A stretch of DNA of 64,000 bases from Flavobacterium johnsoniae UW101 (GTDB taxonomy: Bacteria; Bacteroidota; Bacteroidia; Flavobacteriales; Flavobacteriaceae), in the NCBI RefSeq assembly GCF_000016645.1, contig NC_009441.1, forward strand, positions 3,410,001 to 3,474,000, in the 5' to 3' direction. Within the stretch, counting starts at the first letter, position 1; every line of letters begins with the position of its first letter. The notes beneath the pieces were generated by a model. That model was not told the DNA's origin. It was given only the letters and a program-made list of their open reading frames with translations, and searched no databases. The translations under genes and the position numbers were made by a program. Shown one piece after another: positions 1-64,000 of the stretch.

Positions 1-513
1 TTTGGCGATATCGGTGCAAATAACGTATTGAATTCCTTTATTTTGATAATCCTGAATAAACGGAACTAAATCTTCATTTGATTCTTCTAACCAGCCAGAA
101 ACCGCAATTTTTTCATCTTTTGCATCAGCTCCCAAAATAATTTTTTCTGAACCGTATTCTGAAATCCATTTTTCGAAAATCGTTCTGTTTTTTACAGCAA
201 TACTTCCGCCGGTAATTTGGTTTGCACCGCTTTCAAAAGCAATTCTCAAATCATCATCCGACTTTAATCCGCCTCCAAAATCAATTTTTAAGCTCGTTTG
301 CGTTGCAATTTGTTCTAATATTTTATAATTGACAATTTTACTTGATTTTGCACCATCAAGATCTACTAAATGTAAATATTCAATTCCGTATGCTTCAAAT
401 GATTTCGCTACTTCAAGCGGATTTTCATTGTAAATTATTTTGGTATCATAATCACCTTTGGACAAACGAACGCATTTTCCTTCAATGATATCTATGGCTG
501 GTATTATTCTCAT
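1..513 (-). CDS. hisA: HisA, ProFAR isomerase (partial, C-terminus beyond left edge)
   Basis: Phosphoribosylformimino-5-aminoimidazole carboxamide ribotide isomerase, the Amadori isomerisation step of histidine synthesis. Only the first 171 residues are in the window. The (beta/alpha)8-barrel family hallmarks are visible: MRIIPAID with catalytic Asp8, the DFGGG phosphate loop near residue 78, TGGSIAVKN near 101, and a second catalytic Asp at about 130 (GAD). The start is ATG at 513. It is the last his gene seen and lies 93 bp downstream of hisH. hisF and hisI/E are expected beyond position 1 but cannot be seen. Confidence 0.96.
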
Positions 514-606
514 TTTATTTTAGTCTTAAAGTTTGAAAGTCTAAAGTCTTAAAGTCTTTTTGATTCTCAAAAATTGATATTTTGATTGATTTTTGATATT
601 GAAATT
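514..606. repeat. Intercistronic word repeat (AAGTCTTAAAGT family)
   Basis: The gap between hisH and hisA contains iterations of words such as TAGTCTTAAAGT, GAAAGTCTAAAGTC and TTAAAGTC at about 519-556. The same word family recurs in the hisB-hisH gap (1193-1290), in both cases just before the downstream start codon. I see no protein-coding potential. See the finding on locus-specific word repeats. Confidence 0.6.
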
Positions 607-1188
607 TTACATTTTTAAAAAATTACCTAGAATCTTTTCTCCAACATCACCGCTTTTTTCTGGGTGAAATTGGGTTCCATAAAAATTATCTTTTTGTAAT
701 GCCGATGCGTATTCTACATCGTAATTTGTTGTTGCGATAGATTCAGCACAATTTGGAGCGTAAAAACTATGAACCAGATACATGAACTCGTTTTCAGAAA
801 TTCCTTTAAACAAATCGGTTTTTAAATCATAAATCTGATTCCATCCCATTTGCGGCACTTTTACATTGTTTGAAAATTTCAAAACATCAACATCAAAAAT
901 TCCTAAACCTTCTGTGTTTCCTTCTTCCGATTTATTGCACATTAACTGCATTCCGAGACAAATTCCTAAAACGGGCTGTTTCAATTGCGGAATCAGACTA
1001 TCTAAACCACTTTCACGAAGTTTTGCCATAGCCGAACTCGCCTCTCCCACGCCAGGAAAAATTACTTTATCTGCCAATTTAATTTCGTCCGGGTTATTAC
1101 TCAAAACCGCCTTAAAACCCAGTCTTTCAATAGCAAACATAATGCTCTGAATATTTCCTGCTCCGTAATTTATAATTACTATTTTCAT
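607..1188 (-). CDS. hisH: HisH, glutamine amidotransferase subunit of IGP synthase
   Basis: Class I glutamine amidotransferase that supplies ammonia to HisF in imidazole glycerol phosphate synthesis. Its 193 residues are the normal length. The catalytic triad is visible as Cys77 in GICLGMQ and His175/Glu177 in FHPEKS. The oxyanion region PGVGEA is near residue 45. It sits in the his operon between hisB and hisA, with spacer repeats on both sides rather than translational overlap. Confidence 0.97.
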   Translation of the reverse strand: MKIVIINYGAGNIQSIMFAIERLGFKAVLSNNPDEIKLADKVIFPGVGEASSAMAKLRESGLDSLIPQLKQPVLGICLGMQLMCNKSEEGNTEGLGIFDVDVLKFSNNVKVPQMGWNQIYDLKTDLFKGISENEFMYLVHSFYAPNCAESIATTNYDVEYASALQKDNFYGTQFHPEKSGDVGEKILGNFLKM

Positions 1189-1192
1189 TTAA

Positions 1193-1291
1193 TTTTAGTC
1201 TTAAAGTCTAAAGTCCAAAGTCTTAAAGTCGCTTTCTGAAATCCATAATTTAGGAATCTTTTGACTTTATGACTTTCAACTTTCGACTTAT
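1193..1291. repeat. Intercistronic word repeat between hisB and hisH
   Basis: Words AGTCTTAAAGTC and TAAAGTCCAAAGTC are tandemly iterated at 1198-1230. Reverse-complement-like words (GACTTTATGACTTTC, ACTTTCGACTT) follow at 1262-1290, so the transcript could fold into an AT-rich hairpin. The same words occur in the next intercistronic gap at 514-606. Confidence 0.6.
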
Positions 1292-2428
1292 TTAAAGCAT
1301 TCCTTTCGTAGAAGGCAAAATCATTTTTTCGGTATCTCTTTTTACGGCTACTTTTATCGCTTTTGCGAAAGCTTTAAAGATCGCTTCAATTTTGTGATGT
1401 TCGTTTATTCCTTCTGCTTTGATATTTAAATTCGCTTTTGCGCCGTCTGTAAATGATTTAAAGAAGTGATAGAACATTTCTGTCGGCATTTTACCAACCA
1501 TTTCGCGTTTAAATTCAGTTTCCCAAATCAGCCAGTTTCTTCCGCCGAAGTCAATTGCTGCCTGTGCTAAACAATCGTCCATTGGAAGACAGAAACCGTA
1601 ACGTTCGATTCCTAGTTTATTTCCTAACGCTTTCGCGAAAACTTCTCCTAAAGCAATTGCCGTGTCTTCAATTGTATGGTGTTCATCGACTTCTAAATCG
1701 CCTTTTACAGTAATTTCTAAGTCCATTTGTCCGTGACGTGAGATTTGATCCAACATGTGGTCAAAAAACGCAATTCCGGTGTCGATTTTGCTTTTTCCAG
1801 TTCCGTCAAGGTTTAAGTTGATATAAATATCGGTTTCATTGGTTTTACGAGTAATCGAAGCTGAACGTGCCTCTAATTTCAGGAACTCGTAAATTCTTTT
1901 CCAATCTATCGTCTGCAAAGCAATCGTATCGTTTAATTCTTCTCGTTTTGATGAAATTTCATTGCTTCCAATTCCATCAGTCATATTCATGAAAATGGCT
2001 TTTGCGCCTAGATTTTTAGCCAATTCAACATCAGTTAAACGATCACCTAAAACAAAAGAATTTTCTAAATCATATGCTGGATTATTCATATATTTTGTCA
2101 GCATTCCCGTTCTTGGTTTGCGTGTTGGCGCATTTTCTTCCGGAAAAGTTCTGTCTACAAAAATTTCATCAAAAACAACACCTTCGTTTTCAAAGGCTTT
2201 AAGGATAAAATTCTGAGTTGGCCAAAACGTATCTTCTGGAAAACTATCCGTTCCTAATCCGTCCTGATTGGTTACCATTGCCAGTTCGTAATCTAGTTCA
2301 GCGGCAATTTTAGCCAGATATTGAAAAGCTTTTGGATAAAATTCCAGTTTAGCTAAACTGTCTAATTGGTAGTTTTCAGGTTCTAAAACAATCGTTCCGT
2401 CACGATCGATAAAAAGTACTTTTTTCAT
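1292..2428 (-). CDS. hisB: HisB, bifunctional histidinol-phosphatase / IGP dehydratase
   Basis: Fusion enzyme for two non-consecutive histidine steps. The N-terminal HAD phosphatase domain (about residues 1-165) starts [12 protein letters not shown] with the nucleophile pair Asp8/Asp10. The C-terminal imidazoleglycerol-phosphate dehydratase domain (about 185-378) has [13 protein letters not shown] and [15 protein letters not shown] metal-ligand motifs. I chose ATG 2428. A start at 2455 would add nine residues encoded by the adjacent palindromic repeat and place extra sequence before the beta-1 strand. It lies between hisC and hisH. Confidence 0.96.
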
Positions 2429-2441
2429 ATTTTTTTGTTTT

Positions 2442-2585
2442 GCCACAGATTTCACAGATTAAAATGATTTTTTCTTTGCCACGAATTGCACTAATTTTCA
2501 CTAATTTAATTTGTGCTAATTCGTGCAATTCGTGGCGAAAAATCATACACAGAAAGAAATCATTTTAATCTGTATAATCTGTGGC
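2442..2585. repeat. Nested double palindrome in the hisB-hisC gap
   Basis: Two concentric inverted repeats. The outer arms are 2442-2470 and 2557-2585 (starting GCCACAGATTTCACAGATTA) and match at 27 of 29 positions. The inner arms include GCCACGAATTGCAC at 2478-2491, perfectly complementary to 2523-2536, with further AT-rich pairing toward the centre. The transcript of the his operon would form a long hairpin here. The two arm words are different sequences, as if one palindromic repeat had inserted inside another. Confidence 0.85.
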
Positions 2586-2593
2586 TAATATTT

Positions 2594-3643
2594 TTAGTTC
2601 AATAATTTTAATTCTTTAATTACAACCGCATTTTCTTCTTTTGTTCCAATTGTAAAACGAAGACAATTTTCACATAAAGGCTGTGTTGTTCTGTTACGAA
2701 TAACGATTCCTTTTTCGATTAATTGATTGTATCTTTTATTAGCATCATCCACTTTTGCTAAGATAAAATTAGCTTCTGTTGGATATACTTTTTCAACAAA
2801 ATTTACTTCAAGTAAAACTTTAAGCAATTCTTCTCTTTGCTCAATAATTGAAGCTATTTCTTGCTTAATTTTATCTAAATCTTTTAAACGCTCTTTCGCC
2901 CTTTGCTGCGTTAATTCGTTTACATTATAAGGCGGTTTGATTTTATTTAAAACCGAGATTACAGCCTCTGATGCATAACAAATCCCTAAACGAATTCCTG
3001 CTAAACCATAAGCCTTAGAAAGCGTTTGTGTAATTACTAAATTCGGATATTCATCGATTTCTGTCAGCCAGCTTTCCTTTTCTGAAAAGTCAATATACGC
3101 TTCGTCAATAACCACTAGACCTTTGAAGTTTTGAAGCAGTTTCACCACACTTTCATCAGAAAATGAATTTCCTGTTGGATTGTTTGGCGAACATAAAAAG
3201 ATGATTTTGGTATTTTCATCAACTGCTTCTAAAATCTTTTCAACTTGTGGCTGAAAATCAGTTGTCAGCAAAATTTCTCTGTTTTCTACCGCATTGATAT
3301 TTGCTAAAACACCATACATACCGTAAGTTGGCGGCAATGAAATGATATTGTCTTTATTTGGTTCGCAAAAAGCTCTGAAAAGTAAATCTAAAACTTCATC
3401 GCTTCCGTTTCCTAATAAAATCTGACTTTGTTTTGTATTATTGTTTTTAGCCAAAATCGCTTTAACTGAGTTTTGCTGCGGATCCGGGTAACGGTTTACA
3501 CCATTTTGAAACGGATTTTCATTAGCATCCAGAAAAATCATTTCGGCTGTATCAAAATCTTCAAATTCATCTCTTGCTGAAGAATATGGTTTTAAAGATT
3601 TTACGTTTTCTCTTGTTATTGTATTTATATCGAACGTATTCAT
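2594..3643 (-). CDS. hisC: HisC, histidinol-phosphate aminotransferase
   Basis: PLP-dependent class I/II aminotransferase that converts imidazole acetol phosphate to histidinol phosphate. 349 residues, normal length. Visible landmarks are SPNNPTGN at 152-159, DEAYIDF at 180-186, the Schiff-base Lys210 in TLSKAYGLAGIRLG, and the C-terminal RNRTTQP and CLRFTIGT motifs for substrate phosphate/carboxylate binding. Part of the his operon, 84 bp after hisD. Confidence 0.97.
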   Translation of the reverse strand: MNTFDINTITRENVKSLKPYSSARDEFEDFDTAEMIFLDANENPFQNGVNRYPDPQQNSVKAILAKNNNTKQSQILLGNGSDEVLDLLFRAFCEPNKDNIISLPPTYGMYGVLANINAVENREILLTTDFQPQVEKILEAVDENTKIIFLCSPNNPTGNSFSDESVVKLLQNFKGLVVIDEAYIDFSEKESWLTEIDEYPNLVITQTLSKAYGLAGIRLGICYASEAVISVLNKIKPPYNVNELTQQRAKERLKDLDKIKQEIASIIEQREELLKVLLEVNFVEKVYPTEANFILAKVDDANKRYNQLIEKGIVIRNRTTQPLCENCLRFTIGTKEENAVVIKELKLLN

Positions 3644-3657
3644 TGCTTTAATTTTTT

Positions 3658-3710
3658 AAGAAGCAAGAATTAAAAAGAAAGACTTTAAAAAATCTTAACT
3701 CTTGCTTCTT
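3658..3710. repeat. Inverted repeat in hisD-hisC gap
   Basis: AAGAAGCAAG at 3658-3667 is perfectly inverted as CTTGCTTCTT at 3701-3710, with further AT-rich pairing inside. Another member of the class of intercistronic inverted word repeats seen in this operon, but with its own sequence word. Confidence 0.6.
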
Positions 3711-3727
3711 TCTTCTTCCTTTGTCTT

Positions 3728-5011
3728 TTACTCTAAACTCTTTAATCTTAACGTCACAGCATTTTTATGCGCTTGCAGCCCTTCGGCCTCAGCCATAGTT
3801 TCGATTGCTTTTCCGATGTTTTGAATTCCTTTTTCAGAAATTTTCTGGAATGTCATTGATTTCATAAAACTATCCAGATTTACACCGCTGTAATTCTTAG
3901 CGTAACCATTGGTTGGTAAAGTATGATTGGTACCTGAAGCGTAATCTCCGGCGCTTTCCGGCGTATAATTTCCAATAAAAACAGAACCCGCGTTTACAAT
4001 TCCGTTACAGTAAAAATCATCATATTGAGAGCAGATTATAAAGTGTTCCGGACCGTATTCGTTAATTAAATCTAAAGCTCTCTGATCATTTTCAACATAA
4101 ATTAGTTTTGAATTTTCGATTGCTTTCTCTGCAATAGCTTTTCTTGGAAGAACTTCGAGCTGTGACTGAACTTCTTTTTCTACTTCGGCAATCAATTTTT
4201 TTGAAGTCGAAACCAAAATTACCTGACTGTCTGTTCCGTGTTCTGCCTGAGAAAGCAAATCAGAAGCTACAAAAGCCGGAACTGCTGTATCATCGGCTAC
4301 AATTAATAATTCTGAAGGTCCGGCCGGCATATCAATTGCTACTCCAAATTGTGTCGCTAATTGTTTGGCAACGGTTACAAACTGATTACCAGGTCCAAAA
4401 ATTTTATACACTTTTGGAATAGATTGTGTACCGAAGGTCATCCCTGCAATTGCCTGAATTCCGCCTGCTTTTATAATTTTAGTTACACCGCATAAATTAG
4501 CAGCATATAAAATTGCCGGATTAATTTTTCCTTTTTTATCTGGCGGCGAGCATAATACTATTTCTTTACATCCTGCAATCTCTGCTGGAACTGCCAGCAT
4601 CAAAACTGTTGAAAATAAAGGTGCTGTACCGCCCGGAATATACAATCCAATTTTTTGAATTGGTCTTTTTTCCTGCCAGCAGTTTACGCCTTCGATAGTT
4701 TCAACGTCAATCCTGTTTGTTTTTTGAGCGCTGTGAAATTTATAAATATTGTCTTTTGCCAATTGAATTGATTCTTTCAAATCATTGGGAATCTTTTCAA
4801 TTGCTTCTTGTATTTCTTCCTTTGTAACTTCGTAGCTGTCTAAAGCAATTCCATCAAAAATTGAGGTATATTTTGCTACCGCTTCGTCACCCTTTTTTTG
4901 AATTTCTTTGAAGATTTCTTTTACGGTTACTTCAATATCGTCTATTGTCTGGGTTGGTCTTTTTAATATTTCAGACCAAGTATCTGGTTTTGGATTGTCT
5001 ATTTTATTCAT
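3728..5011 (-). CDS. hisD: HisD, histidinol dehydrogenase
   Basis: Zinc enzyme that performs the last two oxidations, histidinol to histidine, with NAD. 427 residues. All expected catalytic residues are present: zinc ligands Gln255 and His258 (SQAEHGT), Asp356 (ESAGDYASG) and His415; general base pair Glu322-His323 (GPEHF). The substrate loop MPAGPSELL is at about 228-236. Second gene of the his operon, between hisG and hisC. Confidence 0.98.
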   Translation of the reverse strand: MNKIDNPKPDTWSEILKRPTQTIDDIEVTVKEIFKEIQKKGDEAVAKYTSIFDGIALDSYEVTKEEIQEAIEKIPNDLKESIQLAKDNIYKFHSAQKTNRIDVETIEGVNCWQEKRPIQKIGLYIPGGTAPLFSTVLMLAVPAEIAGCKEIVLCSPPDKKGKINPAILYAANLCGVTKIIKAGGIQAIAGMTFGTQSIPKVYKIFGPGNQFVTVAKQLATQFGVAIDMPAGPSELLIVADDTAVPAFVASDLLSQAEHGTDSQVILVSTSKKLIAEVEKEVQSQLEVLPRKAIAEKAIENSKLIYVENDQRALDLINEYGPEHFIICSQYDDFYCNGIVNAGSVFIGNYTPESAGDYASGTNHTLPTNGYAKNYSGVNLDSFMKSMTFQKISEKGIQNIGKAIETMAEAEGLQAHKNAVTLRLKSLE

Positions 5012-5014
5012 TTT

Positions 5015-5144
5015 CTTAAGCTTTAAGCTTTAAGCTGTGGGCTTTAGGCTTTATTAACGTTGTGTTTATTTTTTTCTTAAGGAGCAAACTTTTCAAAAGC
5101 CTAAAGCTTAAAGCCTACTGCCTAAAGCGGGCGAAGCCCTAAAG
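5015..5144. repeat. Inverted word repeat between hisG and hisD
   Basis: Left half (5015-5053) iterates words like TTAAGCTTTAAGCT and GGCTTTAGGCTTT. Right half (5096-5144) carries the complements. The best arm is GCTTTAGGCTTT at 5041-5052 against AAAGCCTAAAGC at 5096-5107, a perfect 12 bp. The right half runs into the 3' end of hisG, contributing its last codons. Probably an mRNA hairpin between cistrons. Confidence 0.7.
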
Positions 5145-5996
5145 AACCATTTTTTCAATTGGGCATACTAAAATTCCTTCTGCTCCTACTTCTTTTAATT
5201 TATCGATTACATCCCAAAAAGTATCTTTATCAATTACTGAGTGTACACTGCTCCAGCCTTCCTCTGCTAATGGCAGAACGGTTAAACTTCTTAAAACCGG
5301 AAGGATTTTTCCAACTGCATCAATTTTGTCATTTGGAACGTTCATCAAAATGTATTTTGAATTTCTGGCTCTTAAAACCGACTGAATTCTGAATTTTAAG
5401 GTATCAATGTGTTTTTGAATTTCTGGAGAAACTTTTGGCGAAACAGCTAAAACGGCTTCACTTTTCAGGATAACTTCAACTTCTTTTAAATTGTTTTTGA
5501 ATAAGGTGCTTCCACTTGAAACAATATCTACAATAGCATCTGCAAGTCCTATATTTGGCGCAATTTCTACTGAACCTGAAATTTGGTGAATATCAACCTT
5601 TAAACCAAATGAATTAAAGTATTCATTTACGGTATTTGGATAAGAAGTTGCGATTCTAAGACCTGCTAAATCCTGTATCGATTTGTAATCAAAAGTTTTA
5701 GGAACTGCTACAGAAACTTTGCATTTTGAGAATCCCAATCGCTGTACAACTTCGATGTTTTTTCCTTTTTCTACTAAAAGATTGTCGCCTACAATGGCTA
5801 AATCTACTACACCGTCAATTAAATACTGAGGAATATCTGAATTTCTTAAATACAAAACTTCAAGAGGAAAGTTTGAAGCTTCGGCTTTTAACTGGTCGAT
5901 TCCGTTATTGATTGAAATACCGCAGTCTTTAAGGATTTGGATACTGTCTTCGTTTAAACGACCTGATTTTTGAATTGCAATTTTTAAAGTACTCAT
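5139..5996 (-). CDS. hisG: HisG, ATP phosphoribosyltransferase (long form)
   Basis: Catalyses ATP + PRPP to phosphoribosyl-ATP, the committed step of histidine synthesis. 285 residues, the long form, with two periplasmic-binding-protein-like catalytic lobes (about 1-210; motifs LRNSDIPQYLIDGVVDLAIVG and the PRPP loop IVSSGSTL) followed by an ACT-like regulatory domain ending EGILVCPIEKMVL. The long form does not need HisZ and is feedback-inhibited by histidine. First gene of the operon, directly downstream of the leader/attenuator at 6045-6208. Confidence 0.97.
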   Translation of the reverse strand: MSTLKIAIQKSGRLNEDSIQILKDCGISINNGIDQLKAEASNFPLEVLYLRNSDIPQYLIDGVVDLAIVGDNLLVEKGKNIEVVQRLGFSKCKVSVAVPKTFDYKSIQDLAGLRIATSYPNTVNEYFNSFGLKVDIHQISGSVEIAPNIGLADAIVDIVSSGSTLFKNNLKEVEVILKSEAVLAVSPKVSPEIQKHIDTLKFRIQSVLRARNSKYILMNVPNDKIDAVGKILPVLRSLTVLPLAEEGWSSVHSVIDKDTFWDVIDKLKEVGAEGILVCPIEKMVL

Positions 5997-6044
5997 TTTT
6001 TTAGTTGTTGTTTAATTAATAGTTTGAGTACAAAGAATTGGTAT

Positions 6045-6078
6045 AAAAAAACCCGTTTGATGTACTCAAACGGGTTTT
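6045..6078 (-). terminator. his operon attenuator terminator
   Basis: Minus-strand hairpin with arms 6066-6076 and 6050-6060 (AACCCGTTTGA and its complement, 11 bp, 5-nt loop). On the transcript it is followed by six U residues (A-run at 6045-6050 on the plus strand). It lies 28 nt after the stop of the His-rich leader peptide and 49 nt before hisG. An alternative partner, CTCAAGCG (minus strand, 6122-6115), can pair with the CGTTTGAG of the 5' arm (6072-6065) with one G-U, which would act as the antiterminator. Confidence 0.88.
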
Positions 6079-6105
6079 AAAATATGATGATTTACACACA
6101 TACCA

Positions 6106-6165
6106 TTAACACATCGCTTGAGAGCAATAATGTAAATGATGATGATGTAATTGATTTGAAATCAT
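6106..6165 (-). CDS. hisL: His operon leader peptide (attenuator)
   Basis: A 19-codon ORF reads MISNQLHHHHLHYCSQAMC, with four consecutive His codons plus a fifth two codons later. It starts about 30 nt downstream of a good TAnnTTTG promoter and ends just upstream of the intrinsic terminator. By analogy with enterobacterial his attenuation, ribosome stalling at scarce His-tRNA would free the CUCAAGCG segment overlapping codons 14-17 to form the antiterminator. With ample His-tRNA, the ribosome reaching the stop would cover it and termination would follow. The gene name is by analogy only. Confidence 0.88.
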   Translation of the reverse strand: MISNQLHHHHLHYCSQAMC

Positions 6166-6200
6166 TGTTTGGTTTGTTTTATAATTCTTTGATTCGGTTG

Positions 6201-6232
6201 CAAATATACTAGTTAATTTCATAAAAAAGCAA
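6201..6232 (-). promoter_or_regulatory. Promoter of the his operon
   Basis: On the minus strand TATATTTG (6208-6201) matches the Bacteroidota -7 element TAnnTTTG exactly. A TTG at 6232-6230, 21 nt upstream, fits the -33 element. Predicted transcription starts about 30 nt before the leader peptide ATG. Confidence 0.75.
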
Positions 6233-6306
6233 TTTTTAATATAACTTAACTATAGTTTATTGTTAAAAAAAAAGCTGAAGTACAGTTTCTATTATAAATT
6301 TTCAAT

Positions 6307-7707
6307 TTACGATATCGTTTTCATTTCTTCTTTAAAACCTAAAATTACAGTTGTGCCAACTCCTATTTTACTTTCTATTTTAAATTGAATATCAAGCTGT
6401 TCTGTAATTCTTTTTACGATAGACAAACCTAAACCAACTCCTTTTATTTCAGGATGATCTGTATAATTTGATCTAAAAAAAGGATTAAAAATCATTTCGA
6501 GATCACCTTTTGCAATTCCTATTCCGTTATCTGAAATTCTGCAGATTGTTCTGTCTCCTTCTTTAGAAAGAAAAACAGAAACTTCTCCTCCATCTTTCGT
6601 GTATTTAAGTGAGTTTGAAATTATATTTCTTAAAATTGTTATGATCAGAAAATTATCTGAATAGGTGTAATAATCCTGGCCGGCATCAAATTTTACTTTG
6701 AGTTTTTTGCTGTTTATTTTCTCTGAATTCAAAGTTAAAACATCTAAAATTACAGCGTTTAAATAAACGTTTTCTGCATTTATCTGATGCTTTTGATTTT
6801 CAAAACGAGCCATTGTTAAGAGCTGGTCAACAAGCATATTTAAATGGTCGACTTCGTTTATGCAATAATTAATTTTATCTTCGTATTCCCTGCTGTCTCT
6901 GGGTTTACGAATAAGCACTTCAAGTGTTCCTTTAATTACTGTTAGTGGCGTTCTTAACTCGTGCGAGGCGTCAGATGTAAATTGTTTTTCGCGCTCAATA
7001 GCGTCTTCAATTCTATTTAATAAATTATTTATTGTTTTAGAAAGTGTGTATAATTCGTCTCTGGTTTTAGGCAGCGGAATTCTTGTTTTGAGATTATCTT
7101 TTGTAATAATATTGGAAGTCTGAATAATATCATTTATGGGTTTTATACTTCTTCCGGCAAAGAATCTGGCAAGAAAAAATAAAATCAATAAAATAATGGG
7201 AAATGTAACCAATAAGGTATCCATTAGATTATCTAATACCTTTGAAGAATCTGACAAAGACATCGCAATAATCAAATAACCGATTTTTTTTGAATGTAAA
7301 TGAAGCGGTACTTGTATCTGACGAATTTTGTTTCCTAATAATTTAGTATCAAAAAGCTGAAAGTGATCTTTGTTATTATGAAAAACGAGTTTTTCATTTT
7401 TTAAATTAGGAGATTTTTCAATGATTTTTTTATTTAAATCTAAAAACTGAACAAATACAGGATTTACATCGACAGAATTGTGTTCTCTTTCTTCCCATTC
7501 TTCTGCATCCATCATAATAACAACACCGTTCTCGACTTTAACTTCTTTTAAGTGGTCCTGAACCTCGATATTAAGATTTTCATCTATATGATTGTAAACG
7601 GTAAGTTTTACAATAAAATAAATAGCCGAAAAAACTGCCAGAACCAAAAGTCCTGTTCCTACGATATAGTTTAATGCAATTCTATTTTTAAAAGATAATA
7701 ATTTCAT
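6307..7707 (-). CDS. Two-component sensor histidine kinase
   Basis: Inner-membrane sensor kinase, 466 residues. TM1 is about 10-34, a periplasmic sensor about 35-155, TM2 about 158-182, followed by HAMP. HisKA has the phospho-acceptor His249 in SDASHELRTPLTVIKG. The HATPase domain has the N-box at Asn365, DNGIGIA with Asp393, and GVGLGLS near 424. It starts 5 bp after the response-regulator gene, so the two are co-transcribed. The sensory domain gives no clear ligand clue. The divergent LtaS-like gene upstream of the pair is a plausible target. Confidence 0.92.
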   Translation of the reverse strand: MKLLSFKNRIALNYIVGTGLLVLAVFSAIYFIVKLTVYNHIDENLNIEVQDHLKEVKVENGVVIMMDAEEWEEREHNSVDVNPVFVQFLDLNKKIIEKSPNLKNEKLVFHNNKDHFQLFDTKLLGNKIRQIQVPLHLHSKKIGYLIIAMSLSDSSKVLDNLMDTLLVTFPIILLILFFLARFFAGRSIKPINDIIQTSNIITKDNLKTRIPLPKTRDELYTLSKTINNLLNRIEDAIEREKQFTSDASHELRTPLTVIKGTLEVLIRKPRDSREYEDKINYCINEVDHLNMLVDQLLTMARFENQKHQINAENVYLNAVILDVLTLNSEKINSKKLKVKFDAGQDYYTYSDNFLIITILRNIISNSLKYTKDGGEVSVFLSKEGDRTICRISDNGIGIAKGDLEMIFNPFFRSNYTDHPEIKGVGLGLSIVKRITEQLDIQFKIESKIGVGTTVILGFKEEMKTIS

Positions 7708-7712
7708 TTTGC

Positions 7713-8375
7713 TTAATCATTGGCGATATAACCAATGCCCCGAATAGTTTTAATGTAATCTTCTTCAATTTTAAGGTTCAGTTTTTTACGAATAGCATTC
7801 ATAAAAACATCAATTACTCCGGTATCATATTCAAAATTAATATCCCAGACATCTTTTAGAATCTCGTTTCGGGTACAGACTTTGCCTTTTTTTCTAATTA
7901 AATACGTCAGTAATTCAAATTCTCTTTGCGTTAGATTGATTTCTTCATCATTTTTTAAAACGATATGCTTAGAAAGATCAACTGTAATGTTGCCGAGCGT
8001 AAGTATTTCATCTGTAGCCTTATTTCTAAAATGAATTTTGACTCTTTCGACCAATTCTTCAAAACTAAATGGCTTTTTTATGTAGTCATTTGCTCCCGCA
8101 CGCAGCCCTTCAATGGTTTCCTGAACGGTGTCTTTTGCAGTTAAAAAAATAATGGGAGTTTTTTTATCCTTAATTCTTATGGCTTTGCACAAATCGAGTC
8201 CATTAATTTTTGGCAGCATCCAATCTAATAAAATCAAATCGAATGTGTGATTTTGAGTTAATTCAAAACCTTTAGATCCATCATTGGCGGTAGTAATCTG
8301 GTATCCTTCTTCACGAAGTCCCTGTTCTAAAAACTGAACAATTCCAAGCTCATCTTCAACAATTAAAATATGCAT
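7713..8375 (-). CDS. OmpR-family response regulator
   Basis: Receiver domain (about 1-115) with acidic pocket Glu7/Asp8, phospho-acceptor Asp51 (LLDWMLPKING), Thr79 in FLTAKD and Lys101 in KKPFS. It is followed by a winged-helix DNA-binding domain (about 125-220) with LTQREFELLTYLIRKKGKV and the terminal IKTIRGIGYI. 220 residues. Forms an operon with the histidine kinase 5 bp downstream. A TAnnTTTG promoter lies 41 nt upstream of its start. Confidence 0.95.
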   Translation of the reverse strand: MHILIVEDELGIVQFLEQGLREEGYQITTANDGSKGFELTQNHTFDLILLDWMLPKINGLDLCKAIRIKDKKTPIIFLTAKDTVQETIEGLRAGANDYIKKPFSFEELVERVKIHFRNKATDEILTLGNITVDLSKHIVLKNDEEINLTQREFELLTYLIRKKGKVCTRNEILKDVWDINFEYDTGVIDVFMNAIRKKLNLKIEEDYIKTIRGIGYIAND

Positions 8376-8415
8376 GTTAAACTTTGATTCAAGGTTAATT
8401 TATTTTTACGATTTT

Positions 8416-8423
8416 CAAAGATA
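8416..8423 (-). promoter_or_regulatory. Promoter -7 element of the two-component operon
   Basis: Minus-strand TATCTTTG is an exact TAnnTTTG match, 41 nt before the response-regulator ATG at 8375. The remaining divergent spacer up to 8577 also carries the promoter of the LtaS-like gene. Confidence 0.65.
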
Positions 8424-8551
8424 GCTATTTTACAGGTCAAAAAACCTTTAAAACCATGAGAGTAATATCTGAATTGTTATCTTAAGCAAAAATTAAGTTT
8501 AGGCTAAGCAAGGTAAAAGCATAACTTCATCTAATGTTAATTAATCGGGTC

Positions 8552-8559
8552 TAATTTTG
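8552..8559 (+). promoter_or_regulatory. Promoter -7 element of the LtaS-like gene
   Basis: TAATTTTG is an exact TAnnTTTG match, 19 nt before ATG 8578. No convincing -33 element is seen upstream. Confidence 0.6.
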
Positions 8560-8577
8560 TAAAAAATAATTAACGAT

Positions 8578-10716
8578 ATGATTTTTTACAAAAAGCTGTC
8601 TCCATTTTACAATCTTGCAATCTTCTATTTCTCAATTAGTTTAGTGTTGCGTCTTGTATTACTTTTTCATCCTATAACGCAAAGTTCTTTTACTGCTTTA
8701 GAAAGTTTTAAAATTTTTACTTTAGGATTAGTATCAGATTTTTTTGTTTTTATAATAGCCGGAATTTTTCTTTGGCTGTATCTTATTTTTGTTTCTAATT
8801 CAAAATACAACAAACCTTCGGGATATATTATTTTAGGATTATTGACAGCATTGTTCCTTTATGTTGCATCAGGCAAAAGTATTTTTGACGAATACGGAGG
8901 TGCACTGCCAAGAATTATTTTAATTTTTATTGGAATAAAAACAGCTCTGTTTGCTTTATTTCTTTTTTTACCAAAGTGGAAAAACAAAATACGTTTCTGG
9001 CTTTTTAGTTTTGTAATTTTTCTATACGTCTTATTGATTCTTCAAAACGGATTGAGTGAATTTTTCTTTTGGAATGAATTTGGTGTAAAATACAATTTCA
9101 TTGCTGTTAATTATCTTATTTACACAAATGAGGTAATTGGAAACATCATGCAGTCATATCCTGTAGTTCCTATATTTTCGGCTTTATTTTTAATAAGCAG
9201 CACAGTAACTTATTTTATTGTAAAAAGATCTGCAGATTACATTAATGACATTCCAACGTTTCCTCAAAAAATCAAAATTTCAGCTGTTTATTTAGGTTTG
9301 TTTTTAGCGGCGCTTTATGCAATTCCAAATTTGGCTAAAACCGAAAATTCTAAAAATGTATTTGTAAACGAACTGCAGTCAAACGGCTTGTACAAGTTTT
9401 ACCTGGCTTTTCAGAATAATAAACTGGATTATTTTAAATTCTACAAAACAATGCCGAATCAGGAAGCTTTTGCAATTTTAAAAGAACAATTTCCTGATAT
9501 TTCCGGAAAAATTTCTACTCAAAAAATTGCCAGCGATTCTGCAGAAACTCGAAAAAATGTAGTTTTAATTACAGTTGAAAGCTTAAGTGCTGATTTTATG
9601 AAGGCTTACGGAAATAAAGAAAATGTAACACCGTTTCTGGATAGTTTGGCACAAAAAAGCATGCAGTTTACTAATTTATATGCCGCAGGAAACAGAACTG
9701 TTCGCGGACTTGAAGCTGTAACATTGTGTATTCCTCCAACGGCTGGTGAAAGTGTTGTAAAACGAGAAGACAATAAAAACAAATTTTCTACAGGAGCAAT
9801 ATTTAAGCAAAAAGGCTACAATGTAAAATTTATGTACGGCGGCGATGCTTTTTTTGATAATATGCAGGATTTTTATTCTGGAAATGGTTACGAAATTGTC
9901 GATAAATCCAGTTTTTCTCCAAACGAAATAACCTTTTCTAATGTATGGGGTGTTTGTGATGAAGATATGTACAACAAAGCTATTAAGATTATGAATGACG
10001 AGGCAAAACAAAATAAGCCTTTCTTCAATCATATTATGACGGTAAGTAATCACAGGCCTTTTACATATCCTAACAATAAAATTGATATTCCGGGTGATAT
10101 TAAATCGCGTGAAGGCGGTGTAAAATATACTGATTACGCTCTTAAAAGATTTTTTGATATGGCAGGCAGACAGCCTTGGTTTAACAATACGGTTTTTGTA
10201 ATTGTTGCTGATCATTGTGCTTCGAGTGCCGGTAAAACAGAACTTCCGCTGGACAAATACAGAATTCCGGCTCTTATTTATACACCAAATAAAAAGCCTG
10301 AAAAGTATAATAAATTAATGTCACAGATTGACATCATGCCAACGCTTTTTGGAATTTTACATTTTGATTATAACAGTAAGTTTTTCGGACAGGATGTTTT
10401 AAAACCAAATTATAAGCCTCGTGCTTTTATTGCTACTTATCAGGATTTGGGTTTAATAAAGGATGATGTTTTAACGATTTTATCTCCAAAACAGCAAATC
10501 AAACAGTTTCAGTTAAAACAAACTAAAATTGATCCATCTGCTGAATATCAGATTTATTACGACGAAATTCCATTAAAATCTAAGAAATCAACTTTAGTAG
10601 ACGAAACTATTTCTTATTATCAATCAGCTTCATATTTATTGAAAGAGAAAGAATATCAGTTTAAAGACTTAAGTTCAATCTCTCAAAAAGGTAAATTATA
10701 TGCAAAGGTTCGTTAA
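8578..10716 (+). CDS. LtaS-like sulfatase-fold phosphoglycerol transferase
   Basis: Membrane enzyme of the lipoteichoic-acid-synthase/OpgB type (alkaline phosphatase superfamily). 712 residues: about five to six TM helices in the first 250 residues, then an extracytoplasmic sulfatase domain (about 320-640). Metal-site motifs are visible: Glu in TVESLSADF, the likely nucleophile Thr374 in AAGNRTVRGLEAV, and Asp-His in VADHCASS. A Gram-negative organism makes no LTA, so the likely role is modification of a periplasmic glycan or envelope lipid head group. This is inference. Divergent from a two-component operon and ends at a shared bidirectional terminator. Confidence 0.88.
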   Translation: MIFYKKLSPFYNLAIFYFSISLVLRLVLLFHPITQSSFTALESFKIFTLGLVSDFFVFIIAGIFLWLYLIFVSNSKYNKPSGYIILGLLTALFLYVASGKSIFDEYGGALPRIILIFIGIKTALFALFLFLPKWKNKIRFWLFSFVIFLYVLLILQNGLSEFFFWNEFGVKYNFIAVNYLIYTNEVIGNIMQSYPVVPIFSALFLISSTVTYFIVKRSADYINDIPTFPQKIKISAVYLGLFLAALYAIPNLAKTENSKNVFVNELQSNGLYKFYLAFQNNKLDYFKFYKTMPNQEAFAILKEQFPDISGKISTQKIASDSAETRKNVVLITVESLSADFMKAYGNKENVTPFLDSLAQKSMQFTNLYAAGNRTVRGLEAVTLCIPPTAGESVVKREDNKNKFSTGAIFKQKGYNVKFMYGGDAFFDNMQDFYSGNGYEIVDKSSFSPNEITFSNVWGVCDEDMYNKAIKIMNDEAKQNKPFFNHIMTVSNHRPFTYPNNKIDIPGDIKSREGGVKYTDYALKRFFDMAGRQPWFNNTVFVIVADHCASSAGKTELPLDKYRIPALIYTPNKKPEKYNKLMSQIDIMPTLFGILHFDYNSKFFGQDVLKPNYKPRAFIATYQDLGLIKDDVLTILSPKQQIKQFQLKQTKIDPSAEYQIYYDEIPLKSKKSTLVDETISYYQSASYLLKEKEYQFKDLSSISQKGKLYAKVR

Positions 10717-10735
10717 TTCATAAAAACAACAATCA

Positions 10736-10773
10736 AAAAAGCCTCAAATTCATTTGAATTTGAGGCTTTTTTT
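10736..10773. terminator. Bidirectional intrinsic terminator
   Basis: Perfect 12-bp stem GCCTCAAATTCA (10741-10752) with its complement at 10755-10766, preceded by an A-run and followed by a T-run. It serves the convergent LtaS-like (+) and S1/P1 nuclease (-) genes. Words of the AAAACTGAAAACTC type at 10787-10820 form a further AT-rich spacer repeat. Confidence 0.9.
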
Positions 10774-10824
10774 AAGTTTAATTTTCAAAACTGAAAACTC
10801 AAAACGGAGACTGAAAACTCTTTT

Positions 10825-11823
10825 TTAGTCGTTTTGATTTTTCATTCCGAATAAATCTCCTTTTTTATACAGTATTAAATCATCTTGTAAAGATTGATAA
10901 TTTCTTTGTGTAACTGCTGGCGCATCTAAATCGCTTAAATCTGGTTTTCCTGCATTTACCCAGGCAGTATACCAAAAACTTGCCGTTGCAGTAATAGCTT
11001 TTCTCATTTGAGTTTCTACCATTCCATTTAATTGTTCGTGCAATTTTTTAGCATATTCATCAGAGAAAACAGCTGTGTTATATTTGCTTTTCAATACTTT
11101 ACCTTCAGCATCTAATTTAAATACTTTGTCCTGCGGAGTTGCAGTTCTTAAACTTTTATCAATATCTAATAAAGGCTGTGCAAAGCTGTGTGTGTCGTTA
11201 ATCATGTCCCAGATTGCTTTATGAACATCTGTATAATACTGTGCCTCAGGAACGTTTAATTTGTAATTTTTAACGAATAATTCAGGAAGTCTGCTTTCCC
11301 AAAGAGAGTGAATTCCTTTTTGATCCGTTAACTGTCCGTCGTGATTTGCAGATGTATGCAATGGCATATGTGCATCACCTACATAATGACCTAAATCTGC
11401 TGCAAGAAATAAGATTTCGGCTCTGTTTTTTTCCTTAAAAGCTTTAGTCAGCTTTGCCATCATGTCTTCGATGTACCAAGGCAGGATTCCGTTATCACTT
11501 AAAAATTTAGCATCGTATTTTTGTTTTGCTTCTTCTAGTGTCTGCGGATAAGTGTCAGCAGCACCAAAGTTTTCCATATCAAAATAGTGTCTGGGACCTT
11601 CTTCTTTATAATTTAAAGCATATTTTCGGATATCTGGAACCGAAGCTTCCTGTGTAATAAAATCAATGTGATTGTAGAAAAATATTTGCAATTGTTTTGG
11701 TAAAGCCATTACAGCTGCTTTATTAATACGTTCATGGCCTACATTTCCCCATGATAGCATAAAAAAGCCAATAATTAAAGCACCGAAAGCGATTAATTTT
11801 GGTCTCATTTGGATTTTTTTCAT
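10825..11823 (-). CDS. S1/P1-family zinc nuclease (secreted)
   Basis: Trinuclear-zinc single-strand nuclease/3'-nucleotidase family. Signal peptide about 1-24, so the mature protein would begin at Trp25 of WGNVGHERI, as in P1 nuclease where the N-terminal Trp binds zinc; His30 follows. Other zinc-ligand motifs: HYFDMENF, LGHYVGDAHMPLHTSANHD and the downstream HSLWE. 332 residues, somewhat longer than fungal P1. Likely periplasmic or secreted nucleic acid scavenging. A TAnnTTTG promoter (TAAATTTG) lies 23 nt upstream. Confidence 0.92.
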   Translation of the reverse strand: MKKIQMRPKLIAFGALIIGFFMLSWGNVGHERINKAAVMALPKQLQIFFYNHIDFITQEASVPDIRKYALNYKEEGPRHYFDMENFGAADTYPQTLEEAKQKYDAKFLSDNGILPWYIEDMMAKLTKAFKEKNRAEILFLAADLGHYVGDAHMPLHTSANHDGQLTDQKGIHSLWESRLPELFVKNYKLNVPEAQYYTDVHKAIWDMINDTHSFAQPLLDIDKSLRTATPQDKVFKLDAEGKVLKSKYNTAVFSDEYAKKLHEQLNGMVETQMRKAITATASFWYTAWVNAGKPDLSDLDAPAVTQRNYQSLQDDLILYKKGDLFGMKNQND

Positions 11824-11845
11824 TTGTAAATTTTATTTGAGGGAG

Positions 11846-11853
11846 CAAATTTA
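11846..11853 (-). promoter_or_regulatory. Promoter -7 element of the S1/P1 nuclease gene
   Basis: Minus-strand TAAATTTG, an exact TAnnTTTG match, 23 nt before the ATG at 11823. Confidence 0.65.
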
Positions 11854-11967
11854 GCTTTAATTAAAGAAAACGCAAAGAATAGTATTAATAAGATTCTACT
11901 ATTTTAACATTTTTAATTTTTGAGCCTTGAAAGTGATTTAAGTTCATATTAACAATCAATTTCTTTA

Positions 11968-11975
11968 TATATTTG
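11968..11975 (+). promoter_or_regulatory. Promoter -7 element upstream of 11999
   Basis: TATATTTG matches TAnnTTTG exactly and ends 23 nt before the ATG at 11999. Confidence 0.65.
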
Positions 11976-11998
11976 TTTCATTATATAAACACAATATT

Positions 11999-12949
11999 AT
12001 GCGCCTTTTAATTTTAAATTTCTTTCTGTTTTTGAATGTTTTTTGTTTCGCTCAAGATGTTGATATCCAGCCTAAAAATATTAGCGATACTATTTTAAAC
12101 CCAAAAAGAATACTAAAAATTGCTGATCCGCTTGACGGCGTAAAAACAATGCAGAAACTTTTTCCGGGAAAATTATACAATCTTGCAGATAAAAACACCT
12201 TTATAAGCTGGAAATGTAAATCTTGTAAAGCTTCACCTTTTCTAGATGTAAACGGTGTCGAAGGCGATCAGTTATTTCCTTACACAGAAGGCGTTGCAAC
12301 CAGACTTCTTGCCAATATAGATTATTCAGATTCAAAAGGAAATCAATTCAAGATATTAGCTTTTAATCATTCTGTTCATGATGAAGACGGTCTGCAAACC
12401 GGACGCTTTTCCGGCGGACTTCTTAGTCTAGCTAAATTTGCTAAAAATGGAAGTTCTTGGGAAATGAGATCTTTTCAACCTGCTGTTGCTGCTTTTGGTG
12501 CTTTTGCGCAATGCCCTACTCCTAAATTAGTTGAAATTGGTGAAGATCAATTTGCCTTTACATTGATGCATGCAAATGGCGGTGCCGGTGGTGCGTATGA
12601 AGGTTATCTTTACCTTGTTGCAGGTTTAGATGGTAAATACCAGCCTATTTTAGAAGCTGATAAATACCAGTTAACCAATTCTTCATTCATCTCCTGGTCA
12701 GGATCTTATACAGTTGTAAATGATAATGCTAAAAAACATTTTAGAGATATAATTATTAAAACTAAAGGATCTTACAACAAAACAGCGCGAGCTGAAGATG
12801 ATTTTGATGTTGATTTTCCTGTGGAAATAGCAGAAATGGCAAAAACAAAAAAAGCATTTAGTTTTGAGATCGAAAGACGTTTTTCATTTAAAGGAAAATT
12901 CTATAAAATGATAGATAAACCTATTGTAAAATTTTCAAACGTAAAATAA
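11999..12949 (+). CDS. Hypothetical secreted protein
   Basis: I do not recognise the family. 316 residues with a clear signal peptide (MRLLILNFFLFLNVFCFAQ, cleavage after the FAQ). A CKSCK pair occurs near residue 73 and a Gly-rich stretch, MHANGGAGGAYEGYLY, near 197. The rest looks like a beta-rich extracytoplasmic domain of about 290 residues. It has its own promoter and stands alone between divergent and convergent neighbours. No metal-binding or catalytic signature is obvious. Confidence 0.8.
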   Translation: MRLLILNFFLFLNVFCFAQDVDIQPKNISDTILNPKRILKIADPLDGVKTMQKLFPGKLYNLADKNTFISWKCKSCKASPFLDVNGVEGDQLFPYTEGVATRLLANIDYSDSKGNQFKILAFNHSVHDEDGLQTGRFSGGLLSLAKFAKNGSSWEMRSFQPAVAAFGAFAQCPTPKLVEIGEDQFAFTLMHANGGAGGAYEGYLYLVAGLDGKYQPILEADKYQLTNSSFISWSGSYTVVNDNAKKHFRDIIIKTKGSYNKTARAEDDFDVDFPVEIAEMAKTKKAFSFEIERRFSFKGKFYKMIDKPIVKFSNVK

Positions 12950-12951
12950 AT

Positions 12952-13953
12952 CTAACTTAGGTAAATAATTGCTGTTAAACTTAAGCCGGCAATAAATATC
13001 CATAAAAATATCCCCTGCAATAAAGGCTTCACACCTACTGATTTTAAAGTATTTATATTTAGAGTTGCACCAATTAAAAACAGTGTTATTGTTAAACCTA
13101 TTTTAGCTAAAGTTACAATGCCTGGCGCAATAACAGAAATTTGCGGAACATAAGAATTTAAAAGCATCGCTAAAACAAACAGACCAATAAAATATGGAAC
13201 TTTTATTTTGCTGTTTTTGTTTTTAAAAATTACAGCTGTTAAAAGAGAAATAGGGATAATCCATAAAGCTCTTGCAAGCTTTACTGTTGTTGCAATCTGT
13301 AAAGCTTCGGCTCCATATTTGTTTGCCGCTCCAACAACAGAACTTGTATCATGTATAGCGATTGCGCACCACAAACCGAAATCTTTTTGTGATAAATCGA
13401 ACTGATGCCCAATAAACGGGAAAACAAATAATGCAATTGAATTTAGAATAAAAATAACTCCCAAAGCAATTGAAGTTTGGTTTTCATTTGATTTTATAAC
13501 GGGAGAAATCGCAGCAATGGCACTTCCGCCGCAAATTGCAGTTCCGCAGGAAATTAAGTGTGATGTTTTTTTCTCTGTTTTAAGCCATTTCCCAAGAAGC
13601 AAACCAAAAATTATGGTGCTGAAAATAGAAAAAACGGTCAATACAAATCCTTCTTTTCCTGCTGATAATGCACTCGATGCGTTCATTCCAAAACCCAGAC
13701 CGACTACTGAAAACTGTAATAAGAAAGTTATGGCTTTGTGATTGAATTCTATAAATGGATTTCCAAAAACATTCACAATGATAACTCCAAGTAATAATGC
13801 CACTGGAGGTGAAATAATCGAAAACAGACACAAAAGAACAATTGCTGCAAAAATGATCTGCTGTAAATAATGATTAATTTCAAATAGTTGTGATGCGGAT
13901 TGTTGTTTTGTTTTCAAAATAGGATAATTGATAATTACCCTGCAAAGTTCCAA
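12952..13953 (-). CDS. YeiH-family (UPF0324) putative transporter
   Basis: Integral membrane protein of the YeiH/PSE family, with about ten hydrophobic segments over 333 residues. Recognisable pieces are GLGFGMNASSAL, a Gly-rich TAICGGSAIAAISPVI signature and the C-terminal FLIGATLNINTLKSVG. The start is TTG 13953: an in-frame TAA lies two codons upstream and no ATG occurs until residue 91. Directly downstream (38 bp) of a LysR regulator on the same strand, as E. coli yeiH neighbours the LysR gene yeiE. The substrate is uncertain; the family is named a putative sulfate exporter. Confidence 0.88.
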   Translation of the reverse strand: MELCRVIINYPILKTKQQSASQLFEINHYLQQIIFAAIVLLCLFSIISPPVALLLGVIIVNVFGNPFIEFNHKAITFLLQFSVVGLGFGMNASSALSAGKEGFVLTVFSIFSTIIFGLLLGKWLKTEKKTSHLISCGTAICGGSAIAAISPVIKSNENQTSIALGVIFILNSIALFVFPFIGHQFDLSQKDFGLWCAIAIHDTSSVVGAANKYGAEALQIATTVKLARALWIIPISLLTAVIFKNKNSKIKVPYFIGLFVLAMLLNSYVPQISVIAPGIVTLAKIGLTITLFLIGATLNINTLKSVGVKPLLQGIFLWIFIAGLSLTAIIYLS

Positions 13954-13991
13954 CGATTAAATGATAATCGCCAATCGTAAAATACAATTGA

Positions 13992-14888
13992 CTATAACTT
14001 CAAGTTATAGTGATTCGCAATGTTTTGAATAAACAATTCTGACAAAGGATCAGATTTTCCTAGTAAAGTGATAATATAAAAGTACCTTTCTATGGATAAT
14101 TTCTCAACATCCAGAACAATTAATTCTTTGTTTTTCAATTCTTTGCTTACGGCATGAATAGACATAAAGGCAAAACAATCTGAATTGAGAAGATACGATT
14201 TTATACTTTCTGTACTTCCTAACTGCATTTCAATCTGCAGGTCGCTAAATTTTAAACCGACATTTTTAAGTGCAAATTCTATAACTTCAAGTGTTCCAGA
14301 TCCGCGTTCACGAGTAATGAATTTCATTGATTTTAAATCGTTTACTGAAATTTCATTTTGTTTTACAAACGAATTTTTACTACTGCATACTAAAACTAAT
14401 TCGTCTTTTAAAAAGGGAATGTATTTGATAGATTGATTTTTTGACTGCCCTTCGACAATTCCAATTTCGATTTCTTTATTAATTAAAGCATTTTCAATTT
14501 GTTCTGTATTTCCGTTTAACAAATTGACTTTTATATCTTTCTGCTTTTGATGAAAACGGGCCAAAACTGGAGAAATAATATATTGCGAAATGGTTGTACT
14601 TGCTCCTAATCTCAGTAATCCTTGACGTTCGCTGATAAAGGAACTCATTTCAAAATCTATTTCGCGGTAAATTTCGAAAATTTCTTTTGTATGCTTTAGC
14701 AAAATTTCTCCAGCTGGAGTTAACGCGATTTTAGAACCGTTTCGTTCAAAAAGTTTTGTTTTATAGGTTTCTTCGAGTTCCTGAATATGTTTTGAAACTG
14801 CTGGCTGTGTAATATACAATTCAGTAGCCGCCTTAGTGAAATTAAGACGCAGCGCAACGGTATAAAATACTTTCAGCCTGAAATCCAT
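13992..14888 (-). CDS. LysR-family transcriptional regulator
   Basis: 298 residues. N-terminal winged HTH (about 1-60: FYTVALRLNFTKAATELYITQPAVSKHIQELE) followed by a two-lobe effector-binding domain (about 90-290). It precedes the YeiH-type transporter by 38 bp on the same strand and probably controls it, like the YeiE/YeiH pair of enterobacteria. The effector is not predictable from sequence. Confidence 0.93.
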   Translation of the reverse strand: MDFRLKVFYTVALRLNFTKAATELYITQPAVSKHIQELEETYKTKLFERNGSKIALTPAGEILLKHTKEIFEIYREIDFEMSSFISERQGLLRLGASTTISQYIISPVLARFHQKQKDIKVNLLNGNTEQIENALINKEIEIGIVEGQSKNQSIKYIPFLKDELVLVCSSKNSFVKQNEISVNDLKSMKFITRERGSGTLEVIEFALKNVGLKFSDLQIEMQLGSTESIKSYLLNSDCFAFMSIHAVSKELKNKELIVLDVEKLSIERYFYIITLLGKSDPLSELFIQNIANHYNLKL

Positions 14889-14958
14889 AATTATATTTTT
14901 TTAAATTCGTAATCTTCTTTTCTCTGTATTTCTTTTAAAAATAAAATAATTTCAAAAT

Positions 14959-15705
14959 TTACAACAAAAGTTCAGGTCGATACTCAAAATGCATTGTGTC
15001 ATAATGTTTCCAATTTCCTCCCCAAATAAAGCCATATTTTTCAAAAATTGAAACTAACTTGAGGGGAATTTGATTTCTATATGAAAGCGTAACTTCTTCA
15101 TTTTTGCATTTACAATCCCATTGCCAGTAATTAGAATTTTTGACATTAATATCTATTGTCATTCCATAACTATGCATACTCAATCGATTTGTTCCTGAAA
15201 TTTTTCTCCAATTAAATGTTCCTCCAATAACATTAATGTATTTTTTAAATTCTGGATTATTATCTAATTCTGCTGAGAGTTTTTTTACTATTTTATCAAT
15301 TCCATTTACGGTTGTTACTTTTACTTTTTGATTGGCTAATTTCGGACACCAAATAATTTCAGTCATTTTTGATTCAACTTCTGATTTCGAATTTCCGTAG
15401 ATTTTCTTAAAAAAAGCTTCATTTCGAATTCTTCCTGCATCTTCCTTTGGAATTAAATTCTTATCTGCTTTATTATAAACAAACTTAAATTGATCCTCAA
15501 TATCAGGATTATCTAATAATTCCTGATTCGTTTTATTTTTAAAATCATCATAAATTAAGCTTGACTTATCACTAAAAATAATTTTATTGTCCTTATAATC
15601 AACAATTTGATCTGGATATGCTTTAATTAATTTTTGAACATTCAATGGAATTTCTTGAGAAAAAGCATTATGAAATATAAGGATAAAAAAAAAGAATCGT
15701 TTCAT
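14959..15705 (-). CDS. M15-family peptidase (D-Ala-D-Ala carboxypeptidase-like)
   Basis: Secreted zinc peptidase of the VanY/M15 type, 248 residues with a signal peptide of about 16 residues (ending AFSQ). Zinc ligands are His and Asp of SMHSYGMTIDINV and the His of HYDTMHFEYRPELL at the C-terminus, the normal M15 arrangement. Likely cleaves peptidoglycan stem peptides. Its ATG abuts the TAA of the preceding DUF4846 gene (TAA at 15708-15706, ATG at 15705), implying translational coupling. Confidence 0.88.
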   Translation of the reverse strand: MKRFFFFILIFHNAFSQEIPLNVQKLIKAYPDQIVDYKDNKIIFSDKSSLIYDDFKNKTNQELLDNPDIEDQFKFVYNKADKNLIPKEDAGRIRNEAFFKKIYGNSKSEVESKMTEIIWCPKLANQKVKVTTVNGIDKIVKKLSAELDNNPEFKKYINVIGGTFNWRKISGTNRLSMHSYGMTIDINVKNSNYWQWDCKCKNEEVTLSYRNQIPLKLVSIFEKYGFIWGGNWKHYDTMHFEYRPELLL

Positions 15706-16539
15706 TTAAAAACGTTTTAATTGTGAAGAACTAAAAGTCCATTCTGGTGTTTGCAGAGAGGTTCCAAAATCTACAGCGTACCAAGGACTCAACGAACTAT
15801 TATTTGGATTTTTCAAAATTTGAATTTCCTGTGCCGGCATATAGCTTTGTGCTAAAAGCATAATTTTTTGATTGTTTTTTGGATTCACAGCCATATCAAC
15901 TACAATAACAGCGTGACCTGGAAAGCCTCCTTTTATAAAAACATCCCCTATTTTTATGTCTAAAGCATTAATTGGTTTCAATTCTTTTTCTAACGAAGCC
16001 GTTCCTGCATACATAAAAACCTTCTCTAAGTATTTCCAATAAGTTTCATAACTGTCGGATGGTTTTGCAGTTTTAATCCAGCTGGTTTTATTTCCTTTAA
16101 TTGCAATTCTGTAACCTGCAGCCCATTTACTAAAATCGGCTCGAAAACCATTTGTAAAATTAAAATGTATTTTATCGTACTGCTTTTGGCTATAAAAATA
16201 ATCTGCTCGTAAACGCATCACAGCATCAGCACATTGATGCAAATCCTGTTTCCCAATGGGTAAATCCACAACCGCTTCATAAACATTTCGATTTGGCTTT
16301 GTAGTTCCATCAAAATACAAAACATTTGAACCCAATGGTTTTAATGGAAGATTTCGTAAAAAATAATCAAACGAAGTTTTAGATTCTTCTTCTCTCACAA
16401 ATCCCTGAGGCAGTTGAAAACGCTGCTGAATCGTGTTTTCAAAAAGATTGGTTTTATTGGTATTATTTGTCTCTGAAAATGAAAAAAAACAAAAAATTAC
16501 CATCAAAATTGCTGCGATAAAAAAGAATTTAACTTTCAT
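15706..16539 (-). CDS. DUF4846 family protein
   Basis: 277 residues with an N-terminal hydrophobic segment (about 5-22; signal peptide or anchor), then a DUF4846-type domain. Recognised features are LPQGFVREE, YFDGTTKPNR, the DLHQCADAVMRLRADYFY helix, and ...GHAVIVVDMAVN followed by AQSYMPAQEIQILKNP. The GHAVIVVD segment resembles the His-containing strand of NlpC/CHAP-type hydrolases, but I cannot prove catalysis. Coupled directly to the M15 peptidase, which suggests a cell-wall role. Confidence 0.8.
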   Translation of the reverse strand: MKVKFFFIAAILMVIFCFFSFSETNNTNKTNLFENTIQQRFQLPQGFVREEESKTSFDYFLRNLPLKPLGSNVLYFDGTTKPNRNVYEAVVDLPIGKQDLHQCADAVMRLRADYFYSQKQYDKIHFNFTNGFRADFSKWAAGYRIAIKGNKTSWIKTAKPSDSYETYWKYLEKVFMYAGTASLEKELKPINALDIKIGDVFIKGGFPGHAVIVVDMAVNPKNNQKIMLLAQSYMPAQEIQILKNPNNSSLSPWYAVDFGTSLQTPEWTFSSSQLKRF

Positions 16540-16603
16540 AATTTTATACTTTAAATTACAATCACAAGATTACAAAATGTCAGAAGGAATTCAATTATAT
16601 TTA

Positions 16604-18631
16604 TCACAACAATCCATTATACTTTCTAACAAACCATTCTGTCGTTAATAAAGCGGCAATTAAAATCAATAACCAAACCCAGTCTATAATTGGAGTTTTG
16701 GTTGATACATTTTTTTCGATTGATTTGTATTCTTTATTCTCTAAAAGTGTATTAATCAAATCTTCTTCCTCGTTTTCAAAAAAGGCTTTCCCATTGGTTT
16801 GTAAGGCCAATTGTTTCAATTTTAAAACATCAGGATTTACAAATTGCTTTTCGATATCAAAATCTAAAATTTCGAAATGACTAGAATATGAAGTGTTCGA
16901 ATTTAATTCTTTTACTGTAAAATTGTATTTCCCTGCTGTTAACCCTTCTAAATTTACAGAGAAAGAATTATTTCCTTTTAATAAGTCGTAGTTTTTTGCT
17001 TGTTTGGTTTCGGCATTTGTAACCGTAATTGTTAATCTTGCCTTTTCATCAAACTCATAATTTTTATTGAAATACTGCGCATTGATTACAATATCTTCTC
17101 CAGAATTATAAAAGTTTTCGTGTGTTACAACCAAAGATTTTTTTGAAGCCGAAGTTGCTAAATATTGGATTACTTTGTCTACAAAAACATCGTATTTCTC
17201 AAACAACTGATTATCGATATGACTCTGTAAGCGCCATTTCCAGCTGTTTTCTCCTAAAAGAAAAGCTGTTCGTTTTCCCTGGTTTTCGGCAAAAGCCAAT
17301 AAAGGCGCATTTGTAGAAACATTTCTAATTTTTGAAGAAAGTAAAACTGAAACATTTCCGTTTGTTGAAATTGTTCCGAATAAATTCTGCAAAGGCGGGA
17401 AATTTTCAAATCCGATATTATCTATAGCAAATAAATTAAACTGCGATTGAAATTCAGACAAATAATCTTCGACTTGTCCGCTCATTTTGAAAACCAGATT
17501 GTTTTGCTGCTGATTCAGGAAATTAAAATCAGTGCTGTTTCCGGTTATAATAAAAGTGTTTCTTCCTGCTGCTTTATTGTTATCAAAAACCTGTTTGAAG
17601 GATGAATTTGGCTGATATAAAACCAAAACCGAAGCTTCCTGTAACTGACTAATATCGTTTGGCTTAACCAATATTACTTTACGCTGTGCATTAACTTCTA
17701 CCGCACGTTTTAAAGCTGCGATATCTGGATGATTTATAGAAGAAACAATGGCAATTGTAGATTTTTGATCGATTATTTCTACAGCAAAATTTTTGATGTT
17801 ATTGTAACTGTTTTTCTCTTTTGCGTTTGAAGATATATTGGCTCTAAAAATTTGCAGTCCAACCTTATCAGCCGGCAAAAGTAAATTTAAAGAGGCTGTT
17901 TTTTTAGACGATGAAAAAGAAACTTTTTCTTTTGCCACAACAGAATTTCCCTGTGAAATTGTAAAATCTGCCGTTACTGGTTTGTCTCCTGCATATTGTA
18001 GAAAAACTTCTACGGGAAATTTATTTTTATGAAAAGCGTATTTATTTACGTTCAGCTGATTTATTTTTAAATCAAAAAACGTGGTTGTGTCTCCCACAAC
18101 CAAAGGATAAACTTTATTAGCAGGATCGAATCTATAAACGTAGTCGTTTCCTGTAGTTTGATTTCCATCAGTAATAATAACCGTTGGGAAAGTCAGGTTT
18201 TTGTTGATGCTTTTTAAATTCTTGGCAGCTTCGTCCAGATTAGTCTGGTTTCCTTTAAAATCAAATTTATCTGATGTTTTAAATTCATCATCAAATTGAT
18301 AAGACTGAATTTCGAATTTTTCTTTTAAAGCTGGATTGGATATTAATTTTTGGTATAATTCAAGGGCTTTTTTATCTGATTTTAAAGCAGCGATTGAACT
18401 TGAATTATCTACGGCAATTGCCAAAGGTGTTTTGGTAATTTGAAGCGAACTTTTAGAAATTATCGGATTTATCAATAAAACCAACAATCCAAAAATGACC
18501 AGAAAACGTAAAAAAGCCAAAAACCAAATCAGATTTGATTTGTTTTTGGCTTTATAAAAGTATTGAAAGTACGACAAACCACCCGCTATTACTAAAGAAA
18601 GTAATAATAATAAAATCGTGTTTGTAGTCAT
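16604..18631 (-). CDS. Large membrane protein with vWA-like domain
   Basis: 675 residues: two N-terminal TM helices (about 5-25 and 38-60), a periplasmic region beginning PLAIAVDNSSSIAALKSDK and including VIITDGNQTTGNDYVY, which resemble vWA/MIDAS strands, further Ig-like beta domains, and a C-terminal TM helix (about 648-667). The architecture recalls BatA/BatB-like and gliding/aerotolerance proteins, but the function is unknown. The first DxSxS motif (DNSSS) is intact. Stands between fabG and the DUF4846/M15 pair. Confidence 0.78.
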   Translation of the reverse strand: MTTNTILLLLLSLVIAGGLSYFQYFYKAKNKSNLIWFLAFLRFLVIFGLLVLLINPIISKSSLQITKTPLAIAVDNSSSIAALKSDKKALELYQKLISNPALKEKFEIQSYQFDDEFKTSDKFDFKGNQTNLDEAAKNLKSINKNLTFPTVIITDGNQTTGNDYVYRFDPANKVYPLVVGDTTTFFDLKINQLNVNKYAFHKNKFPVEVFLQYAGDKPVTADFTISQGNSVVAKEKVSFSSSKKTASLNLLLPADKVGLQIFRANISSNAKEKNSYNNIKNFAVEIIDQKSTIAIVSSINHPDIAALKRAVEVNAQRKVILVKPNDISQLQEASVLVLYQPNSSFKQVFDNNKAAGRNTFIITGNSTDFNFLNQQQNNLVFKMSGQVEDYLSEFQSQFNLFAIDNIGFENFPPLQNLFGTISTNGNVSVLLSSKIRNVSTNAPLLAFAENQGKRTAFLLGENSWKWRLQSHIDNQLFEKYDVFVDKVIQYLATSASKKSLVVTHENFYNSGEDIVINAQYFNKNYEFDEKARLTITVTNAETKQAKNYDLLKGNNSFSVNLEGLTAGKYNFTVKELNSNTSYSSHFEILDFDIEKQFVNPDVLKLKQLALQTNGKAFFENEEEDLINTLLENKEYKSIEKNVSTKTPIIDWVWLLILIAALLTTEWFVRKYNGLL

Positions 18632-18639
18632 ATTTAATT

Positions 18640-18705
18640 TGGGTTTATAGTTTTTAGTTTATAGTTTTTGGCTGCAGAACAATAAACAACAAACCACAAA
18701 CAAGT
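18640..18705. repeat. AT-rich word repeat between fabG and the vWA-like gene
   Basis: Iterated GTTTATAGTTTTTAG words (about 18643-18669) followed by loosely complementary AATAAACAACAAACCACAAAC words (about 18680-18702). Weak member of the intergenic inverted-word class. Confidence 0.45.
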
Positions 18706-18711
18706 AACATA

Positions 18712-19458
18712 TTAGGTAAGCATTCCTCCACAAACATTAAGAACTTGTCCTGTAATGTAAGCACTCATGTCTGAAGCTAAGAAAAGACAAGCGTTTGCTA
18801 CATCTTCTGTTGTTCCGCCGCGTTTCAACGGAATTCCTTCTCTCCATCCTTTTACTACATCTTCAGATAATTTTGCAGTCATTTCAGTTTCAATGAAACC
18901 TGGAGCAATTGCGTTGCAGCGAATATTACGAGAACCTAATTCTAAAGCTACTGATTTTGTAAAACCAATTGCTCCGGCTTTTGAAGCAGCATAGTTTGTC
19001 TGCCCTGCGTTTCCAGAAACTCCAACAACAGAACTAATATTGATAATAGATCCTGCACGTTGTTTTAAGAAAGTTTTTTGGATTGCTTTTGTCATATTGA
19101 AAACAGATTTCAAGTTAACATCAATAACTTGGTCGAAATCAGCTTCAGACATACGCATAAGTAAGTTATCTTTTGTAATTCCGGCATTGTTAATTAAAAT
19201 ATCAACAGTTCCAAAATCAGCTAAAACTGCATCAACAAAAGTTTGTGCTTCATTAAAATCAGCTGCGTTAGATTGGTAACCTTTTGCTTTTACTCCTAAA
19301 GCATTTAATTCTTTTTCAAGAGCTTCAGCAGACGCTGCAGATGAACTATATGTAAATGCTACATTTGCTCCGTGTTTAGCAAAAACTTCTGCAATTCCTT
19401 TACCAATTCCGCGGCTAGCGCCAGTAATGATTGCTACTTTTCCTTCTAGTAATTTCAT
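18712..19458 (-). CDS. fabG: FabG, 3-oxoacyl-ACP reductase
   Basis: NADPH-dependent short-chain reductase of fatty acid elongation. 248 residues. TGASRGIG cofactor loop at 12-19, NNAGIT near 90, catalytic Ser142/Ser143 region (ISSVVG), Tyr156 and Lys160 (YAASK), and the terminal NVCGGM loop. Length and motifs match housekeeping FabG rather than a degradative SDR. A TATATTTG promoter lies about 100 nt upstream. Confidence 0.95.
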   Translation of the reverse strand: MKLLEGKVAIITGASRGIGKGIAEVFAKHGANVAFTYSSSAASAEALEKELNALGVKAKGYQSNAADFNEAQTFVDAVLADFGTVDILINNAGITKDNLLMRMSEADFDQVIDVNLKSVFNMTKAIQKTFLKQRAGSIINISSVVGVSGNAGQTNYAASKAGAIGFTKSVALELGSRNIRCNAIAPGFIETEMTAKLSEDVVKGWREGIPLKRGGTTEDVANACLFLASDMSAYITGQVLNVCGGMLT

Positions 19459-19559
19459 ATTTAAAATTAGATTTAACTTTTATTTGTCTTAAATCCTAAA
19501 TCAGCTTTTATCTTTTAAATAATTAAAGACTTATTTGATCGAGGTTCCGAACGACTTGT

Positions 19560-19567
19560 CAAATATA
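19560..19567 (-). promoter_or_regulatory. Promoter -7 element of fabG
   Basis: Minus-strand TATATTTG matches TAnnTTTG. It would give a 5' leader of about 95 nt before the ATG at 19458. Confidence 0.6.
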
Positions 19568-19655
19568 TGATAATTCCTTTTTTTAAAAAAATATCATTTA
19601 CGATTCATTTAAAATTCCAAATGCCAAAGGCGATTATTTGGCATTCATAAAATAA

Positions 19656-19683
19656 AATACCAGTAGTGTTTTCTACTGGTATT
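19656..19683 (-). terminator. Terminator of the double-glycine peptide gene
   Basis: Stem AATACCAGTAG (19656-19666) with its complement at 19673-19683, loop TGTTTT, followed on the minus strand by a T-rich tract. A second small hairpin, ATGCCAAA/TTTGGCAT, lies at 19621-19644 downstream. Together they insulate fabG. Confidence 0.7.
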
Positions 19684-19715
19684 CTCTATGTATTTATTTT
19701 CTATTCTTTTAAATT

Positions 19716-19925
19716 TTAACCAATTTTAATAGGATCTGGTTCTGGAAACGGATCTGGAAATGGTGTACTTGCACAGCCTTCTATAAAACATGGATTCTCT
19801 GGCGAAATTATCATTGCACATGGTGTTGTGCAGATAACTATTTCTGGACCGCCGCCAATAATATTTTTTTGTTCTTCTCTTCCGAGAACTTCAACTCCTT
19901 TGAAATTTAAAATTGTTTTTAACAT
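19716..19925 (-). CDS. Double-glycine leader peptide (bacteriocin-like precursor)
   Basis: 69-residue peptide from ATG 19925. The leader MLKTILNFKGVEVLGREEQK is followed by NIIGGG, the GG processing site used by C39-peptidase ABC exporters, as in other flavobacterial bacteriocin-type leaders. The core, about 42 residues, holds four Cys (ICTTPC, PCFIEGC) and a Pro/Asp-rich tail, PFPDPFPEPDP. Function unknown: antimicrobial, signal and secreted structural roles are all possible. An upstream start at 19958 would add a non-leader-like extension and was rejected. No exporter or modification enzyme lies nearby. Confidence 0.78.
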   Translation of the reverse strand: MLKTILNFKGVEVLGREEQKNIIGGGPEIVICTTPCAMIISPENPCFIEGCASTPFPDPFPEPDPIKIG

Positions 19926-20084
19926 AATGATTAAGTTGTTTGATGTTTGTATACTCAATGCTTTTTGTCCGTTGAGTTTCAGACAGAATTTTAACCTAAA
20001 TCGTTAATTTTCAATTATAAAAATAAGAAATTATTTCTTTTTTATAAATAAATAACAAGATTTTATTTTCAATTTTAAAATAAA

Positions 20085-20112
20085 AAAAGCAGCTCAAAAA
20101 TGAACTGCTTTT
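20085..20112 (-). terminator. Terminator of the 89-aa membrane protein gene
   Basis: Hairpin AAAAGCAGCTCA / TGAACTGCTTTT with one internal mismatch and flanking A and T runs. Nearly identical in sequence to the terminator at 20425-20454, so the two bracket the 89-aa gene. Confidence 0.75.
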
Positions 20113-20137
20113 CCCAAAATAAAAATTAAAACTAAAA

Positions 20138-20407
20138 CTAATTTAATCTATAAATGATAAAAAATAGTACTCCCAATATCACTGCTGAAATCAATATACT
20201 ATACATTGACGATTGCAGTTGTACTGTACCATTTATTTTATCTTCTCTTTTTTGTCTTACTAAATTGGCAGTCATAAACGGTATAATTAATGCAATAGAG
20301 AGATATAAATAATATCTTGTATAATCAGGATACAATTCTGATGTAACTAATAGTAACAAACCCCAAAAAAAGATGATAATACTCGCTGGTGTAATTATTT
20401 TTTTCAT
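20138..20407 (-). CDS. Small membrane protein, unknown
   Basis: 89 residues with three hydrophobic segments (about 5-23, 30-48 and 66-86) separated by a basic loop, RQKREDK. No family recognised. It follows the SusCD-type locus on the same strand, after a terminator, and is bracketed by two near-identical terminator hairpins. Whether it belongs to the import locus is unclear. Confidence 0.65.
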   Translation of the reverse strand: MKKIITPASIIIFFWGLLLLVTSELYPDYTRYYLYLSIALIIPFMTANLVRQKREDKINGTVQLQSSMYSILISAVILGVLFFIIYRLN

Positions 20408-20424
20408 TGTTTATTTTAGTTTAA

Positions 20425-20454
20425 AAAAGCAGCTCAATAATTGAACTGCTTTTT
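20425..20454 (-). terminator. Terminator of the TonB import operon
   Basis: AAAAGCAGCTCAA and TTGAACTGCTTTT arms with one mismatch, followed on the minus strand by a T-run. Directly after the DUF4302 gene stop. Confidence 0.75.
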
Positions 20455-20464
20455 AGTTTATAAA

Positions 20465-21808
20465 TTATAACTGATATGTTGTGGTTCTAAAACTACTAGA
20501 AGCACTTGTCATTGTATAAATTGTATTAATAAAAGAAATTGTGAAATTTTCCTTTTTAATGTACATACCTGCAGGAGTAAAGAACTCTGCGTCAAGGTCT
20601 TTTAAGAATGCTGGAGCAGGAATAATTGCTGAACCATTATCCCATGAATCATGATTAAATACTAATGTTTTAGCTGTATTATTTGGAGTTGTCGTAAAGT
20701 TATGATAAACAGATGGTCTTCCTCCATTAAAACGATATTCAATGTAATTTCCAAAAGCAGAATTAAAATAAATCTGAATTCTGGCTATAGATTGATTTGC
20801 TGGTAATGCAGCATTTGCTTTTAAAATTAATGATCTGAAGTAATTAGAAGTTGTTGGTGCTGAATATAAATTAGCCGCTATATAAGATATAACAAATTGA
20901 GGCTGACCGTCAATACCTTTTTTGTAATCATCAGTTATTACAGGCGGTACAGTTGTATACTTAATAGTTGCTTTTACACCTCCTGTTCCTGTTGAAACAA
21001 AAGTATCATCAGTACTGTTATAGCTAAAATTAGTTAATTTTTGTCCTTTAACTTCAACTGGCGGTTCAACAACTGCTCCTGCTGGAGTAAAGGCAAAAGA
21101 CATATTAATCAAATCATTACTGCCAGGTACTAAAGATGCTGCTACTCCAAAACGAGCATCTGGATTATAATCTAAATCATAATTTTGCACTGCAGCTCCA
21201 TCGTTAATTTCTAACAATCTGAATAATGGACTTGTAATTTCTCCTGTTATTGCTTCTATTACTGGGGTATTATCATGCAGATCATCCCAGTCTTTTGCTG
21301 TAGCTTTTTTAAATCTCAGCTCCTGAAAACTTCTATTGGTTCTAAAAATGATTTCTCCATTTTCCTGACCATAGTAGAAAAACTGAAAGTCTCCAAGATG
21401 TCCTTTCCCAACAAGTGCCGGAGTTGGATAATTATCTGATTCTGATAAAAGATGTATTCTGTTAGCAGTTGTAAAAACTAAACTCACTGCACTTCCTAAT
21501 TGAATATCATACTGACTTCTGTGAATATCTGTATCATCATCAAAATCTGATGCCATATCAACTTTTCCGTCTGGCAAAAATTTAAATAAATGCGTCCATG
21601 CTCCTAATTGAGTGCTGTCTGTATAATAAACAGCTTTCCAACCGTCTGCAGAAGAAAGTAATAAATCGTTTAGTTCTTTTTTTCTTGCATTTAATCTTTC
21701 AATTGGACTTTCGTCAAATTTTGGATCAGCTTCTGTACTTGTACATGCTCCCATAATAACAGCCACAAGACCAACTAAGAGGAACTTATATATATGTTTT
21801 ATTTTCAT
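20465..21808 (-). CDS. DUF4302 lipoprotein of the SusCD locus
   Basis: 447 residues with a lipobox (VAVIMGAC, Cys22), then a DUF4302-type domain: an early LNARKKELNDLLLSSADGWKAVYY segment, a beta-rich body, and a second half with Pro-rich linkers. DUF4302 lipoproteins typically accompany SusC/SusD pairs and LP_HExxH proteins, probably as surface-exposed binding components. Last gene of the operon, 33 bp after the metallohydrolase gene. Confidence 0.83.
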   Translation of the reverse strand: MKIKHIYKFLLVGLVAVIMGACTSTEADPKFDESPIERLNARKKELNDLLLSSADGWKAVYYTDSTQLGAWTHLFKFLPDGKVDMASDFDDDTDIHRSQYDIQLGSAVSLVFTTANRIHLLSESDNYPTPALVGKGHLGDFQFFYYGQENGEIIFRTNRSFQELRFKKATAKDWDDLHDNTPVIEAITGEITSPLFRLLEINDGAAVQNYDLDYNPDARFGVAASLVPGSNDLINMSFAFTPAGAVVEPPVEVKGQKLTNFSYNSTDDTFVSTGTGGVKATIKYTTVPPVITDDYKKGIDGQPQFVISYIAANLYSAPTTSNYFRSLILKANAALPANQSIARIQIYFNSAFGNYIEYRFNGGRPSVYHNFTTTPNNTAKTLVFNHDSWDNGSAIIPAPAFLKDLDAEFFTPAGMYIKKENFTISFINTIYTMTSASSSFRTTTYQL

Positions 21809-21841
21809 AATATTGATTTTATAATTAGATTATTACAAGTC

Positions 21842-22702
21842 TTAATTGTTGATAACTGTGGTTGTATTTTTTTGCGCTTCGTCTCTTAAAGCGTAAAAAT
21901 CCATTCCGAAATTATCTTTATAATACTGAACTACAATTGCTTCTTTCTTTTTAAGGTTTGCTTTTGCTGTTGCATCTGTAACACTTGCCAAAATTGCATC
22001 GTATTCTGCTTTTGAACTTGTTAAGATTATTGAAGCTGTTTCGGCAAAATCTTCGTAAATATTCAATCTCGCATAATTAGTTATAAAACCTAAAGCTCTT
22101 GAAGCAGCATCTGTATAAATATACCAGCTTGATGTATATCCTGCTGGTGTTAATTTTGCCCATGCCTGCTCATCAAAAGGTTTTGTCTGGTTTAAGATGT
22201 GTACATACTCATGCTGAATTGTATGGATAAATCTAGTTACATCTGCTCTGCTTTTTCTATTTAAATAATCTAATTCAAAAAGCGTAACTCTCTGTCCTCC
22301 TTCTGCAATACCTAATGTAACTGTACCAGATGTATTTAAGTTAGTTCCTCCTACTAATACAAATTCTCTAGGTGAAATTTTCTTAACGAAATCTGCTCCT
22401 CCAATAGTCGAATAACTATCAATCCAGATTGCTTTTACAACTTCCATTGCTGGTTTTACTCTGTCTACTGTAGGAGGAAACAAAAAGCGATTGTTATCTA
22501 CTAAGTTTTGGTTCCATTCATAATACACTTTTATGTTATATGGATTTAAAAAACTTGTTTCAATCCAGGTATCCAGTTCTGTTTTATTACGAACTGTATA
22601 ATCTAACTGAGTTTCTTTTGGCTGATCTTCCTGAGCACAAGCAGCAAACAACATTGATACTGAAATCATTGCAACTGCTCTATATTTTTGTAATATTTTC
22701 AT
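21842..22702 (-). CDS. Substrate import-associated zinc metallohydrolase lipoprotein
   Basis: Start ATG 22702 gives MKILQKYRAVAMISVSMLFA followed by lipobox Cys22. A longer frame from 22792 would overlap the susD end and hide the signal peptide. 286 residues. The HExxH zinc motif appears as HTIQHEYVHILNQ, typical of the LP_HExxH family encoded with SusC/SusD. The probable third ligand region is YEDFAETASI. Likely surface-anchored, acting on the imported substrate, possibly a peptide or metallo-complex; this is inference. Confidence 0.85.
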   Translation of the reverse strand: MKILQKYRAVAMISVSMLFAACAQEDQPKETQLDYTVRNKTELDTWIETSFLNPYNIKVYYEWNQNLVDNNRFLFPPTVDRVKPAMEVVKAIWIDSYSTIGGADFVKKISPREFVLVGGTNLNTSGTVTLGIAEGGQRVTLFELDYLNRKSRADVTRFIHTIQHEYVHILNQTKPFDEQAWAKLTPAGYTSSWYIYTDAASRALGFITNYARLNIYEDFAETASIILTSSKAEYDAILASVTDATAKANLKKKEAIVVQYYKDNFGMDFYALRDEAQKNTTTVINN

Positions 22703-22721
22703 AATCATTAATGTTAAATTT

Positions 22722-24200
22722 TTATCTAGGATTTTTTTCGATTCCGTTATCAGATGCTCTTTGAGGTATTTGCAACGCTCTTCGTTTGTCATCTTTAACT
22801 AAAACATTAGTCCTAACTGCTTTTCCATTTTCTTTAGTAATATGTTCTACTACAAGGTTAAAACGTTTAATATCAAACCATCTTAATCCTTCCTGGATAT
22901 ACTCTCTTCTTCTTGCTTCTGCAATTGCTTTGATGTATGATGCCTGCAAAGGACTTAAAGTATAGAATGGTGTGTACTCGTCTGCAATAACCGGATACAT
23001 AGCTGCAATGTTTGCTTCTGTAATTTTATCAGTTGCCGCATTATATCCTTGTGTTCTAAGACTGAAGAGATATTCTAATCCTGCATTAGCTTCTGCAAAC
23101 TGATTTTTCATTACATAAGCCTCAATTCTGTTTAAGAAAAACTCATCATTACTTAAAAGAACTACTCCTGTGTAAGCTTCTCCAATACCAGCTGTTACGT
23201 TAGTATATTTAAAGTATTCATAAAACTTAGGGATAAGTACATTGTTTTCATAAAATGATGATGTATAAATTAACCATGGTTTTCCCCAAATGTTAGTATC
23301 TGATCCTAAGATTTCATCTGATCTGTTATCAGAAAGGTAAAATCTATTTGTGTATCCTCTTCTTGCAGTTGAGTTTGGATAAGCTACTAATAAGTTTGTA
23401 GGCTGTTCTGCTTTTGAATATTCTAGCGGTTTTTGAGCAGAAGCTGCAGCATTAAAAGCTACATAATCTCTAAGAGTTGTTGGTTTAGAACCTAATCCTT
23501 TAGAATATTCAAGTACTTTATCCCAATCTCCTTTTATTAAATAAAAACGACATGCAAATGCTTTTGCTGCATCAATATTAAAGTGATATTTAGGCTCTTT
23601 GTAATTGTTTGTTATGTATTTCATTCCTTCGATAATATCCTGCTCGATTAAATCAAATACCTCTTTAACAGAGTTACGTTTGTATTGAGCCAATAATGCA
23701 CCTTCTGGTTTTGTTACATACGGAACACCTAAATCTGTTGCTGCACTTGAAGGATTGTATCTTTGTGACCAGTATGAAACCAGCATAAAATGATTGTAAG
23801 CTCTTGCAATTAAGGCTTCTCCTTTTTGCGGATTTAAACTTTCCGGGCTTCCAAGTTCATCAATTGCAACTAATGCCTGGTTTGAAGCTGCAATTGCCTC
23901 ATAACATGCATTCCAGAAGTCAGCTTCGGTATCTGGTCCTAATTGAGTCTGCATTTCCCAGTTAAAACTTTGTCTGTTATCAACATCAGATGATGTCATC
24001 TCACTGTCAAATACGTTATCAGACATTGTTTCTCCAATTACTGCATAGCTTTTACTTGGATATGCTGTAACTAATAATTCAGATATTTTTTCTGGTGTAT
24101 CAATCTGTGTTCTATTGTCTGGAATTTCAGAAAGAAATTCATCACAGCTGCTAAGACTTATCACCAATAATAATGAAAGTGTTATTTTTATATTTTTCAT
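22722..24200 (-). CDS. SusD/RagB-family nutrient-binding lipoprotein
   Basis: Outer-membrane lipoprotein that caps the SusC transporter. 492 residues with lipobox LLVISLSSC (Cys19). The N-terminal TPR-rich half has KGEALIARAYNHFMLVSYWSQRY. The C-terminal SusD half has YIKAIAEARRREYIQEGLRWFDIKRF, the classic EGxRWFDIKR signature. Lies 11 bp downstream of susC. Substrate specificity is not readable from sequence. Confidence 0.94.
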   Translation of the reverse strand: MKNIKITLSLLLVISLSSCDEFLSEIPDNRTQIDTPEKISELLVTAYPSKSYAVIGETMSDNVFDSEMTSSDVDNRQSFNWEMQTQLGPDTEADFWNACYEAIAASNQALVAIDELGSPESLNPQKGEALIARAYNHFMLVSYWSQRYNPSSAATDLGVPYVTKPEGALLAQYKRNSVKEVFDLIEQDIIEGMKYITNNYKEPKYHFNIDAAKAFACRFYLIKGDWDKVLEYSKGLGSKPTTLRDYVAFNAAASAQKPLEYSKAEQPTNLLVAYPNSTARRGYTNRFYLSDNRSDEILGSDTNIWGKPWLIYTSSFYENNVLIPKFYEYFKYTNVTAGIGEAYTGVVLLSNDEFFLNRIEAYVMKNQFAEANAGLEYLFSLRTQGYNAATDKITEANIAAMYPVIADEYTPFYTLSPLQASYIKAIAEARRREYIQEGLRWFDIKRFNLVVEHITKENGKAVRTNVLVKDDKRRALQIPQRASDNGIEKNPR

Positions 24201-24211
24201 ATTAATTATAA

Positions 24212-27200
24212 TTAGAATGAAACATTTAACGTAAATGTGTACTGAGAAGTGATTGGGAAAGCAACACCTCCTGTATTACGAAACTCAGGATCCTGACCGT
24301 GTAATCTTTTATCTGAATAAATTAACCATGGGTTAACTGCTGAACCTTTTAATGTAAAAGTACTTAAGCCTAGTTTTTTCTTGTAATCTTTTGGGAATTC
24401 CCAGCTTAAAGTAACATTTTTCAATCTCACGAAATCACCATCAGCAATTCTTACATCAGAGAAGTTATAAGTATTGTATGCAATTTCAAGATCTCTTTCT
24501 CCATAATTTCTGTTTAATAATCTATCAGCAATAACAGGAACGTTTGTAACATTTTCATCACCAGGGTTTATCCAGCGGTTAGCGTATTCTTTTGTAAATA
24601 CTGTTAAATCAGTGTATTTGTTACTGTAAACAGGGTTTAAACGAACTTTATTTCCTCCAGAACCTACAACAAATACATATAATGACCAGTTTTTATAAGT
24701 AAATGTATTTGCTAAACCAATTGATTTATTTGGCTCAATAGAACCTTCATATTTCAAGTATTTTGTAACATCTTTGGTATCTTGAAAATCAGCACCTGTA
24801 ATGTTATTTTCTGCTCCTTCTTGTAAATTAAATGTTGGTAATCCCTGATTATTTAATCCTGTAAATTGATAAGAATAAATAGAATTTCTAGGGTGTCCTA
24901 CAGTATTACCTCCATTAGAATCAACTAAATCAAAAGCAGATGGTCTGTTTGCTAATTTTGTAATTTCCTGATTAAATACTGAGAAATTTAAAGTTGTCGA
25001 CCACTTAAAGTTATCTGTTACAATATTTTGAGTAGTTAATCCAAGCTCAATACCTTTAGTTTCCATATCGGCATTATTTCCTTGTTTAATAGATTCTCCA
25101 CCTACACCAGAAGTGATTACATAATCAATCAAATCAAAAGCTTTACGTCTGTAAACATCTGCTGCAAGAGATACTCTGTTATTAAACATTCCTAAATCTA
25201 CACCAATGTTAGTTTCATATTGTTTTTCCCATGTCAAATCTTTGTTTTGAAGATCTTCAATTCTAATAGCATTTTCTCTATCAGAAAGGTTAAAACGGTC
25301 TGTTATAAAACTTTTATAAATTGCTAAAGAGTTTGTTGCAGGACCAGCTGTAGCAGTAAGTCCATAAGAAGCTCTTAATGCTAATGTATTGATAGTTTCA
25401 TTGTTTTTCATAAAGCTTTCTTCAGCAACATTCCATTTTCCACTTACAGTATAAGTTGGAAGCCATCTTGATGATCCAGTATCTCCTTGTCTGTTTGATC
25501 CATCATAACGACCCGTTAAAGATGCTGTATAACGACGATCGTATGTATATCCAACTTTACCAAAGAAACCAACTGTTCTTTCTCTTTCTTCTCCAAAATC
25601 ATAATATGAGTCTCCTCCGTTTACGATTTTTTCGATAATTCTTGGATCAATAAATGGAGTTAAACCTTTATTGTACTGAATTCCAACTGCCGTAAAATTG
25701 TCATTGTTTCTGTCTACAGATCTAAGCTCTGTACCAAAGAAACCTTCAACTTCGTGTTTGTCTTTAAATATATTTCTATAAGTAACACTATTTCTAATGT
25801 TGTAAGATGTCATATCATTTGTGAATTTTCTTAAAAATCCACCACTTGGCAGTACAGATACTTTTGGTGCTGTTAAATCATTTGGATTTTGATATAAAAA
25901 CACGTTATCTTTTTGAATCTGAGAATTTACATTATTACCAACTCCAGCGTTATAAGCTCCAACAACATTTGAACCTTCATAAATTCTGTGTTCTCTTGAC
26001 GTATTTGCATAACGAGCAGAACCAGTTAAATTATAAGTCAAGTTTTTATTTATTTTATAATCTAAATCTACCTGAAAACGAATATCATTTACTTTAATAT
26101 CTAAAGTATTATTTGCTAACTCATTAACAATGTTCATTGGAGCCCAGTTGTTTTGGTAGTATTCTAAGTTTCCTTTGTCATCATAAGGTCTTAAAGTTCT
26201 GCTTGTACTTAACACATAGTTAAATGGGTTAATATCAAAATCTCTTGTTGTTTTACCAAATACAACATCCTGCTTGCTTTCATAAGCCCCAGGAGCCTGC
26301 TGGTTACGAATAGATCCTAAAGTAGATAAAGTAATGTTTAACTTGTCATTGATGAAAAATGTACCTTTAAGGTTAGATGACAATTGTTTTACGTTATCAG
26401 CAATAGTCCATCCCGGATCTGTATAGTATCCAAGAGAAGCATAAAAAGTATTGTTTTTTCCTCCTCCAGAAAAGCTTAATGAATGGTTTTGAGTAATAGA
26501 AGGTCTAAATAAAACACTAAACCAGTCTGTATTTACTAATTCATATTTTTTCAAGAATTCATTGATATAAGGCTGATCATTTTTAACTCCATACTGACCG
26601 TTTGAAGTATTATAATTATTGATTTCTCTAGCCAAGATATTATAAACACCACCAAATCTTCCTGTATATGAAGAACTTAAATCAAGATATCCTTTTTGTC
26701 TCATTTCCTGAAAAACACTCATAGATTCCTGAGAGTTTAAGATATCGTATTGTGAATAACTAGGTACAGTTCTAACTGTATTTTCTACAGAATAGCTCAC
26801 TTTTAATGGTGAATCTCTTCGTCCTTGTTTTGTAGTAACAACCACAACTCCGTTTAATGATCTTGAACCATAAATTGACGTAGCCGATGCATCTTTAAGA
26901 ACTTCAATACTTTGAATATCATTAGAATTTAAACCTGCAACAGAAGAACTTAATAATGTTGCAGAGTTTCCTGAAGCTAAATCTGCAAATGTAACATTGA
27001 TAATATCTTCCTGAACAACACCATCAATAACCCATAATGGTTTTGTATCCCCAAAAATTGAAGAAGATCCACGAACGGTAATTTTAGGAGCCGTACCAAA
27101 AGTTCCTGTAACATTTTGTACTGTAACCCCTGCCGCTTTTCCTTCGATCATTCGGCTTACGTCAACTACACCTTCAACTTTTAACTCTGAACCAGAGATT

Positions 27201-27925
27201 TTACTGATTGCTCCTGTAAATGTTCTTTTAGATGTTTTCTCATATCCTGTTGTAACTACAACCTCTTTTAAGTTTTGACCTGCTTCTGTAAGAACAACTG
27301 TTGGTGTAACATTAGTAATTCCAATTTCTTTCGTTTCCATACCTACGTAAGAAATTACAAGTTTATCTGCATTTGCAGGCATTTCGATAGAGAAATTTCC
27401 ATCAAAGTCTGTTAGAACAGCAACTTTTGTTCCTTTTGCCATTACTGTTGCTCCCGGAAGCGGGCTTCCTGTTTGATCTGTTACTTTACCTTTGATAATT
27501 GGTCCGGCGGTTAGTACTTCAAAAAGTGAATCATGGTTATCTGCACTTGCAAATGGATCTGCAGCGGTTTTTTGCAGAATAATTTGATTGCTCACTTCTG
27601 AAAAAGTAATATTAAATGGCACCAAAATTCGGCTTAGTATGCTAGAAAGCGTTTCCTGATTCGCTTCTATACTAACTTTTCGGCTTAACTGAGGGAGCCT
27701 CGAATTGTACGAAAATTTTACATGAGCCGATTTTTCAATTTTAGATAAAGCATTATCAAGAGTCAAATTTTCAACTATAATGGTAACTTTTGTATCTAAT
27801 TTTTTTTGCCCATTTACATTATTTGCCACGGCAAAGCTCGAAAACACAAGTGCCAAGACAAACTGAAATAGTGTTATTTTCATGATTCTATGGAGTAATC
27901 GTTGTTTAACAACTGGTTTTTTCAT
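24212..27925 (-). CDS. SusC/RagA-family TonB-dependent transporter with STN domain
   Basis: Outer-membrane TonB-linked importer, 1237 residues. Order: signal region ending about residue 40, STN domain (about 45-115; KVTIIVENLTLDNALSKIE), carboxypeptidase-regulatory-like beta-sandwich (about 145-215; IKGKVTDQTGSPLPGATV), plug (VVVTTGY onward, with LWVIDGVVQE and VLKDASATSIYGSR), then a 22-strand barrel ending in Phe (TLNVSF). The STN domain indicates transmembrane signalling to the FecR/FecI pair encoded upstream. No TAnnTTTG element was found by eye in the 343 bp upstream, consistent with ECF control. Confidence 0.95.
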   Translation of the reverse strand: MKKPVVKQRLLHRIMKITLFQFVLALVFSSFAVANNVNGQKKLDTKVTIIVENLTLDNALSKIEKSAHVKFSYNSRLPQLSRKVSIEANQETLSSILSRILVPFNITFSEVSNQIILQKTAADPFASADNHDSLFEVLTAGPIIKGKVTDQTGSPLPGATVMAKGTKVAVLTDFDGNFSIEMPANADKLVISYVGMETKEIGITNVTPTVVLTEAGQNLKEVVVTTGYEKTSKRTFTGAISKISGSELKVEGVVDVSRMIEGKAAGVTVQNVTGTFGTAPKITVRGSSSIFGDTKPLWVIDGVVQEDIINVTFADLASGNSATLLSSSVAGLNSNDIQSIEVLKDASATSIYGSRSLNGVVVVTTKQGRRDSPLKVSYSVENTVRTVPSYSQYDILNSQESMSVFQEMRQKGYLDLSSSYTGRFGGVYNILAREINNYNTSNGQYGVKNDQPYINEFLKKYELVNTDWFSVLFRPSITQNHSLSFSGGGKNNTFYASLGYYTDPGWTIADNVKQLSSNLKGTFFINDKLNITLSTLGSIRNQQAPGAYESKQDVVFGKTTRDFDINPFNYVLSTSRTLRPYDDKGNLEYYQNNWAPMNIVNELANNTLDIKVNDIRFQVDLDYKINKNLTYNLTGSARYANTSREHRIYEGSNVVGAYNAGVGNNVNSQIQKDNVFLYQNPNDLTAPKVSVLPSGGFLRKFTNDMTSYNIRNSVTYRNIFKDKHEVEGFFGTELRSVDRNNDNFTAVGIQYNKGLTPFIDPRIIEKIVNGGDSYYDFGEERERTVGFFGKVGYTYDRRYTASLTGRYDGSNRQGDTGSSRWLPTYTVSGKWNVAEESFMKNNETINTLALRASYGLTATAGPATNSLAIYKSFITDRFNLSDRENAIRIEDLQNKDLTWEKQYETNIGVDLGMFNNRVSLAADVYRRKAFDLIDYVITSGVGGESIKQGNNADMETKGIELGLTTQNIVTDNFKWSTTLNFSVFNQEITKLANRPSAFDLVDSNGGNTVGHPRNSIYSYQFTGLNNQGLPTFNLQEGAENNITGADFQDTKDVTKYLKYEGSIEPNKSIGLANTFTYKNWSLYVFVVGSGGNKVRLNPVYSNKYTDLTVFTKEYANRWINPGDENVTNVPVIADRLLNRNYGERDLEIAYNTYNFSDVRIADGDFVRLKNVTLSWEFPKDYKKKLGLSTFTLKGSAVNPWLIYSDKRLHGQDPEFRNTGGVAFPITSQYTFTLNVSF

Positions 27926-28268
27926 AATTTTGATTTGTTTTGATTAATACTAATTTGAGTGTATTTTTAAGAAACGATGAATTACTTTTTACAGAAAGCA
28001 ATTCAATTTTATAAGTGTCGATAATGTTACAGCATTTCGGCACTTTTTTTTGCAGTACATTTTTTACATAGGCAATAATTTATTTCTGGTTGAGTTAAGT
28101 TTTTGGTTAATATTTATTGATAAAAAGCATAGAAATTAGCCGCGTTTATTTTCAAAAAAATAGGATTAAACTTCAAAAAAGGAGTTATTAAAAAATAGTT
28201 ATTCTATGTAATTACAGTTACATAAAATTAATTACAGCCTTCTGAAGTTATGATAATCTGATTTCCAT
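27926..28268. other. 343-bp spacer upstream of susC
   Basis: No ORF of note. On the susC strand I find no exact TAnnTTTG. This is where a promoter for the adjacent ECF sigma factor would be expected, for example around the TGTAAC...CGACA stretch at about 28015-28040. An imperfect hairpin AGTGTCGA/TCGGCACT (about 28014-28046) with a plus-strand T-run is present there, but no plus-strand gene precedes it. Confidence 0.5.
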
Positions 28269-29342
28269 TCATATTTCAAAACTGGTATTATTGCCTATGC
28301 TTTTACAGACAATTTTTAATTTCTCTGTTAAAGGCTGATCACTCAGTGATGTGGTTAAATGGCATTCCTTTAATTTATTTACGGGATAATCTATATCTAC
28401 AAGATAGGCCTGTTCTATAGTTTCAAAAATTTGCGATACCGGAATATCATTAAATTCAAAACTCAATTGTTCAATATTTCCAACGTTTTGAACCAACACA
28501 GGATCTTGAGTAATATTTGTAATTTTATTAAATTTCATATCATTCCGCAGAAATCTAAGTGCCTGATTTGGAAGAAGTACGATTTCTTCTTCGTCTGATT
28601 TAGAAATCAATTCGTTAGATTTTACCTTAACTTTACCGGTACGTACTAAAATTTCTACATCTGGCTGATCAGAATAAGCTTTAACTCTAAAGCTGGTTCC
28701 AACTACTTTTGTAACAATCTCGTTCGCATAAACGAAAAAAGGCTTTTTAGGATTTTTACTAATTTCAAAGAAACCTTCGCCGGATAAATACACCTTTCTT
28801 TCGTTCCCGGTAAAGATTTTAGGGTAACTCAATTTACTATTGGGCTGCAGTAAAACAGAACTGCCGTCTGATAGTGTAATAATTTGTGGTTTATTAGAAT
28901 TGTTGGTTTGTTCTACTAATCCCTCACTGTTTTCATCAATAAGTTCTTTGTAGGTTACAATTTTGTTTTCAGTTTTAAAATGATTGTTATAAAACCAGGC
29001 TGACATTAAACCAATAACTAATGTTGCAGCTATTCCGGTAAGAAATCTTTTTCTGAAAAAATTTAACTTTAAAGTTTTAACGTTTTTTTGATTTTCTTTT
29101 TCACGAATTTTGAGCCAGGTATCTTGTAACGCTCTGTGAATATCAGATTTAGTTAATTCGTTCTCTGGAATCTTCATTGCGAGAAGCATTAATCTTGCAT
29201 CTTCAACTAATTTCGCACGCTGACGACTTTCTAAAGTCCATTCTTCCCATCCGTTTTCATCAACTCTTGACAAAACCCACTGTTGGAATGATTCATCTGA
29301 TAAGAAATCTTCTATTTCGGTATATTTATTACGTTTTTGCAT
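28269..29342 (-). CDS. FecR-family anti-sigma factor
   Basis: Single-pass inner-membrane regulator, 357 residues: cytoplasmic N-terminal part (about 1-85), one TM helix (about 91-108), periplasmic FecR domain (about 140-265; ITLSDGSSVLLQPNSKLSYP...VYLSGEGFFEISKNPKKPFFV) and a C-terminal DUF4974-type STN-interacting region (about 285-357). Acts with the ECF sigma factor upstream and the STN domain of the SusC protein. 90 bp after the sigma gene. Confidence 0.92.
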   Translation of the reverse strand: MQKRNKYTEIEDFLSDESFQQWVLSRVDENGWEEWTLESRQRAKLVEDARLMLLAMKIPENELTKSDIHRALQDTWLKIREKENQKNVKTLKLNFFRKRFLTGIAATLVIGLMSAWFYNNHFKTENKIVTYKELIDENSEGLVEQTNNSNKPQIITLSDGSSVLLQPNSKLSYPKIFTGNERKVYLSGEGFFEISKNPKKPFFVYANEIVTKVVGTSFRVKAYSDQPDVEILVRTGKVKVKSNELISKSDEEEIVLLPNQALRFLRNDMKFNKITNITQDPVLVQNVGNIEQLSFEFNDIPVSQIFETIEQAYLVDIDYPVNKLKECHLTTSLSDQPLTEKLKIVCKSIGNNTSFEI

Positions 29343-29431
29343 CTAAAAATAAGGTTACAAAAACATAGAGGACAGTTTCTTTATTATATACTCACCAAAT
29401 TATGATTTTTTTTAAACTTTTTTAACTTTTT

Positions 29432-30043
29432 TTAAAGAGAGCTTGAAAACAATAGAGTAATTAAGGCAAAACTACCCTTCCATTCTTTACGAAGAGTAAG
29501 TAAACCACGGTGAAGTAAATTACTTGCTGATTGATAATTAACATCCAGCATCTCGGCTATCTGCTCAACCGAAAGTGCCTGATGATAACGAAGATATAGA
29601 GCTTCTTTTTGTCTTGCCGGTAATTCGTTTAACAATTTATTTAGATAAGAAACTTTTTCTTTTGTTGCATAATCATCATCCAAAAGATCATTTTCTACAG
29701 AAAATTCCAAAAGAAAAGCAATATCGTCTGTGCTTGCAGTTTTTCTAAAAATATGATCACGTTCAAATAATCGTGCAATTCTTTTTCGAACGCTCGATAA
29801 TAAATAGGCTTTTACTACTACACTGCTCTGTAAAGAACTGCGATATACCCAAATATCCGTAAAAACATCCTGAACACAATCCTGTACTTTTTCAGCATAA
29901 GGCGAAAGTGAATTCCCGTAACTGACCAGATCACCATAATAACGCTCAAATAATAGTGAGAATGATTTCTCATCTCCTAATATTAAATCATTCCAAAGTG
30001 TATTGTCATCAATTAAATTGGCTGGTAGGATTCGGGTCTTCAT
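29432..30043 (-). CDS. ECF (FecI-type) RNA polymerase sigma factor
   Basis: 203 residues with sigma-70 region 2 (FSLLFERYYGDLVSYGNSL...VQDCVQDVFTDIWVYR) and region 4 (LPARQKEALYLRYHQALSVEQIAEMLDVNYQSASNLLHRGL). Heads a FecI-FecR-SusC-SusD regulatory cascade on the minus strand. Release by FecR on substrate binding to the SusC/STN receptor would activate the import operon. Confidence 0.93.
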   Translation of the reverse strand: MKTRILPANLIDDNTLWNDLILGDEKSFSLLFERYYGDLVSYGNSLSPYAEKVQDCVQDVFTDIWVYRSSLQSSVVVKAYLLSSVRKRIARLFERDHIFRKTASTDDIAFLLEFSVENDLLDDDYATKEKVSYLNKLLNELPARQKEALYLRYHQALSVEQIAEMLDVNYQSASNLLHRGLLTLRKEWKGSFALITLLFSSSL

Positions 30044-30406
30044 AATAGTGGATTATAACTTTAAAAGCATTAATTTTCTTAATGTAAAAAATACACTATT
30101 TTAACATTATTACTTTTAATTGTTCGATAAATATATAAAAGCAAATATTTAAAACCAATTATTTTACACAAAAGAGACAGTTCTCTAACATATAAAATTG
30201 TCTCTTTCTTTTGGTATCACTAGGATCTTAAGGAAATGTTAAAATTATTCTGAATTAAGAAATAATCTCAAAATATAAGATTTTACATCGATAAACTGTT
30301 TACTTAAAAACACAGCATTTCACGAATTAATACAACTTAAAAAAGCAAAAGCCTTATAGAATCTATAAGGCTTTAAATGTGTAGTTACTGTTATTTAAAC
30401 CGCTTT
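30044..30406. other. 363-bp spacer between ECF sigma gene and 30407 gene
   Basis: No convincing gene. Contains a hairpin AAAGAGACA/TGTCTCTTT (30171-30207) and the terminator at 30350-30373 for the downstream-ending gene. The sigma-gene promoter should lie at about 30044-30130, but no exact TAnnTTTG is seen there. This junction is also the likely boundary between accessory import genes and the core cluster. Confidence 0.5.
30350..30373 (-). terminator. Intrinsic terminator after the 142-aa gene
   Basis: Perfect 10-bp stem GCCTTATAGA (30351-30360) with its complement at 30362-30371, extended by flanking A/T pairs. Lies 33 bp downstream of the gene ending at 30407. Confidence 0.7.
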
Positions 30407-30835
30407 TTAGAAAGCTACATTCCATCTAGGTAATTTTGCATTTGCATCTAAAAAGTTTTGCAAAACCTGTCCTTCAACTGCAGTTGGAATAGCTTTTACA
30501 TCTGCATTAAAAGTTTCGTACCAAACTACTTCAAGAACAGAAATGTTCTCTAATTTCATTTGTGCAGGCCAAGAATATTTTCTCCCAGTTTTAGCAAATT
30601 GATGTCCGTTTACAATTTTATCGTATAAACCTCCATTTTTAGTTTTAAGAGTTCCGTCATTTTGAACTGTTCCGGTAGAACCTACCATAATTAATTCTTT
30701 TGAATCTCCGTCAATTTCATAAACCACAAAAATCCCTGCACTTCCTTCCGGAGCATTGCAAACTTCTTCTAAACTATCATTTACAGTAAAAGTAAAACTA
30801 TTACTTGATTTAAATTTTTCTAATTCTTTGTACAT
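30407..30835 (-). CDS. Uncharacterised protein, GIY-YIG-like fold without intact active site
   Basis: 142 residues, no signal peptide. The order of elements resembles a GIY-YIG domain: strand AGIFVVYEI, strand ELIMVGST (compare YIGxT), helix GGLYDKIVNGHQF, strand ISVLEVVWYETF, then helix AVEGQVLQNFLDAN with a Glu in the position of the metal ligand and a closing LPRWN. The canonical GIY and YIG tyrosines and the helix Arg are not conserved, so catalysis is doubtful. Adjacent to sucD on the same strand. The fold assignment is my inference. Confidence 0.6.
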   Translation of the reverse strand: MYKELEKFKSSNSFTFTVNDSLEEVCNAPEGSAGIFVVYEIDGDSKELIMVGSTGTVQNDGTLKTKNGGLYDKIVNGHQFAKTGRKYSWPAQMKLENISVLEVVWYETFNADVKAIPTAVEGQVLQNFLDANAKLPRWNVAF

Positions 30836-30855
30836 ATTTTCTTTTTAAGCTTCTA

Positions 30856-30873
30856 TCCCGATAGCTATCGGGA
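30856..30873. repeat. 18-bp perfect palindrome (CCCGATAGCTATCGGG core)
   Basis: TCCCGATAGCTATCGGGA is an exact palindrome between the 142-aa gene and sucD. It is followed by CTGAGG...CCTCAG arms (30874-30879 / 30910-30915). From memory this palindrome is highly repeated in Flavobacterium genomes; only one full copy is seen here. Confidence 0.75.
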
Positions 30874-30927
30874 CTGAGGTTCTCCGATGCTAAGTTTTTC
30901 CTATCTATGCCTCAGTTTTTAAAATGT

Positions 30928-30960
30928 AAAAAAGTCTCAACAGGATATTGAGACTTTTTT
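30928..30960 (-). terminator. sucD terminator
   Basis: 13-bp stem AAAAAAGTCTCAA (30928-30940) with its complement at 30948-30960, loop of 7 nt. The U-run follows on the minus-strand transcript. Positioned 26 bp after the sucD stop. Confidence 0.88.
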
Positions 30961-30986
30961 GGAATTTATTATTTTGATATTAGAGA

Positions 30987-31859
30987 TTATCCTAATACTT
31001 CTTTTACTTTTTTACCAATTTCAGCTGGTGAATCAACAACGTGAATTCCGTTGTCTCTCATAATTTGTTTTTTAGCAGCAGCCGTATCATCAGAACCTCC
31101 AACGATTGCACCTGCGTGACCCATTGTTCTACCAGCAGGAGCAGTTTCTCCAGCAATAAAACCAATAACTGGTTTACGGTTACCATCAGCTTTTACCCAT
31201 TTTGCAGCATCAGCTTCTAATTGACCTCCAATTTCACCAATCATAATGATTGCTTCAGTTTCTGGATCGTTCATTAATAATTCAACAGCTTCTTTAGTTG
31301 TAGTTCCAATAATTGGATCTCCACCAATACCAATAGCTGTAGTAATTCCTAAACCTTGTTTTACAACTTGGTCAGCAGCTTCATAAGTTAAAGTTCCTGA
31401 TTTAGAAACGATACCAACAGTTCCTTTTTTGAAAACGAAACCTGGCATAATTCCAACTTTAGCCTCACCTGGAGTAATAACACCCGGACAGTTTGGTCCA
31501 ATTAATCTAGAACTTCTTTCTTTAACATAATTATTTGCTTTAATCATGTCTGCTACAGGAATTCCTTCTGTAATAGCAATAATTACTTTAATTCCAGCAT
31601 CAGCAGCTTCCATAATTGCATCAGCAGCAAAAGCCGGCGGAACAAAAATGATAGAAGTATCTGCACCAGCTTGATCAACAGCATCTTTTACTGTATTAAA
31701 AACCGGGCGGTCTAAATGGCTTGTACCTCCTTTTCCTGGAGTAACACCACCAACAACATTAGTACCGTACTCAATCATTTGAGAAGCGTGGAAAGTTCCT
31801 TCGCTTCCTGTAAATCCCTGAACAATTATTTTGGAATCTTTATTAACTAAAACACTCAT
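30987..31859 (-). CDS. sucD: SucD, succinyl-CoA synthetase alpha subunit
   Basis: TCA-cycle succinate-CoA ligase, alpha subunit. 290 residues. N-terminal CoA-binding Rossmann domain ([24 protein letters not shown]), middle [21 protein letters not shown], and the phospho-His248 loop GHAGAIVGG. The partner sucC is not in the window, which is common in this phylum. Own promoter and terminator indicate a monocistronic unit. Confidence 0.97.
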
Positions 31860-31894
31860 GATATATATTTTATGTAGTTTTTAAATTTGTGTTG

Positions 31895-31902
31895 CAAAAA
31901 TA
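31895..31902 (-). promoter_or_regulatory. Promoter -7 element of sucD
   Basis: Minus-strand TATTTTTG matches TAnnTTTG, 36 nt before the sucD ATG at 31859. Confidence 0.65.
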
Positions 31903-31945
31903 AGGTTTTGTAATGTATTTTGCCTCTTTTATTGTCAAAAAAATA

Positions 31946-32308
31946 TTAAGAAAATTGACTCATCTGATAACCTCTGTAAAGTTTGTCATCTTTTATCTGC
32001 CAGATTGTTGAAAAATGTGCCAGAAGCATCTCTTCACGAGGGTTCTCGATTGTTTTTACATAATGGGAATAACGTACTGATACTAAATCATCTTCGGCAA
32101 TAATATGGCTTATTCTAACTTTAGATCGTACATATGCCCTGCTAAGTTCATTTGCCATTTCTAAAATCGAATCATGATTCATTTCTATGAATCCTTTACT
32201 GCTATTCCATTCAATGATAACATCTGGATGCAGATAAGTTTTTAGAACTTCACTATCAATCAAGGCATCCGACTTATAAAATTTTTGAACAAACTCTTTT
32301 ATAGACAT
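31946..32308 (-). CDS. NTF2-like (SnoaL-type) small protein
   Basis: 120 residues with the cone-shaped NTF2-like pattern: N-terminal helix MSIKEFVQKFYKSDALID, LHPDVIIEWNSSKGF strand, and late strands DLVSVRYSHYVKTI and LLAHFSTIWQIKDDKLYRGYQMS. No clear catalytic dyad. Its ATG lies 1 nt after the stop of the lpxD paralogue, so the two are translationally coupled. Role in the cell envelope cluster unknown. Confidence 0.72.
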   Translation of the reverse strand: MSIKEFVQKFYKSDALIDSEVLKTYLHPDVIIEWNSSKGFIEMNHDSILEMANELSRAYVRSKVRISHIIAEDDLVSVRYSHYVKTIENPREEMLLAHFSTIWQIKDDKLYRGYQMSQFS

Positions 32309-32309
32309 A

Positions 32310-33239
32310 TTACTTCAATTTATTTAGAATTTCAGGAATCTTTTTGATATTAGCCAGTTGCTTTAACTTTTCTCTTGATTCTTCAATTGGAGTTCCAAAG
32401 TAAGATTTCCCTCCTTCTACAGATTTAGTAACACCTGTCTGCCCCATAATAACAGCCTTTGCTCCTATCGTAATGCCGCTGGTGGTTCCTACTTGTCCCC
32501 AAATTGTAACTTCATCTTCAATAACAACACATCCGGCGATACCTGTTTGTGATGCAATCAAACATTTTTTTCCGATAACTGTATCATGTCCAACATGAAC
32601 CTGATTATCCAGTTTTGTACCTTCTTTAATTGTTGTATCTCCAGTAACTCCTTTGTCAATTGTACAAAGAGCACCAATACCAACATTGTCTTCAATAACA
32701 ACTCTTCCGCCAGATATTAACTGATCGAATCCTTCCGGACGTTTTTTATAATAGAAAGCATCAGCTCCTAAAATACTTCCGGCATGTATAATAACATTAT
32801 CACCAATCACGGTATGATCATAAATTGACACATTTGAGTGAATCAAACAGTTCTTACCAATTTTAACATGATTACCAATAAAACTATTTGGCTGAATTAC
32901 AGTTCCTTCTCCAATTTGTGCTGTAGCTGAGATTGCAACATTAGCAAATTGAAATGGTTTAAAATGTCTGGTTAAAGTATTGAAATCTCTGAAAGGATCA
33001 TCAGAAATCAAAAGAGCTTTACCTTCCGGGCATTCCACTTCTTTGTTAATTAAAACGATAGTGGCCGCAGACTGTAAAGCTTTATCGTAATATTTTGGAT
33101 GGTCAACAAAAACAATATCTCCAGGTTCAACGACTTGTATTTCGTTCATACCTAAAACCTGAAAGTCTTTGTCTCCAATAAATTTGCAGTTAAGCAAATT
33201 TGCAATTTCTTGTAAAGAATGACTCTTTGGAAATTTCAT
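32310..33239 (-). CDS. LpxD-like acyltransferase paralogue
   Basis: Left-handed beta-helix acyltransferase resembling UDP-3-O-acylglucosamine N-acyltransferase. 309 residues: N-terminal uridine-binding-like domain (about 1-100), hexapeptide repeats (about 105-275) including the putative catalytic His in QVHVGHDTVIG, and a short C-terminal helix. A second, more canonical LpxD lies at 36308-37351, so this copy may act on a different sugar nucleotide or acyl chain. Same strand as efp and the NTF2-like gene. Confidence 0.85.
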   Translation of the reverse strand: MKFPKSHSLQEIANLLNCKFIGDKDFQVLGMNEIQVVEPGDIVFVDHPKYYDKALQSAATIVLINKEVECPEGKALLISDDPFRDFNTLTRHFKPFQFANVAISATAQIGEGTVIQPNSFIGNHVKIGKNCLIHSNVSIYDHTVIGDNVIIHAGSILGADAFYYKKRPEGFDQLISGGRVVIEDNVGIGALCTIDKGVTGDTTIKEGTKLDNQVHVGHDTVIGKKCLIASQTGIAGCVVIEDEVTIWGQVGTTSGITIGAKAVIMGQTGVTKSVEGGKSYFGTPIEESREKLKQLANIKKIPEILNKLK

Positions 33240-33240
33240 A

Positions 33241-33360
33241 TATAATAATTAGAAAATTTGTCAATTAGAAAATGAGTCAATTAGAATGTGAATATACAAA
33301 ATTATGTCGATTCACAAATTATCTAATTGACTCATTGTCCAAATTATCTTAATTAAAAGA
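33241..33360. repeat. Inverted word repeat between efp and the lpxD paralogue
   Basis: AATTAG-plus-GTCAATTAG words (33247-33286) are mirrored by complements. The best arm is AATGAGTCAATTAGA at 33271-33285 with a perfect 15-bp complement at 33322-33336. Forms a long AT-rich hairpin in the mRNA. Confidence 0.7.
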
Positions 33361-33927
33361 CTACTCTTTTACACGCTCCATGTAAGAACCAGAAGCTGTA
33401 TCGATTTTAATTTTATCACCTTCGTTGATGAACAAAGGAACGTTTACATTAGCACCTGTTTCAACAGTAGCATTTTTAGTAGCGTTTGTTGCAGTATTTC
33501 CTTTTACTCCCGGCTCAGCATAAGTAACTTCTAAAATTACTGATGCAGGCATATCTACAGATAAAGGCAAATCAGTTTCAGTATTAATCTGAACCATTAC
33601 ATTTGTTCCTTCTTTTAATAAATCCGGAGCATCTAAGATATTTTTGTTTAAAGAAATCTGCTCAAAAGTTTCGGCATTCATAAAGTGAAATTCATCACCT
33701 TCTGGATATAAAAACTGAAATGTATGTGTTTCAACACGTATAACATCAATTTTATGACCTGCTGAAAAAGTATTATCTAATACTTTTCCTGAAGTTAAAC
33801 TTTTTAGTTTCGTTCTTACGAAAGCTGGACCTTTTCCAGGTTTAACGTGAAGAAATTCAATAATTTTATAGATATCGTGATTAAATTTAATACACAATCC
33901 GTTTCTAATATCTGATGTAGACGCCAT
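33361..33927 (-). CDS. efp: Elongation factor P
   Basis: Translation factor that relieves polyproline stalling. 188 residues, three beta-barrel domains: KOW-like domain I with the loop VKPGKGPAFVRTKLK, tip Lys32; OB domain II (about 66-128); domain III ending IDTASGSYMERVKE. Whether Lys32 is modified cannot be told from this window; no epmA/epmB or earP is present. Lies between lpxA and the lpxD paralogue. Confidence 0.97.
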   Translation of the reverse strand: MASTSDIRNGLCIKFNHDIYKIIEFLHVKPGKGPAFVRTKLKSLTSGKVLDNTFSAGHKIDVIRVETHTFQFLYPEGDEFHFMNAETFEQISLNKNILDAPDLLKEGTNVMVQINTETDLPLSVDMPASVILEVTYAEPGVKGNTATNATKNATVETGANVNVPLFINEGDKIKIDTASGSYMERVKE

Positions 33928-33938
33928 TTGTTTTTTTA

Positions 33939-34070
33939 TTTTAGATTTTAGAATGTAGATTTTAGATTCTAAATAAAGAATCCAATCTTCATTGTTTTTT
34001 ATTTAATATTTTATTTTTCAGTTTTAATCTGTTGCTTAGAAATCTAAAACCAGAAATCTAAACTCTAAAA
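33939..34070. repeat. Inverted word repeat between lpxA and efp
   Basis: Words TTTTAGATTTTAGAATGTAG and ATTTTAGATTCTAAA (33939-33973) are followed after 60 bp by complementary words AGAAATCTAAAACCAG and AAATCTAAACTCTAAAA (34038-34070). Another locus-specific member of the intergenic class. Confidence 0.65.
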
Positions 34071-34856
34071 TTAATAGTTTCCTGAATAACCTTTCATAAT
34101 TCCTCGTGATGAATTTCTAATAAAATCAAGAATTTCATCTCTCTCAGGAGTTGCTTCCATTTCAGCTTCAATAATACTTAAAGCTTGCGTAGTATTGTAA
34201 TTCTTTTGATATAAAATTCTGTAAATTTCCTGAATTTCTCTAATTTTTTCAGTACTAAATCCTCTTCTTCTTAAACCAACTGAATTGATACCAACATACG
34301 ACAATGGTTCTTTAGCCGCTTTTGTGTAAGGAGGAACATCTTTTCTTACCAGAGATCCGCCAGAAATCATAGCATGATCTCCAATATGAATAAACTGGTG
34401 AATTGCAGCCAAACCGCCAATTACGGCATGATTACCTACAACTACGTGACCAGCTAATGCTACACCGTTTACAATAATTGCATTATTACCAATTTCGCAA
34501 TCGTGAGCAATGTGAGCGTAAGCCATAACTAAGCAATTGTTTCCAAGAATAGTCTGTCCTGAAGCAATTGTTCCTCTATTAATAGTTACACACTCTCTAA
34601 TTGTACAATTGTCACCAATAATAGCTAAAGAATCTTCACCGCCAAATTTTAAATCCTGAGGCACAGCAGAAATTACAGCTCCTGGAAAAATGTTACAATT
34701 TTTTCCAATTCGAGCTCCTTCCATAATGGTTACATTTGAACCAATCCAAGTACCATCACCAATAACAACATTATTGTGAATTGTTGTAAAAGGCTCAATT
34801 ACAACGTTTTTAGCGATTTTCGCGCCAGGATGAACATATGCTAATGGTTGATTCAT
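34071..34856 (-). CDS. lpxA: LpxA, UDP-GlcNAc acyltransferase
   Basis: First step of lipid A synthesis: transfer of 3-hydroxyacyl from ACP to UDP-GlcNAc. 261 residues. Hexapeptide left-handed beta-helix (about 1-185), catalytic His in AYAHIAHDCEIGN, and a C-terminal helical domain (SYVGINSVGLRRRGFSTEKIREI). Follows lpxC/fabZ by 70 bp in the lipid A operon. Confidence 0.96.
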   Translation of the reverse strand: MNQPLAYVHPGAKIAKNVVIEPFTTIHNNVVIGDGTWIGSNVTIMEGARIGKNCNIFPGAVISAVPQDLKFGGEDSLAIIGDNCTIRECVTINRGTIASGQTILGNNCLVMAYAHIAHDCEIGNNAIIVNGVALAGHVVVGNHAVIGGLAAIHQFIHIGDHAMISGGSLVRKDVPPYTKAAKEPLSYVGINSVGLRRRGFSTEKIREIQEIYRILYQKNYNTTQALSIIEAEMEATPERDEILDFIRNSSRGIMKGYSGNY

Positions 34857-34926
34857 CTATGTTTTATATTTTAAATTAAAATAATCTAATTTTAGGGCAA
34901 CAAACCTAAACAATAAATTTGATTAA

Positions 34927-36315
34927 TTATTGTTTTCTTGCAATTTGTGCCATTAATTCTGCCTCAGTTACTAATTTTCCATTTGCATAAGCATTAGCCT
35001 GCATGTGACAAATTCCTCGTCTGATAGGAGAAATCAATTCACATTTAAAAATTAACGTATCACCTGGCAATACTTTGTGTTTAAACTTAACATTATCAAT
35101 TTTCATGAAATATGTTAAGTAATTTTCAGGATCTGGAACTGTGCTTAAAACTAAAATTCCTCCTGTTTGTGCCATTGCCTCTACAATTAAAACTCCCGGC
35201 ATTACTGGAGCCTCAGGGAAATGTCCTACGAAGAAGTTCTCATTCATAGTAACATTTTTCAAACCAACCACATGACGATCAGACATTTCGATAATTCTGT
35301 CAATTAACAAGAATGGTGGTCTGTGAGGAAGCATTGACATGATTTTGTGAATATCCATCAATGGTTCTTGGTTCAAATCGTAAACAGGAACATGATTTCT
35401 CTGCTCTATTTTAATGATTTTTGCCAGTTTTTTAGCAAACTGAGTGTTTACAAAATGCCCAGGTTTATTTGCAATAATTTTTCCTTGAATACGAACTCCA
35501 ATTAGAGATAAATCTCCAATAACATCAAGCAATTTGTGTCTTGCAGCTTCGTTTGGATAATGTAAAGTAAGGTTGTCTAAAACGCCGTTTGGTTTTACAG
35601 ATATTTCATCTTTACCAAAAGCTTTCTTTAAATTTTCCATTGTAGACTCAGATATTTCTTTATCTACATATACAATTGCGTTATTTAAATCACCGCCTTT
35701 AATTAAACCGTGTTCTAATAATGATTCTAATTCATGCAAAAAGCTGAATGTTCTAGAACTTGCAATTTCATCTTTAAAGTCTGATAAACTTTTTAAAGTT
35801 GCATTTTGAGTACCTAAAACTTTTGTACCAAAATCTACCATAGTAGTTACTTGATATTCATCGCTTGGCATAACAAGAATTTCACTTCCTGTTGCTTCAT
35901 CTGTAAACGAAATAACTTCTTTTACTACATAAACATTACGGTTTGCGTCTTGTTCTTCGATTCCGGCTTTTTCAATTGCTTCAACAAAATATTTTGATGA
36001 ACCATCCATAATAGGTAGTTCAGAGGCATTCAATTCAATAATAATATTATCCAAATCGCAACCAACTACTGCAGCTAAAACGTGTTCAGGAGTTTGTATT
36101 TTAACACCTAATTTTTCTAAATTAGTTCCTCTTTGCGTATTAACAACATAATTAGCGTCAGCCTCAATGACTGGCTGGCCTTGCAAATCTACTCTTACAA
36201 AAGTGAAACCATTATTAATAGGAGCAGGTTTAAAAGTCATAGTAACTTCTTTTCCAGTATGTAATCCAACTCCTGTTAGTGAAATTTCATTTTTGATGGT
36301 CTTCTGTTTAACCAT
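34927..36315 (-). CDS. lpxC/fabZ: Bifunctional LpxC/FabZ (deacetylase-dehydratase fusion)
   Basis: Fusion typical of Bacteroidota. Residues about 1-305 are the zinc UDP-3-O-acyl-GlcNAc deacetylase LpxC ([30 protein letters not shown]). Residues about 320-462 are the 3-hydroxyacyl-ACP dehydratase FabZ ([14 protein letters not shown] with catalytic His; [20 protein letters not shown] with catalytic Glu). I prefer ATG 36315 ([12 protein letters not shown]). ATG 36324 adds three residues and a larger overlap with lpxD. Either start overlaps the lpxD 3' end, indicating coupling. Confidence 0.96.
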
Positions 36316-37351
36316 TATTTCCATTTTTTGGGTTTATTATTTGTTTTTTTATTTCTTCAACTTCGGCAACTATCTTAGGAAGATTTTTAAAGTGAACATA
36401 CGATTTATTAAAATCAGTATATCCAAGAGATGGTGTTCCCTGCAGAACTTCGTCATCTTTAATGTTTCTTGCTACTCCAGACTGTGCCTGAAGTCTCACA
36501 TTATTTCCAATAGTTAAGTGGCCTGCGATACCAACCTGCCCTCCAATCATACAGTTTTCTCCAATTTTAGTAGAACCCGCAACGCCGCTTTGTGCTGCAA
36601 TTACTGTGTTTTTACCAATTTCAACATTGTGAGCGACCTGAATTTGATTGTCTAATTTAACTCCTTGTCTAATAATTGTAGAACCAAGAGTTGCTCTGTC
36701 TATTGTTGTATTTGCACCAATATCTACATTATCTTCAATAATAACGTTGCCAATCTGTGGCACTTTACTGTACACCCCTTCTTCATTTGGTACAAAACCA
36801 AAACCATCTGCACCTATAATAGTACCTGAATGAATAGTGCAATTATTTCCAATTACAGTTTCTGAATAAATTTTTGCGCCGGCAAAAATAAAGACATTAT
36901 CACCTATTGTTACATTATCTCCAATAAAGCTGTTAGGATAAATTTTAACATTATCCCCCAAAACGACATTCTGCCCTACGTAACTAAAACTTCCCAGATA
37001 TAGATTTTCTCCATATTTAGTTCCCTCAGACATAAATGACTGCGGCTCGATTCCGTTTTTATTTAATTTAACCTGATTGTAAAAGTGTAAAAGTTTAGAA
37101 AATGCTGCATAAGCATCTTCTACTTTTATTAAAGTAGTAGTAATTTCCTGCTCAGGAATAAAGCTGTCGTTAACAATTGTAACAGTTGCTTTTGTACTAT
37201 ATATGTAATTGATATATTTGGGATTAGCCAAAAAAGTAAGAGATCCCTCCTCACCTTCTTCTATCTTAGAAAGTCGAGAAACTTCTGCATTGGGATTCCC
37301 AACAACTTCTCCTTCTAAAATTCCTGCTATTTGTTCTGCTGTAAATTTCAT
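36308..37351 (-). CDS. lpxD: LpxD, UDP-3-O-acylglucosamine N-acyltransferase
   Basis: Third lipid A enzyme, adding the N-linked hydroxyacyl chain. 347 residues: uridine-binding N-domain (about 1-100), hexapeptide beta-helix (about 105-310) with catalytic His in [11 protein letters not shown], and a C-terminal helix. The start codon follows a TATTTTTG promoter element by only 5 nt, so the transcript is predicted to be nearly leaderless. First gene of the lpxD-lpxC/fabZ-lpxA-efp cluster. Confidence 0.96.
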
Positions 37352-37356
37352 CGCGA

Positions 37357-37364
37357 CAAAAATA
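37357..37364 (-). promoter_or_regulatory. Promoter -7 element of the lpx cluster
   Basis: Minus-strand TATTTTTG matches TAnnTTTG, only 5 nt from the lpxD ATG at 37351. With a start 6-8 nt past the element, transcription would begin at or near the start codon. Confidence 0.65.
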
Positions 37365-37390
37365 TAAAAAATAGATTTTAAATGTTAATT

Positions 37391-38620
37391 TTAGATAAGT
37401 TGTTTTGGAAAACAGATATAATATTTTGTCACCAATTTAGATAACGATTTCAAATTCAATTGATCAGAAGCTTCAACAACATCCTCAATTGTTTTATCTT
37501 TTTTCAAAATTCGTATTGGTTCGGCAGCTTTACTATAGGCCTGATTCTTAATTTTACCTCTAAATATGAAATAACCTGCATCTAAAGCCGAAATATTATG
37601 CGCTTCTGCAAACTCTTCTTTTAAAGACTGCGATTCCTCCATCGGAATTTTATCTGCACTAAGTTTTATCTTTAACAAATCTCGATTAATGATCATTTTA
37701 CTTAAAGTTGAAAGTATAAAATCCGGATGTCTCTGCCAAGATTTTAAGGCACTTATAATATCAAAATCATCTAATTGAGAAAACAAATCCAATTTTTCGG
37801 CATCAAAATCTTCTAAAGTAATTTTGTTCTGCATGAAATACATAAGCGGTTCACTGCAAGTAAGTTTAACTCCTTTTAGAGTAAGCTCTTTGGCTCTTTT
37901 CAATACCTTCATTAAAATTAATTCGGCAACCAAGCTAGTTTTGTGCAAATACGCCTGCCAGTACATTAATCTTCTTGAAAGCAGAAATTTTTCGACAGAA
38001 TAAATTCCTTTTTCTTCAATTACTAAAACATCATCAACCACATTCATCATCTGGATCAAACGTTCTGAGTTTACATTTCCTTCGGCAACTCCAGTATAAA
38101 AACTGTCTCTTTTTAAATAATCCATTCTATCCATATCCAATTGACTTGAAATCAACTGCAGCATAAATTTCCTGTCATATTCTCCTTTAAAAACCTGAAT
38201 TGCCAGACTTAATCTTCCATCAAATTCTTCATTAAGCTGATTCATAAACAACAGCGAAATGGCTTCGTGATGTACATCTTCAACAATACTTTTCTCCATT
38301 GCATGCGAAAATGGCCCATGACCAATATCATGGAGCAAAATTGCTATTAAAAGAGCATTTTCTTCTTCTTCAGAAATAACAACATCTTTAAAACGCAGTG
38401 TATCGATTGCCTTTTTCATTAAATGCATACAGCCCAAAGCATGATGAAAACGTGTATGATTTGCTCCTGGATAAACTAAATACGACAATCCCATTTGTGA
38501 AATACGTCGTAGACGCTGAAAATAAGGATGTTGGATTAAATCGTAAATGAGCTCGTTCGGTATAGTTATAAACCCATAAATTGGGTCGTTAAATATTTTT
38601 AATTTATTAATTTGAGTCAC
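37391..38620 (-). CDS. HD-domain phosphohydrolase (dNTPase/SAMHD-like)
   Basis: 409 residues. HD metal-binding motifs in the N-terminal half: HTRFHHALG (His), ALLIAILLHDIGHGPFSHAME (His-Asp) and a later DMDRMDYLKRD (Asp). Family members hydrolyse (d)NTPs or nucleotide second messengers; the substrate here is unknown. Start is GTG 38620, with a TATATTTG element 23 nt upstream. Divergent from porX and upstream of lpxD. Confidence 0.88.
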   Translation of the reverse strand: MTQINKLKIFNDPIYGFITIPNELIYDLIQHPYFQRLRRISQMGLSYLVYPGANHTRFHHALGCMHLMKKAIDTLRFKDVVISEEEENALLIAILLHDIGHGPFSHAMEKSIVEDVHHEAISLLFMNQLNEEFDGRLSLAIQVFKGEYDRKFMLQLISSQLDMDRMDYLKRDSFYTGVAEGNVNSERLIQMMNVVDDVLVIEEKGIYSVEKFLLSRRLMYWQAYLHKTSLVAELILMKVLKRAKELTLKGVKLTCSEPLMYFMQNKITLEDFDAEKLDLFSQLDDFDIISALKSWQRHPDFILSTLSKMIINRDLLKIKLSADKIPMEESQSLKEEFAEAHNISALDAGYFIFRGKIKNQAYSKAAEPIRILKKDKTIEDVVEASDQLNLKSLSKLVTKYYICFPKQLI

Positions 38621-38643
38621 AAGTTGGTTATTTTTTTGGTCAA

Positions 38644-38651
38644 CAAATATA
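38644..38651 (-). promoter_or_regulatory. Promoter -7 element of the HD-domain gene
   Basis: Minus-strand TATATTTG matches TAnnTTTG, 23 nt before the GTG start at 38620. The rest of the divergent spacer to 38842 is AT-rich. Its porX side has only a near match, TACATTTA, about 20-30 nt before the ATG. Confidence 0.6.
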
Positions 38652-38842
38652 AGTAAATAAGTATAAACACATTTTAGTTTTTAACTTAAAAAGTTGTTAT
38701 TTAATATCAGTATTTTCTTAAACATTAAATAGGCTCAAAAAATAATTCAAAATAAATTTCATTTCAGCATTCCTAATTTTATACTATTTTTAATACTTTT
38801 TAAGTTCTATACATTTAAATTGCATTAAAATTAAAACTGTTT

Positions 38843-40396
38843 ATGGATAAGATAAGAATACTTTGGGTCGATGATGAGATCGATCTTTTAAAGCCACATA
38901 TATTATTTCTCGAAAAAAAGAATTATGAAGTTACAACAAGCAACAATGGCCTTGATGCTATTGCTTTGTTTGAAGAAGAAAACTTTGACATTGTTTTTCT
39001 TGACGAAAATATGCCGGGAATGAGCGGTTTAGAAACACTTTCTGAAATGAAAGAAAAAAAATCAGCCATCCCGATGATTATGATTACCAAGAGCGAGGAA
39101 GAATATATAATGGAAGAAGCAATTGGTTCTAAAATCGCAGACTATTTGATAAAACCAGTAAATCCAAATCAAATTTTACTGAGTTTAAAAAAGAATCTGG
39201 ATGATTCAAGACTGATTACAGAAAAAACAACATTAGATTACCAAAAAGAATTCCGCAAAATCTCGATGGAATTAGCTATGGTTAATTCGTATGAAGACTG
39301 GGTTGAACTGTACAAAAAACTGCTTTTCTGGGAATTGAAACTAGAAGATATTAACGATCAGGCGATGATTGAAATTCTTGAATCTCAAAAAGTTGAAGCA
39401 AATTCACAATTCGGGAAATATATTGAAAGAAATTACGAAGACTGGTTTGCTCCAAAAGCAGATAAACCAATTCAATCTCATAATTTATTTAAAGAATTAG
39501 TTGTTCCCGAAATTAAAAAGAAAGACAAACCAATCTTGTTTGTTGTAATTGATAATCTTCGTTACGATCAATGGAAATCTTTTGAAACTGTAATTTCTAA
39601 CTATTACAAATTAGAAAAAGAAGTTCCGTATTTCTCTATTCTTCCAACTGCAACACAATATGCCAGAAATGCAATTTTCTCTGGTTTAATGCCTTTGGAT
39701 ATGGAAAAACAATTTCCGCAATACTGGAAAAATGACGTTGAAGACGGAGGAAAAAACCTTTATGAAGCTGAATTTCTTTCGGCACAAATAAAACGTTTAG
39801 GTTTAAATATTAAGGAAGATTATTTTAAAATCACCAATTATGCAGGCGGAAAAAAACTGGCAGAAAATTTCAAAGCCTTAAAAGGCAATGATTTAGTGAC
39901 TGTTGTTTATAATTTCGTTGATATGCTTTCGCATGCAAAAACTGAAATGGAAGTTGTAAAAGAATTAGCTTCTGATGACAAAGCATATCGCTCACTGACT
40001 TTAAGCTGGTTTAAAAATTCTCCATTATTAGAAATTATTCAGCAGGCACAGCTTTTAGGATTCAAATTAATCTTAACAACAGATCACGGAACAATTAATG
40101 TAAAAAATCCGTCGAAAGTTGTGGGAGATAAAAATACAAGTCTAAATTTGCGTTACAAAACCGGACGCAGTTTAACATACGAACAAAAGGATGTTTATGT
40201 GGTTAAAGAACCAAAAACAATTGGTTTACCGGCTATAAATATGAGCAGTTCGTTTATTTTTGCCAAAAATGATTTTTTTCTGGCTTATGTAAACAACTAC
40301 AATCATTATGTAAGTTATTATAAAAACACATATCAGCACGGCGGGATTTCGTTAGAAGAAATGATTATTCCGTTTTTGGTATTTAACCCTAAATAA
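38843..40396 (+). CDS. porX: PorX, response regulator with PglZ domain
   Basis: Regulator of the type IX secretion system and gliding genes, working with sensor PorY and sigma P in Porphyromonas and Flavobacterium. 517 residues: CheY-like receiver (about 1-120; phospho-acceptor Asp54 in FLDENMPGMSG, Lys in LIKPVNP), a helical linker, and a C-terminal PglZ domain of the alkaline-phosphatase superfamily (about 205-515) with VVIDNLRYDQW, VDMLSHAK, TTDHGTINV and QHGGISLEEMIIP. Family work shows a zinc phosphodiesterase fold in this domain. porY is not in this window. Confidence 0.94.
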   Translation: MDKIRILWVDDEIDLLKPHILFLEKKNYEVTTSNNGLDAIALFEEENFDIVFLDENMPGMSGLETLSEMKEKKSAIPMIMITKSEEEYIMEEAIGSKIADYLIKPVNPNQILLSLKKNLDDSRLITEKTTLDYQKEFRKISMELAMVNSYEDWVELYKKLLFWELKLEDINDQAMIEILESQKVEANSQFGKYIERNYEDWFAPKADKPIQSHNLFKELVVPEIKKKDKPILFVVIDNLRYDQWKSFETVISNYYKLEKEVPYFSILPTATQYARNAIFSGLMPLDMEKQFPQYWKNDVEDGGKNLYEAEFLSAQIKRLGLNIKEDYFKITNYAGGKKLAENFKALKGNDLVTVVYNFVDMLSHAKTEMEVVKELASDDKAYRSLTLSWFKNSPLLEIIQQAQLLGFKLILTTDHGTINVKNPSKVVGDKNTSLNLRYKTGRSLTYEQKDVYVVKEPKTIGLPAINMSSSFIFAKNDFFLAYVNNYNHYVSYYKNTYQHGGISLEEMIIPFLVFNPK

Positions 40397-40462
40397 AAAA
40401 GTTTTCAGTCGCAGTTTTCAGTCTCAGTCTGAGAAGTGAAAACTGTGACTGAGACTAAAATA
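40397..40462. repeat. Inverted word repeat between porX and tsaE
   Basis: AGTCGCAGTTTTCA (40407-40420) pairs with TGAAAACTGTGACT (40437-40450) at 13 of 14 positions around an inner TCTCAGTCTGAGA near-palindrome. Related words occur at 10787-10820 and 47098-47125. Confidence 0.65.
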
Positions 40463-40475
40463 AATAAACATAAAA

Positions 40476-40883
40476 ATGAATATCGTTTTTTCATTAGATC
40501 AAATTCAAGAAGCTGCAGAGCAGATTATTGCTTCAAAACCTAAAAAAATCATACTTTTTAATGGTGAAATGGGGGTTGGAAAAACAACTTTAATTAAACA
40601 GTTATGCAAAAGTTTAGGTGTAGAAGATGCAACAAGCAGTCCCACTTTTTCTTTGGTAAATGAGTATTACACTTCTAATAATCAAATCGTTTATCATTTT
40701 GATTTTTACAGATTAAACAAAGAAACCGAAGCTCTTGATATGGGCGTTGATGATTATTTATACTCAGGAAACTGGTGTTTTATTGAGTGGTCTGAAAAAA
40801 TTGCTAATCTCCTTCCGGAAGAAACTTCGACTATAACAATTGAATTATTGGCAGATGGAAAAAGAGAATTGAAGTTAAATTGA
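40476..40883 (+). CDS. tsaE: TsaE, tRNA threonylcarbamoyladenosine ATPase
   Basis: ATPase of the t6A37 tRNA modification complex (with TsaB, TsaC, TsaD). 135 residues. Walker A GEMGVGKTTL near residue 30, switch ATSSPTFSLVNEY, Walker B-like VYHFDFYRL, and the closing CFIEWSEKI. Same strand as porX, 80 bp upstream. A YciO-type protein of the TsaC superfamily lies at 54055-54675. Confidence 0.95.
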   Translation: MNIVFSLDQIQEAAEQIIASKPKKIILFNGEMGVGKTTLIKQLCKSLGVEDATSSPTFSLVNEYYTSNNQIVYHFDFYRLNKETEALDMGVDDYLYSGNWCFIEWSEKIANLLPEETSTITIELLADGKRELKLN

Positions 40884-40887
40884 TCGT

Positions 40888-41658
40888 ATGACCTCAGATA
40901 AAAATCATAATTGTATTGATACTAATAAATTAATCAGGGATACTAAAATTAATATTGAAAAATATGGTCTTCAAGTTATCCTAATTGAAGCAACTGATTA
41001 CTTACCTTCATTTGCTTACAGCATAGGGCTTTGGAAAGAATACAATCATCCTGAAATTATCTGCTTTGGATTATCAACTTCTCTTTTACATACCATTATA
41101 AATGATGTTGCCGAAATAATCAAAAAGAATGAAACAATTGTTGAAGGAAAAAACTATACAAATATTTTTAAAAACAGTAGAGCTGAATTTTTAAAAGTTC
41201 ATCCCAATAATATTTTAGACTATTTTGGAACTGCAATTAATTTCTATGAAAGGGAGGATATTCCGGCATTGCAATTAGTTTGGACAGACAGAAGTAATAA
41301 ATTCCCTTGGGAAGAAAATTTCGAAGAAGAATTTCTTTACAGACAACCACTATTAGACAGAAATAGTGATTTCAAATTTAGAGAACCCAAAAATCTCACA
41401 ACTTTTACAACGAGACAATGGCTTCAAGAAGGAAAAACAATTGTAAAGGTTATTCACGATAATGATGGTGATTGGCAGTTTTTGACAGATGATGAAATAT
41501 CAACTGAAAATATTATAATTGTTGCTTTGGAACAATTAATATTAAAAGACAAAACGCTAAATGAATTATTTGATCTCGAATATGGAGAAGAAGCCCAGAG
41601 AAAATTAATTGGCGATGAATGGGTCCGTAATAATTCAGAGTATAATGATGACGAATAA
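40888..41658 (+). CDS. DUF4262-like protein
   Basis: 256 residues, cytosolic. The first half reads like DUF4262: IEKYGLQVILIEATDYLPSFAYSIGLWKEYNHPEIICFGLS, followed by a helix with VAEIIKKNETIVEGKNY and YYRQPLL-like LYRQPLLDRN. The C-terminal 90 residues (FTTRQWLQEGKTIVKVIHDNDGDWQFLTDDE) look like an added small domain. Starts 4 bp after tsaE. Function unknown. Confidence 0.72.
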   Translation: MTSDKNHNCIDTNKLIRDTKINIEKYGLQVILIEATDYLPSFAYSIGLWKEYNHPEIICFGLSTSLLHTIINDVAEIIKKNETIVEGKNYTNIFKNSRAEFLKVHPNNILDYFGTAINFYEREDIPALQLVWTDRSNKFPWEENFEEEFLYRQPLLDRNSDFKFREPKNLTTFTTRQWLQEGKTIVKVIHDNDGDWQFLTDDEISTENIIIVALEQLILKDKTLNELFDLEYGEEAQRKLIGDEWVRNNSEYNDDE

Positions 41659-41815
41659 GAGATAAATCTATTTTTGTCTGACCATAAAATGTATAGCAAC
41701 CGCAAAAAAAATGGCGCAAAAAATAACTTAACATTCGACATTAGTATTAGCACAATTTTTACACTAATTTTAAAACTTTTTACGTAATTTGTACCCTTAA
41801 TTTTTTGCATTATCC

Positions 41816-43015
41816 ATGTCAATTACCTTAACTCCATTTACAAAACAACAATTGATTCCGCAAGAAGAAAAACTTGAGGTTGGTCGTTTTAAAAGAGAAC
41901 TTTTTATAGGAATCCCTAAGGAAACAAGTTATCAGGAACGTCGTATTTGTTTGACACCGGATGCCGTAAATTCCCTTACTTATGAAGGGCATCGTGTTAT
42001 GATTGAATCTGGTGCCGGAGAAAGTTCGAGTTACACAGATAAGGAATATTCAGATGCTGGTGCAGAAATTACAAAAGACACTAAAAGAGTTTTTGGATGT
42101 CCGTTTTTATTAAAAGTAGAACCGCCTACATTAGCTGAAATTGAAATGATTAATCCTGAAACGGTAATTATTTCAGCAATTCAGTTAAAAACAAAAAAAA
42201 GAGAATACTTTGAAGCTTTGGCACAAAAAAAGATTACTGCCCTTGCCTTCGAATATATAAAAGATGAAGATGGTTCTTATCCAGCTGTAAAATCTTTAAG
42301 CGAAATTGCAGGAACGGCTTCTATTCTTATCGCTGCCGAATTAATGATTACAAATGAATTTGGAAAAGGACTTTTATTCGGGAACATTACCGGAGTACCG
42401 CCTACCGAAGTTGTAATTCTTGGAGCTGGAACAGTTGGAGAATTCGCTGCAAAAACTGCAATTGGATTGGGTGCAAACGTAAAAGTTTTTGATAATTCGA
42501 TTACAAAATTACGCCGTTTACAAAACAATTTAAGCCAAAGAATTTTTACTTCTACCATTCAGCAAAAAGCATTATTAAAAGCTTTAAGACGTTGTGATGT
42601 AGCAATTGGCGCTATGCGGGGAAAAGAACGCTGTCCAATTGTTGTTAGTGAAACTATGGTAGAACACATGAAAAAAGGTGCTGTAATAGTTGACGTAAGC
42701 ATCGATACAGGTGGCTGCTTTGAAAGTTCTGAAGTAACAACGCATGAAAAACCAACTTTTATTAAAAACAATGTTTTGCACTATTGTGTACCAAATATAC
42801 CTTCTCGTTATTCTAAAACTGCCTCATTATCAATTAGTAACATCTTAACACCTTATCTTCATCAGATAGCCGAAGATGGTGGTATCGAAAGTGCTATAAG
42901 ATGCAATAAAGGCTTAAAAAACGGAATTTATTTATATCATGGAATTCTAACAAATAAAGCTATTGGCGACTGGTTCGACCTGCCAGACAACGATATTAAT
43001 TTACTTGTATTTTAA
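41816..43015 (+). CDS. ald: Alanine dehydrogenase
   Basis: NAD-dependent L-alanine/pyruvate interconversion. 399 residues. N-terminal domain with GIPKETSYQERRICLTPDAV and substrate-contact ...FLLKVEPPT; Rossmann NAD domain with VVILGAGTVGEFAAKTAIGLGANVKVFD; C-terminal VPNIPSRYSKTASLSISNILTPYL. A 20-residue N-terminal extension (MSITLTPFTKQQLIPQEEKL) precedes the conserved core. Preceded by a 157-bp AT-rich spacer. Confidence 0.93.
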   Translation: MSITLTPFTKQQLIPQEEKLEVGRFKRELFIGIPKETSYQERRICLTPDAVNSLTYEGHRVMIESGAGESSSYTDKEYSDAGAEITKDTKRVFGCPFLLKVEPPTLAEIEMINPETVIISAIQLKTKKREYFEALAQKKITALAFEYIKDEDGSYPAVKSLSEIAGTASILIAAELMITNEFGKGLLFGNITGVPPTEVVILGAGTVGEFAAKTAIGLGANVKVFDNSITKLRRLQNNLSQRIFTSTIQQKALLKALRRCDVAIGAMRGKERCPIVVSETMVEHMKKGAVIVDVSIDTGGCFESSEVTTHEKPTFIKNNVLHYCVPNIPSRYSKTASLSISNILTPYLHQIAEDGGIESAIRCNKGLKNGIYLYHGILTNKAIGDWFDLPDNDINLLVF

Positions 43016-43028
43016 AGGAACTTTAATG

Positions 43029-43036
43029 TACCTTTG
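43029..43036 (+). promoter_or_regulatory. Promoter -7 element deciding the 43052 start
   Basis: TACCTTTG matches TAnnTTTG, 15 nt before ATG 43052. An upstream in-frame TTG at 43034 would lie inside this element and was rejected. Confidence 0.7.
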
Positions 43037-43051
43037 CAAAAATTTTATTTC

Positions 43052-43426
43052 ATGAAGTTCGTACACCGTTTTGCCTATTATTTGATTGGATTAGTTATGG
43101 GATGCTTTTTTGTAGCCCTTGTATTTAGTGGTAAAGACACTCGCTGCAACTATTTTCCAAATGCCCGAGTTTTAAATAATCTAAGAACTAAACCTTTTCA
43201 ATATTCAGATAAAGCAATTCAGACTTTAAACGAAAAATGGATTGATACCGCTGACATTAAAAGTACTTTAACGTACGGAGATGTTGACTTTGACCAAAGC
43301 AATGTTCCTTTTAAGAAGGGAAAACTTTATATAATTGAAGGAAAAACAGCTAAGAATCAAGAAATTATATTAAAAGTAGTAAACTACGAAAAGAAAGCTG
43401 TTTTAGAAGAAATCATTAAAAAATAA
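43052..43426 (+). CDS. DUF4258-like membrane-anchored protein
   Basis: 124 residues from ATG 43052: one N-terminal TM/signal segment (about 6-26, with MGCFF), then a domain resembling DUF4258 (FQYSDKAIQTLNEKWIDTADIKSTLTYGDV...KLYIIEGKTAKNQEIILKVVNYEKKAVLEEI). Promoter placement supports this start. Follows ald, as a separate short transcript. Function unknown. Confidence 0.75.
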   Translation: MKFVHRFAYYLIGLVMGCFFVALVFSGKDTRCNYFPNARVLNNLRTKPFQYSDKAIQTLNEKWIDTADIKSTLTYGDVDFDQSNVPFKKGKLYIIEGKTAKNQEIILKVVNYEKKAVLEEIIKK

Positions 43427-43446
43427 TCTCTATTCATTTTTGACTC

Positions 43447-44106
43447 ATGAACAAAACCAATAGAATTTTCTTCCATGATAATCCATATCCGTTAGGACAT
43501 ACTTTAGAAGAATTTGTTTGGAGTGCAAGAGTCGACCCGGAAAGAGGATTATTATTTGATTTTCATTTAAGGACAGATTCATATTATGCCGAAGATGATT
43601 GTGATGATGAAGAAGAGGCAGAATCTGACTGGAAATCTAAAACTGTTTGGGAAAATTACCATAATTGTATATTATCGTCAACTGAATGGCATTCTGGCGG
43701 AATCGTAATGGGAACTCCCGAAAATAAATTTGATTTTTCTAAATTCAATCACGAAACCCTTACTGCTAATAAATTACCGTTAGGAGATAATTTTGATTTT
43801 CAGGATTTAGCTTTTTACATCTATTTATTAGGACACGACAGCTGCTGTGATCATGAAATAGTTCTAAACAGAAACGCTGATAATACTTTTGAAATTTCCT
43901 GGACAGGAAAAATTGCCCGAACGTATTATGGAGATTATGAATTCAAACAAAGCTTTGAAGCCAATATCAGCAAAGTAAAATTTGACGGAATATATTTTTG
44001 TTACGGTCTTAGTGAAGAAGAAAATTGGAAAATCCTCCAAAACTGCACAGTAGACCCAAGTATTTTTAGAGTATCAGGTGAAAAATTTGAGGTCCTTAAT
44101 TATTAG
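43447..44106 (+). CDS. Hypothetical acidic protein
   Basis: 219 residues, no signal peptide. Strongly acidic patch DDCDDEEEAESD near residue 55; three Cys-containing stretches (YHNCILS, DSCCDHEIV, NCTVDP). The pattern of Trp/Tyr-rich beta strands resembles small immunity-type proteins, but I recognise no family. Close behind the DUF4258-like gene (20 bp) and convergent with ung. Confidence 0.7.
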   Translation: MNKTNRIFFHDNPYPLGHTLEEFVWSARVDPERGLLFDFHLRTDSYYAEDDCDDEEEAESDWKSKTVWENYHNCILSSTEWHSGGIVMGTPENKFDFSKFNHETLTANKLPLGDNFDFQDLAFYIYLLGHDSCCDHEIVLNRNADNTFEISWTGKIARTYYGDYEFKQSFEANISKVKFDGIYFCYGLSEEENWKILQNCTVDPSIFRVSGEKFEVLNY

Positions 44107-44129
44107 AATAAAAAAGAACCTCTAATCAT

Positions 44130-44795
44130 TTACCATTCAATTTGTTTTAATCCTTTTGATTTCAAGAAATCATTTGTCTGGCTGAAATGTTTGTTTCCAA
44201 ACCAAAAACCTCTGTTTGCACTTAAAGGCGAAGGATGTCCGGATTTTAAAATATGATGTTTTGATGAATCAATCAAAGCAGCTTTCTTTTGAGCAAATCC
44301 ACCCCATAGAAGAAAAACAACATTTTCTTTTTCGGCAGAAATTTGTTTAATAACAGCATCTGTAAATTTTTCCCAGCCTTTTCCCTGGTGACTTCCTGCT
44401 TCAGACTGCCTAACCGTTAAAGTTGCATTTAAAAGAAATACACCCTGATCTGCCCAGCGCTCAAGATTACCGGTTGACGGCATTGGTTTACCCAAATCAG
44501 TTTCGATTTCTTTAAAAATATTATGCAAAGAAGGAGGAAAAGGAATTCCGTCATTTACAGAAAAACATAAACCATTTGCCTGATTTGGTCCGTGATAAGG
44601 ATCCTGCCCAATGATAACCACTTTTACTTCATCAAAATGACAATGATCAAAAGCAGAAAAAATCTGATTTCCCTTTGGATAACAAACCTTAGTGGTATAT
44701 TCTGATTTTACAAAAGAAATTAATTCGCTGAAATATGGTTTTTGAAATTCTTCATTTAGAATTGGTTTCCAAGAAGAATGCATTTTTACGTCCAT
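44130..44795 (-). CDS. ung: Ung, uracil-DNA glycosylase
   Basis: Family 1 uracil-DNA glycosylase, base excision repair. 221 residues. Catalytic Asp65 in IIGQDPYHGPNQANGLCFSV and catalytic His187 in SGHPSPLSANRGFWF. Normal length. Convergent with the 43447 gene and divergent from mutS2. Confidence 0.97.
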   Translation of the reverse strand: MDVKMHSSWKPILNEEFQKPYFSELISFVKSEYTTKVCYPKGNQIFSAFDHCHFDEVKVVIIGQDPYHGPNQANGLCFSVNDGIPFPPSLHNIFKEIETDLGKPMPSTGNLERWADQGVFLLNATLTVRQSEAGSHQGKGWEKFTDAVIKQISAEKENVVFLLWGGFAQKKAALIDSSKHHILKSGHPSPLSANRGFWFGNKHFSQTNDFLKSKGLKQIEW

Positions 44796-44896
44796 AACAT
44801 TTTTTTTAGCGAATATCAGAAATTATAAGTTAAAATCATATTTACACATAACAAAATTTAGACACGAACTAGTAGAATTCAATCATTATGTTTTTG

Positions 44897-44904
44897 TACT
44901 TTTG
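44897..44904 (+). promoter_or_regulatory. Promoter -7 element of mutS2
   Basis: TACTTTTG matches TAnnTTTG, 24 nt before ATG 44929. Confidence 0.65.
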
Positions 44905-44928
44905 CGTGTACTTTCTTAAAGAAATTAA

Positions 44929-47094
44929 ATGATTAGTATTACCGAAAAAACATTACAAGACTTACAATTTCCAACCGTACTTGAAACCATTTCAGATGGA
45001 TGCAATACCGATATTGGAAAAGAAAAAGCTTTACAAATAAAACCATTTAGAAATAAAGAAGAATTAATACAGTCGCTGATGCAGACTTCAGAATATGTTT
45101 CTTCTTTTCAAAATAATAACGCAATTCCAAATCACGGATTTGATGCCATAACTCATGAAATTAAATTTCTGGCTATTCAAGACAGCTTTCTTGAAGTAGG
45201 AAGTTTTAGAAAAATTGCAAATCTTGGTGCAACAACAAATGTCTTATTAAATTTCCTGAAAAAGTTTGATGATTATTATCCAAACTTAAATGTAAGAGCT
45301 TCAAGAGTAGAATTGACCAAAGACATCATAACAGCAATTGATGCCATTGTAGATAAATACGGAGAAATAAAAGACAACGCCTCTCCTGCTCTAGCCGGAA
45401 TTCGTCAGAACATGAATTTAGTTCGTGGCAAAGTAAATCAAAGTTTTGGTTTAGCGCTGACTCAATACAACGGCTTAGGATATCTGGATGATATAAAGGA
45501 AAGCTTTGTACAAAATCGTAGAGTTCTAGCAGTTTTAGCAATGTATCGCCGTAAAGTAAAAGGTTCTATTTTAGGAAGTTCGAAAACCGGAAGTATTGCT
45601 TATATAGAACCAGAAGCTACTTTAAAGTATTCTAGAGAATTAGCCAATTTAGAATACGAAGAAAAAGAAGAGATTACGCGAATATTAAAAAATTTATCAA
45701 ACGTAATTCGTCCTTATCTTCCTTTGTTAATCGAATATCAGGAGTTTTTAAGTGATATTGATGTAGTTGCTGGAAAAGCAAAATATGCTAATCGCATTAA
45801 CGGAATTCTTCCAGCAATAACAGAAGAAAGGCGATTATTTTTTAGAGAAGCGTATCATCCAATTTTGTATCTAAATAATAAACAGAAAAAAGAAGTTACG
45901 CATCCGCAGACCATAGAGTTAAAACAAGAAAACAGAATTATTGTAATTTCTGGTCCAAATGCTGGAGGAAAAACTATTTCGTTAAAAACGGTCGGTTTAT
46001 TGCAATTAATGCTGCAATCTGGAATTTTGATTCCGGTTCACGAACGCAGCGAGACTTTCTTATTTGACAGAATCCTGACTGACATTGGGGACAACCAATC
46101 TATTGAAAATCACTTAAGTACTTATAGTTACCGATTAAAAAACATGAATTACTTTTTAAAGAAATGTAATAACAAAACCATGTTTTTAATTGACGAATTT
46201 GGTACAGGTTCTGATCCCGAACTTGGTGGAGCTTTAGCTGAAATTTTCTTAGAAGAATTTTATCATCGAGAGGCATTCGGAATTATTACAACACATTATT
46301 CTAATTTAAAAATTCTAGCAAACGAATTACCATACGCAACAAATGCGAATATGATGTTCGATGAAAAATCACTTGAGCCAATGTACAAACTGGCTTTGGG
46401 TCAGGCTGGAAGTTCGTTTACTTTTGAAGTAGCTCAGAAAAATGGAATTCCGTTTGGATTGATCAATCGTGCGAAAAAGAAAATCGAAGTTGGAAAAGTT
46501 CGTTTTGACAAGACCATTGCAACACTTCAAAAAGAGCGTTCAAAACTGGAAAAAACTTCTTTAAATTTAAAAGAAGAAGAAACCAGAGCTCGTGAAGAAA
46601 GTAAAAAGATGGAAAACATCAATACTAAAATTCAGCAGAAACTGGAAAGCTATCAAGAATTATACGACAGTAACCAGAAGATTATATATATAGGACAAAA
46701 AATTGATGATATAGCTGAAAAATATTTCAACAACAAAAACAAAAAAGAGCTTATTGGTGAATTTTTGAAAATTGTTGAGATCGAAAACTCTAAACGTAAA
46801 AAAGCAACTCCGAAAGAAGCTAAAGCAAAAGTTGAAAAACAAAAAGAAATTATTGCCGAAGTACAAGTAAAAGTTGAAGAAATTCGAAAAGAGAAAAAAG
46901 AGAAGAAATTAAAGCCGGTTATTGAAAAACCAAAACCAATTTTAAAAGTTGGTGATCGAGTAAGAATGCTTGATGGAAGATCTGTTGGTAGTATTGATAT
47001 AATTGAAAAAAATAAAGCAACAGTAAATTATGGCCTATTTACCTCAAAAGTAAGTTTGGACGAATTGGAATTAGTAGAAGCTGTTAAAAAATAA
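44929..47094 (+). CDS. mutS2: MutS2-family ATPase lacking the Smr nuclease domain
   Basis: 721 residues. MutS core and lever helices (about 1-320), ABC-type ATPase (Walker A GPNAGGKT at 342-349, LIDEFGTGSDPELGGALAEIF Walker B/signature, TTHY switch), long coiled-coil (about 515-660) and a C-terminal KOW-like domain (VGDRVRMLDGRSVGSIDII). It ends there; the Smr endonuclease domain of Firmicutes MutS2 is absent. Roles in recombination control or ribosome rescue are known for the family; which applies here is unclear. Confidence 0.92.
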   Translation: MISITEKTLQDLQFPTVLETISDGCNTDIGKEKALQIKPFRNKEELIQSLMQTSEYVSSFQNNNAIPNHGFDAITHEIKFLAIQDSFLEVGSFRKIANLGATTNVLLNFLKKFDDYYPNLNVRASRVELTKDIITAIDAIVDKYGEIKDNASPALAGIRQNMNLVRGKVNQSFGLALTQYNGLGYLDDIKESFVQNRRVLAVLAMYRRKVKGSILGSSKTGSIAYIEPEATLKYSRELANLEYEEKEEITRILKNLSNVIRPYLPLLIEYQEFLSDIDVVAGKAKYANRINGILPAITEERRLFFREAYHPILYLNNKQKKEVTHPQTIELKQENRIIVISGPNAGGKTISLKTVGLLQLMLQSGILIPVHERSETFLFDRILTDIGDNQSIENHLSTYSYRLKNMNYFLKKCNNKTMFLIDEFGTGSDPELGGALAEIFLEEFYHREAFGIITTHYSNLKILANELPYATNANMMFDEKSLEPMYKLALGQAGSSFTFEVAQKNGIPFGLINRAKKKIEVGKVRFDKTIATLQKERSKLEKTSLNLKEEETRAREESKKMENINTKIQQKLESYQELYDSNQKIIYIGQKIDDIAEKYFNNKNKKELIGEFLKIVEIENSKRKKATPKEAKAKVEKQKEIIAEVQVKVEEIRKEKKEKKLKPVIEKPKPILKVGDRVRMLDGRSVGSIDIIEKNKATVNYGLFTSKVSLDELELVEAVKK

Positions 47095-47409
47095 GTTTTC
47101 TGGCTCAGTCGCAGTTTTTCAGACTTAAAAAATGCTCTAAAAAAACACAAAATTAAAATAAAGCGATTTAAGGAGTTATTTTTTATTTTACACAAAAGAA
47201 GATTCCTTTTTCTTAAAAACTGTTTTAAAACAATTTATAAAAACCATTTTCAATTAATTAAAATTATCAATTAAATAAAATCAATAACAAATATTTATAA
47301 ATAATAAAAAACTTACAAAAAATATTTTCGTTAGTTTTGTCATTGCGAGGAACGAAGCAACCACACTAAGTATAATCGTTCTCCAAATTCACAAAATTTA
47401 AAAGAGAAT
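47095..47409. other. 315-bp spacer with left inverted repeat of the GIY-YIG unit
   Basis: Begins with CTGGCTCAGTCGCAGTTTTTC words (47100-47125), then about 200 bp of A/T-rich non-coding sequence, then the 22-bp repeat at 47339-47360 and a 49-bp stretch leading to the GIY-YIG start. I see no ORF in it. Confidence 0.6.
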
Positions 47410-47769
47410 ATGAAACCTGGATTTGTATACATTATAACAAACAAATATCAAACAGTAGTATATGTTGGAGTAACATCAAATCTCCCCAAAAGAATCTTAG
47501 AACATAAAAACAAAAAATATCCTAAATCATTTTCTGCAAAATATAATCTCAACATTCTGGTGTACTACGAACAATTTCAATGGATTGAAGATGCAATTTC
47601 AAGAGAAAAACAAATAAAGGCAGGATCTAGAGAAGCAAAAAATAATTTAATACGTTCTATAAATCCAAAATGGGAAGATCTATTTGATGAAATAGAAAAT
47701 ATAATGACTATGTAACAATAAAATTGTAATGGAAAAACATCGTGAGATTGCTTCGTTCCTCGCAATGAC
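47339..47769. mobile_element. Candidate element: GIY-YIG gene between 22-bp inverted repeats
   Basis: 47339-47360 (core CATTGCGAGGAACGAAGCAA) and 47748-47769 are perfect 22-bp inverted copies framing a single 101-aa GIY-YIG nuclease gene, 431 bp overall. The right copy also supplies the ATG of the next gene. The repeat resembles the CATTGCGAGGAACGAAGCAA family I recall as dispersed in Bacteroidota. No target-site duplication is obvious. Calling it mobile is inference. Confidence 0.5.
47410..47715 (+). CDS. Stand-alone GIY-YIG nuclease-family protein
   Basis: 101 residues, single-domain URI/GIY-YIG fold: FVYIITN (GIY strand) and VVYVGVTSNLPKRILEHKN (YIG strand, helix Arg and His), FSAKYNLNILVYYEQF, catalytic-metal Glu region IEDAISREKQIKAGSR, and the terminal INPKWEDLFDE. 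All active-site positions seem intact, so it may cut DNA. Members of this short family are often found beside dispersed repeats; here it is enclosed by perfect inverted copies. Confidence 0.9.
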   Translation: MKPGFVYIITNKYQTVVYVGVTSNLPKRILEHKNKKYPKSFSAKYNLNILVYYEQFQWIEDAISREKQIKAGSREAKNNLIRSINPKWEDLFDEIENIMTM

Positions 47770-48172
47770 TGCAAAAAATAAAAAAATAGTTCTTTTTGAC
47801 GGAGTTTGTAACCTCTGCAGTTCTGCGGTTCAATATATCATCAAACACGACAAAAAAGATATTTTTAGATTTGTAGCACTGCAATCAGAATTGGGAATTT
47901 CTATTTGCAAACATTTAGGAATCAGTTTTTCTAAAATGGATAGTATTATTTTGTATGATCCTGGAACAGCATATTTTTATAAATCTTCTGCGGTTATTGA
48001 AATAGCCAGAAATTTTGGCGGACTTTGGAAGATTGTTCCAATTTTTCGAATTGTTCCAATTTTCATTAGTGACAGAATTTATAATTATGTTGCAAAAAAC
48101 AGATACAATTGGTACGGTAAAAAAGAAAGCTGTATGATTCCAACTCCAGAATTGAAATCTAAGTTTCTTTAA
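47765..48172 (+). CDS. DUF393 / DCC-family thiol-disulfide oxidoreductase-like protein
   Basis: 135 residues from ATG 47765. N-terminal DGVCNLCSS is the DxxCxxC signature of the DCC (DUF393) family. Further conserved regions are FVALQSELG, the SIILYDPG strand, and the C-terminal ...YNYVAKNRYNWYGKKESCMIP. The start codon lies inside the right inverted repeat; an in-frame ATG at 47729 would add a repeat-encoded tail and was rejected. Ends before a bidirectional terminator. Confidence 0.88.
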   Translation: MTAKNKKIVLFDGVCNLCSSAVQYIIKHDKKDIFRFVALQSELGISICKHLGISFSKMDSIILYDPGTAYFYKSSAVIEIARNFGGLWKIVPIFRIVPIFISDRIYNYVAKNRYNWYGKKESCMIPTPELKSKFL

Positions 48173-48215
48173 GAAATTCCAAATTCTAATAGCGAAACTG
48201 TAAACTTACGCAATG

Positions 48216-48317
48216 TTGTCATTTCGACGAAGGAGAAATCTTCGCAAGTAACTCCGTTCCAATAAGCCAATCTTTGTAGAGCTACTCGTGGAGATTTCCC
48301 CTTCGTCAAAATGACAA
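48216..48317. repeat. Palindromic dispersed-repeat unit (GTCATTTCGACGAAGG family)
   Basis: Left arm 48216-48242 (GTCATTTCGACGAAGGAGAA core) and right arm about 48290-48317 (TTCCCCTTCGTCAAAATGAC core) are imperfect inverted copies around a 48-bp centre. From memory, this word is a common interspersed repeat in flavobacteria. Different in sequence from the neighbouring 22-bp repeats. Confidence 0.75.
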
Positions 48318-48342
48318 ACAAAACGTGAAAACCTCACAAAGA

Positions 48343-48384
48343 AAAATCCCAAACTCCGATAAATTTGGAATTTGGGATTTTTTT
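48343..48384. terminator. Bidirectional terminator between DUF393 and ettA
   Basis: AAATCCCAAA (48345-48354) with its complement TTTGGGATTT (48371-48380), extra inner TCC/GGA pairing, A-run before and T-run after. Serves convergent transcripts. Confidence 0.85.
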
Positions 48385-48406
48385 TATTTGAAATTTATTA
48401 GAAAAT

Positions 48407-50098
48407 TTATCTAATCAATTTTCTGTATTTCAAACGTTTTGGAGTTAAATCACCGCCAAGACGTTTCTTTTTGTTTTCTTCATAATCAGTAAAACTTCCT
48501 TCGAAGAAATAAACTTCAGAATCTCCTTCAAAAGCTAGAATGTGTGTACAAATTCTATCTAAGAACCATCTGTCGTGAGAAATAATTACAGCACAACCCG
48601 CAAAATTCTCTAAACCTTCTTCAAGTGCACGAAGTGTATTTACGTCAAGGTCATTTGTAGGCTCATCCAGTAAAAGTACGTTTCCTTCTTCTTTCAATGT
48701 CATTGCTAAGTGTAAACGGTTACGTTCTCCACCAGAAAGCATTGACACTTTTTTGTTTTGTTCTCCACCTCCAAAGTTGAAACGAGATAAGTAAGCTCTT
48801 GAGTTTACTTGTTTCCCTCCCATCATAATCAATTCCTGACCATCTGCAAAGTTTTCCCAAATAGATTTATTAGGATCAATGTTTGAGTGAGACTGATCTA
48901 CGTAAGCAATTTTTACAGTATCACCAACAGAAAATTCTCCACTGTCTGTTGCTTGTTCTCCCATAATCATTTTGAAAATAGTAGATTTACCAGCACCGTT
49001 TGGTCCAATAATTCCAACAATACCAGCTTGCGGCAGAGTAAAGTTCAAATTATCATATAATAATTTATCGCCAAAAGCTTTGGCAACATTTTTAGCTTCA
49101 ATAACATTTGTTCCTAAACGCGGACCATTCGGAATATAGATTTCTAGTTTTTCATCTAGTTGTTTTTGATCCTCATTCAATAATTTGTCGTAGTTCTGTA
49201 AACGCGCTTTTTGTTTTGTCTGACGACCTTTAGCTCCTTGACGAACCCATTCCAACTCACGCTCTAAAGTTTTTCTACGTTTAGAAGCTACTTTTTCTTC
49301 CTGAGCTAAACGATTTGATTTTTGATCTAACCAAGAAGAATAGTTTCCTTTCCACGGAATACCTTCACCTCTATCTAATTCAAGAATCCAGCCTGCAACA
49401 TTATCAAGGAAATAACGGTCGTGCGTTACAGCAATTACAGTTCCAGAATATTGTGCCAAGTGCTGCTCTAACCAAAGTACAGATTCAGCATCAAGGTGGT
49501 TGGTAGGCTCATCTAAAAGCAATACATCTGGCTGCTGTAATAACAAACGACATAAAGCAACACGACGACGCTCTCCTCCTGAAAGGTTTTTAATTGGCGT
49601 ATCTCCTTCTGGAGTACGCAGTGCATCCATTGCGATTTCTAATTTTGTATCAATTTCCCAAGCACCAAGCGCATCAATTTTATCTTGCAATGCCGCTTGA
49701 CGGTCCATCAATTTATCCATTTTATCCTGATCTTCGTAATATTCCGGAAGACCGAATAAATCATTAATTTGGTTGTATTCTTCTAAAACTGCCATAGTTT
49801 CTGCAGCACCTTCACGAACAATTTCGATAACTGTTTTAGAATCGTCAAGAATTGGTTCCTGCTCTAAATAACCAACAGTATATCCTGGCTGAAAAACAAC
49901 ATCTCCTTGATAGTTTTTATCTACACCTGCAATAATTTTTAAAAGAGAAGATTTTCCAGAACCGTTAAGACCTAAAATACCAATTTTAGCTCCGTAAAAG
50001 AAACTCAAATAAATATTTTTAAGTACTGGTTTGTCTGCTCCCTGATAGGTTTTACTCAATTTCTGCATTGAGAAAATTACTTTCTTATCGTCTGACAT
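48407..50098 (-). CDS. ettA: EttA, energy-dependent translational throttle ABC-F ATPase
   Basis: Soluble ribosome-associated ABC-F protein that gates the first peptide bond according to ATP/ADP. 563 residues. Two ABC domains: Walker A GLNGSGKSS and GPNGAGKST, signatures LSGGERRRVALCR and LSGGERNRLHLAM, and DEPTNHLDAES plus DEPTNDLDVNT Walker B. An arm and linker separate them. C-terminus ...LTPKRLKYRKLIR is basic, as in EttA. Confidence 0.96.
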   Translation of the reverse strand: MSDDKKVIFSMQKLSKTYQGADKPVLKNIYLSFFYGAKIGILGLNGSGKSSLLKIIAGVDKNYQGDVVFQPGYTVGYLEQEPILDDSKTVIEIVREGAAETMAVLEEYNQINDLFGLPEYYEDQDKMDKLMDRQAALQDKIDALGAWEIDTKLEIAMDALRTPEGDTPIKNLSGGERRRVALCRLLLQQPDVLLLDEPTNHLDAESVLWLEQHLAQYSGTVIAVTHDRYFLDNVAGWILELDRGEGIPWKGNYSSWLDQKSNRLAQEEKVASKRRKTLERELEWVRQGAKGRQTKQKARLQNYDKLLNEDQKQLDEKLEIYIPNGPRLGTNVIEAKNVAKAFGDKLLYDNLNFTLPQAGIVGIIGPNGAGKSTIFKMIMGEQATDSGEFSVGDTVKIAYVDQSHSNIDPNKSIWENFADGQELIMMGGKQVNSRAYLSRFNFGGGEQNKKVSMLSGGERNRLHLAMTLKEEGNVLLLDEPTNDLDVNTLRALEEGLENFAGCAVIISHDRWFLDRICTHILAFEGDSEVYFFEGSFTDYEENKKKRLGGDLTPKRLKYRKLIR

Positions 50099-50166
50099 TT
50101 TTTATTTTAAATTTTAATTATTTATTTTTTTATCTATTGAAAATGCAATTGTAATTGCTAAATATT

Positions 50167-50349
50167 TTAAACTCTTCCTTTCAAAGCATTAAAAACCCAA
50201 GCATTGGCAAAAAACCCAACACCTGCCGCCGCAAATCCCCAGCCTGATACATCTCTGTATCTAAAAGCTCCAAGACCTATAAGCAGTAATCCCATGAGCA
50301 CCATTATTAAAGTAGCCCATCCTAAAACGGTATTTTTATTCATCCCCAT
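50167..50349 (-). CDS. Small two-TM membrane protein (CAL67264 family)
   Basis: 60 residues, two hydrophobic helices (about 7-27 and 36-54) joined by FRYRDVSGWG. From memory, this matches the flavobacterial CAL67264 small membrane family. ATG 50343 (MNKNTVLGW) is an alternative start. Between ettA and holA on the same strand. Function unknown. Confidence 0.8.
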   Translation of the reverse strand: MGMNKNTVLGWATLIMVLMGLLLIGLGAFRYRDVSGWGFAAAGVGFFANAWVFNALKGRV

Positions 50350-50413
50350 AATTATGTCATTATTATTTTAAAGCATTTTTTTTAGAAAGGCAAATATCGT
50401 GAATTTTAACGGC

Positions 50414-51418
50414 TTAATTAAATATTTTATAAAGCATTTCTTTTAGTAAATCTGATTGAGGTAAAGCATTAGCACCTACACCTTTACTTTTAACATCAAT
50501 ATCTCTTAAAGCTCCAACAATCTGACTCACTTTACGCATTGGATAATTCTTTACAGCTAAATCATATTCTTTTAGAAAAAACGGATTTACACCAAGAACT
50601 GAAGCTACATTTTTTGGATTTTTATCTTTTAATCCGTGGTATTTTAAAAGCTGTACAAAAAAACCAAAAACAAGTCCGGTTGTCATTACAAGCGGATACT
50701 CTTTTGGATTATGAGCAAAGTTTTCAGCAATTTTATATGCTTTCAGCTGATTGCGTTCACCAATTGCTTTTCGAAGTTCAAATACATTATAGTCTTTACT
50801 AAAACCTATATTTTCTTCAATATGCTGGGGCGTAATCATAGTTCCTTGAGGGAGAATAATTTGCAGTTTTTCAAGTTCGTTGTTTATTTTACTCAAATCA
50901 GTTCCTAAAAACTCCACAAGCATTGCATTGGCTTTTGGGTCTATTGTATATTTTTTTCCAGCTAAAACTCGTTTGATCCAATCTCCTACCTGATTTTCAT
51001 ATAATTTTTTACTTTCGTAAACTATCCCGTTTTGAGCCAAAAGTTTAGTGACTTTTTTTCTCTTGTCTAAAGTTTTGTATTTATAACAAAAAACCAAAAC
51101 AGTAGATTCCATCGGGTTATTTACATAGGCTTCAATTTTATCAATTGTTCTGGACAATTCTTGTGCTTCTTTTACAATAACAACCTGACGATCAGCCATC
51201 ATAGGATAGCGCTTGGCCGTTGAAACTATATCTTCAACACTAACATCCCTTCCATATAAAACAGTTTGATTGAAACCTTTTTCTTCTTCAGCCAAAACAT
51301 TTTGTTCGATATATTCAGACAACTTATCTATATAATAAGGTTCTTCACCCATTAAAAAATAGATAGGTTTTATATTACCTGCCTTAATATCGTTAACAAT
51401 TTTAATTACTTCGTCCAT
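50414..51418 (-). CDS. holA: HolA, DNA polymerase III delta subunit
   Basis: Clamp-loader subunit that opens the beta clamp. 334 residues: AAA+-like N-terminal domains (PIYFLMGEEPYYIDKL, FNQTVLYGRDV, YPMMADRQVVIVKEAQ) and the C-terminal collar (YPLVMTTGLVFGFFVQLLKYHGL...NALPQSDLLKEMLYKIF). Divergent from the HsdR_N-like gene across a 94-bp spacer dominated by an inverted repeat. Confidence 0.93.
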   Translation of the reverse strand: MDEVIKIVNDIKAGNIKPIYFLMGEEPYYIDKLSEYIEQNVLAEEEKGFNQTVLYGRDVSVEDIVSTAKRYPMMADRQVVIVKEAQELSRTIDKIEAYVNNPMESTVLVFCYKYKTLDKRKKVTKLLAQNGIVYESKKLYENQVGDWIKRVLAGKKYTIDPKANAMLVEFLGTDLSKINNELEKLQIILPQGTMITPQHIEENIGFSKDYNVFELRKAIGERNQLKAYKIAENFAHNPKEYPLVMTTGLVFGFFVQLLKYHGLKDKNPKNVASVLGVNPFFLKEYDLAVKNYPMRKVSQIVGALRDIDVKSKGVGANALPQSDLLKEMLYKIFN

Positions 51419-51430
51419 TCAATCTTTTTG

Positions 51431-51485
51431 TTTCAAGTTTAAAGTTTCAGGTTCTGCTTCAAAACTTGAAACTTTAAACTTGAAA
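51431..51485. repeat. Perfect 17-bp inverted repeat between holA and the HsdR_N-like gene
   Basis: TTTCAAGTTTAAAGTTT (51431-51447) is exactly inverted at 51469-51485; the loop contains further GTTTC/GAAAC words. A clear member of the locus-specific word-repeat class. It sits between two divergent promoters and could extrude as a cruciform. Confidence 0.85.
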
Positions 51486-51500
51486 CCTCAAACTATTTTT

Positions 51501-51508
51501 TATTTTTG
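51501..51508 (+). promoter_or_regulatory. Promoter -7 element of the HsdR_N-like gene
   Basis: TATTTTTG matches TAnnTTTG and lies only 4 nt before ATG 51513, predicting a leaderless or nearly leaderless mRNA. This supports ATG 51513 over an upstream frame opening at 51480. Confidence 0.7.
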
Positions 51509-51512
51509 CTTT

Positions 51513-51965
51513 ATGTTAAAACTAAATTTCCCAACTTATACTTTCCGATTCAAAAATAGCGAAAATAAAGTGTCTATTTTTGATGAAATCAGGAAAAAAT
51601 TTATAATTCTCACCCCAGAAGAATGGGTTCGCCAGCATGTAGTTCATTATTTAATTAATGAAAAAAAATATCCAAAATCCCTCATTAACGTAGAGAAGGT
51701 TTTAACAGTCAACGGATTAAGAAAAAGATATGATGTAGTGGTTTTTAATCCGGATGGTTCTATACATATATTAGTAGAGTGTAAAGCTCCAGAGGTTAAA
51801 ATATCTCAGGCAACTTTTGATCAAATTGCCCGTTATAATATGACAATGAAGGCACGGTTTTTGAATGTCACAAACGGACTGAATCATTTTTACTGTCAAA
51901 TGGATTTTGAAAACGAAAAATATCAGTTTTTGCAGAGTCTGCCCGATTATACTATTATTAAATAA
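51513..51965 (+). CDS. Stand-alone HsdR N-terminal-like (PD-(D/E)XK) protein
   Basis: 150 residues corresponding to the type I restriction R-protein N-terminal domain: LTPEEWVRQHVVHYLI, KRYDVVVFNPDGSIHILVECKAPEVKISQ (Asp, then ExK nuclease core) and FDQIARYNMTMKARFLNVTNGLNHFY. No helicase, HsdM or HsdS follows; the next gene is a glycosyltransferase. Widely conserved next to holA in flavobacteria as I recall, so probably a housekeeping nuclease, not a restriction system. Confidence 0.88.
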   Translation: MLKLNFPTYTFRFKNSENKVSIFDEIRKKFIILTPEEWVRQHVVHYLINEKKYPKSLINVEKVLTVNGLRKRYDVVVFNPDGSIHILVECKAPEVKISQATFDQIARYNMTMKARFLNVTNGLNHFYCQMDFENEKYQFLQSLPDYTIIK

Positions 51966-51979
51966 ATTAAAGAATACTT

Positions 51980-52999
51980 TTGGATAAAATAGCAGTTGTC
52001 ATTTTAAATTGGAACGGAGTAAAATTGTTAGAACAATTTTTACCGTCTGTTCTGCAATATTCAGAAGAAGCTACGATTTATGTTGCCGATAATGCATCAA
52101 CAGATGCTTCTGTAAATTTTGTTAAAGAAAATTATCCGTCGGTAAAAATCATTCAAAACACTGGAAATTACGGTTTTGCAAAAGGATATAATGATGCGCT
52201 TCAAAATGTAGAAGCAGAAATTTATGCCTTAGTAAATTCTGACATAGAAGTTACTGAGAACTGGCTGAAACCAATTATCGAAACTTTTGATAAAGAAAAA
52301 CAAACCGCCATTATCCAGCCAAAAATTCTTGATTTTAAAAACAAGGAATATTTTGAATATGCCGGAGCAGCCGGAGGTTTTATTGATAAATATGGTTTTC
52401 CATTTTGCAGGGGAAGAATCTTTGAAACATTAGAAAAAGACAACGGACAGTATAATGACGATTGTGAATTATTCTGGGCATCCGGGGCTTGTTTCTTTAT
52501 TAGAAAAGAAGTTTACCATGAATTAAAAGGTTTTGATGAAACTTTCTTTGCACATCAGGAAGAGATTGATTTATGCTGGCGTGCAGCAAATGAAGGACAC
52601 ATTATAAAGTACAATTCAAAGTCGGTGGTTTACCATGTCGGCGGTGCTACATTGCAGCAAGGGAATCCCAAAAAGACGTATTTAAATTTTAGAAATTCGT
52701 TGTTAATGCTTGTCAAAAACCTACCAAAAAAAGGATTATTTTTTGTGATTTTTTTCAGAATGGTTTTAGATGGAATTGCTGGTATCCGTTTTCTTACACA
52801 AGGAAAATTTAGTCATACAATTGCAATTTTAAAAGCACATTTTTCATTTTATTGTATATCTTTAAAATATCTAAGAGAACGAAAAGATTTTCAAATACAG
52901 CAATACTATACTGTAAAAAGTATCGTTTTCCTGTATTATATTAAGAAAATAAGGGTTTTTAAAGAAATCTTTAACACTAATCAAAATATTAAAAACTAA
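51980..52999 (+). CDS. Family 2 glycosyltransferase
   Basis: 339 residues, GT-A fold: VVILNWNGVKLLEQFLPSV, ADNASTDASVNFVKENYP, GFAKGYNDAL, metal-binding VNSDIEV, FWASGACFFIRKEVYHELKGFDETFFAHQEEIDLCWR, then a hydrophobic C-terminal region. Likely rhamnosyl/polysaccharide-type transferase at the inner membrane. The start is TTG 51980: a stop lies four codons upstream and no nearby ATG exists. The TTG forms the end of a TACTTTTG promoter-like motif (51975-51982). Confidence 0.9.
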   Translation: MDKIAVVILNWNGVKLLEQFLPSVLQYSEEATIYVADNASTDASVNFVKENYPSVKIIQNTGNYGFAKGYNDALQNVEAEIYALVNSDIEVTENWLKPIIETFDKEKQTAIIQPKILDFKNKEYFEYAGAAGGFIDKYGFPFCRGRIFETLEKDNGQYNDDCELFWASGACFFIRKEVYHELKGFDETFFAHQEEIDLCWRAANEGHIIKYNSKSVVYHVGGATLQQGNPKKTYLNFRNSLLMLVKNLPKKGLFFVIFFRMVLDGIAGIRFLTQGKFSHTIAILKAHFSFYCISLKYLRERKDFQIQQYYTVKSIVFLYYIKKIRVFKEIFNTNQNIKN

Positions 53000-53004
53000 A
53001 TTTG
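52997..53004 (+). promoter_or_regulatory. Promoter -7 element of the OmpA-family gene
   Basis: TAAATTTG matches TAnnTTTG and overlaps the stop codon of the preceding glycosyltransferase; 29 nt before ATG 53034. Confidence 0.65.
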
Positions 53005-53033
53005 TAATCAACGTTTAATTAAATATAATACCT

Positions 53034-53867
53034 ATGAGAAAAATAGTTATCGCACTATCAGTATTAATGGCCTTAACTTCGTGTGTATCGAAAAAGGAAT
53101 ATGCAGCACTGGAGGCTAAGCAAAAAGAAACCCAAGATTTATTAAACTCTTGCACAGTTAAATTAAATTCTTGTCTAGAAGAAAAAGCAGGATTAGCAGC
53201 AACAGCTGAAAGCTATAAACAACATAATCAAGACTTAATTAACAGCTCTAAAGATCTAACAGTTTTAACTACAAAAGGTGCTGAAAACCTTGAAAAATCT
53301 TTAGAAAGCTTGAAAGAAAAAGATTTAAAAATCTCTAGACTTCAAGATGCACTTACTAAAAAAGACAGTGTAACTTTAGCTTTAGTTACAAGCTTAAAAG
53401 GTGCAGTTGGAATCAACGACCCGGATATCGAAGTTAATGTTGAAAAAGGAGTTGTATTTATCTCTATCGCTGATAAATTATTATTTAAAAGTGGAAGTTA
53501 TGACGTAAGTGACAAAGCTAAATCTGTTTTAGCTAAAGTTGCTAAAGTTGTAAATGACAAACCAGATTTTGAATGTATGGTTGAAGGTCACACAGATGAT
53601 GTTCCTTACAAAAGCAATGGAGTTATCTTAGACAACTGGGATTTAAGTGTTAAACGTTCTACTTCTATCGTTCGTGTTTTAACTAATGATCTTGGAGTTA
53701 ATCCAGCTAAATTAATTGCTGCAGGTAGAAGTTCTTATGTACCATTAGTTGCAAATGATTCTGCTGAAAACAAAGCTCGTAACAGAAGAACTCGTATCGT
53801 TGTTATGCCAAAAATCGATCAATTCTACGATATGATCGAAAAAGAGATGAAAAAACAAGCGAAATAA
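53034..53867 (+). CDS. OmpA-family peptidoglycan-binding lipoprotein
   Basis: 277 residues. Lipobox MALTSC (Cys17), a coiled-coil stretch (about 20-125), then an OmpA C-terminal domain (about 140-265) with LLFKSGSYDVSDKAKSVLAKVA, VEGHTDDVPY and the peptidoglycan-binding NKARNRRTRIVV. Probably outer-membrane anchored and tied to the cell wall. Followed by a strong terminator. Confidence 0.93.
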   Translation: MRKIVIALSVLMALTSCVSKKEYAALEAKQKETQDLLNSCTVKLNSCLEEKAGLAATAESYKQHNQDLINSSKDLTVLTTKGAENLEKSLESLKEKDLKISRLQDALTKKDSVTLALVTSLKGAVGINDPDIEVNVEKGVVFISIADKLLFKSGSYDVSDKAKSVLAKVAKVVNDKPDFECMVEGHTDDVPYKSNGVILDNWDLSVKRSTSIVRVLTNDLGVNPAKLIAAGRSSYVPLVANDSAENKARNRRTRIVVMPKIDQFYDMIEKEMKKQAK

Positions 53868-53896
53868 TTCTTTGTTTCACATATTATTTAAACAGA

Positions 53897-53922
53897 AAAA
53901 GCAGGTCAATTGACCTGCTTTT
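53897..53922 (+). terminator. Terminator of the OmpA-family gene
   Basis: Perfect 26-bp palindrome with arms AAAAGCAGGTCAA (53897-53909) and its complement (53910-53922), 29 bp after the stop codon. The remaining spacer to 54054 is AT-rich with no gene seen. Confidence 0.85.
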
Positions 53923-54054
53923 ATGTATCCTTAATTTTTTTAATAACCAATTAAATATAAATCAAGAATAGCATTATTTTTATTAACTAACTAAATTTTA
54001 ACTATACTAAAGTTAGTTATATTTTTTAATTTTTTACACAATTTCAGTGTTTAT

Positions 54055-54675
54055 TTACAAAATATCGATATCACCTTTCCCTTCTCTAACAACAATTGGT
54101 TCATGTTCTGAGAGATCAATAATGGTTGAACCAACATTATCTCCATAACCGCCATCGATTACCATATCGACTAGATTCTGCCATTTTTCAAAAATCAATT
54201 CAGGATCTGTTGTGTATTCAATTACATCATCTTCATCTCGAATCGAAGTCGAAACTATAGGATTTCCTAACTGGCGTACAATTTCTAATACAATATTATT
54301 ATCAGGAACACGAATACCCACAGTAGTTTTCTTTTTAAACTCTTTTGGCAGGTTGTTATTCCCTGGTAAAATAAAAGTATAAGGTCCTGGTAAAGCTCTC
54401 TTTAATATTTTAAAAGTTGAAGTATCGATTTGACGCACATAATCTGATAAGTTACTCAAATCATGACAAATAAATGAGAAATTAGCTTTTTCTAATTTTA
54501 CTCCTTTAATTTTTGCTATTTTCTCTAAAGCTCTCGAATTGGTAATATCACAACCTAAACCGTAAACAGTATCTGTTGGATAAATTACCAATCCGCCATT
54601 TTGAAGCACTTTCACTACTTTTGCAATAGCAGCTTCGCTAGGTTTATCTGGGTATATTTTTATAAATTCTGCCAT
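54055..54675 (-). CDS. YciO-type Sua5/YrdC-domain protein
   Basis: 206 residues of the threonylcarbamoyl-AMP synthase superfamily: GGLVIYPTDTVYGLGCDITN, KIKGVKLEKANFSFICHDLSNLSDYV, LPGPYTFILPG, VGIRVPDN, IVSTSIR and DGGYGDNVGSTIIDLSEHEPIVVREGKGDI. The layout and exact length match E. coli YciO rather than TsaC/YrdC, including the N-terminal IYPDKPSEAAI. It may be the cell's t6A precursor enzyme or a YciO paralogue; this cannot be decided here. Confidence 0.9.
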   Translation of the reverse strand: MAEFIKIYPDKPSEAAIAKVVKVLQNGGLVIYPTDTVYGLGCDITNSRALEKIAKIKGVKLEKANFSFICHDLSNLSDYVRQIDTSTFKILKRALPGPYTFILPGNNNLPKEFKKKTTVGIRVPDNNIVLEIVRQLGNPIVSTSIRDEDDVIEYTTDPELIFEKWQNLVDMVIDGGYGDNVGSTIIDLSEHEPIVVREGKGDIDIL

Positions 54676-54712
54676 AGTTTTTTTTCAAGTTTTTATTTGT
54701 TTCAGATTTCGT

Positions 54713-54734
54713 AAGGCTGAGCGAAGCCGAAACC
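54713..54734. repeat. Short dispersed-type repeat (GGCTGAGCGAAGCC hairpin)
   Basis: AAGGCTGAGCGAAGCCGAAA contains a GGCT/AGCC mini-hairpin. It is G+C-rich against an AT-rich background and resembles interspersed repeats of flavobacteria. Lies upstream of the yciO-like gene start. Confidence 0.5.
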
Positions 54735-54808
54735 TATGTTTATTTTTTAAACCCTCAGTATCAGATGACAAATATTTTCAAAACTTAGTTTATTAGAATA
54801 GTAAGACC

Positions 54809-55222
54809 TTAATAATCTATTAAACCCTCAAAATAGTAAACATCATTATTTTCAACTTTTGCATCTGATGGTTTTTTAGAAAAAAACATCTCATTTATAT
54901 TAATAAGACTATAATTGATTGATGTTAAATTATGAGTTCTAGAATCTAATTGAAAATATTTACCATTATCAGTCCACCAAGTTCCTCTTTCATTCCAAAC
55001 TTTTACTTCACAATCAATAAACGATGTAAATACAATAAAATAATTCCCGTTTTCTTCTCTATTAATAGTCCAATATTTTTTTTGGATAAATTTTACATTG
55101 TCAAAATCAGCTCCTTTCCAATATCCAACTAACTTTTTATCATTTTTTCTTACCAATTTTTCTGATTGTCCAAAAACACTTAAAGAAACTAAAAAGATTA
55201 AATTGCATAATAGTTTACTCAT
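54809..55222 (-). CDS. Hypothetical secreted protein
   Basis: 137 residues from ATG 55222, with a signal peptide (MSKLLCNLIFLVSLSVFGQ). The mature part is a small beta-rich domain with LVGYWKGADFDNVKF and ERGTWWTDNGKYFQL, similar in feel to lipocalin-like/avidin-like stress proteins, but no family is recognised. The start lies 1 nt after the uvrD/pcrA stop, so it is probably co-transcribed; the longer start at 55237 would overlap that gene. Confidence 0.72.
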   Translation of the reverse strand: MSKLLCNLIFLVSLSVFGQSEKLVRKNDKKLVGYWKGADFDNVKFIQKKYWTINREENGNYFIVFTSFIDCEVKVWNERGTWWTDNGKYFQLDSRTHNLTSINYSLININEMFFSKKPSDAKVENNDVYYFEGLIDY

Positions 55223-55223
55223 A

Positions 55224-57560
55224 CTACCCAACCACATCTAATTTAGCAAATCTCAGCAAGAGTTTTTTAATACCTCCTACTTCAAATTTAATTTCGGCTT
55301 TTTTATCAGCTCCAACACCTTCTAAATTAATCACTTCTCCTTTTCCAAAACGTTCATGCATTACAACATTCCCAATAGTTAATTTATTATCAAACAAATT
55401 AGCACTTGAACTTGCTGGCGCATTTCCTGAAACAGGTTTTAATTTACGAATATTTAAATCCGGTTTTGGATTATTATCTGTAATATGTTTTGGCGGAGTT
55501 CCTCCTACCGGTTTTGCTAATCTTAACTTTGATTTATCAATATCTCCAAAAATATCTCCATCGATAGGCGATTTATATCTGTAATTCGTTTCAGCCGGAG
55601 TTAGATATTCTAAATATTGTCCATCTATTTCTTCAATAAAACGAGACGGTTCGCTGTCTGTTAATTTCCCCCAGCGGTAACGAGATTGGGCATAAGTCAA
55701 ATACGCTTGGTGTTCTGCACGTGTTAATGCAACATAAAACAAACGACGTTCTTCTTCAAGTTCACTTCTGGTACTCATACTCATAGCACTAGGAAACAAA
55801 TCTTCTTCCATTCCAACTACAAAAACATGAGGAAACTCAAGTCCTTTTGCAAGGTGAATGGTCATTAACGCTACACGATCTTCATCTGTTGTATCTTTAT
55901 CTAAATCCGTCGCAAGTGCCACATCTTCCATAAATTCAGATAAAGCTCCTCTTGCACCGTCAATTTCTTTTTGTCCTTCTGTAAAATCTTTAATACCGTT
56001 TAAAAGTTCTTCAATATTTTGAATTTTTGCCATTCCTTCCGGAGTAGCATCTTTTTTCAATTCCTGAACTAAGCCGGTTTTCTTGGCAACATGATCTGTT
56101 ATATAAAATGCATCCTGATTTTGATCAATAACCTGAAAACTCTGAATCATGGTAACAAAATCTTTTAGTTTGTTTTTTGTACCCGAAGTCAGTTTTAAAT
56201 CAATTTTATCAATGTTTACCATCACTTCCCAAATCGAACGTTTGTAGTGATTTGCTGCGATAGTAAGTTTTTCAACTGTTGTATCTCCAATTCCACGAGC
56301 AGGATAATTGATTACTCGAATCAATGCTTCTTCATCTTTTGGATTAATTACTAAACGCAGATAACACAAAACATCTTTAATTTCCTTACGCTGGTAAAAT
56401 GACAATCCTCCATAAATTCTATACGGAATATCTCTTTTCCTTAAAGCATCCTCCATAGCACGCGACTGTGCGTTTGTACGATACAAAATAGCAAAAGATC
56501 CATTGTGAAGCTGATTCTGCATTTTTTGTTCAAAGATCGTACTGGCAACAAAACGGCCTTCTTCGGCATCTGTCAAACTTCTGTGGACTTTAATTTTTGG
56601 TCCAAATTCATTCGCAGTCCAAACTACTTTATCAAGTTTAGTTTTATTATGTTCCATTACCGTATTTGCCGCTTCTACAATATTTCGGGTTGAACGGTAA
56701 TTTTGCTCTAAACGAAACATAACTACACCTTCATAATCCTTTTGGAAATTCAAGATGTTATTAATATTCGCGCCACGGAAAGCATAAATACTCTGCGCAT
56801 CATCTCCAACCACGCAAATATTCTGAAATCTGTCTGATAAAGCTCTAACAATCAAATACTGAGAGTGATTTGTATCTTGGTACTCATCAACAAGAATGTA
56901 ACGGAAACGATCCTGATATTTGGCTAAAACTTCTGGAAATCTAGTTAATAGTTCGTTGGTTTTTAGCAGCAAATCGTCAAAATCCATTGCACCAGCTTTA
57001 AAGCAACGCTCTACATACTGCTGATAAATATCTCCCAATCTTGGTCGTTTTGCCATTGCATCGGCTTCAACCAATTCCGGATTATTGAAATATGCTTTTA
57101 CAGTAATCAAACTGTTTTTATAACTAGATATACGTCCTAAAATTTGTTTTGGTTTATAAACATCACGATCCAGCTGCATTTCTTTAATAATAGAAGAAAT
57201 TAATCTGGCCGAATCCTGAGAATCATAAATAGTAAAATTAGAAGGATACCCCAAATGATCTGATTCTGAGCGAAGAATACGAGCAAAAATCGAGTGAAAA
57301 GTTCCCATCCAAAGATTTTTTGCTTCAGATGCTCCTACAATATCTGCAATCCTGTGCTTCATTTCACGTGCCGCTTTATTAGTAAACGTCAGCGATAAAA
57401 TATTAAAGGCGTCAACTCCCTGCGCCATCAAATAAGCAATTCTAATCGTTAAAACACGAGTTTTTCCCGAACCTGCACCAGCAATAATAATCATTGGCCC
57501 GTCTTTTTTTAGAACAGGCTGTCTCTGCGCTTCGTTGAGCTGGTCAATATATTTCTGCAT
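55224..57560 (-). CDS. UvrD/PcrA-family DNA helicase
   Basis: Superfamily 1A 3'-5' helicase, 778 residues. Motif I GAGSGKTRVLTIRIAYL, Ia FTNKAAREMKHR, II LVDEYQDTNHSQY, III GDDAQSIYAFRGA, IV FRLEQNYRSTRNI, V MTIHLAKGLEFPHVFVVG, VI RRLFYVALTRAEH. C-terminal Tudor-like domain (VMHERFGKGEVINLEGVGADKKAEIKF) for RNA polymerase contact, as in PcrA. A TAATTTTG promoter element lies at 57588-57581, and a rare AGGAG Shine-Dalgarno-like sequence precedes the ATG. Confidence 0.95.
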   Translation of the reverse strand: MQKYIDQLNEAQRQPVLKKDGPMIIIAGAGSGKTRVLTIRIAYLMAQGVDAFNILSLTFTNKAAREMKHRIADIVGASEAKNLWMGTFHSIFARILRSESDHLGYPSNFTIYDSQDSARLISSIIKEMQLDRDVYKPKQILGRISSYKNSLITVKAYFNNPELVEADAMAKRPRLGDIYQQYVERCFKAGAMDFDDLLLKTNELLTRFPEVLAKYQDRFRYILVDEYQDTNHSQYLIVRALSDRFQNICVVGDDAQSIYAFRGANINNILNFQKDYEGVVMFRLEQNYRSTRNIVEAANTVMEHNKTKLDKVVWTANEFGPKIKVHRSLTDAEEGRFVASTIFEQKMQNQLHNGSFAILYRTNAQSRAMEDALRKRDIPYRIYGGLSFYQRKEIKDVLCYLRLVINPKDEEALIRVINYPARGIGDTTVEKLTIAANHYKRSIWEVMVNIDKIDLKLTSGTKNKLKDFVTMIQSFQVIDQNQDAFYITDHVAKKTGLVQELKKDATPEGMAKIQNIEELLNGIKDFTEGQKEIDGARGALSEFMEDVALATDLDKDTTDEDRVALMTIHLAKGLEFPHVFVVGMEEDLFPSAMSMSTRSELEEERRLFYVALTRAEHQAYLTYAQSRYRWGKLTDSEPSRFIEEIDGQYLEYLTPAETNYRYKSPIDGDIFGDIDKSKLRLAKPVGGTPPKHITDNNPKPDLNIRKLKPVSGNAPASSSANLFDNKLTIGNVVMHERFGKGEVINLEGVGADKKAEIKFEVGGIKKLLLRFAKLDVVG

Positions 57561-57580
57561 GTAATTTTTCTCCTTTTATG

Positions 57581-57588
57581 CAAAATTA
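57581..57588 (-). promoter_or_regulatory. Promoter -7 element of the UvrD/PcrA gene
   Basis: Minus-strand TAATTTTG (TAnnTTTG), 21 nt before ATG 57560. Between them lies AAGGAGAAAAA, an SD-like sequence unusual for this phylum. Confidence 0.65.
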
Positions 57589-57685
57589 AGAATTAATACT
57601 CTAAATAGCTACTAAGATGCTAAGGTTCTAAGATGCTAAGTTTTTATTTTTTGAAGCAGAACATTAGGCATTTTATCAAACACAG

Positions 57686-57745
57686 TTCCCGCTTTCGGCT
57701 TTATCTCTCCGCTTCTCTGCGAGGATACCTCCTCTATCGGGGCTA
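57686..57745 (-). repeat. Dispersed-repeat unit (TAGCCCCGATAG...AAAGCGGGAA)
   Basis: On the minus strand the unit begins TAGCCCCGATAG, has an inner TATCCTCGCAGAGAAGCGG segment and ends GAAAGCGGGAA. It is much more G+C-rich than its surroundings. From memory, units with these ends and variable middles are frequent downstream of flavobacterial genes. Here it directly follows the antitoxin-like ORF, in the position expected for a toxin gene. Confidence 0.55.
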
Positions 57746-57791
57746 GATTCAAACAATTGGTTTCTTTTGAGAAATTGGAAAGAAATGAAAT

Positions 57792-57953
57792 TTAAATATT
57801 GTACTTCGCTTTTAATTTTTGTTTAAAATCTTCAAAATCAATAGTTCTTCCTGCTTTTATATCTTCCTCACTTTTTTGCAATTCTTTGGATATAGTTTCA
57901 TCTTGAAAATCATTAACAAGATCCTCAGAATTTTCAACAATTTTATCCTTCAT
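57792..57953 (-). CDS. Small antitoxin-like protein
   Basis: 53-residue ORF: start MKDKIVENSEDL, end SEEDIKAGRTIDFEDFKQKL then KAKYNI. The C-terminal half resembles the toxin-binding tail of addiction-module antitoxins (xSxEDIKxGRxxxxEEFKxxLKxKY). No RelE/ParE toxin follows; the next 230 bp hold repeats only. It may be an orphan antitoxin or remnant. Located in the spacer between the UvrD/PcrA and TSUP genes, framed by 21-bp inverted repeats. Confidence 0.65.
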   Translation of the reverse strand: MKDKIVENSEDLVNDFQDETISKELQKSEEDIKAGRTIDFEDFKQKLKAKYNI

Positions 57954-58035
57954 TATAGTCTTTTTAGTTATTTAACAATTCAAAATCTCAACATCTTAAA
58001 AACTTAGCATCTTAGAATCTCAGTCCCTTAGAACC

Positions 58036-58803
58036 TTATTTATAAAACACATCATAAGCGAAACGAATCAGCGTTCCAACAACCACAACCAAAAAGAAAA
58101 TCCTGATAAAACCATTTCCTTTATTAATGGCAAGTTTTGCTCCTAACCAGCCGCCAAGTCCATTGCTTATCGCCATGGGAATTGCAATCGTCCAGATTAT
58201 TTTTCCTTTTATCATAAACAGGCAGATAGAACCAAAATTTGTCGCCAGATTTACCATTTTAGCATTTGCAGAAGCATGTAAAAAATCAAACCCTAAAAGA
58301 GCAATAAAGGCTACAACAAAAAAACTTCCGGTTCCTGGACCAATAAATCCGTCATAAAAACCAACAATTATACTAATAAAGACGGCATAAATTATTTGAG
58401 TTGTCTGCGAATGATCTTTAGCAGCATGCTGTCCAAAATTTTTCTTTGCATAAGTATAGATAAACAACAGTGACAAAACCACAAGCAAAAGCGGTTTCAT
58501 AAAATCGTTGCTTACAAGTGTTAAAATGGTAGAACCCAAAAATGCAGACGGAACTGCCAGAAACATCATAATTAAAAGCAGTTTCCATTGAATAATTACT
58601 TTTTTTAGGTATTGAAAAGCGGCAAAAGCAGTACCGCTGAAAGCCGGAATCTTTAAAGTTCCTATTACTGTAGAAACTGGAAGGTTTGGCAGTAAAATTA
58701 ATCCCATTGGTGTCTGGATTAATCCTCCGCCACCCACAATTGCATCAACAAATCCCGCCGCAAAAGCAGCTAAACAAAGAAAAAGTATTATGTATGAATC
58801 CAT
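58036..58803 (-). CDS. TSUP (TauE/SafE) family transporter
   Basis: 255 residues, about eight TM helices in two repeats. Family features: AAFAAGFVDAIVGGGGLIQTPMGLI in the first repeat and VGFYDGFIGPGTGSFFVVAFIALLG in the second. Likely exports sulfite or a small organosulfonate; the substrate cannot be read. A TACTTTTG promoter element lies 36 nt upstream. Confidence 0.93.
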   Translation of the reverse strand: MDSYIILFLCLAAFAAGFVDAIVGGGGLIQTPMGLILLPNLPVSTVIGTLKIPAFSGTAFAAFQYLKKVIIQWKLLLIMMFLAVPSAFLGSTILTLVSNDFMKPLLLVVLSLLFIYTYAKKNFGQHAAKDHSQTTQIIYAVFISIIVGFYDGFIGPGTGSFFVVAFIALLGFDFLHASANAKMVNLATNFGSICLFMIKGKIIWTIAIPMAISNGLGGWLGAKLAINKGNGFIRIFFLVVVVGTLIRFAYDVFYK

Positions 58804-58838
58804 TAAAAGTGTGTTTCAATAAATTAAAAAACAAGTTG

Positions 58839-58846
58839 CAAAAGTA
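58839..58846 (-). promoter_or_regulatory. Promoter -7 element of the TSUP gene
   Basis: Minus-strand TACTTTTG (TAnnTTTG), 36 nt before ATG 58803. Confidence 0.65.
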
Positions 58847-58902
58847 CAGCTTCCATTTTGTTTATTGAGATAAATTTAAAGTGGATTTCTCATCAAAAAG
58901 TA

Positions 58903-58910
58903 TATTTTTG
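58903..58910 (+). promoter_or_regulatory. Promoter -7 element upstream of 58928
   Basis: TATTTTTG matches TAnnTTTG, 17 nt before ATG 58928. Divergent partner of the TSUP promoter. Confidence 0.65.
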
Positions 58911-58927
58911 CTAAAAAATTTGACCCA

Positions 58928-59449
58928 ATGGATTTTACAAGAATTATAGAATTAGCCAGTTATACTTTACCTGCAATTGTTACTGGATTTGTAGCTTATC
59001 GTTTTTTTGAACTGCATATTAAAAACAGCGATAAGAAACATGCTTTTTTACTAAACAGAGATTATCAGAAACAATCTCTTCCAATACGTTTACAAGCTTA
59101 TGAGCGTATGACTTTGTTTTTAGAACGTATTAATTTGACTAAATTATTAATCAGAATTAGTCCAATTTCTCCAGATAAACACGATTACGAAAATTTTGTA
59201 ATTGATCAAATCGAACAAGAATTCGAACACAATTTAACGCAGCAAATTTATATGTCTGAAGAATGCTGGACTATTATCACAACTGCCAAAAATTCAACCA
59301 TACAAATGATTCGCAAAGCTGCTATGAGCGATCGCGTTGACAGCGCCGATAAACTTCGTGAAGTTATTTTAAACGACTTATTAGAAAAACAATCTCCAAG
59401 CAATGCTGCTTTGAGCTATATTAAAAACGAAGTTGCAGAACTTTGGTAA
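58928..59449 (+). CDS. Conserved hypothetical, single N-terminal TM
   Basis: 173 residues. One TM helix (about 10-27; YTLPAIVTGFVAYRFF), then a helical cytosolic domain with LPIRLQAYERMTLFLERINLTKLLIRI and QIEQEFEHNLTQQIYMSEECW. I do not recognise a named family, although similar proteins seem common in flavobacteria. Monocistronic with its own promoter; convergent with the patatin gene. Confidence 0.8.
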   Translation: MDFTRIIELASYTLPAIVTGFVAYRFFELHIKNSDKKHAFLLNRDYQKQSLPIRLQAYERMTLFLERINLTKLLIRISPISPDKHDYENFVIDQIEQEFEHNLTQQIYMSEECWTIITTAKNSTIQMIRKAAMSDRVDSADKLREVILNDLLEKQSPSNAALSYIKNEVAELW

Positions 59450-59458
59450 AAAAATATT

Positions 59459-59510
59459 TTAGATTTTAGATTGCAGAGTTCAGATAATGGACATTCAATC
59501 TAAAATCTAA
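59459..59510. repeat. 14-bp inverted repeat between convergent genes
   Basis: TTAGATTTTAGATT (59459-59472) is exactly inverted at 59497-59510, loop 24 nt. It could serve as a terminator region. The word family (GATTTTAGA) is shared with the lpxA-efp gap at 33939-34070. Confidence 0.7.
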
Positions 59511-59521
59511 ATTTTTCCATC

Positions 59522-60427
59522 TTAAGTTATTTTGTTATCACTCATAACTTCAGATTTATTCTGAGCATATTCATAACCCTGCTCCCACCATTCTTTCATT
59601 ACTTCTTTATTAAAAATCAAAGCGTTATCAGTTAATTTCGTTGGCGTGTAATATAAATTAAGCTTTACATCTTTACTGTTTGCCATAAGTTTTCCTATAG
59701 CAATATCATGTTTTTCTACCTGATCTAAGGCAATTCTAAACAAATCTATCATCAACGAAAATGGATTTTTACCAATTACCATTTTACTGGTATTAACTTC
59801 AGTTTCCAGAATAATAACATCAATTTCTGTGGCGCCGCGATTAATTGCTTCACGAATTGGAACCAGGCTCGAAAAACCGCCGTCACCATATTCGTAATTA
59901 TTCTTAGTCACTAAACTCATAAACGGGACATAATTACTGGAAATCCAGGACCACTCGCAAAATTCTTCGTAAGTACAATCTTTAACCGACTTATATTCTG
60001 ATTCGTTTTTGGTAAAATTCGTGACTGTAATAACCACGTCATTATCCATTTTTTTTAGTTTATTGAAATCAGAAAGCGAAAAATTATTCTGAATATATTT
60101 CTTCAAACCTTTACTTTCTCCAAAAGTTCTTTTTCCTTTAAAAAACTGACGTAGTACATTAAAGTGGTTGATGGTTACAATATCAATTCCTTCTTTTACT
60201 TTTACAACAAACGGACAAATATTAAAAATACTTGTCATTGTTACATTTGTATAAACTGAATGAATTTTTTTAATGTGGCCGAGAGCTAAATGCGGAATGA
60301 GAAGGCTTCCTGTAGAAGTTCCTATAAATAAATCGTATTCATGTTTTTTTTCTTCTATTAAATATTGTGCAACTCCTCCGGCGAATGCGCCTTTACTTCC
60401 TCCGCCAGAAATAACTAATGCTCTCAT
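59522..60427 (-). CDS. Patatin-like phospholipase
   Basis: 301 residues, patatin fold Ser-Asp dyad hydrolase: oxyanion loop SGGGSKGAFAGG (about 7-18), nucleophile Ser38 in GTSTG, and catalytic Asp182 in YGDGGFSSLVPIREAI. No signal peptide or outer-membrane barrel, so cytosolic or membrane-peripheral. Follows the M1 aminopeptidase on the same strand with a 33-bp gap. Confidence 0.92.
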   Translation of the reverse strand: MRALVISGGGSKGAFAGGVAQYLIEEKKHEYDLFIGTSTGSLLIPHLALGHIKKIHSVYTNVTMTSIFNICPFVVKVKEGIDIVTINHFNVLRQFFKGKRTFGESKGLKKYIQNNFSLSDFNKLKKMDNDVVITVTNFTKNESEYKSVKDCTYEEFCEWSWISSNYVPFMSLVTKNNYEYGDGGFSSLVPIREAINRGATEIDVIILETEVNTSKMVIGKNPFSLMIDLFRIALDQVEKHDIAIGKLMANSKDVKLNLYYTPTKLTDNALIFNKEVMKEWWEQGYEYAQNKSEVMSDNKIT

Positions 60428-60460
60428 AAAATATATAAAGTAGGTTTTATTCTCTATGTT

Positions 60461-62521
60461 TTATTCTTTCAATAAACGATCCAATTGGAATTGTTCATCG
60501 GGGTTCAAATTAGGCAAAATTCTATTAAATGAAGTACGCATTTCTGAATTTTTCAATAAAACTCTGATTGTTTCTCTTCCAAACTTAGAAAACTGCCACA
60601 TATGGTGCGTGGTAGCGTTAACCAGATTAGTCAAAACATCATCGTTTATAAACTTAAATGCAATTAGTTTTTCCAAAGCATTTTGGCGTGTAGTTGCTTC
60701 ATATTCTGGAGTCGAAAAAGAAACCAATTCATTTATAAGTTTCTCAGGTTCATCACTATATTCTGGCGTTGATAAAGCAAGAGACAACCATAAAGTACGC
60801 AGGTTGTAATCGTTAAAACCAATCCATTCTTTTGATTTGTCTAAATATTCTTTTCTATGGTTTGGAAAATTTTTCCACAAATAAAACAAAGCTATTTCTT
60901 GCGTTTCATACGATTTATCATCCAGCAGTGTTTCATATTCTTTTCTAAAATCTTCTGGTATAGCTGGCAGAGTTCCTGCTAAAGTTTGTCGAAGTTGAAT
61001 ATTGTTTTGCTGCAGTGCTTTTAATAACAATTCTTTTTTATTCTCATATTTTTCAGCTTGTAATTGAGAAATAACAGCTTGTTTTACAGAAAAATGAACA
61101 TCAGAATCTAAAGTCTGCTTTAAAAAATCAATCTTTTCACTTAAAGGTGTTTTCTTCAATTTATCTACCTCTAATCGAGCTTTTATTGCTTTATTTTTAC
61201 TCAATAAAGCATTTGCTGTCGGCGTATCAAAAGCGGTAGATTCAAGCCAGGTTTTTTGAAACTGAACCACATCAAAATCAGAAACTTTTTTAATTTCGTC
61301 GAAAAAATTCTGCGTGTTTACATTCTTAAACGCATATTTTTTTAAATAACTTTTAATTGCTTTTTTAAATGCTTTATCGCCAATAAATTCATGCAGAACG
61401 AAAAGCGTCCACGCTCCTTTTTCATAAAAAGTAAGGGAACTCGCTTTGGCATTTAAAACCGGAATTGCATCTGTTCTCGATGCAAATTTTATCTGCTGGG
61501 CTGTATCGTATAATTTTGCATAAAAATAATCATCGCCAAAAATATCGCGCTCTGCCAATAATGCATAATAGGTCGCAAAACCTTCCTGAAGCCAATGGTG
61601 AGTACTGCTTTCTGCTGTAATTAAATCTCCAAACCAGTGATGTGCTAATTCGTGAGCATCAACATTTGTATAATTTCTGTCAATAAAAGCAACATCATCA
61701 ACCACATAACGTGTTGTAAAAAGCGTTGTGGTTGTGTTTTCCATTCCGGCATATAAAAAATCACGAACAGGAATCTGCCTGAAAACTTTCCAGGGATATT
61801 TCACGCCAATTTCTTTTTCAAGAAAATCAAAAATACGTTTTGAATAACGGTAAGTAGGTTCAAAACGTGCAGTATCTTTTTTCTCTAAATAATATTCTAA
61901 CGGAATTTTTGATTTTGAAGTAAAATCTTTTCTCTCGTATTTTCCAACAGAAAGCACTAATAAGTAAGAACTCATTGGGTTTTCCATTTGATACTGCCAA
62001 TGAATTTGATCGTCTTTATCGGTTTTGCTTTTTAAAACTCCGTTTGAAACAACCTGATAGTCTTTTTTATAAGTTACACCAATATTGAAAATCACTTTTT
62101 CGTTTACATCATCAAAACTCGGAAACCAATTACTTGTGTACCTTCCTTGTCCCTGTGTCCAGATTTGATGCTCATTATTTTCAATATCAACAAAATACAA
62201 TGCCTGTTTCGGTTTTGCATTGTAATTAAAAGTAAGGTGATTATTTCCTTTCTGAAAATTATTCAGGATTTGCAGTTCTTTAGTTGTGTTCAAAAAAATA
62301 ACATCTTTACCATCAATTTGAACATTTGTAAATTCCATATTTTTCCCGTCAATTTTTATAGTATCAATGGGTTGCAGCACATCAAATTCATAATCTACAT
62401 ACCCGGAAATAGTTTTTTGGGAATCGTTTATTGTTAATTGTCCTGAAACCGTTTTAAAGTCAACATATTTGGTTTGCTGTGCAAAAACGAAGGTGGTTAT
62501 TAAAAGGAAGATATATTTCAT
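60461..62521 (-). CDS. M1-family zinc aminopeptidase (secreted)
   Basis: 686 residues with a short signal peptide (MKYIFLLITTFVFAQ). N-terminal beta saddle, then the gluzincin domain: exopeptidase motif appears as YAGMENTTT (GxMEN), and zinc motif HELAHHWFGDLITAESSTHHWLQEGFATYY with His290, His294 and the downstream Glu. The C-terminal half (about 420-686) is HEAT-like helical. Probably periplasmic or surface peptide degradation. Promoter TAACTTTG 26 nt upstream. Confidence 0.93.
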   Translation of the reverse strand: MKYIFLLITTFVFAQQTKYVDFKTVSGQLTINDSQKTISGYVDYEFDVLQPIDTIKIDGKNMEFTNVQIDGKDVIFLNTTKELQILNNFQKGNNHLTFNYNAKPKQALYFVDIENNEHQIWTQGQGRYTSNWFPSFDDVNEKVIFNIGVTYKKDYQVVSNGVLKSKTDKDDQIHWQYQMENPMSSYLLVLSVGKYERKDFTSKSKIPLEYYLEKKDTARFEPTYRYSKRIFDFLEKEIGVKYPWKVFRQIPVRDFLYAGMENTTTTLFTTRYVVDDVAFIDRNYTNVDAHELAHHWFGDLITAESSTHHWLQEGFATYYALLAERDIFGDDYFYAKLYDTAQQIKFASRTDAIPVLNAKASSLTFYEKGAWTLFVLHEFIGDKAFKKAIKSYLKKYAFKNVNTQNFFDEIKKVSDFDVVQFQKTWLESTAFDTPTANALLSKNKAIKARLEVDKLKKTPLSEKIDFLKQTLDSDVHFSVKQAVISQLQAEKYENKKELLLKALQQNNIQLRQTLAGTLPAIPEDFRKEYETLLDDKSYETQEIALFYLWKNFPNHRKEYLDKSKEWIGFNDYNLRTLWLSLALSTPEYSDEPEKLINELVSFSTPEYEATTRQNALEKLIAFKFINDDVLTNLVNATTHHMWQFSKFGRETIRVLLKNSEMRTSFNRILPNLNPDEQFQLDRLLKE

Positions 62522-62546
62522 TGAAAATAAATTAATGGCGAAATTC

Positions 62547-62554
62547 CAAAGTTA
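62547..62554 (-). promoter_or_regulatory. Promoter -7 element of the M1 aminopeptidase gene
   Basis: Minus-strand TAACTTTG (TAnnTTTG), 26 nt before ATG 62521. Overlaps the upstream region claimed by longer start choices of the divergent Dph6-like gene. Confidence 0.65.
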
Positions 62555-62560
62555 CAAAGG

Positions 62561-62595
62561 TTTGATCAACAAATCGAATGAAATTTGTAAGTTTA
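62561..62595 (+). promoter_or_regulatory. Probable promoter of the Dph6-like gene
   Basis: TTTG at 62561-62564 and TAAGTTTA at 62588-62595 (7 of 8 to TAnnTTTG) with a 23-nt spacer. Its position inside the frame of the ATG-extended ORF favours a GTG start at 62616. Confidence 0.5.
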
Positions 62596-62615
62596 CGATA
62601 GAAAATAAATCAAAC

Positions 62616-63359
62616 GTGTCTACATCCAAAAAAGCCTTATTTAACTGGAGCAGCGGAAAAGATTCTGCTCTTGCATTATACAAAATCTTACACAATCCAG
62701 ATTACAAAATTGAATATCTGCTTACCAGTGTAAACCAGCAGTATCAGCGGATTTCTATGCACGGTGTTCGTGTAGATTTATTGGAAGCACAATCTAAAAG
62801 TATTGGAATTCCTTTAAAAGTTATGCAGATTCCTGAAATGCCAACAATGGAGGTTTACGAAAATGTAATGACAGAAACCTTGACAGAACTTAAAAATCAA
62901 GGAATTACTTATTCTGTTTTTGGGGATATTTTTTTGGAAGATTTACGAAAATATCGTGAAGAACAATTAGCAAAAATAGGTTTTGAAGGTGTGTTTCCAA
63001 TTTGGAAAATTCCATCGCATGATTTGATTCAGGAATTCATTTCCCTCGGATTTAAAACTATTGTAGTTTGTGTAAATGAACGTTATTTAGACAAAAGCTT
63101 TGTGGGCCGCATAATCGATCAGAATTTTATAAATGATTTACCTGAAAATGTAGATGTCTGCGGAGAGAACGGTGAATTTCATACTTTTACTTTTGATGGT
63201 CCAATCTTTTCTGAACCTATCAATTTTAAAGCCGGAGAGATTGTCTACCGAAAATATGAAAAACCGCAAAATCAGAATTCATCGGATGCAGCATGCGACA
63301 CAAATACCTCTGATGCATTTGATTACGGATTTTGGTATTGTGATTTAATTAAAGAATAA
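62616..63359 (+). CDS. Dph6-like ATP-pyrophosphatase (diphthine-ammonia ligase family)
   Basis: PP-loop N-type ATP pyrophosphatase: KKALFNWSSGKDSALALYKIL (SxGKDS loop), SVNQQYQRISMHGVRVDLLEAQ, VFGDIFLEDLRKYREEQL, FPIWKIPSHDLIQEFISLGF, CGENGEFHTFTFDGPIF. Bacteria lack diphthamide, so the substrate is unknown. Start chosen at GTG 62616 (247 aa) because the PP-loop normally begins within about 10 residues of the N-terminus and a promoter lies upstream; ATG 62535 (274 aa) is the alternative. Overlaps the next gene by 1 nt. Confidence 0.87.
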   Translation: MSTSKKALFNWSSGKDSALALYKILHNPDYKIEYLLTSVNQQYQRISMHGVRVDLLEAQSKSIGIPLKVMQIPEMPTMEVYENVMTETLTELKNQGITYSVFGDIFLEDLRKYREEQLAKIGFEGVFPIWKIPSHDLIQEFISLGFKTIVVCVNERYLDKSFVGRIIDQNFINDLPENVDVCGENGEFHTFTFDGPIFSEPINFKAGEIVYRKYEKPQNQNSSDAACDTNTSDAFDYGFWYCDLIKE

Positions 63360-63754
63360 TGAATAGATTTTATCTAAAAAAAGCAATTGTTTTTATACTG
63401 CTCATTGCAGCGATTAGTACTTTGCAAAGCTGTTTAGTCAGCCGTTGTAAAAGACCTCAAATTACGGGTTATATTTATGATTTTGAATCTCATAAACCTA
63501 TTGAGAATTGTAATGTAGGTGAAACAATGAGCGGTGATAACGGTTATTTTACGCTCAACGAAAAAAGATACCGTCAGTTTACATTTTTTGGATTTGAAGC
63601 GCAGCCTTTATCTGTAAACGAAAAAATTGAAAAAGAAGGTTATGAATCTCAAAATATTCAATTTATGAATCCGTTTGGCGGAGGCGCCAGAAAAGGAAGT
63701 CTGCATAATGCCGATACAATTTATTTGAAAAAAATCAAGATTAAAACAAACTAA
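63359..63754 (+). CDS. Small lipoprotein with carboxypeptidase-regulatory-like fold
   Basis: 131 residues. Signal with lipobox STLQSC (Cys25). After it, ITGYIYDFESHKPIENCNVGETMSGDNGYFTL looks like a short CarboxypepD_reg-like beta-sandwich (GxVxDxxxxxPIxxxxV...TDxxGxF). Start overlaps the preceding stop (TAATG), implying coupling. Function unknown. Confidence 0.78.
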   Translation: MNRFYLKKAIVFILLIAAISTLQSCLVSRCKRPQITGYIYDFESHKPIENCNVGETMSGDNGYFTLNEKRYRQFTFFGFEAQPLSVNEKIEKEGYESQNIQFMNPFGGGARKGSLHNADTIYLKKIKIKTN

Positions 63755-63755
63755 T

Positions 63756-64000
63756 ATGACTTTAAAAGAAAATATTGAAGTAAAAAAAGTGCTTCAGTTT
63801 CTTGAAGAAATAGAAATTGATGTAATCGAAAAACCATTAGATTCTACTTTTTTACCAGGATTAGAATTAGGTCCAAACTGTATTTATATTGATTACGATA
63901 AATTATTATATCCCGGTGATATACTGCACGAAGCCGGGCATTTGGCAGTAACGACAGCTTCTAATAGAAATTTGATTGGCACAGCTGAAATTCCTGCAGA
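63756..64000 (+). CDS. HExxH-containing hypothetical (truncated at right edge)
   Basis: Frame opens at ATG 63756, directly after the lipoprotein gene, and stays open to the window end (81 codons). It contains YPGDILHEAGHLAVTTASNR, an HEAGH zinc-protease-like motif, preceded by GPNCIYIDYDKLL. No signal peptide seen. Probably the third gene of this small operon. Family not recognised from the fragment. Confidence 0.75.
   Translation, partial: MTLKENIEVKKVLQFLEEIEIDVIEKPLDSTFLPGLELGPNCIYIDYDKLLYPGDILHEAGHLAVTTASNRNLIGTAEIPA

Follow-up and report, generated by a model that had tools for sequence, protein, structure and literature searches.

Why should the gene for a 101-aa nuclease stand alone between two inverted copies of a short repeat, and does the nuclease serve the repeat that surrounds it? 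The locus lies in the window, a stretch of 64,000 nucleotides corresponding to bases 3,410,001-3,474,000 of the 6,096,872-bp Flavobacterium johnsoniae UW101 chromosome. A sequence-only reading of the window had claimed exact inverted copies at 47339-47360 and 47748-47769 with a single gene between them, and both claims hold. The copies agree over 22 bp (GTCATTGCGAGGAACGAAGCAA) and are the sole matches to this sequence in the window at up to three mismatches (0 expected from 100 shuffles), and the only ORF reported between them carries a Pfam GIY-YIG domain (E 2.6e-15). The arms had been drawn too short: the 22-bp copies are exact, but a conserved inner part, YCNCAYTAA, was missed, and the arms reach 33 bp at 88% complementarity. 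The features are collected in Table 1, where the upstream neighbour is presumably mutS2, a name taken from that first reading.

Table 1 Features of the repeat-bracketed nuclease locus (window positions).
Feature	Position	Strand	Remarks
mutS2 (presumed), upstream neighbour	44929..47094	+	C-terminus used to locate the equivalent site in relatives
Whole unit, inverted REP - GIY-YIG gene - REP	47339..47769	.	431 bp
Left REP unit	47339..47367	+	GTCATTGCGAGGAACGAAGCAACCACACT; GTC tag outward
Short GIY-YIG nuclease gene	47410..47715	+	101 aa; single domain spanning full length
DCC1-like (DUF393) gene, downstream neighbour	47729..48172	+	
Right REP unit, inverted	47741..47769	-	GTC tag outward; overlaps 5' end of DCC1-like ORF
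Second inverted GTC-tagged pair, other family	48218..48315	.	GTCATTTCGACGAAGGAGAAATC / GTCATTTTGACGAAGGGGAAATC; gene-less inside

The earlier account also needs correction at the right arm, which falls within the first codons of the DCC1-like ORF; these codons are the right REP read in frame (MEKHREIASFLAMT). In relatives without the unit, the DCC1-like gene has a short native start, e.g. MESLPKNKK, and at one locus (L151) a decayed repeat is apparently fossilised as coding sequence at the DCC1-like start. The family of the second inverted pair brackets GIY-YIG genes in other Flavobacterium genomes (e.g. L082 and L087). It looks like an orphan repeat family here, since the two GIY-YIG relatives found in this genome at E 1e-3 or better belong to other subfamilies.

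The protein has the features of an intact nuclease domain. Across 41 aligned sequences, Y7, Y18, G20, H32, E66, K70, R74 and N85 are among the invariant residues and R28 is nearly so; we assume for the conserved GIY-YIG residues the catalytic role that they have in I-TevI. The predicted structure forms a single compact domain that finishes with the C-terminal helix (mean pLDDT 93.6, pTM 0.86), and no additional DNA-binding region is seen in this 101-aa, single-fold model. By sequence profile the closest solved relatives are the UPF0213 structures 1zg2 (E 3.9e-12, positions 4-84) and 1ywl (4.6e-9), with weaker matches to T4 endonuclease II and SLX1 (E 0.005-0.008). The label "UvrC-like orphan" given to such proteins therefore fits less well than a place in the UPF0213/YhbQ/YazA-like GIY-YIG branch. 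An NCBIfam intron-endonuclease model matches below its cut-off only, and defence-system models match two of three proteins weakly (E 0.001-0.004) and the third not at all. The window gene is under strong purifying selection, with a median dN/dS of 0.064 (17 intact orthologs, 136 pairs, 12 of them with saturated dS); several other copies of the gene contain stops. At E 1e-5 the protein has 3321 relatives, the best named ones from Flavobacterium. The phage collection held no match to the window protein; 33 contigs of the viral collection (L241-L273) encode relatives, 27 of them at E 8e-21 or better.

An interspersed repeat is expected to recur around the chromosome, as had been suggested for the core of this one. 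The core was found in 28 chromosomal places at no more than one mismatch (19 exact), against 0 for a reversed control pattern of the 18-base core. When aligned, the 28 copies start sharply (G in 28/28, T in 28/28, C in 26/28, A in 27/28); the bases preceding this GTCA are A/T-rich only, with no fixed sequence, and conservation persists to about base 26-29. Eleven inverted pairs of 72-93 bp are listed in the genome, with outward tags, GTCA...TGAC ends and unrelated spacers; of the places viewed, only 47339-47769 was seen to have a gene between its arms. No clear target-site duplication was detected at the ends of the 11 pairs or of the window unit, where direct repeats amount to 0-2 identical bases in the pairs and 1 in the unit. 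In silico, one inverted pair reaches -27.1 kcal/mol, compared with -6.2 for its shuffles. Single REP units of the window form weak structures, in which a 4-5 bp stem and a 10-base loop do not outdo shuffled sequence; the units of Neisseria and Azospirillum have an 8-bp stem and a 4-base loop. The window protein's subfamily is single-copy in the genome. A second short GIY-YIG gene, at 274,202-274,522 of the chromosome, encodes a protein 35-36% identical to the window protein, and it too is bracketed by inverted GTC-tagged repeats, of another family. That both short GIY-YIG genes of this genome are repeat-bracketed suggested a rule, which was then tested on other loci.

For each locus, the best ungapped inverted repeat was sought between the 300 bases before the start codon and the 300 bases after the stop codon (plus the last 40 of the gene), scored +1/-2 with a threshold of at least 14, and windows of identical layout taken from other parts of that locus served as controls. 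Loci were the best 30, 40 or 80 matches per search, and a few are shared between sets (L030 and L274 are one gene, as are L104 and L362). Within the genus, inverted repeats enclose the short GIY-YIG gene at 53 of the 71 listed loci, against 0/2839 control windows (18/71 have no flanking pair at the chosen score); a recount without L030 and with more reference proteins gave 51/70. A second subfamily, typified by L030, scored at 25/30 listed loci (5/30 without a pair) against 0/600 control windows, three of the 25 being untagged. The result extends to named loci from other phyla, a set spanning Planctomycetes, Chloroflexi, Patescibacteria groups, Omnitrophota, Nitrospinae, a Rickettsiales bacterium and many Proteobacteria: 55/72 loci with full flanks score (60/80 with truncated flanks included; 17/72 without a pair) against 8/1600 controls, and 54 of these 55 carry a GTCA- or CGTC-type tag. 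Among phylum-wide best matches, 15/26 full-flank loci score (15/29 overall; 11/26 without a pair) against 0/520 controls. Plasmid-collection loci score at least 14 in 10/15 cases (5/15 without a pair) against 46/840 control windows, a high control rate because those loci contain further repeats.

The flank result is robust to flanks of 100 to 500 bases (50/77 at 100 bases). Chance and a cis-acting terminator were considered as causes of the flanking repeats and are ruled out by the same-locus windows and by an unrelated 130-aa gene of the window (DUF4258), which has flanking inverted repeats in 1/30 loci. Other GIY-YIG genes of this genome scored 8-10 at five loci, a weak control in that frames or flanks were wrong in at least three. 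Adjacent duplicate or tandem short GIY-YIG genes were seen at G289:C1:206020 and 212471, at G047:C63:96737 and 97643, and at G281:C86:45030-46140; some duplicate copies score equally, and repeats surround the G289 copies.

A GTC-tagged unit was recovered from 137 of the 146 loci scoring at least 14, by a script that looks for GTC, which favours this outcome. The median length of these REP-gene-REP units is 430 bp (n=137), close to the 431 bp of the window unit. AT directly follows GTC in 93/137 units, and in 78/137 a stem of at least 5 bp starts at this AT (shuffled mean 1.5, largest 7). Tags point outward in 75 of the gene-bearing units and inward in 10, and 52 are undecided.

An enzyme dedicated to its repeat is expected to be matched to it. 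Several repeat families stand beside GIY-YIG genes in Flavobacterium (TTGTCATTGCGAGG.ACGAAGCAATC, TTGTCATTCCGTAGGAATC, TTGTCATGCTGTCAAGCATC, TTGTCATTTCGAC..AGGAGAAATC and GTCAGGCTGAGCGAAGTCGAAGCC), and others do so in Sinorhizobium (CGTCATCCTCGGGCTTGACCCGAGGATCCA), Sphingobium (CGTCACCCCGGGCTTGACCCGGGGTC) and Neisseria (CGTCATTCCCGCG.AGGCGGGAATC), the last of which we take to be dRS3. The more alike two of the proteins are, the more alike are their repeats (Mantel r 0.49 over 134 loci, 0/2000 permutations). The correlation holds within three of four sets (r 0.53, 0.46 and 0.36, each 0/2000 permutations), and in the plasmid set (n=10) r is 0.31, a value reached in 84/2000 permutations. Across phyla, the closest Flavobacterium protein had above-average repeat similarity in only 38/69 cases. 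Joint descent can explain part of the match between protein and repeat.

Copy number likewise tracks the matching GIY-YIG subfamily, in line with the earlier expectation. Among 199 genus genomes, at least five repeat copies are present in 31 of the 39 that hold a relative at or above ~59% identity and in 40 of the 160 that do not, with median copy numbers of 15 and 1, respectively; two fragments fall on either side of this split (62 residues in G031, counted among the 39, and 61 residues in G145, among the 160). In 247 Bacteroidota genomes unselected for the gene, a short GIY-YIG gene was found in 38/44 with a dRS3-like repeat and in 75/203 without; it was not found at E 1e-10, the gene threshold used, in the other 6/44 (the 38/6/75/128 table was counted by hand). 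Eleven of the 12 Bacteroidota genomes with at least 10 dRS3-like copies have the gene. A degenerate repeat pattern occurs in 2-221 copies in 20/20 named genomes, which were chosen for having the gene, and its reversed control in none. At one locus (L334, G130:C1:2482500-2502400), nine same-direction repeat copies lie among small ORFs over ~18 kb, out of 14 same-direction copies in that genome, 13 of them within ~112 kb; the locus looks like a cassette-array island.

If the unit has been gained or lost as a whole, empty sites are expected in relatives, and they were observed in Azospirillum, in Sphingobium and at the mutS2-DCC1 position. In Azospirillum lipoferum, sufB and sufC are separated by the gene, which has a full REP dimer on either side; in A. 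ramasamyi, A. oryzae and Azospirillum sp. B510, sufB-sufC has neither gene nor repeats, with flanks 94.7-96.5% identical. Sphingobium plasmids TomMM15 and TomMM7A carry a unit between fnrL and a response regulator, and TomTYG72 and TomTYG65 have the site without it. TomTYG74 (L158, near 930-965) has at this site a single palindrome with a CGTC tag at both ends, possibly the footprint of a deletion between two repeats, a suggestion drawn from this one case. Three 50-kb Sphingobium plasmid stretches share the same four family repeats; one other pair differs, not cleanly. A GTTCGGGCTGAGCCTGTCGAA-type inverted pair near kaiC was seen in Sphingobium plasmids L342 and L343 and is absent from L341.

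At mutS2-DCC1, 30 loci were examined, of which 12 are filled, 1 holds a remnant and 17 lack the gene; among these 17, two retain the window repeat (L150 and L153), one has the apparently decayed repeat (L151) and 14 carry none of it. Relatives of at least 72% identity lie away from DCC1 in at least seven genomes (G005, G017, G051, G061, G110, G156 and G179), and three of these seven reach the flank score. This is an old position for some members of the genus, and it has seen gain or loss. Protein identities (e.g. 96% for GIY-YIG against 69% for DCC1, L129/L154) suggested that the GIY-YIG gene had moved horizontally between clades at mutS2; we make no such claim, because in DNA comparisons mutS2 equals the GIY-YIG gene in conservation and it is DCC1 that stands apart. 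The sequence-only reading had held that genes at conserved positions without flanking repeats would speak against its proposal; the position is indeed often conserved, but the repeats are usually present.

These repeats resemble a class already described. Di Nocera et al. (2013) divide REPs into GTAG and CGTC kinds and, in the portions of their survey on which we draw, associate transposase genes with the GTAG kind only, stating that CGTC-tagged REPs "apparently lack a dedicated transposase" (PMC3733652). The same portions give CGTC-tagged REPs an unpaired CGTC or TGTC tag at one end, an 8-9-bp stem that in most units opens with A and T, a 4-5-base loop and a mostly head-to-head pairing, and count dRS3 of Neisseria and RPE-4/RPE-6 of Rickettsia among them (PMC3733652). 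The window unit begins with TGTC ahead of a stem that starts ATTGC, with A and T first, and the 11 outward-tagged pairs of the genome are head to head. Since its units lack the 8-9-bp stem and the 4-5-base loop, we call the window repeat CGTC-REP-like rather than a strict member. CGTC-REPs also have a 3-base tail, mostly CCA; many proteobacterial units here end in CCA, whereas Flavobacterium units continue with YCNCA. Hosts named in the survey excerpts include Neisseria, Azospirillum lipoferum, Sinorhizobium meliloti and Novosphingobium aromaticivorans (PMC3733652), and here a GIY-YIG gene was found between such repeats in them. We thus report a partner gene where the survey, in the parts cited, reports no associated transposase gene (PMC3733652).

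The explanation that we favour, at a probability of roughly 70%, is that the GIY-YIG protein serves as dedicated enzyme to the repeat family around its gene, and that small nucleases of this kind are, across bacteria, the missing partners of the CGTC/TGTC-tagged REP super-family, in an arrangement like that of RAYT and REPINs with an unrelated enzyme. It draws on the association of gene and repeat, its breadth, the matching of families, the sharp repeat ends and the filled and empty sites. The likeness to RAYT/REPIN systems lies in short, tagged, palindromic and mostly intergenic repeats, often in inverted pairs of ~70-90 bp, in a partner gene that lies between inverted repeats, is usually single-copy and old and is outnumbered by its repeats, and in the lack of a clear target duplication. 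The new element is the enzyme: a GIY-YIG nuclease is bracketed instead of a Y1/HuH transposase, and the Y1 loci checked are without this repeat type. Further differences are the tag, which is (C/T)GTC, or GTC(A) in this genome, instead of GTAG, and the weak 4-5-bp stems and 10-base loops of Flavobacterium REPs. Terminal inverted repeats, a seemingly autonomous unit and shorter gene-less derivatives also recall MITEs and small insertion sequences, but the unit contains no DDE or Y1 transposase and the end direct repeats of pairs and unit are 0-2 bases, unlike those of DDE-type elements.

Homing offers a different account of the same anatomy. REP pairs would arise by other means, and the GIY-YIG gene, by cutting gene-less repeats, would be copied into them during repair, so that the repeats are its target and not its ends. 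GIY-YIG is a classic homing nuclease domain, and the window protein shares with such enzymes, whether of group I introns or free-standing, a catalytic domain with conserved motif residues. Gene-less repeats do occur at the mutS2-DCC1 locus (L150, L153 and, decayed, L151), the A. lipoferum gene sits between two complete REP dimers, and many genomes have repeats but no close relative of the gene. Against this, the clean empty sites are repeat-free (14 mutS2-DCC1 loci, the three Azospirillum genomes, TomTYG72 and TomTYG65), which indicates that gene and repeats often arrive or vanish together. Moreover, unlike homing endonucleases of this type, the single-fold protein has no separate DNA-binding domain and no intron or intein, and its gene is flanked by a dispersed inverted repeat family. 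We consider homing unlikely. It is less likely still that a RAYT/Y1 transposase encoded elsewhere moves the repeats with the GIY-YIG gene as a passenger. The genome does have seven Y1_Tnp matches, and at least five repeat copies occur in 61/144 genus genomes with Y1 against 10/55 without (p 0.0016; as the genomes are related, p values here overstate significance). However, the GIY-YIG effect holds both with Y1 (27/32 vs 34/112) and without it (4/7 vs 6/48), the logistic coefficients being 2.38 for GIY-YIG and 0.78 for Y1 with genome size in the model. Only 2/20 Y1 loci have such flanks, of other sequence, and the window repeat was found at none of the four Y1 loci checked among this genome's seven. 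Two of these four (L405 and L403) are flanked, within 400-bp stretches, by other inverted repeats of their own, so that this genome appears to house a RAYT-type system alongside the GIY-YIG one. In the portions cited, the 2013 survey likewise saw no CGTC repeats on both sides of a transposase gene (PMC3733652).

A third account would make the protein a housekeeping nuclease that trims or clears REP hairpins or cruciforms stalling replication, with flanking repeats that autoregulate the gene or are merely tolerated, and no role in spreading. Strong purifying selection, a stable position in part of the genus, the strong folding of inverted pairs and kinship with YhbQ, YazA and SLX1, which are grouped together in a review (PMC7017083), all agree with it. 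It sits poorly with the joint absence of gene and repeats at several sites, the variation of the repeat family with the protein and the recurrence of units at unrelated places across phyla, and a pure guardian would not predict its own gene between the repeats. We rate it about as improbable as a RAYT mover.

For the dedicated-enzyme reading, a four-step course may be proposed, in which REP - nuclease gene - REP would be the autonomous unit and the scattered 72-93 bp inverted pairs its non-autonomous derivatives. Where the DNA is single-stranded or supercoiled, a REP or an inverted pair would form a hairpin or cruciform, as the strong in silico folding of pairs suggests. The protein would then bind its own REP family and nick near the GTC tag at the hairpin foot, a step proposed from its kinship to structure-selective nucleases of the YhbQ/YazA/SLX1 group; its similarity to the UPF0213-like proteins extends over the domain (1zg2). 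We know of no repeat association for YhbQ or YazA themselves. Repair or replication of the cut end would copy the REP pair to another site or to a pair-less allele, with the gene rarely copied along and no clear target duplication left. Vertical descent and selection would keep the gene while the repeat population turns over, in agreement with the observed selection and old positions. The RAYT/REP analogy drawn at the outset accordingly holds for anatomy and less well for mobility: the unit does not appear to jump freely, because its subfamily is single-copy, 12/30 mutS2-DCC1 loci share its position and dN/dS is low. Repeat-rich genomes without the gene (e.g. the 40/160 above) also speak against easy mobility.

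A broader proposal, to which we give even odds, is that selfish or semi-domesticated repeats across bacteria are driven by GIY-YIG nucleases, a hairpin-specific enzyme of about 100 aa nicking tagged REPs that host repair then copies. If true, this would be a chemistry of repeat spreading distinct from those of DDE, HuH/Y1, tyrosine and serine transposases, and dRS3 of Neisseria, RPE-4/RPE-6 of Rickettsia and the repeats that many genomes have annotated as short basic peptides would belong to one system with swappable nuclease-repeat families. In the open PMC literature, outside which subscription papers and preprints lie, we found no paper linking GIY-YIG genes with REPs. CGTC-tagged REPs are among the commonest short bacterial repeats, and a candidate enzyme matched to their families, with a range from Bacteroidota to Proteobacteria, Planctomycetes, Chloroflexi and candidate phyla, makes the question of their missing transposase testable. 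It would give a role to many short proteins annotated as "GIY-YIG nuclease family protein" or "putative endonuclease", and RAYT would be joined by a repeat-maintaining nuclease, an independent second solution. Small GIY-YIG nucleases appear to be the partner that a large class of bacterial repeats has been lacking.
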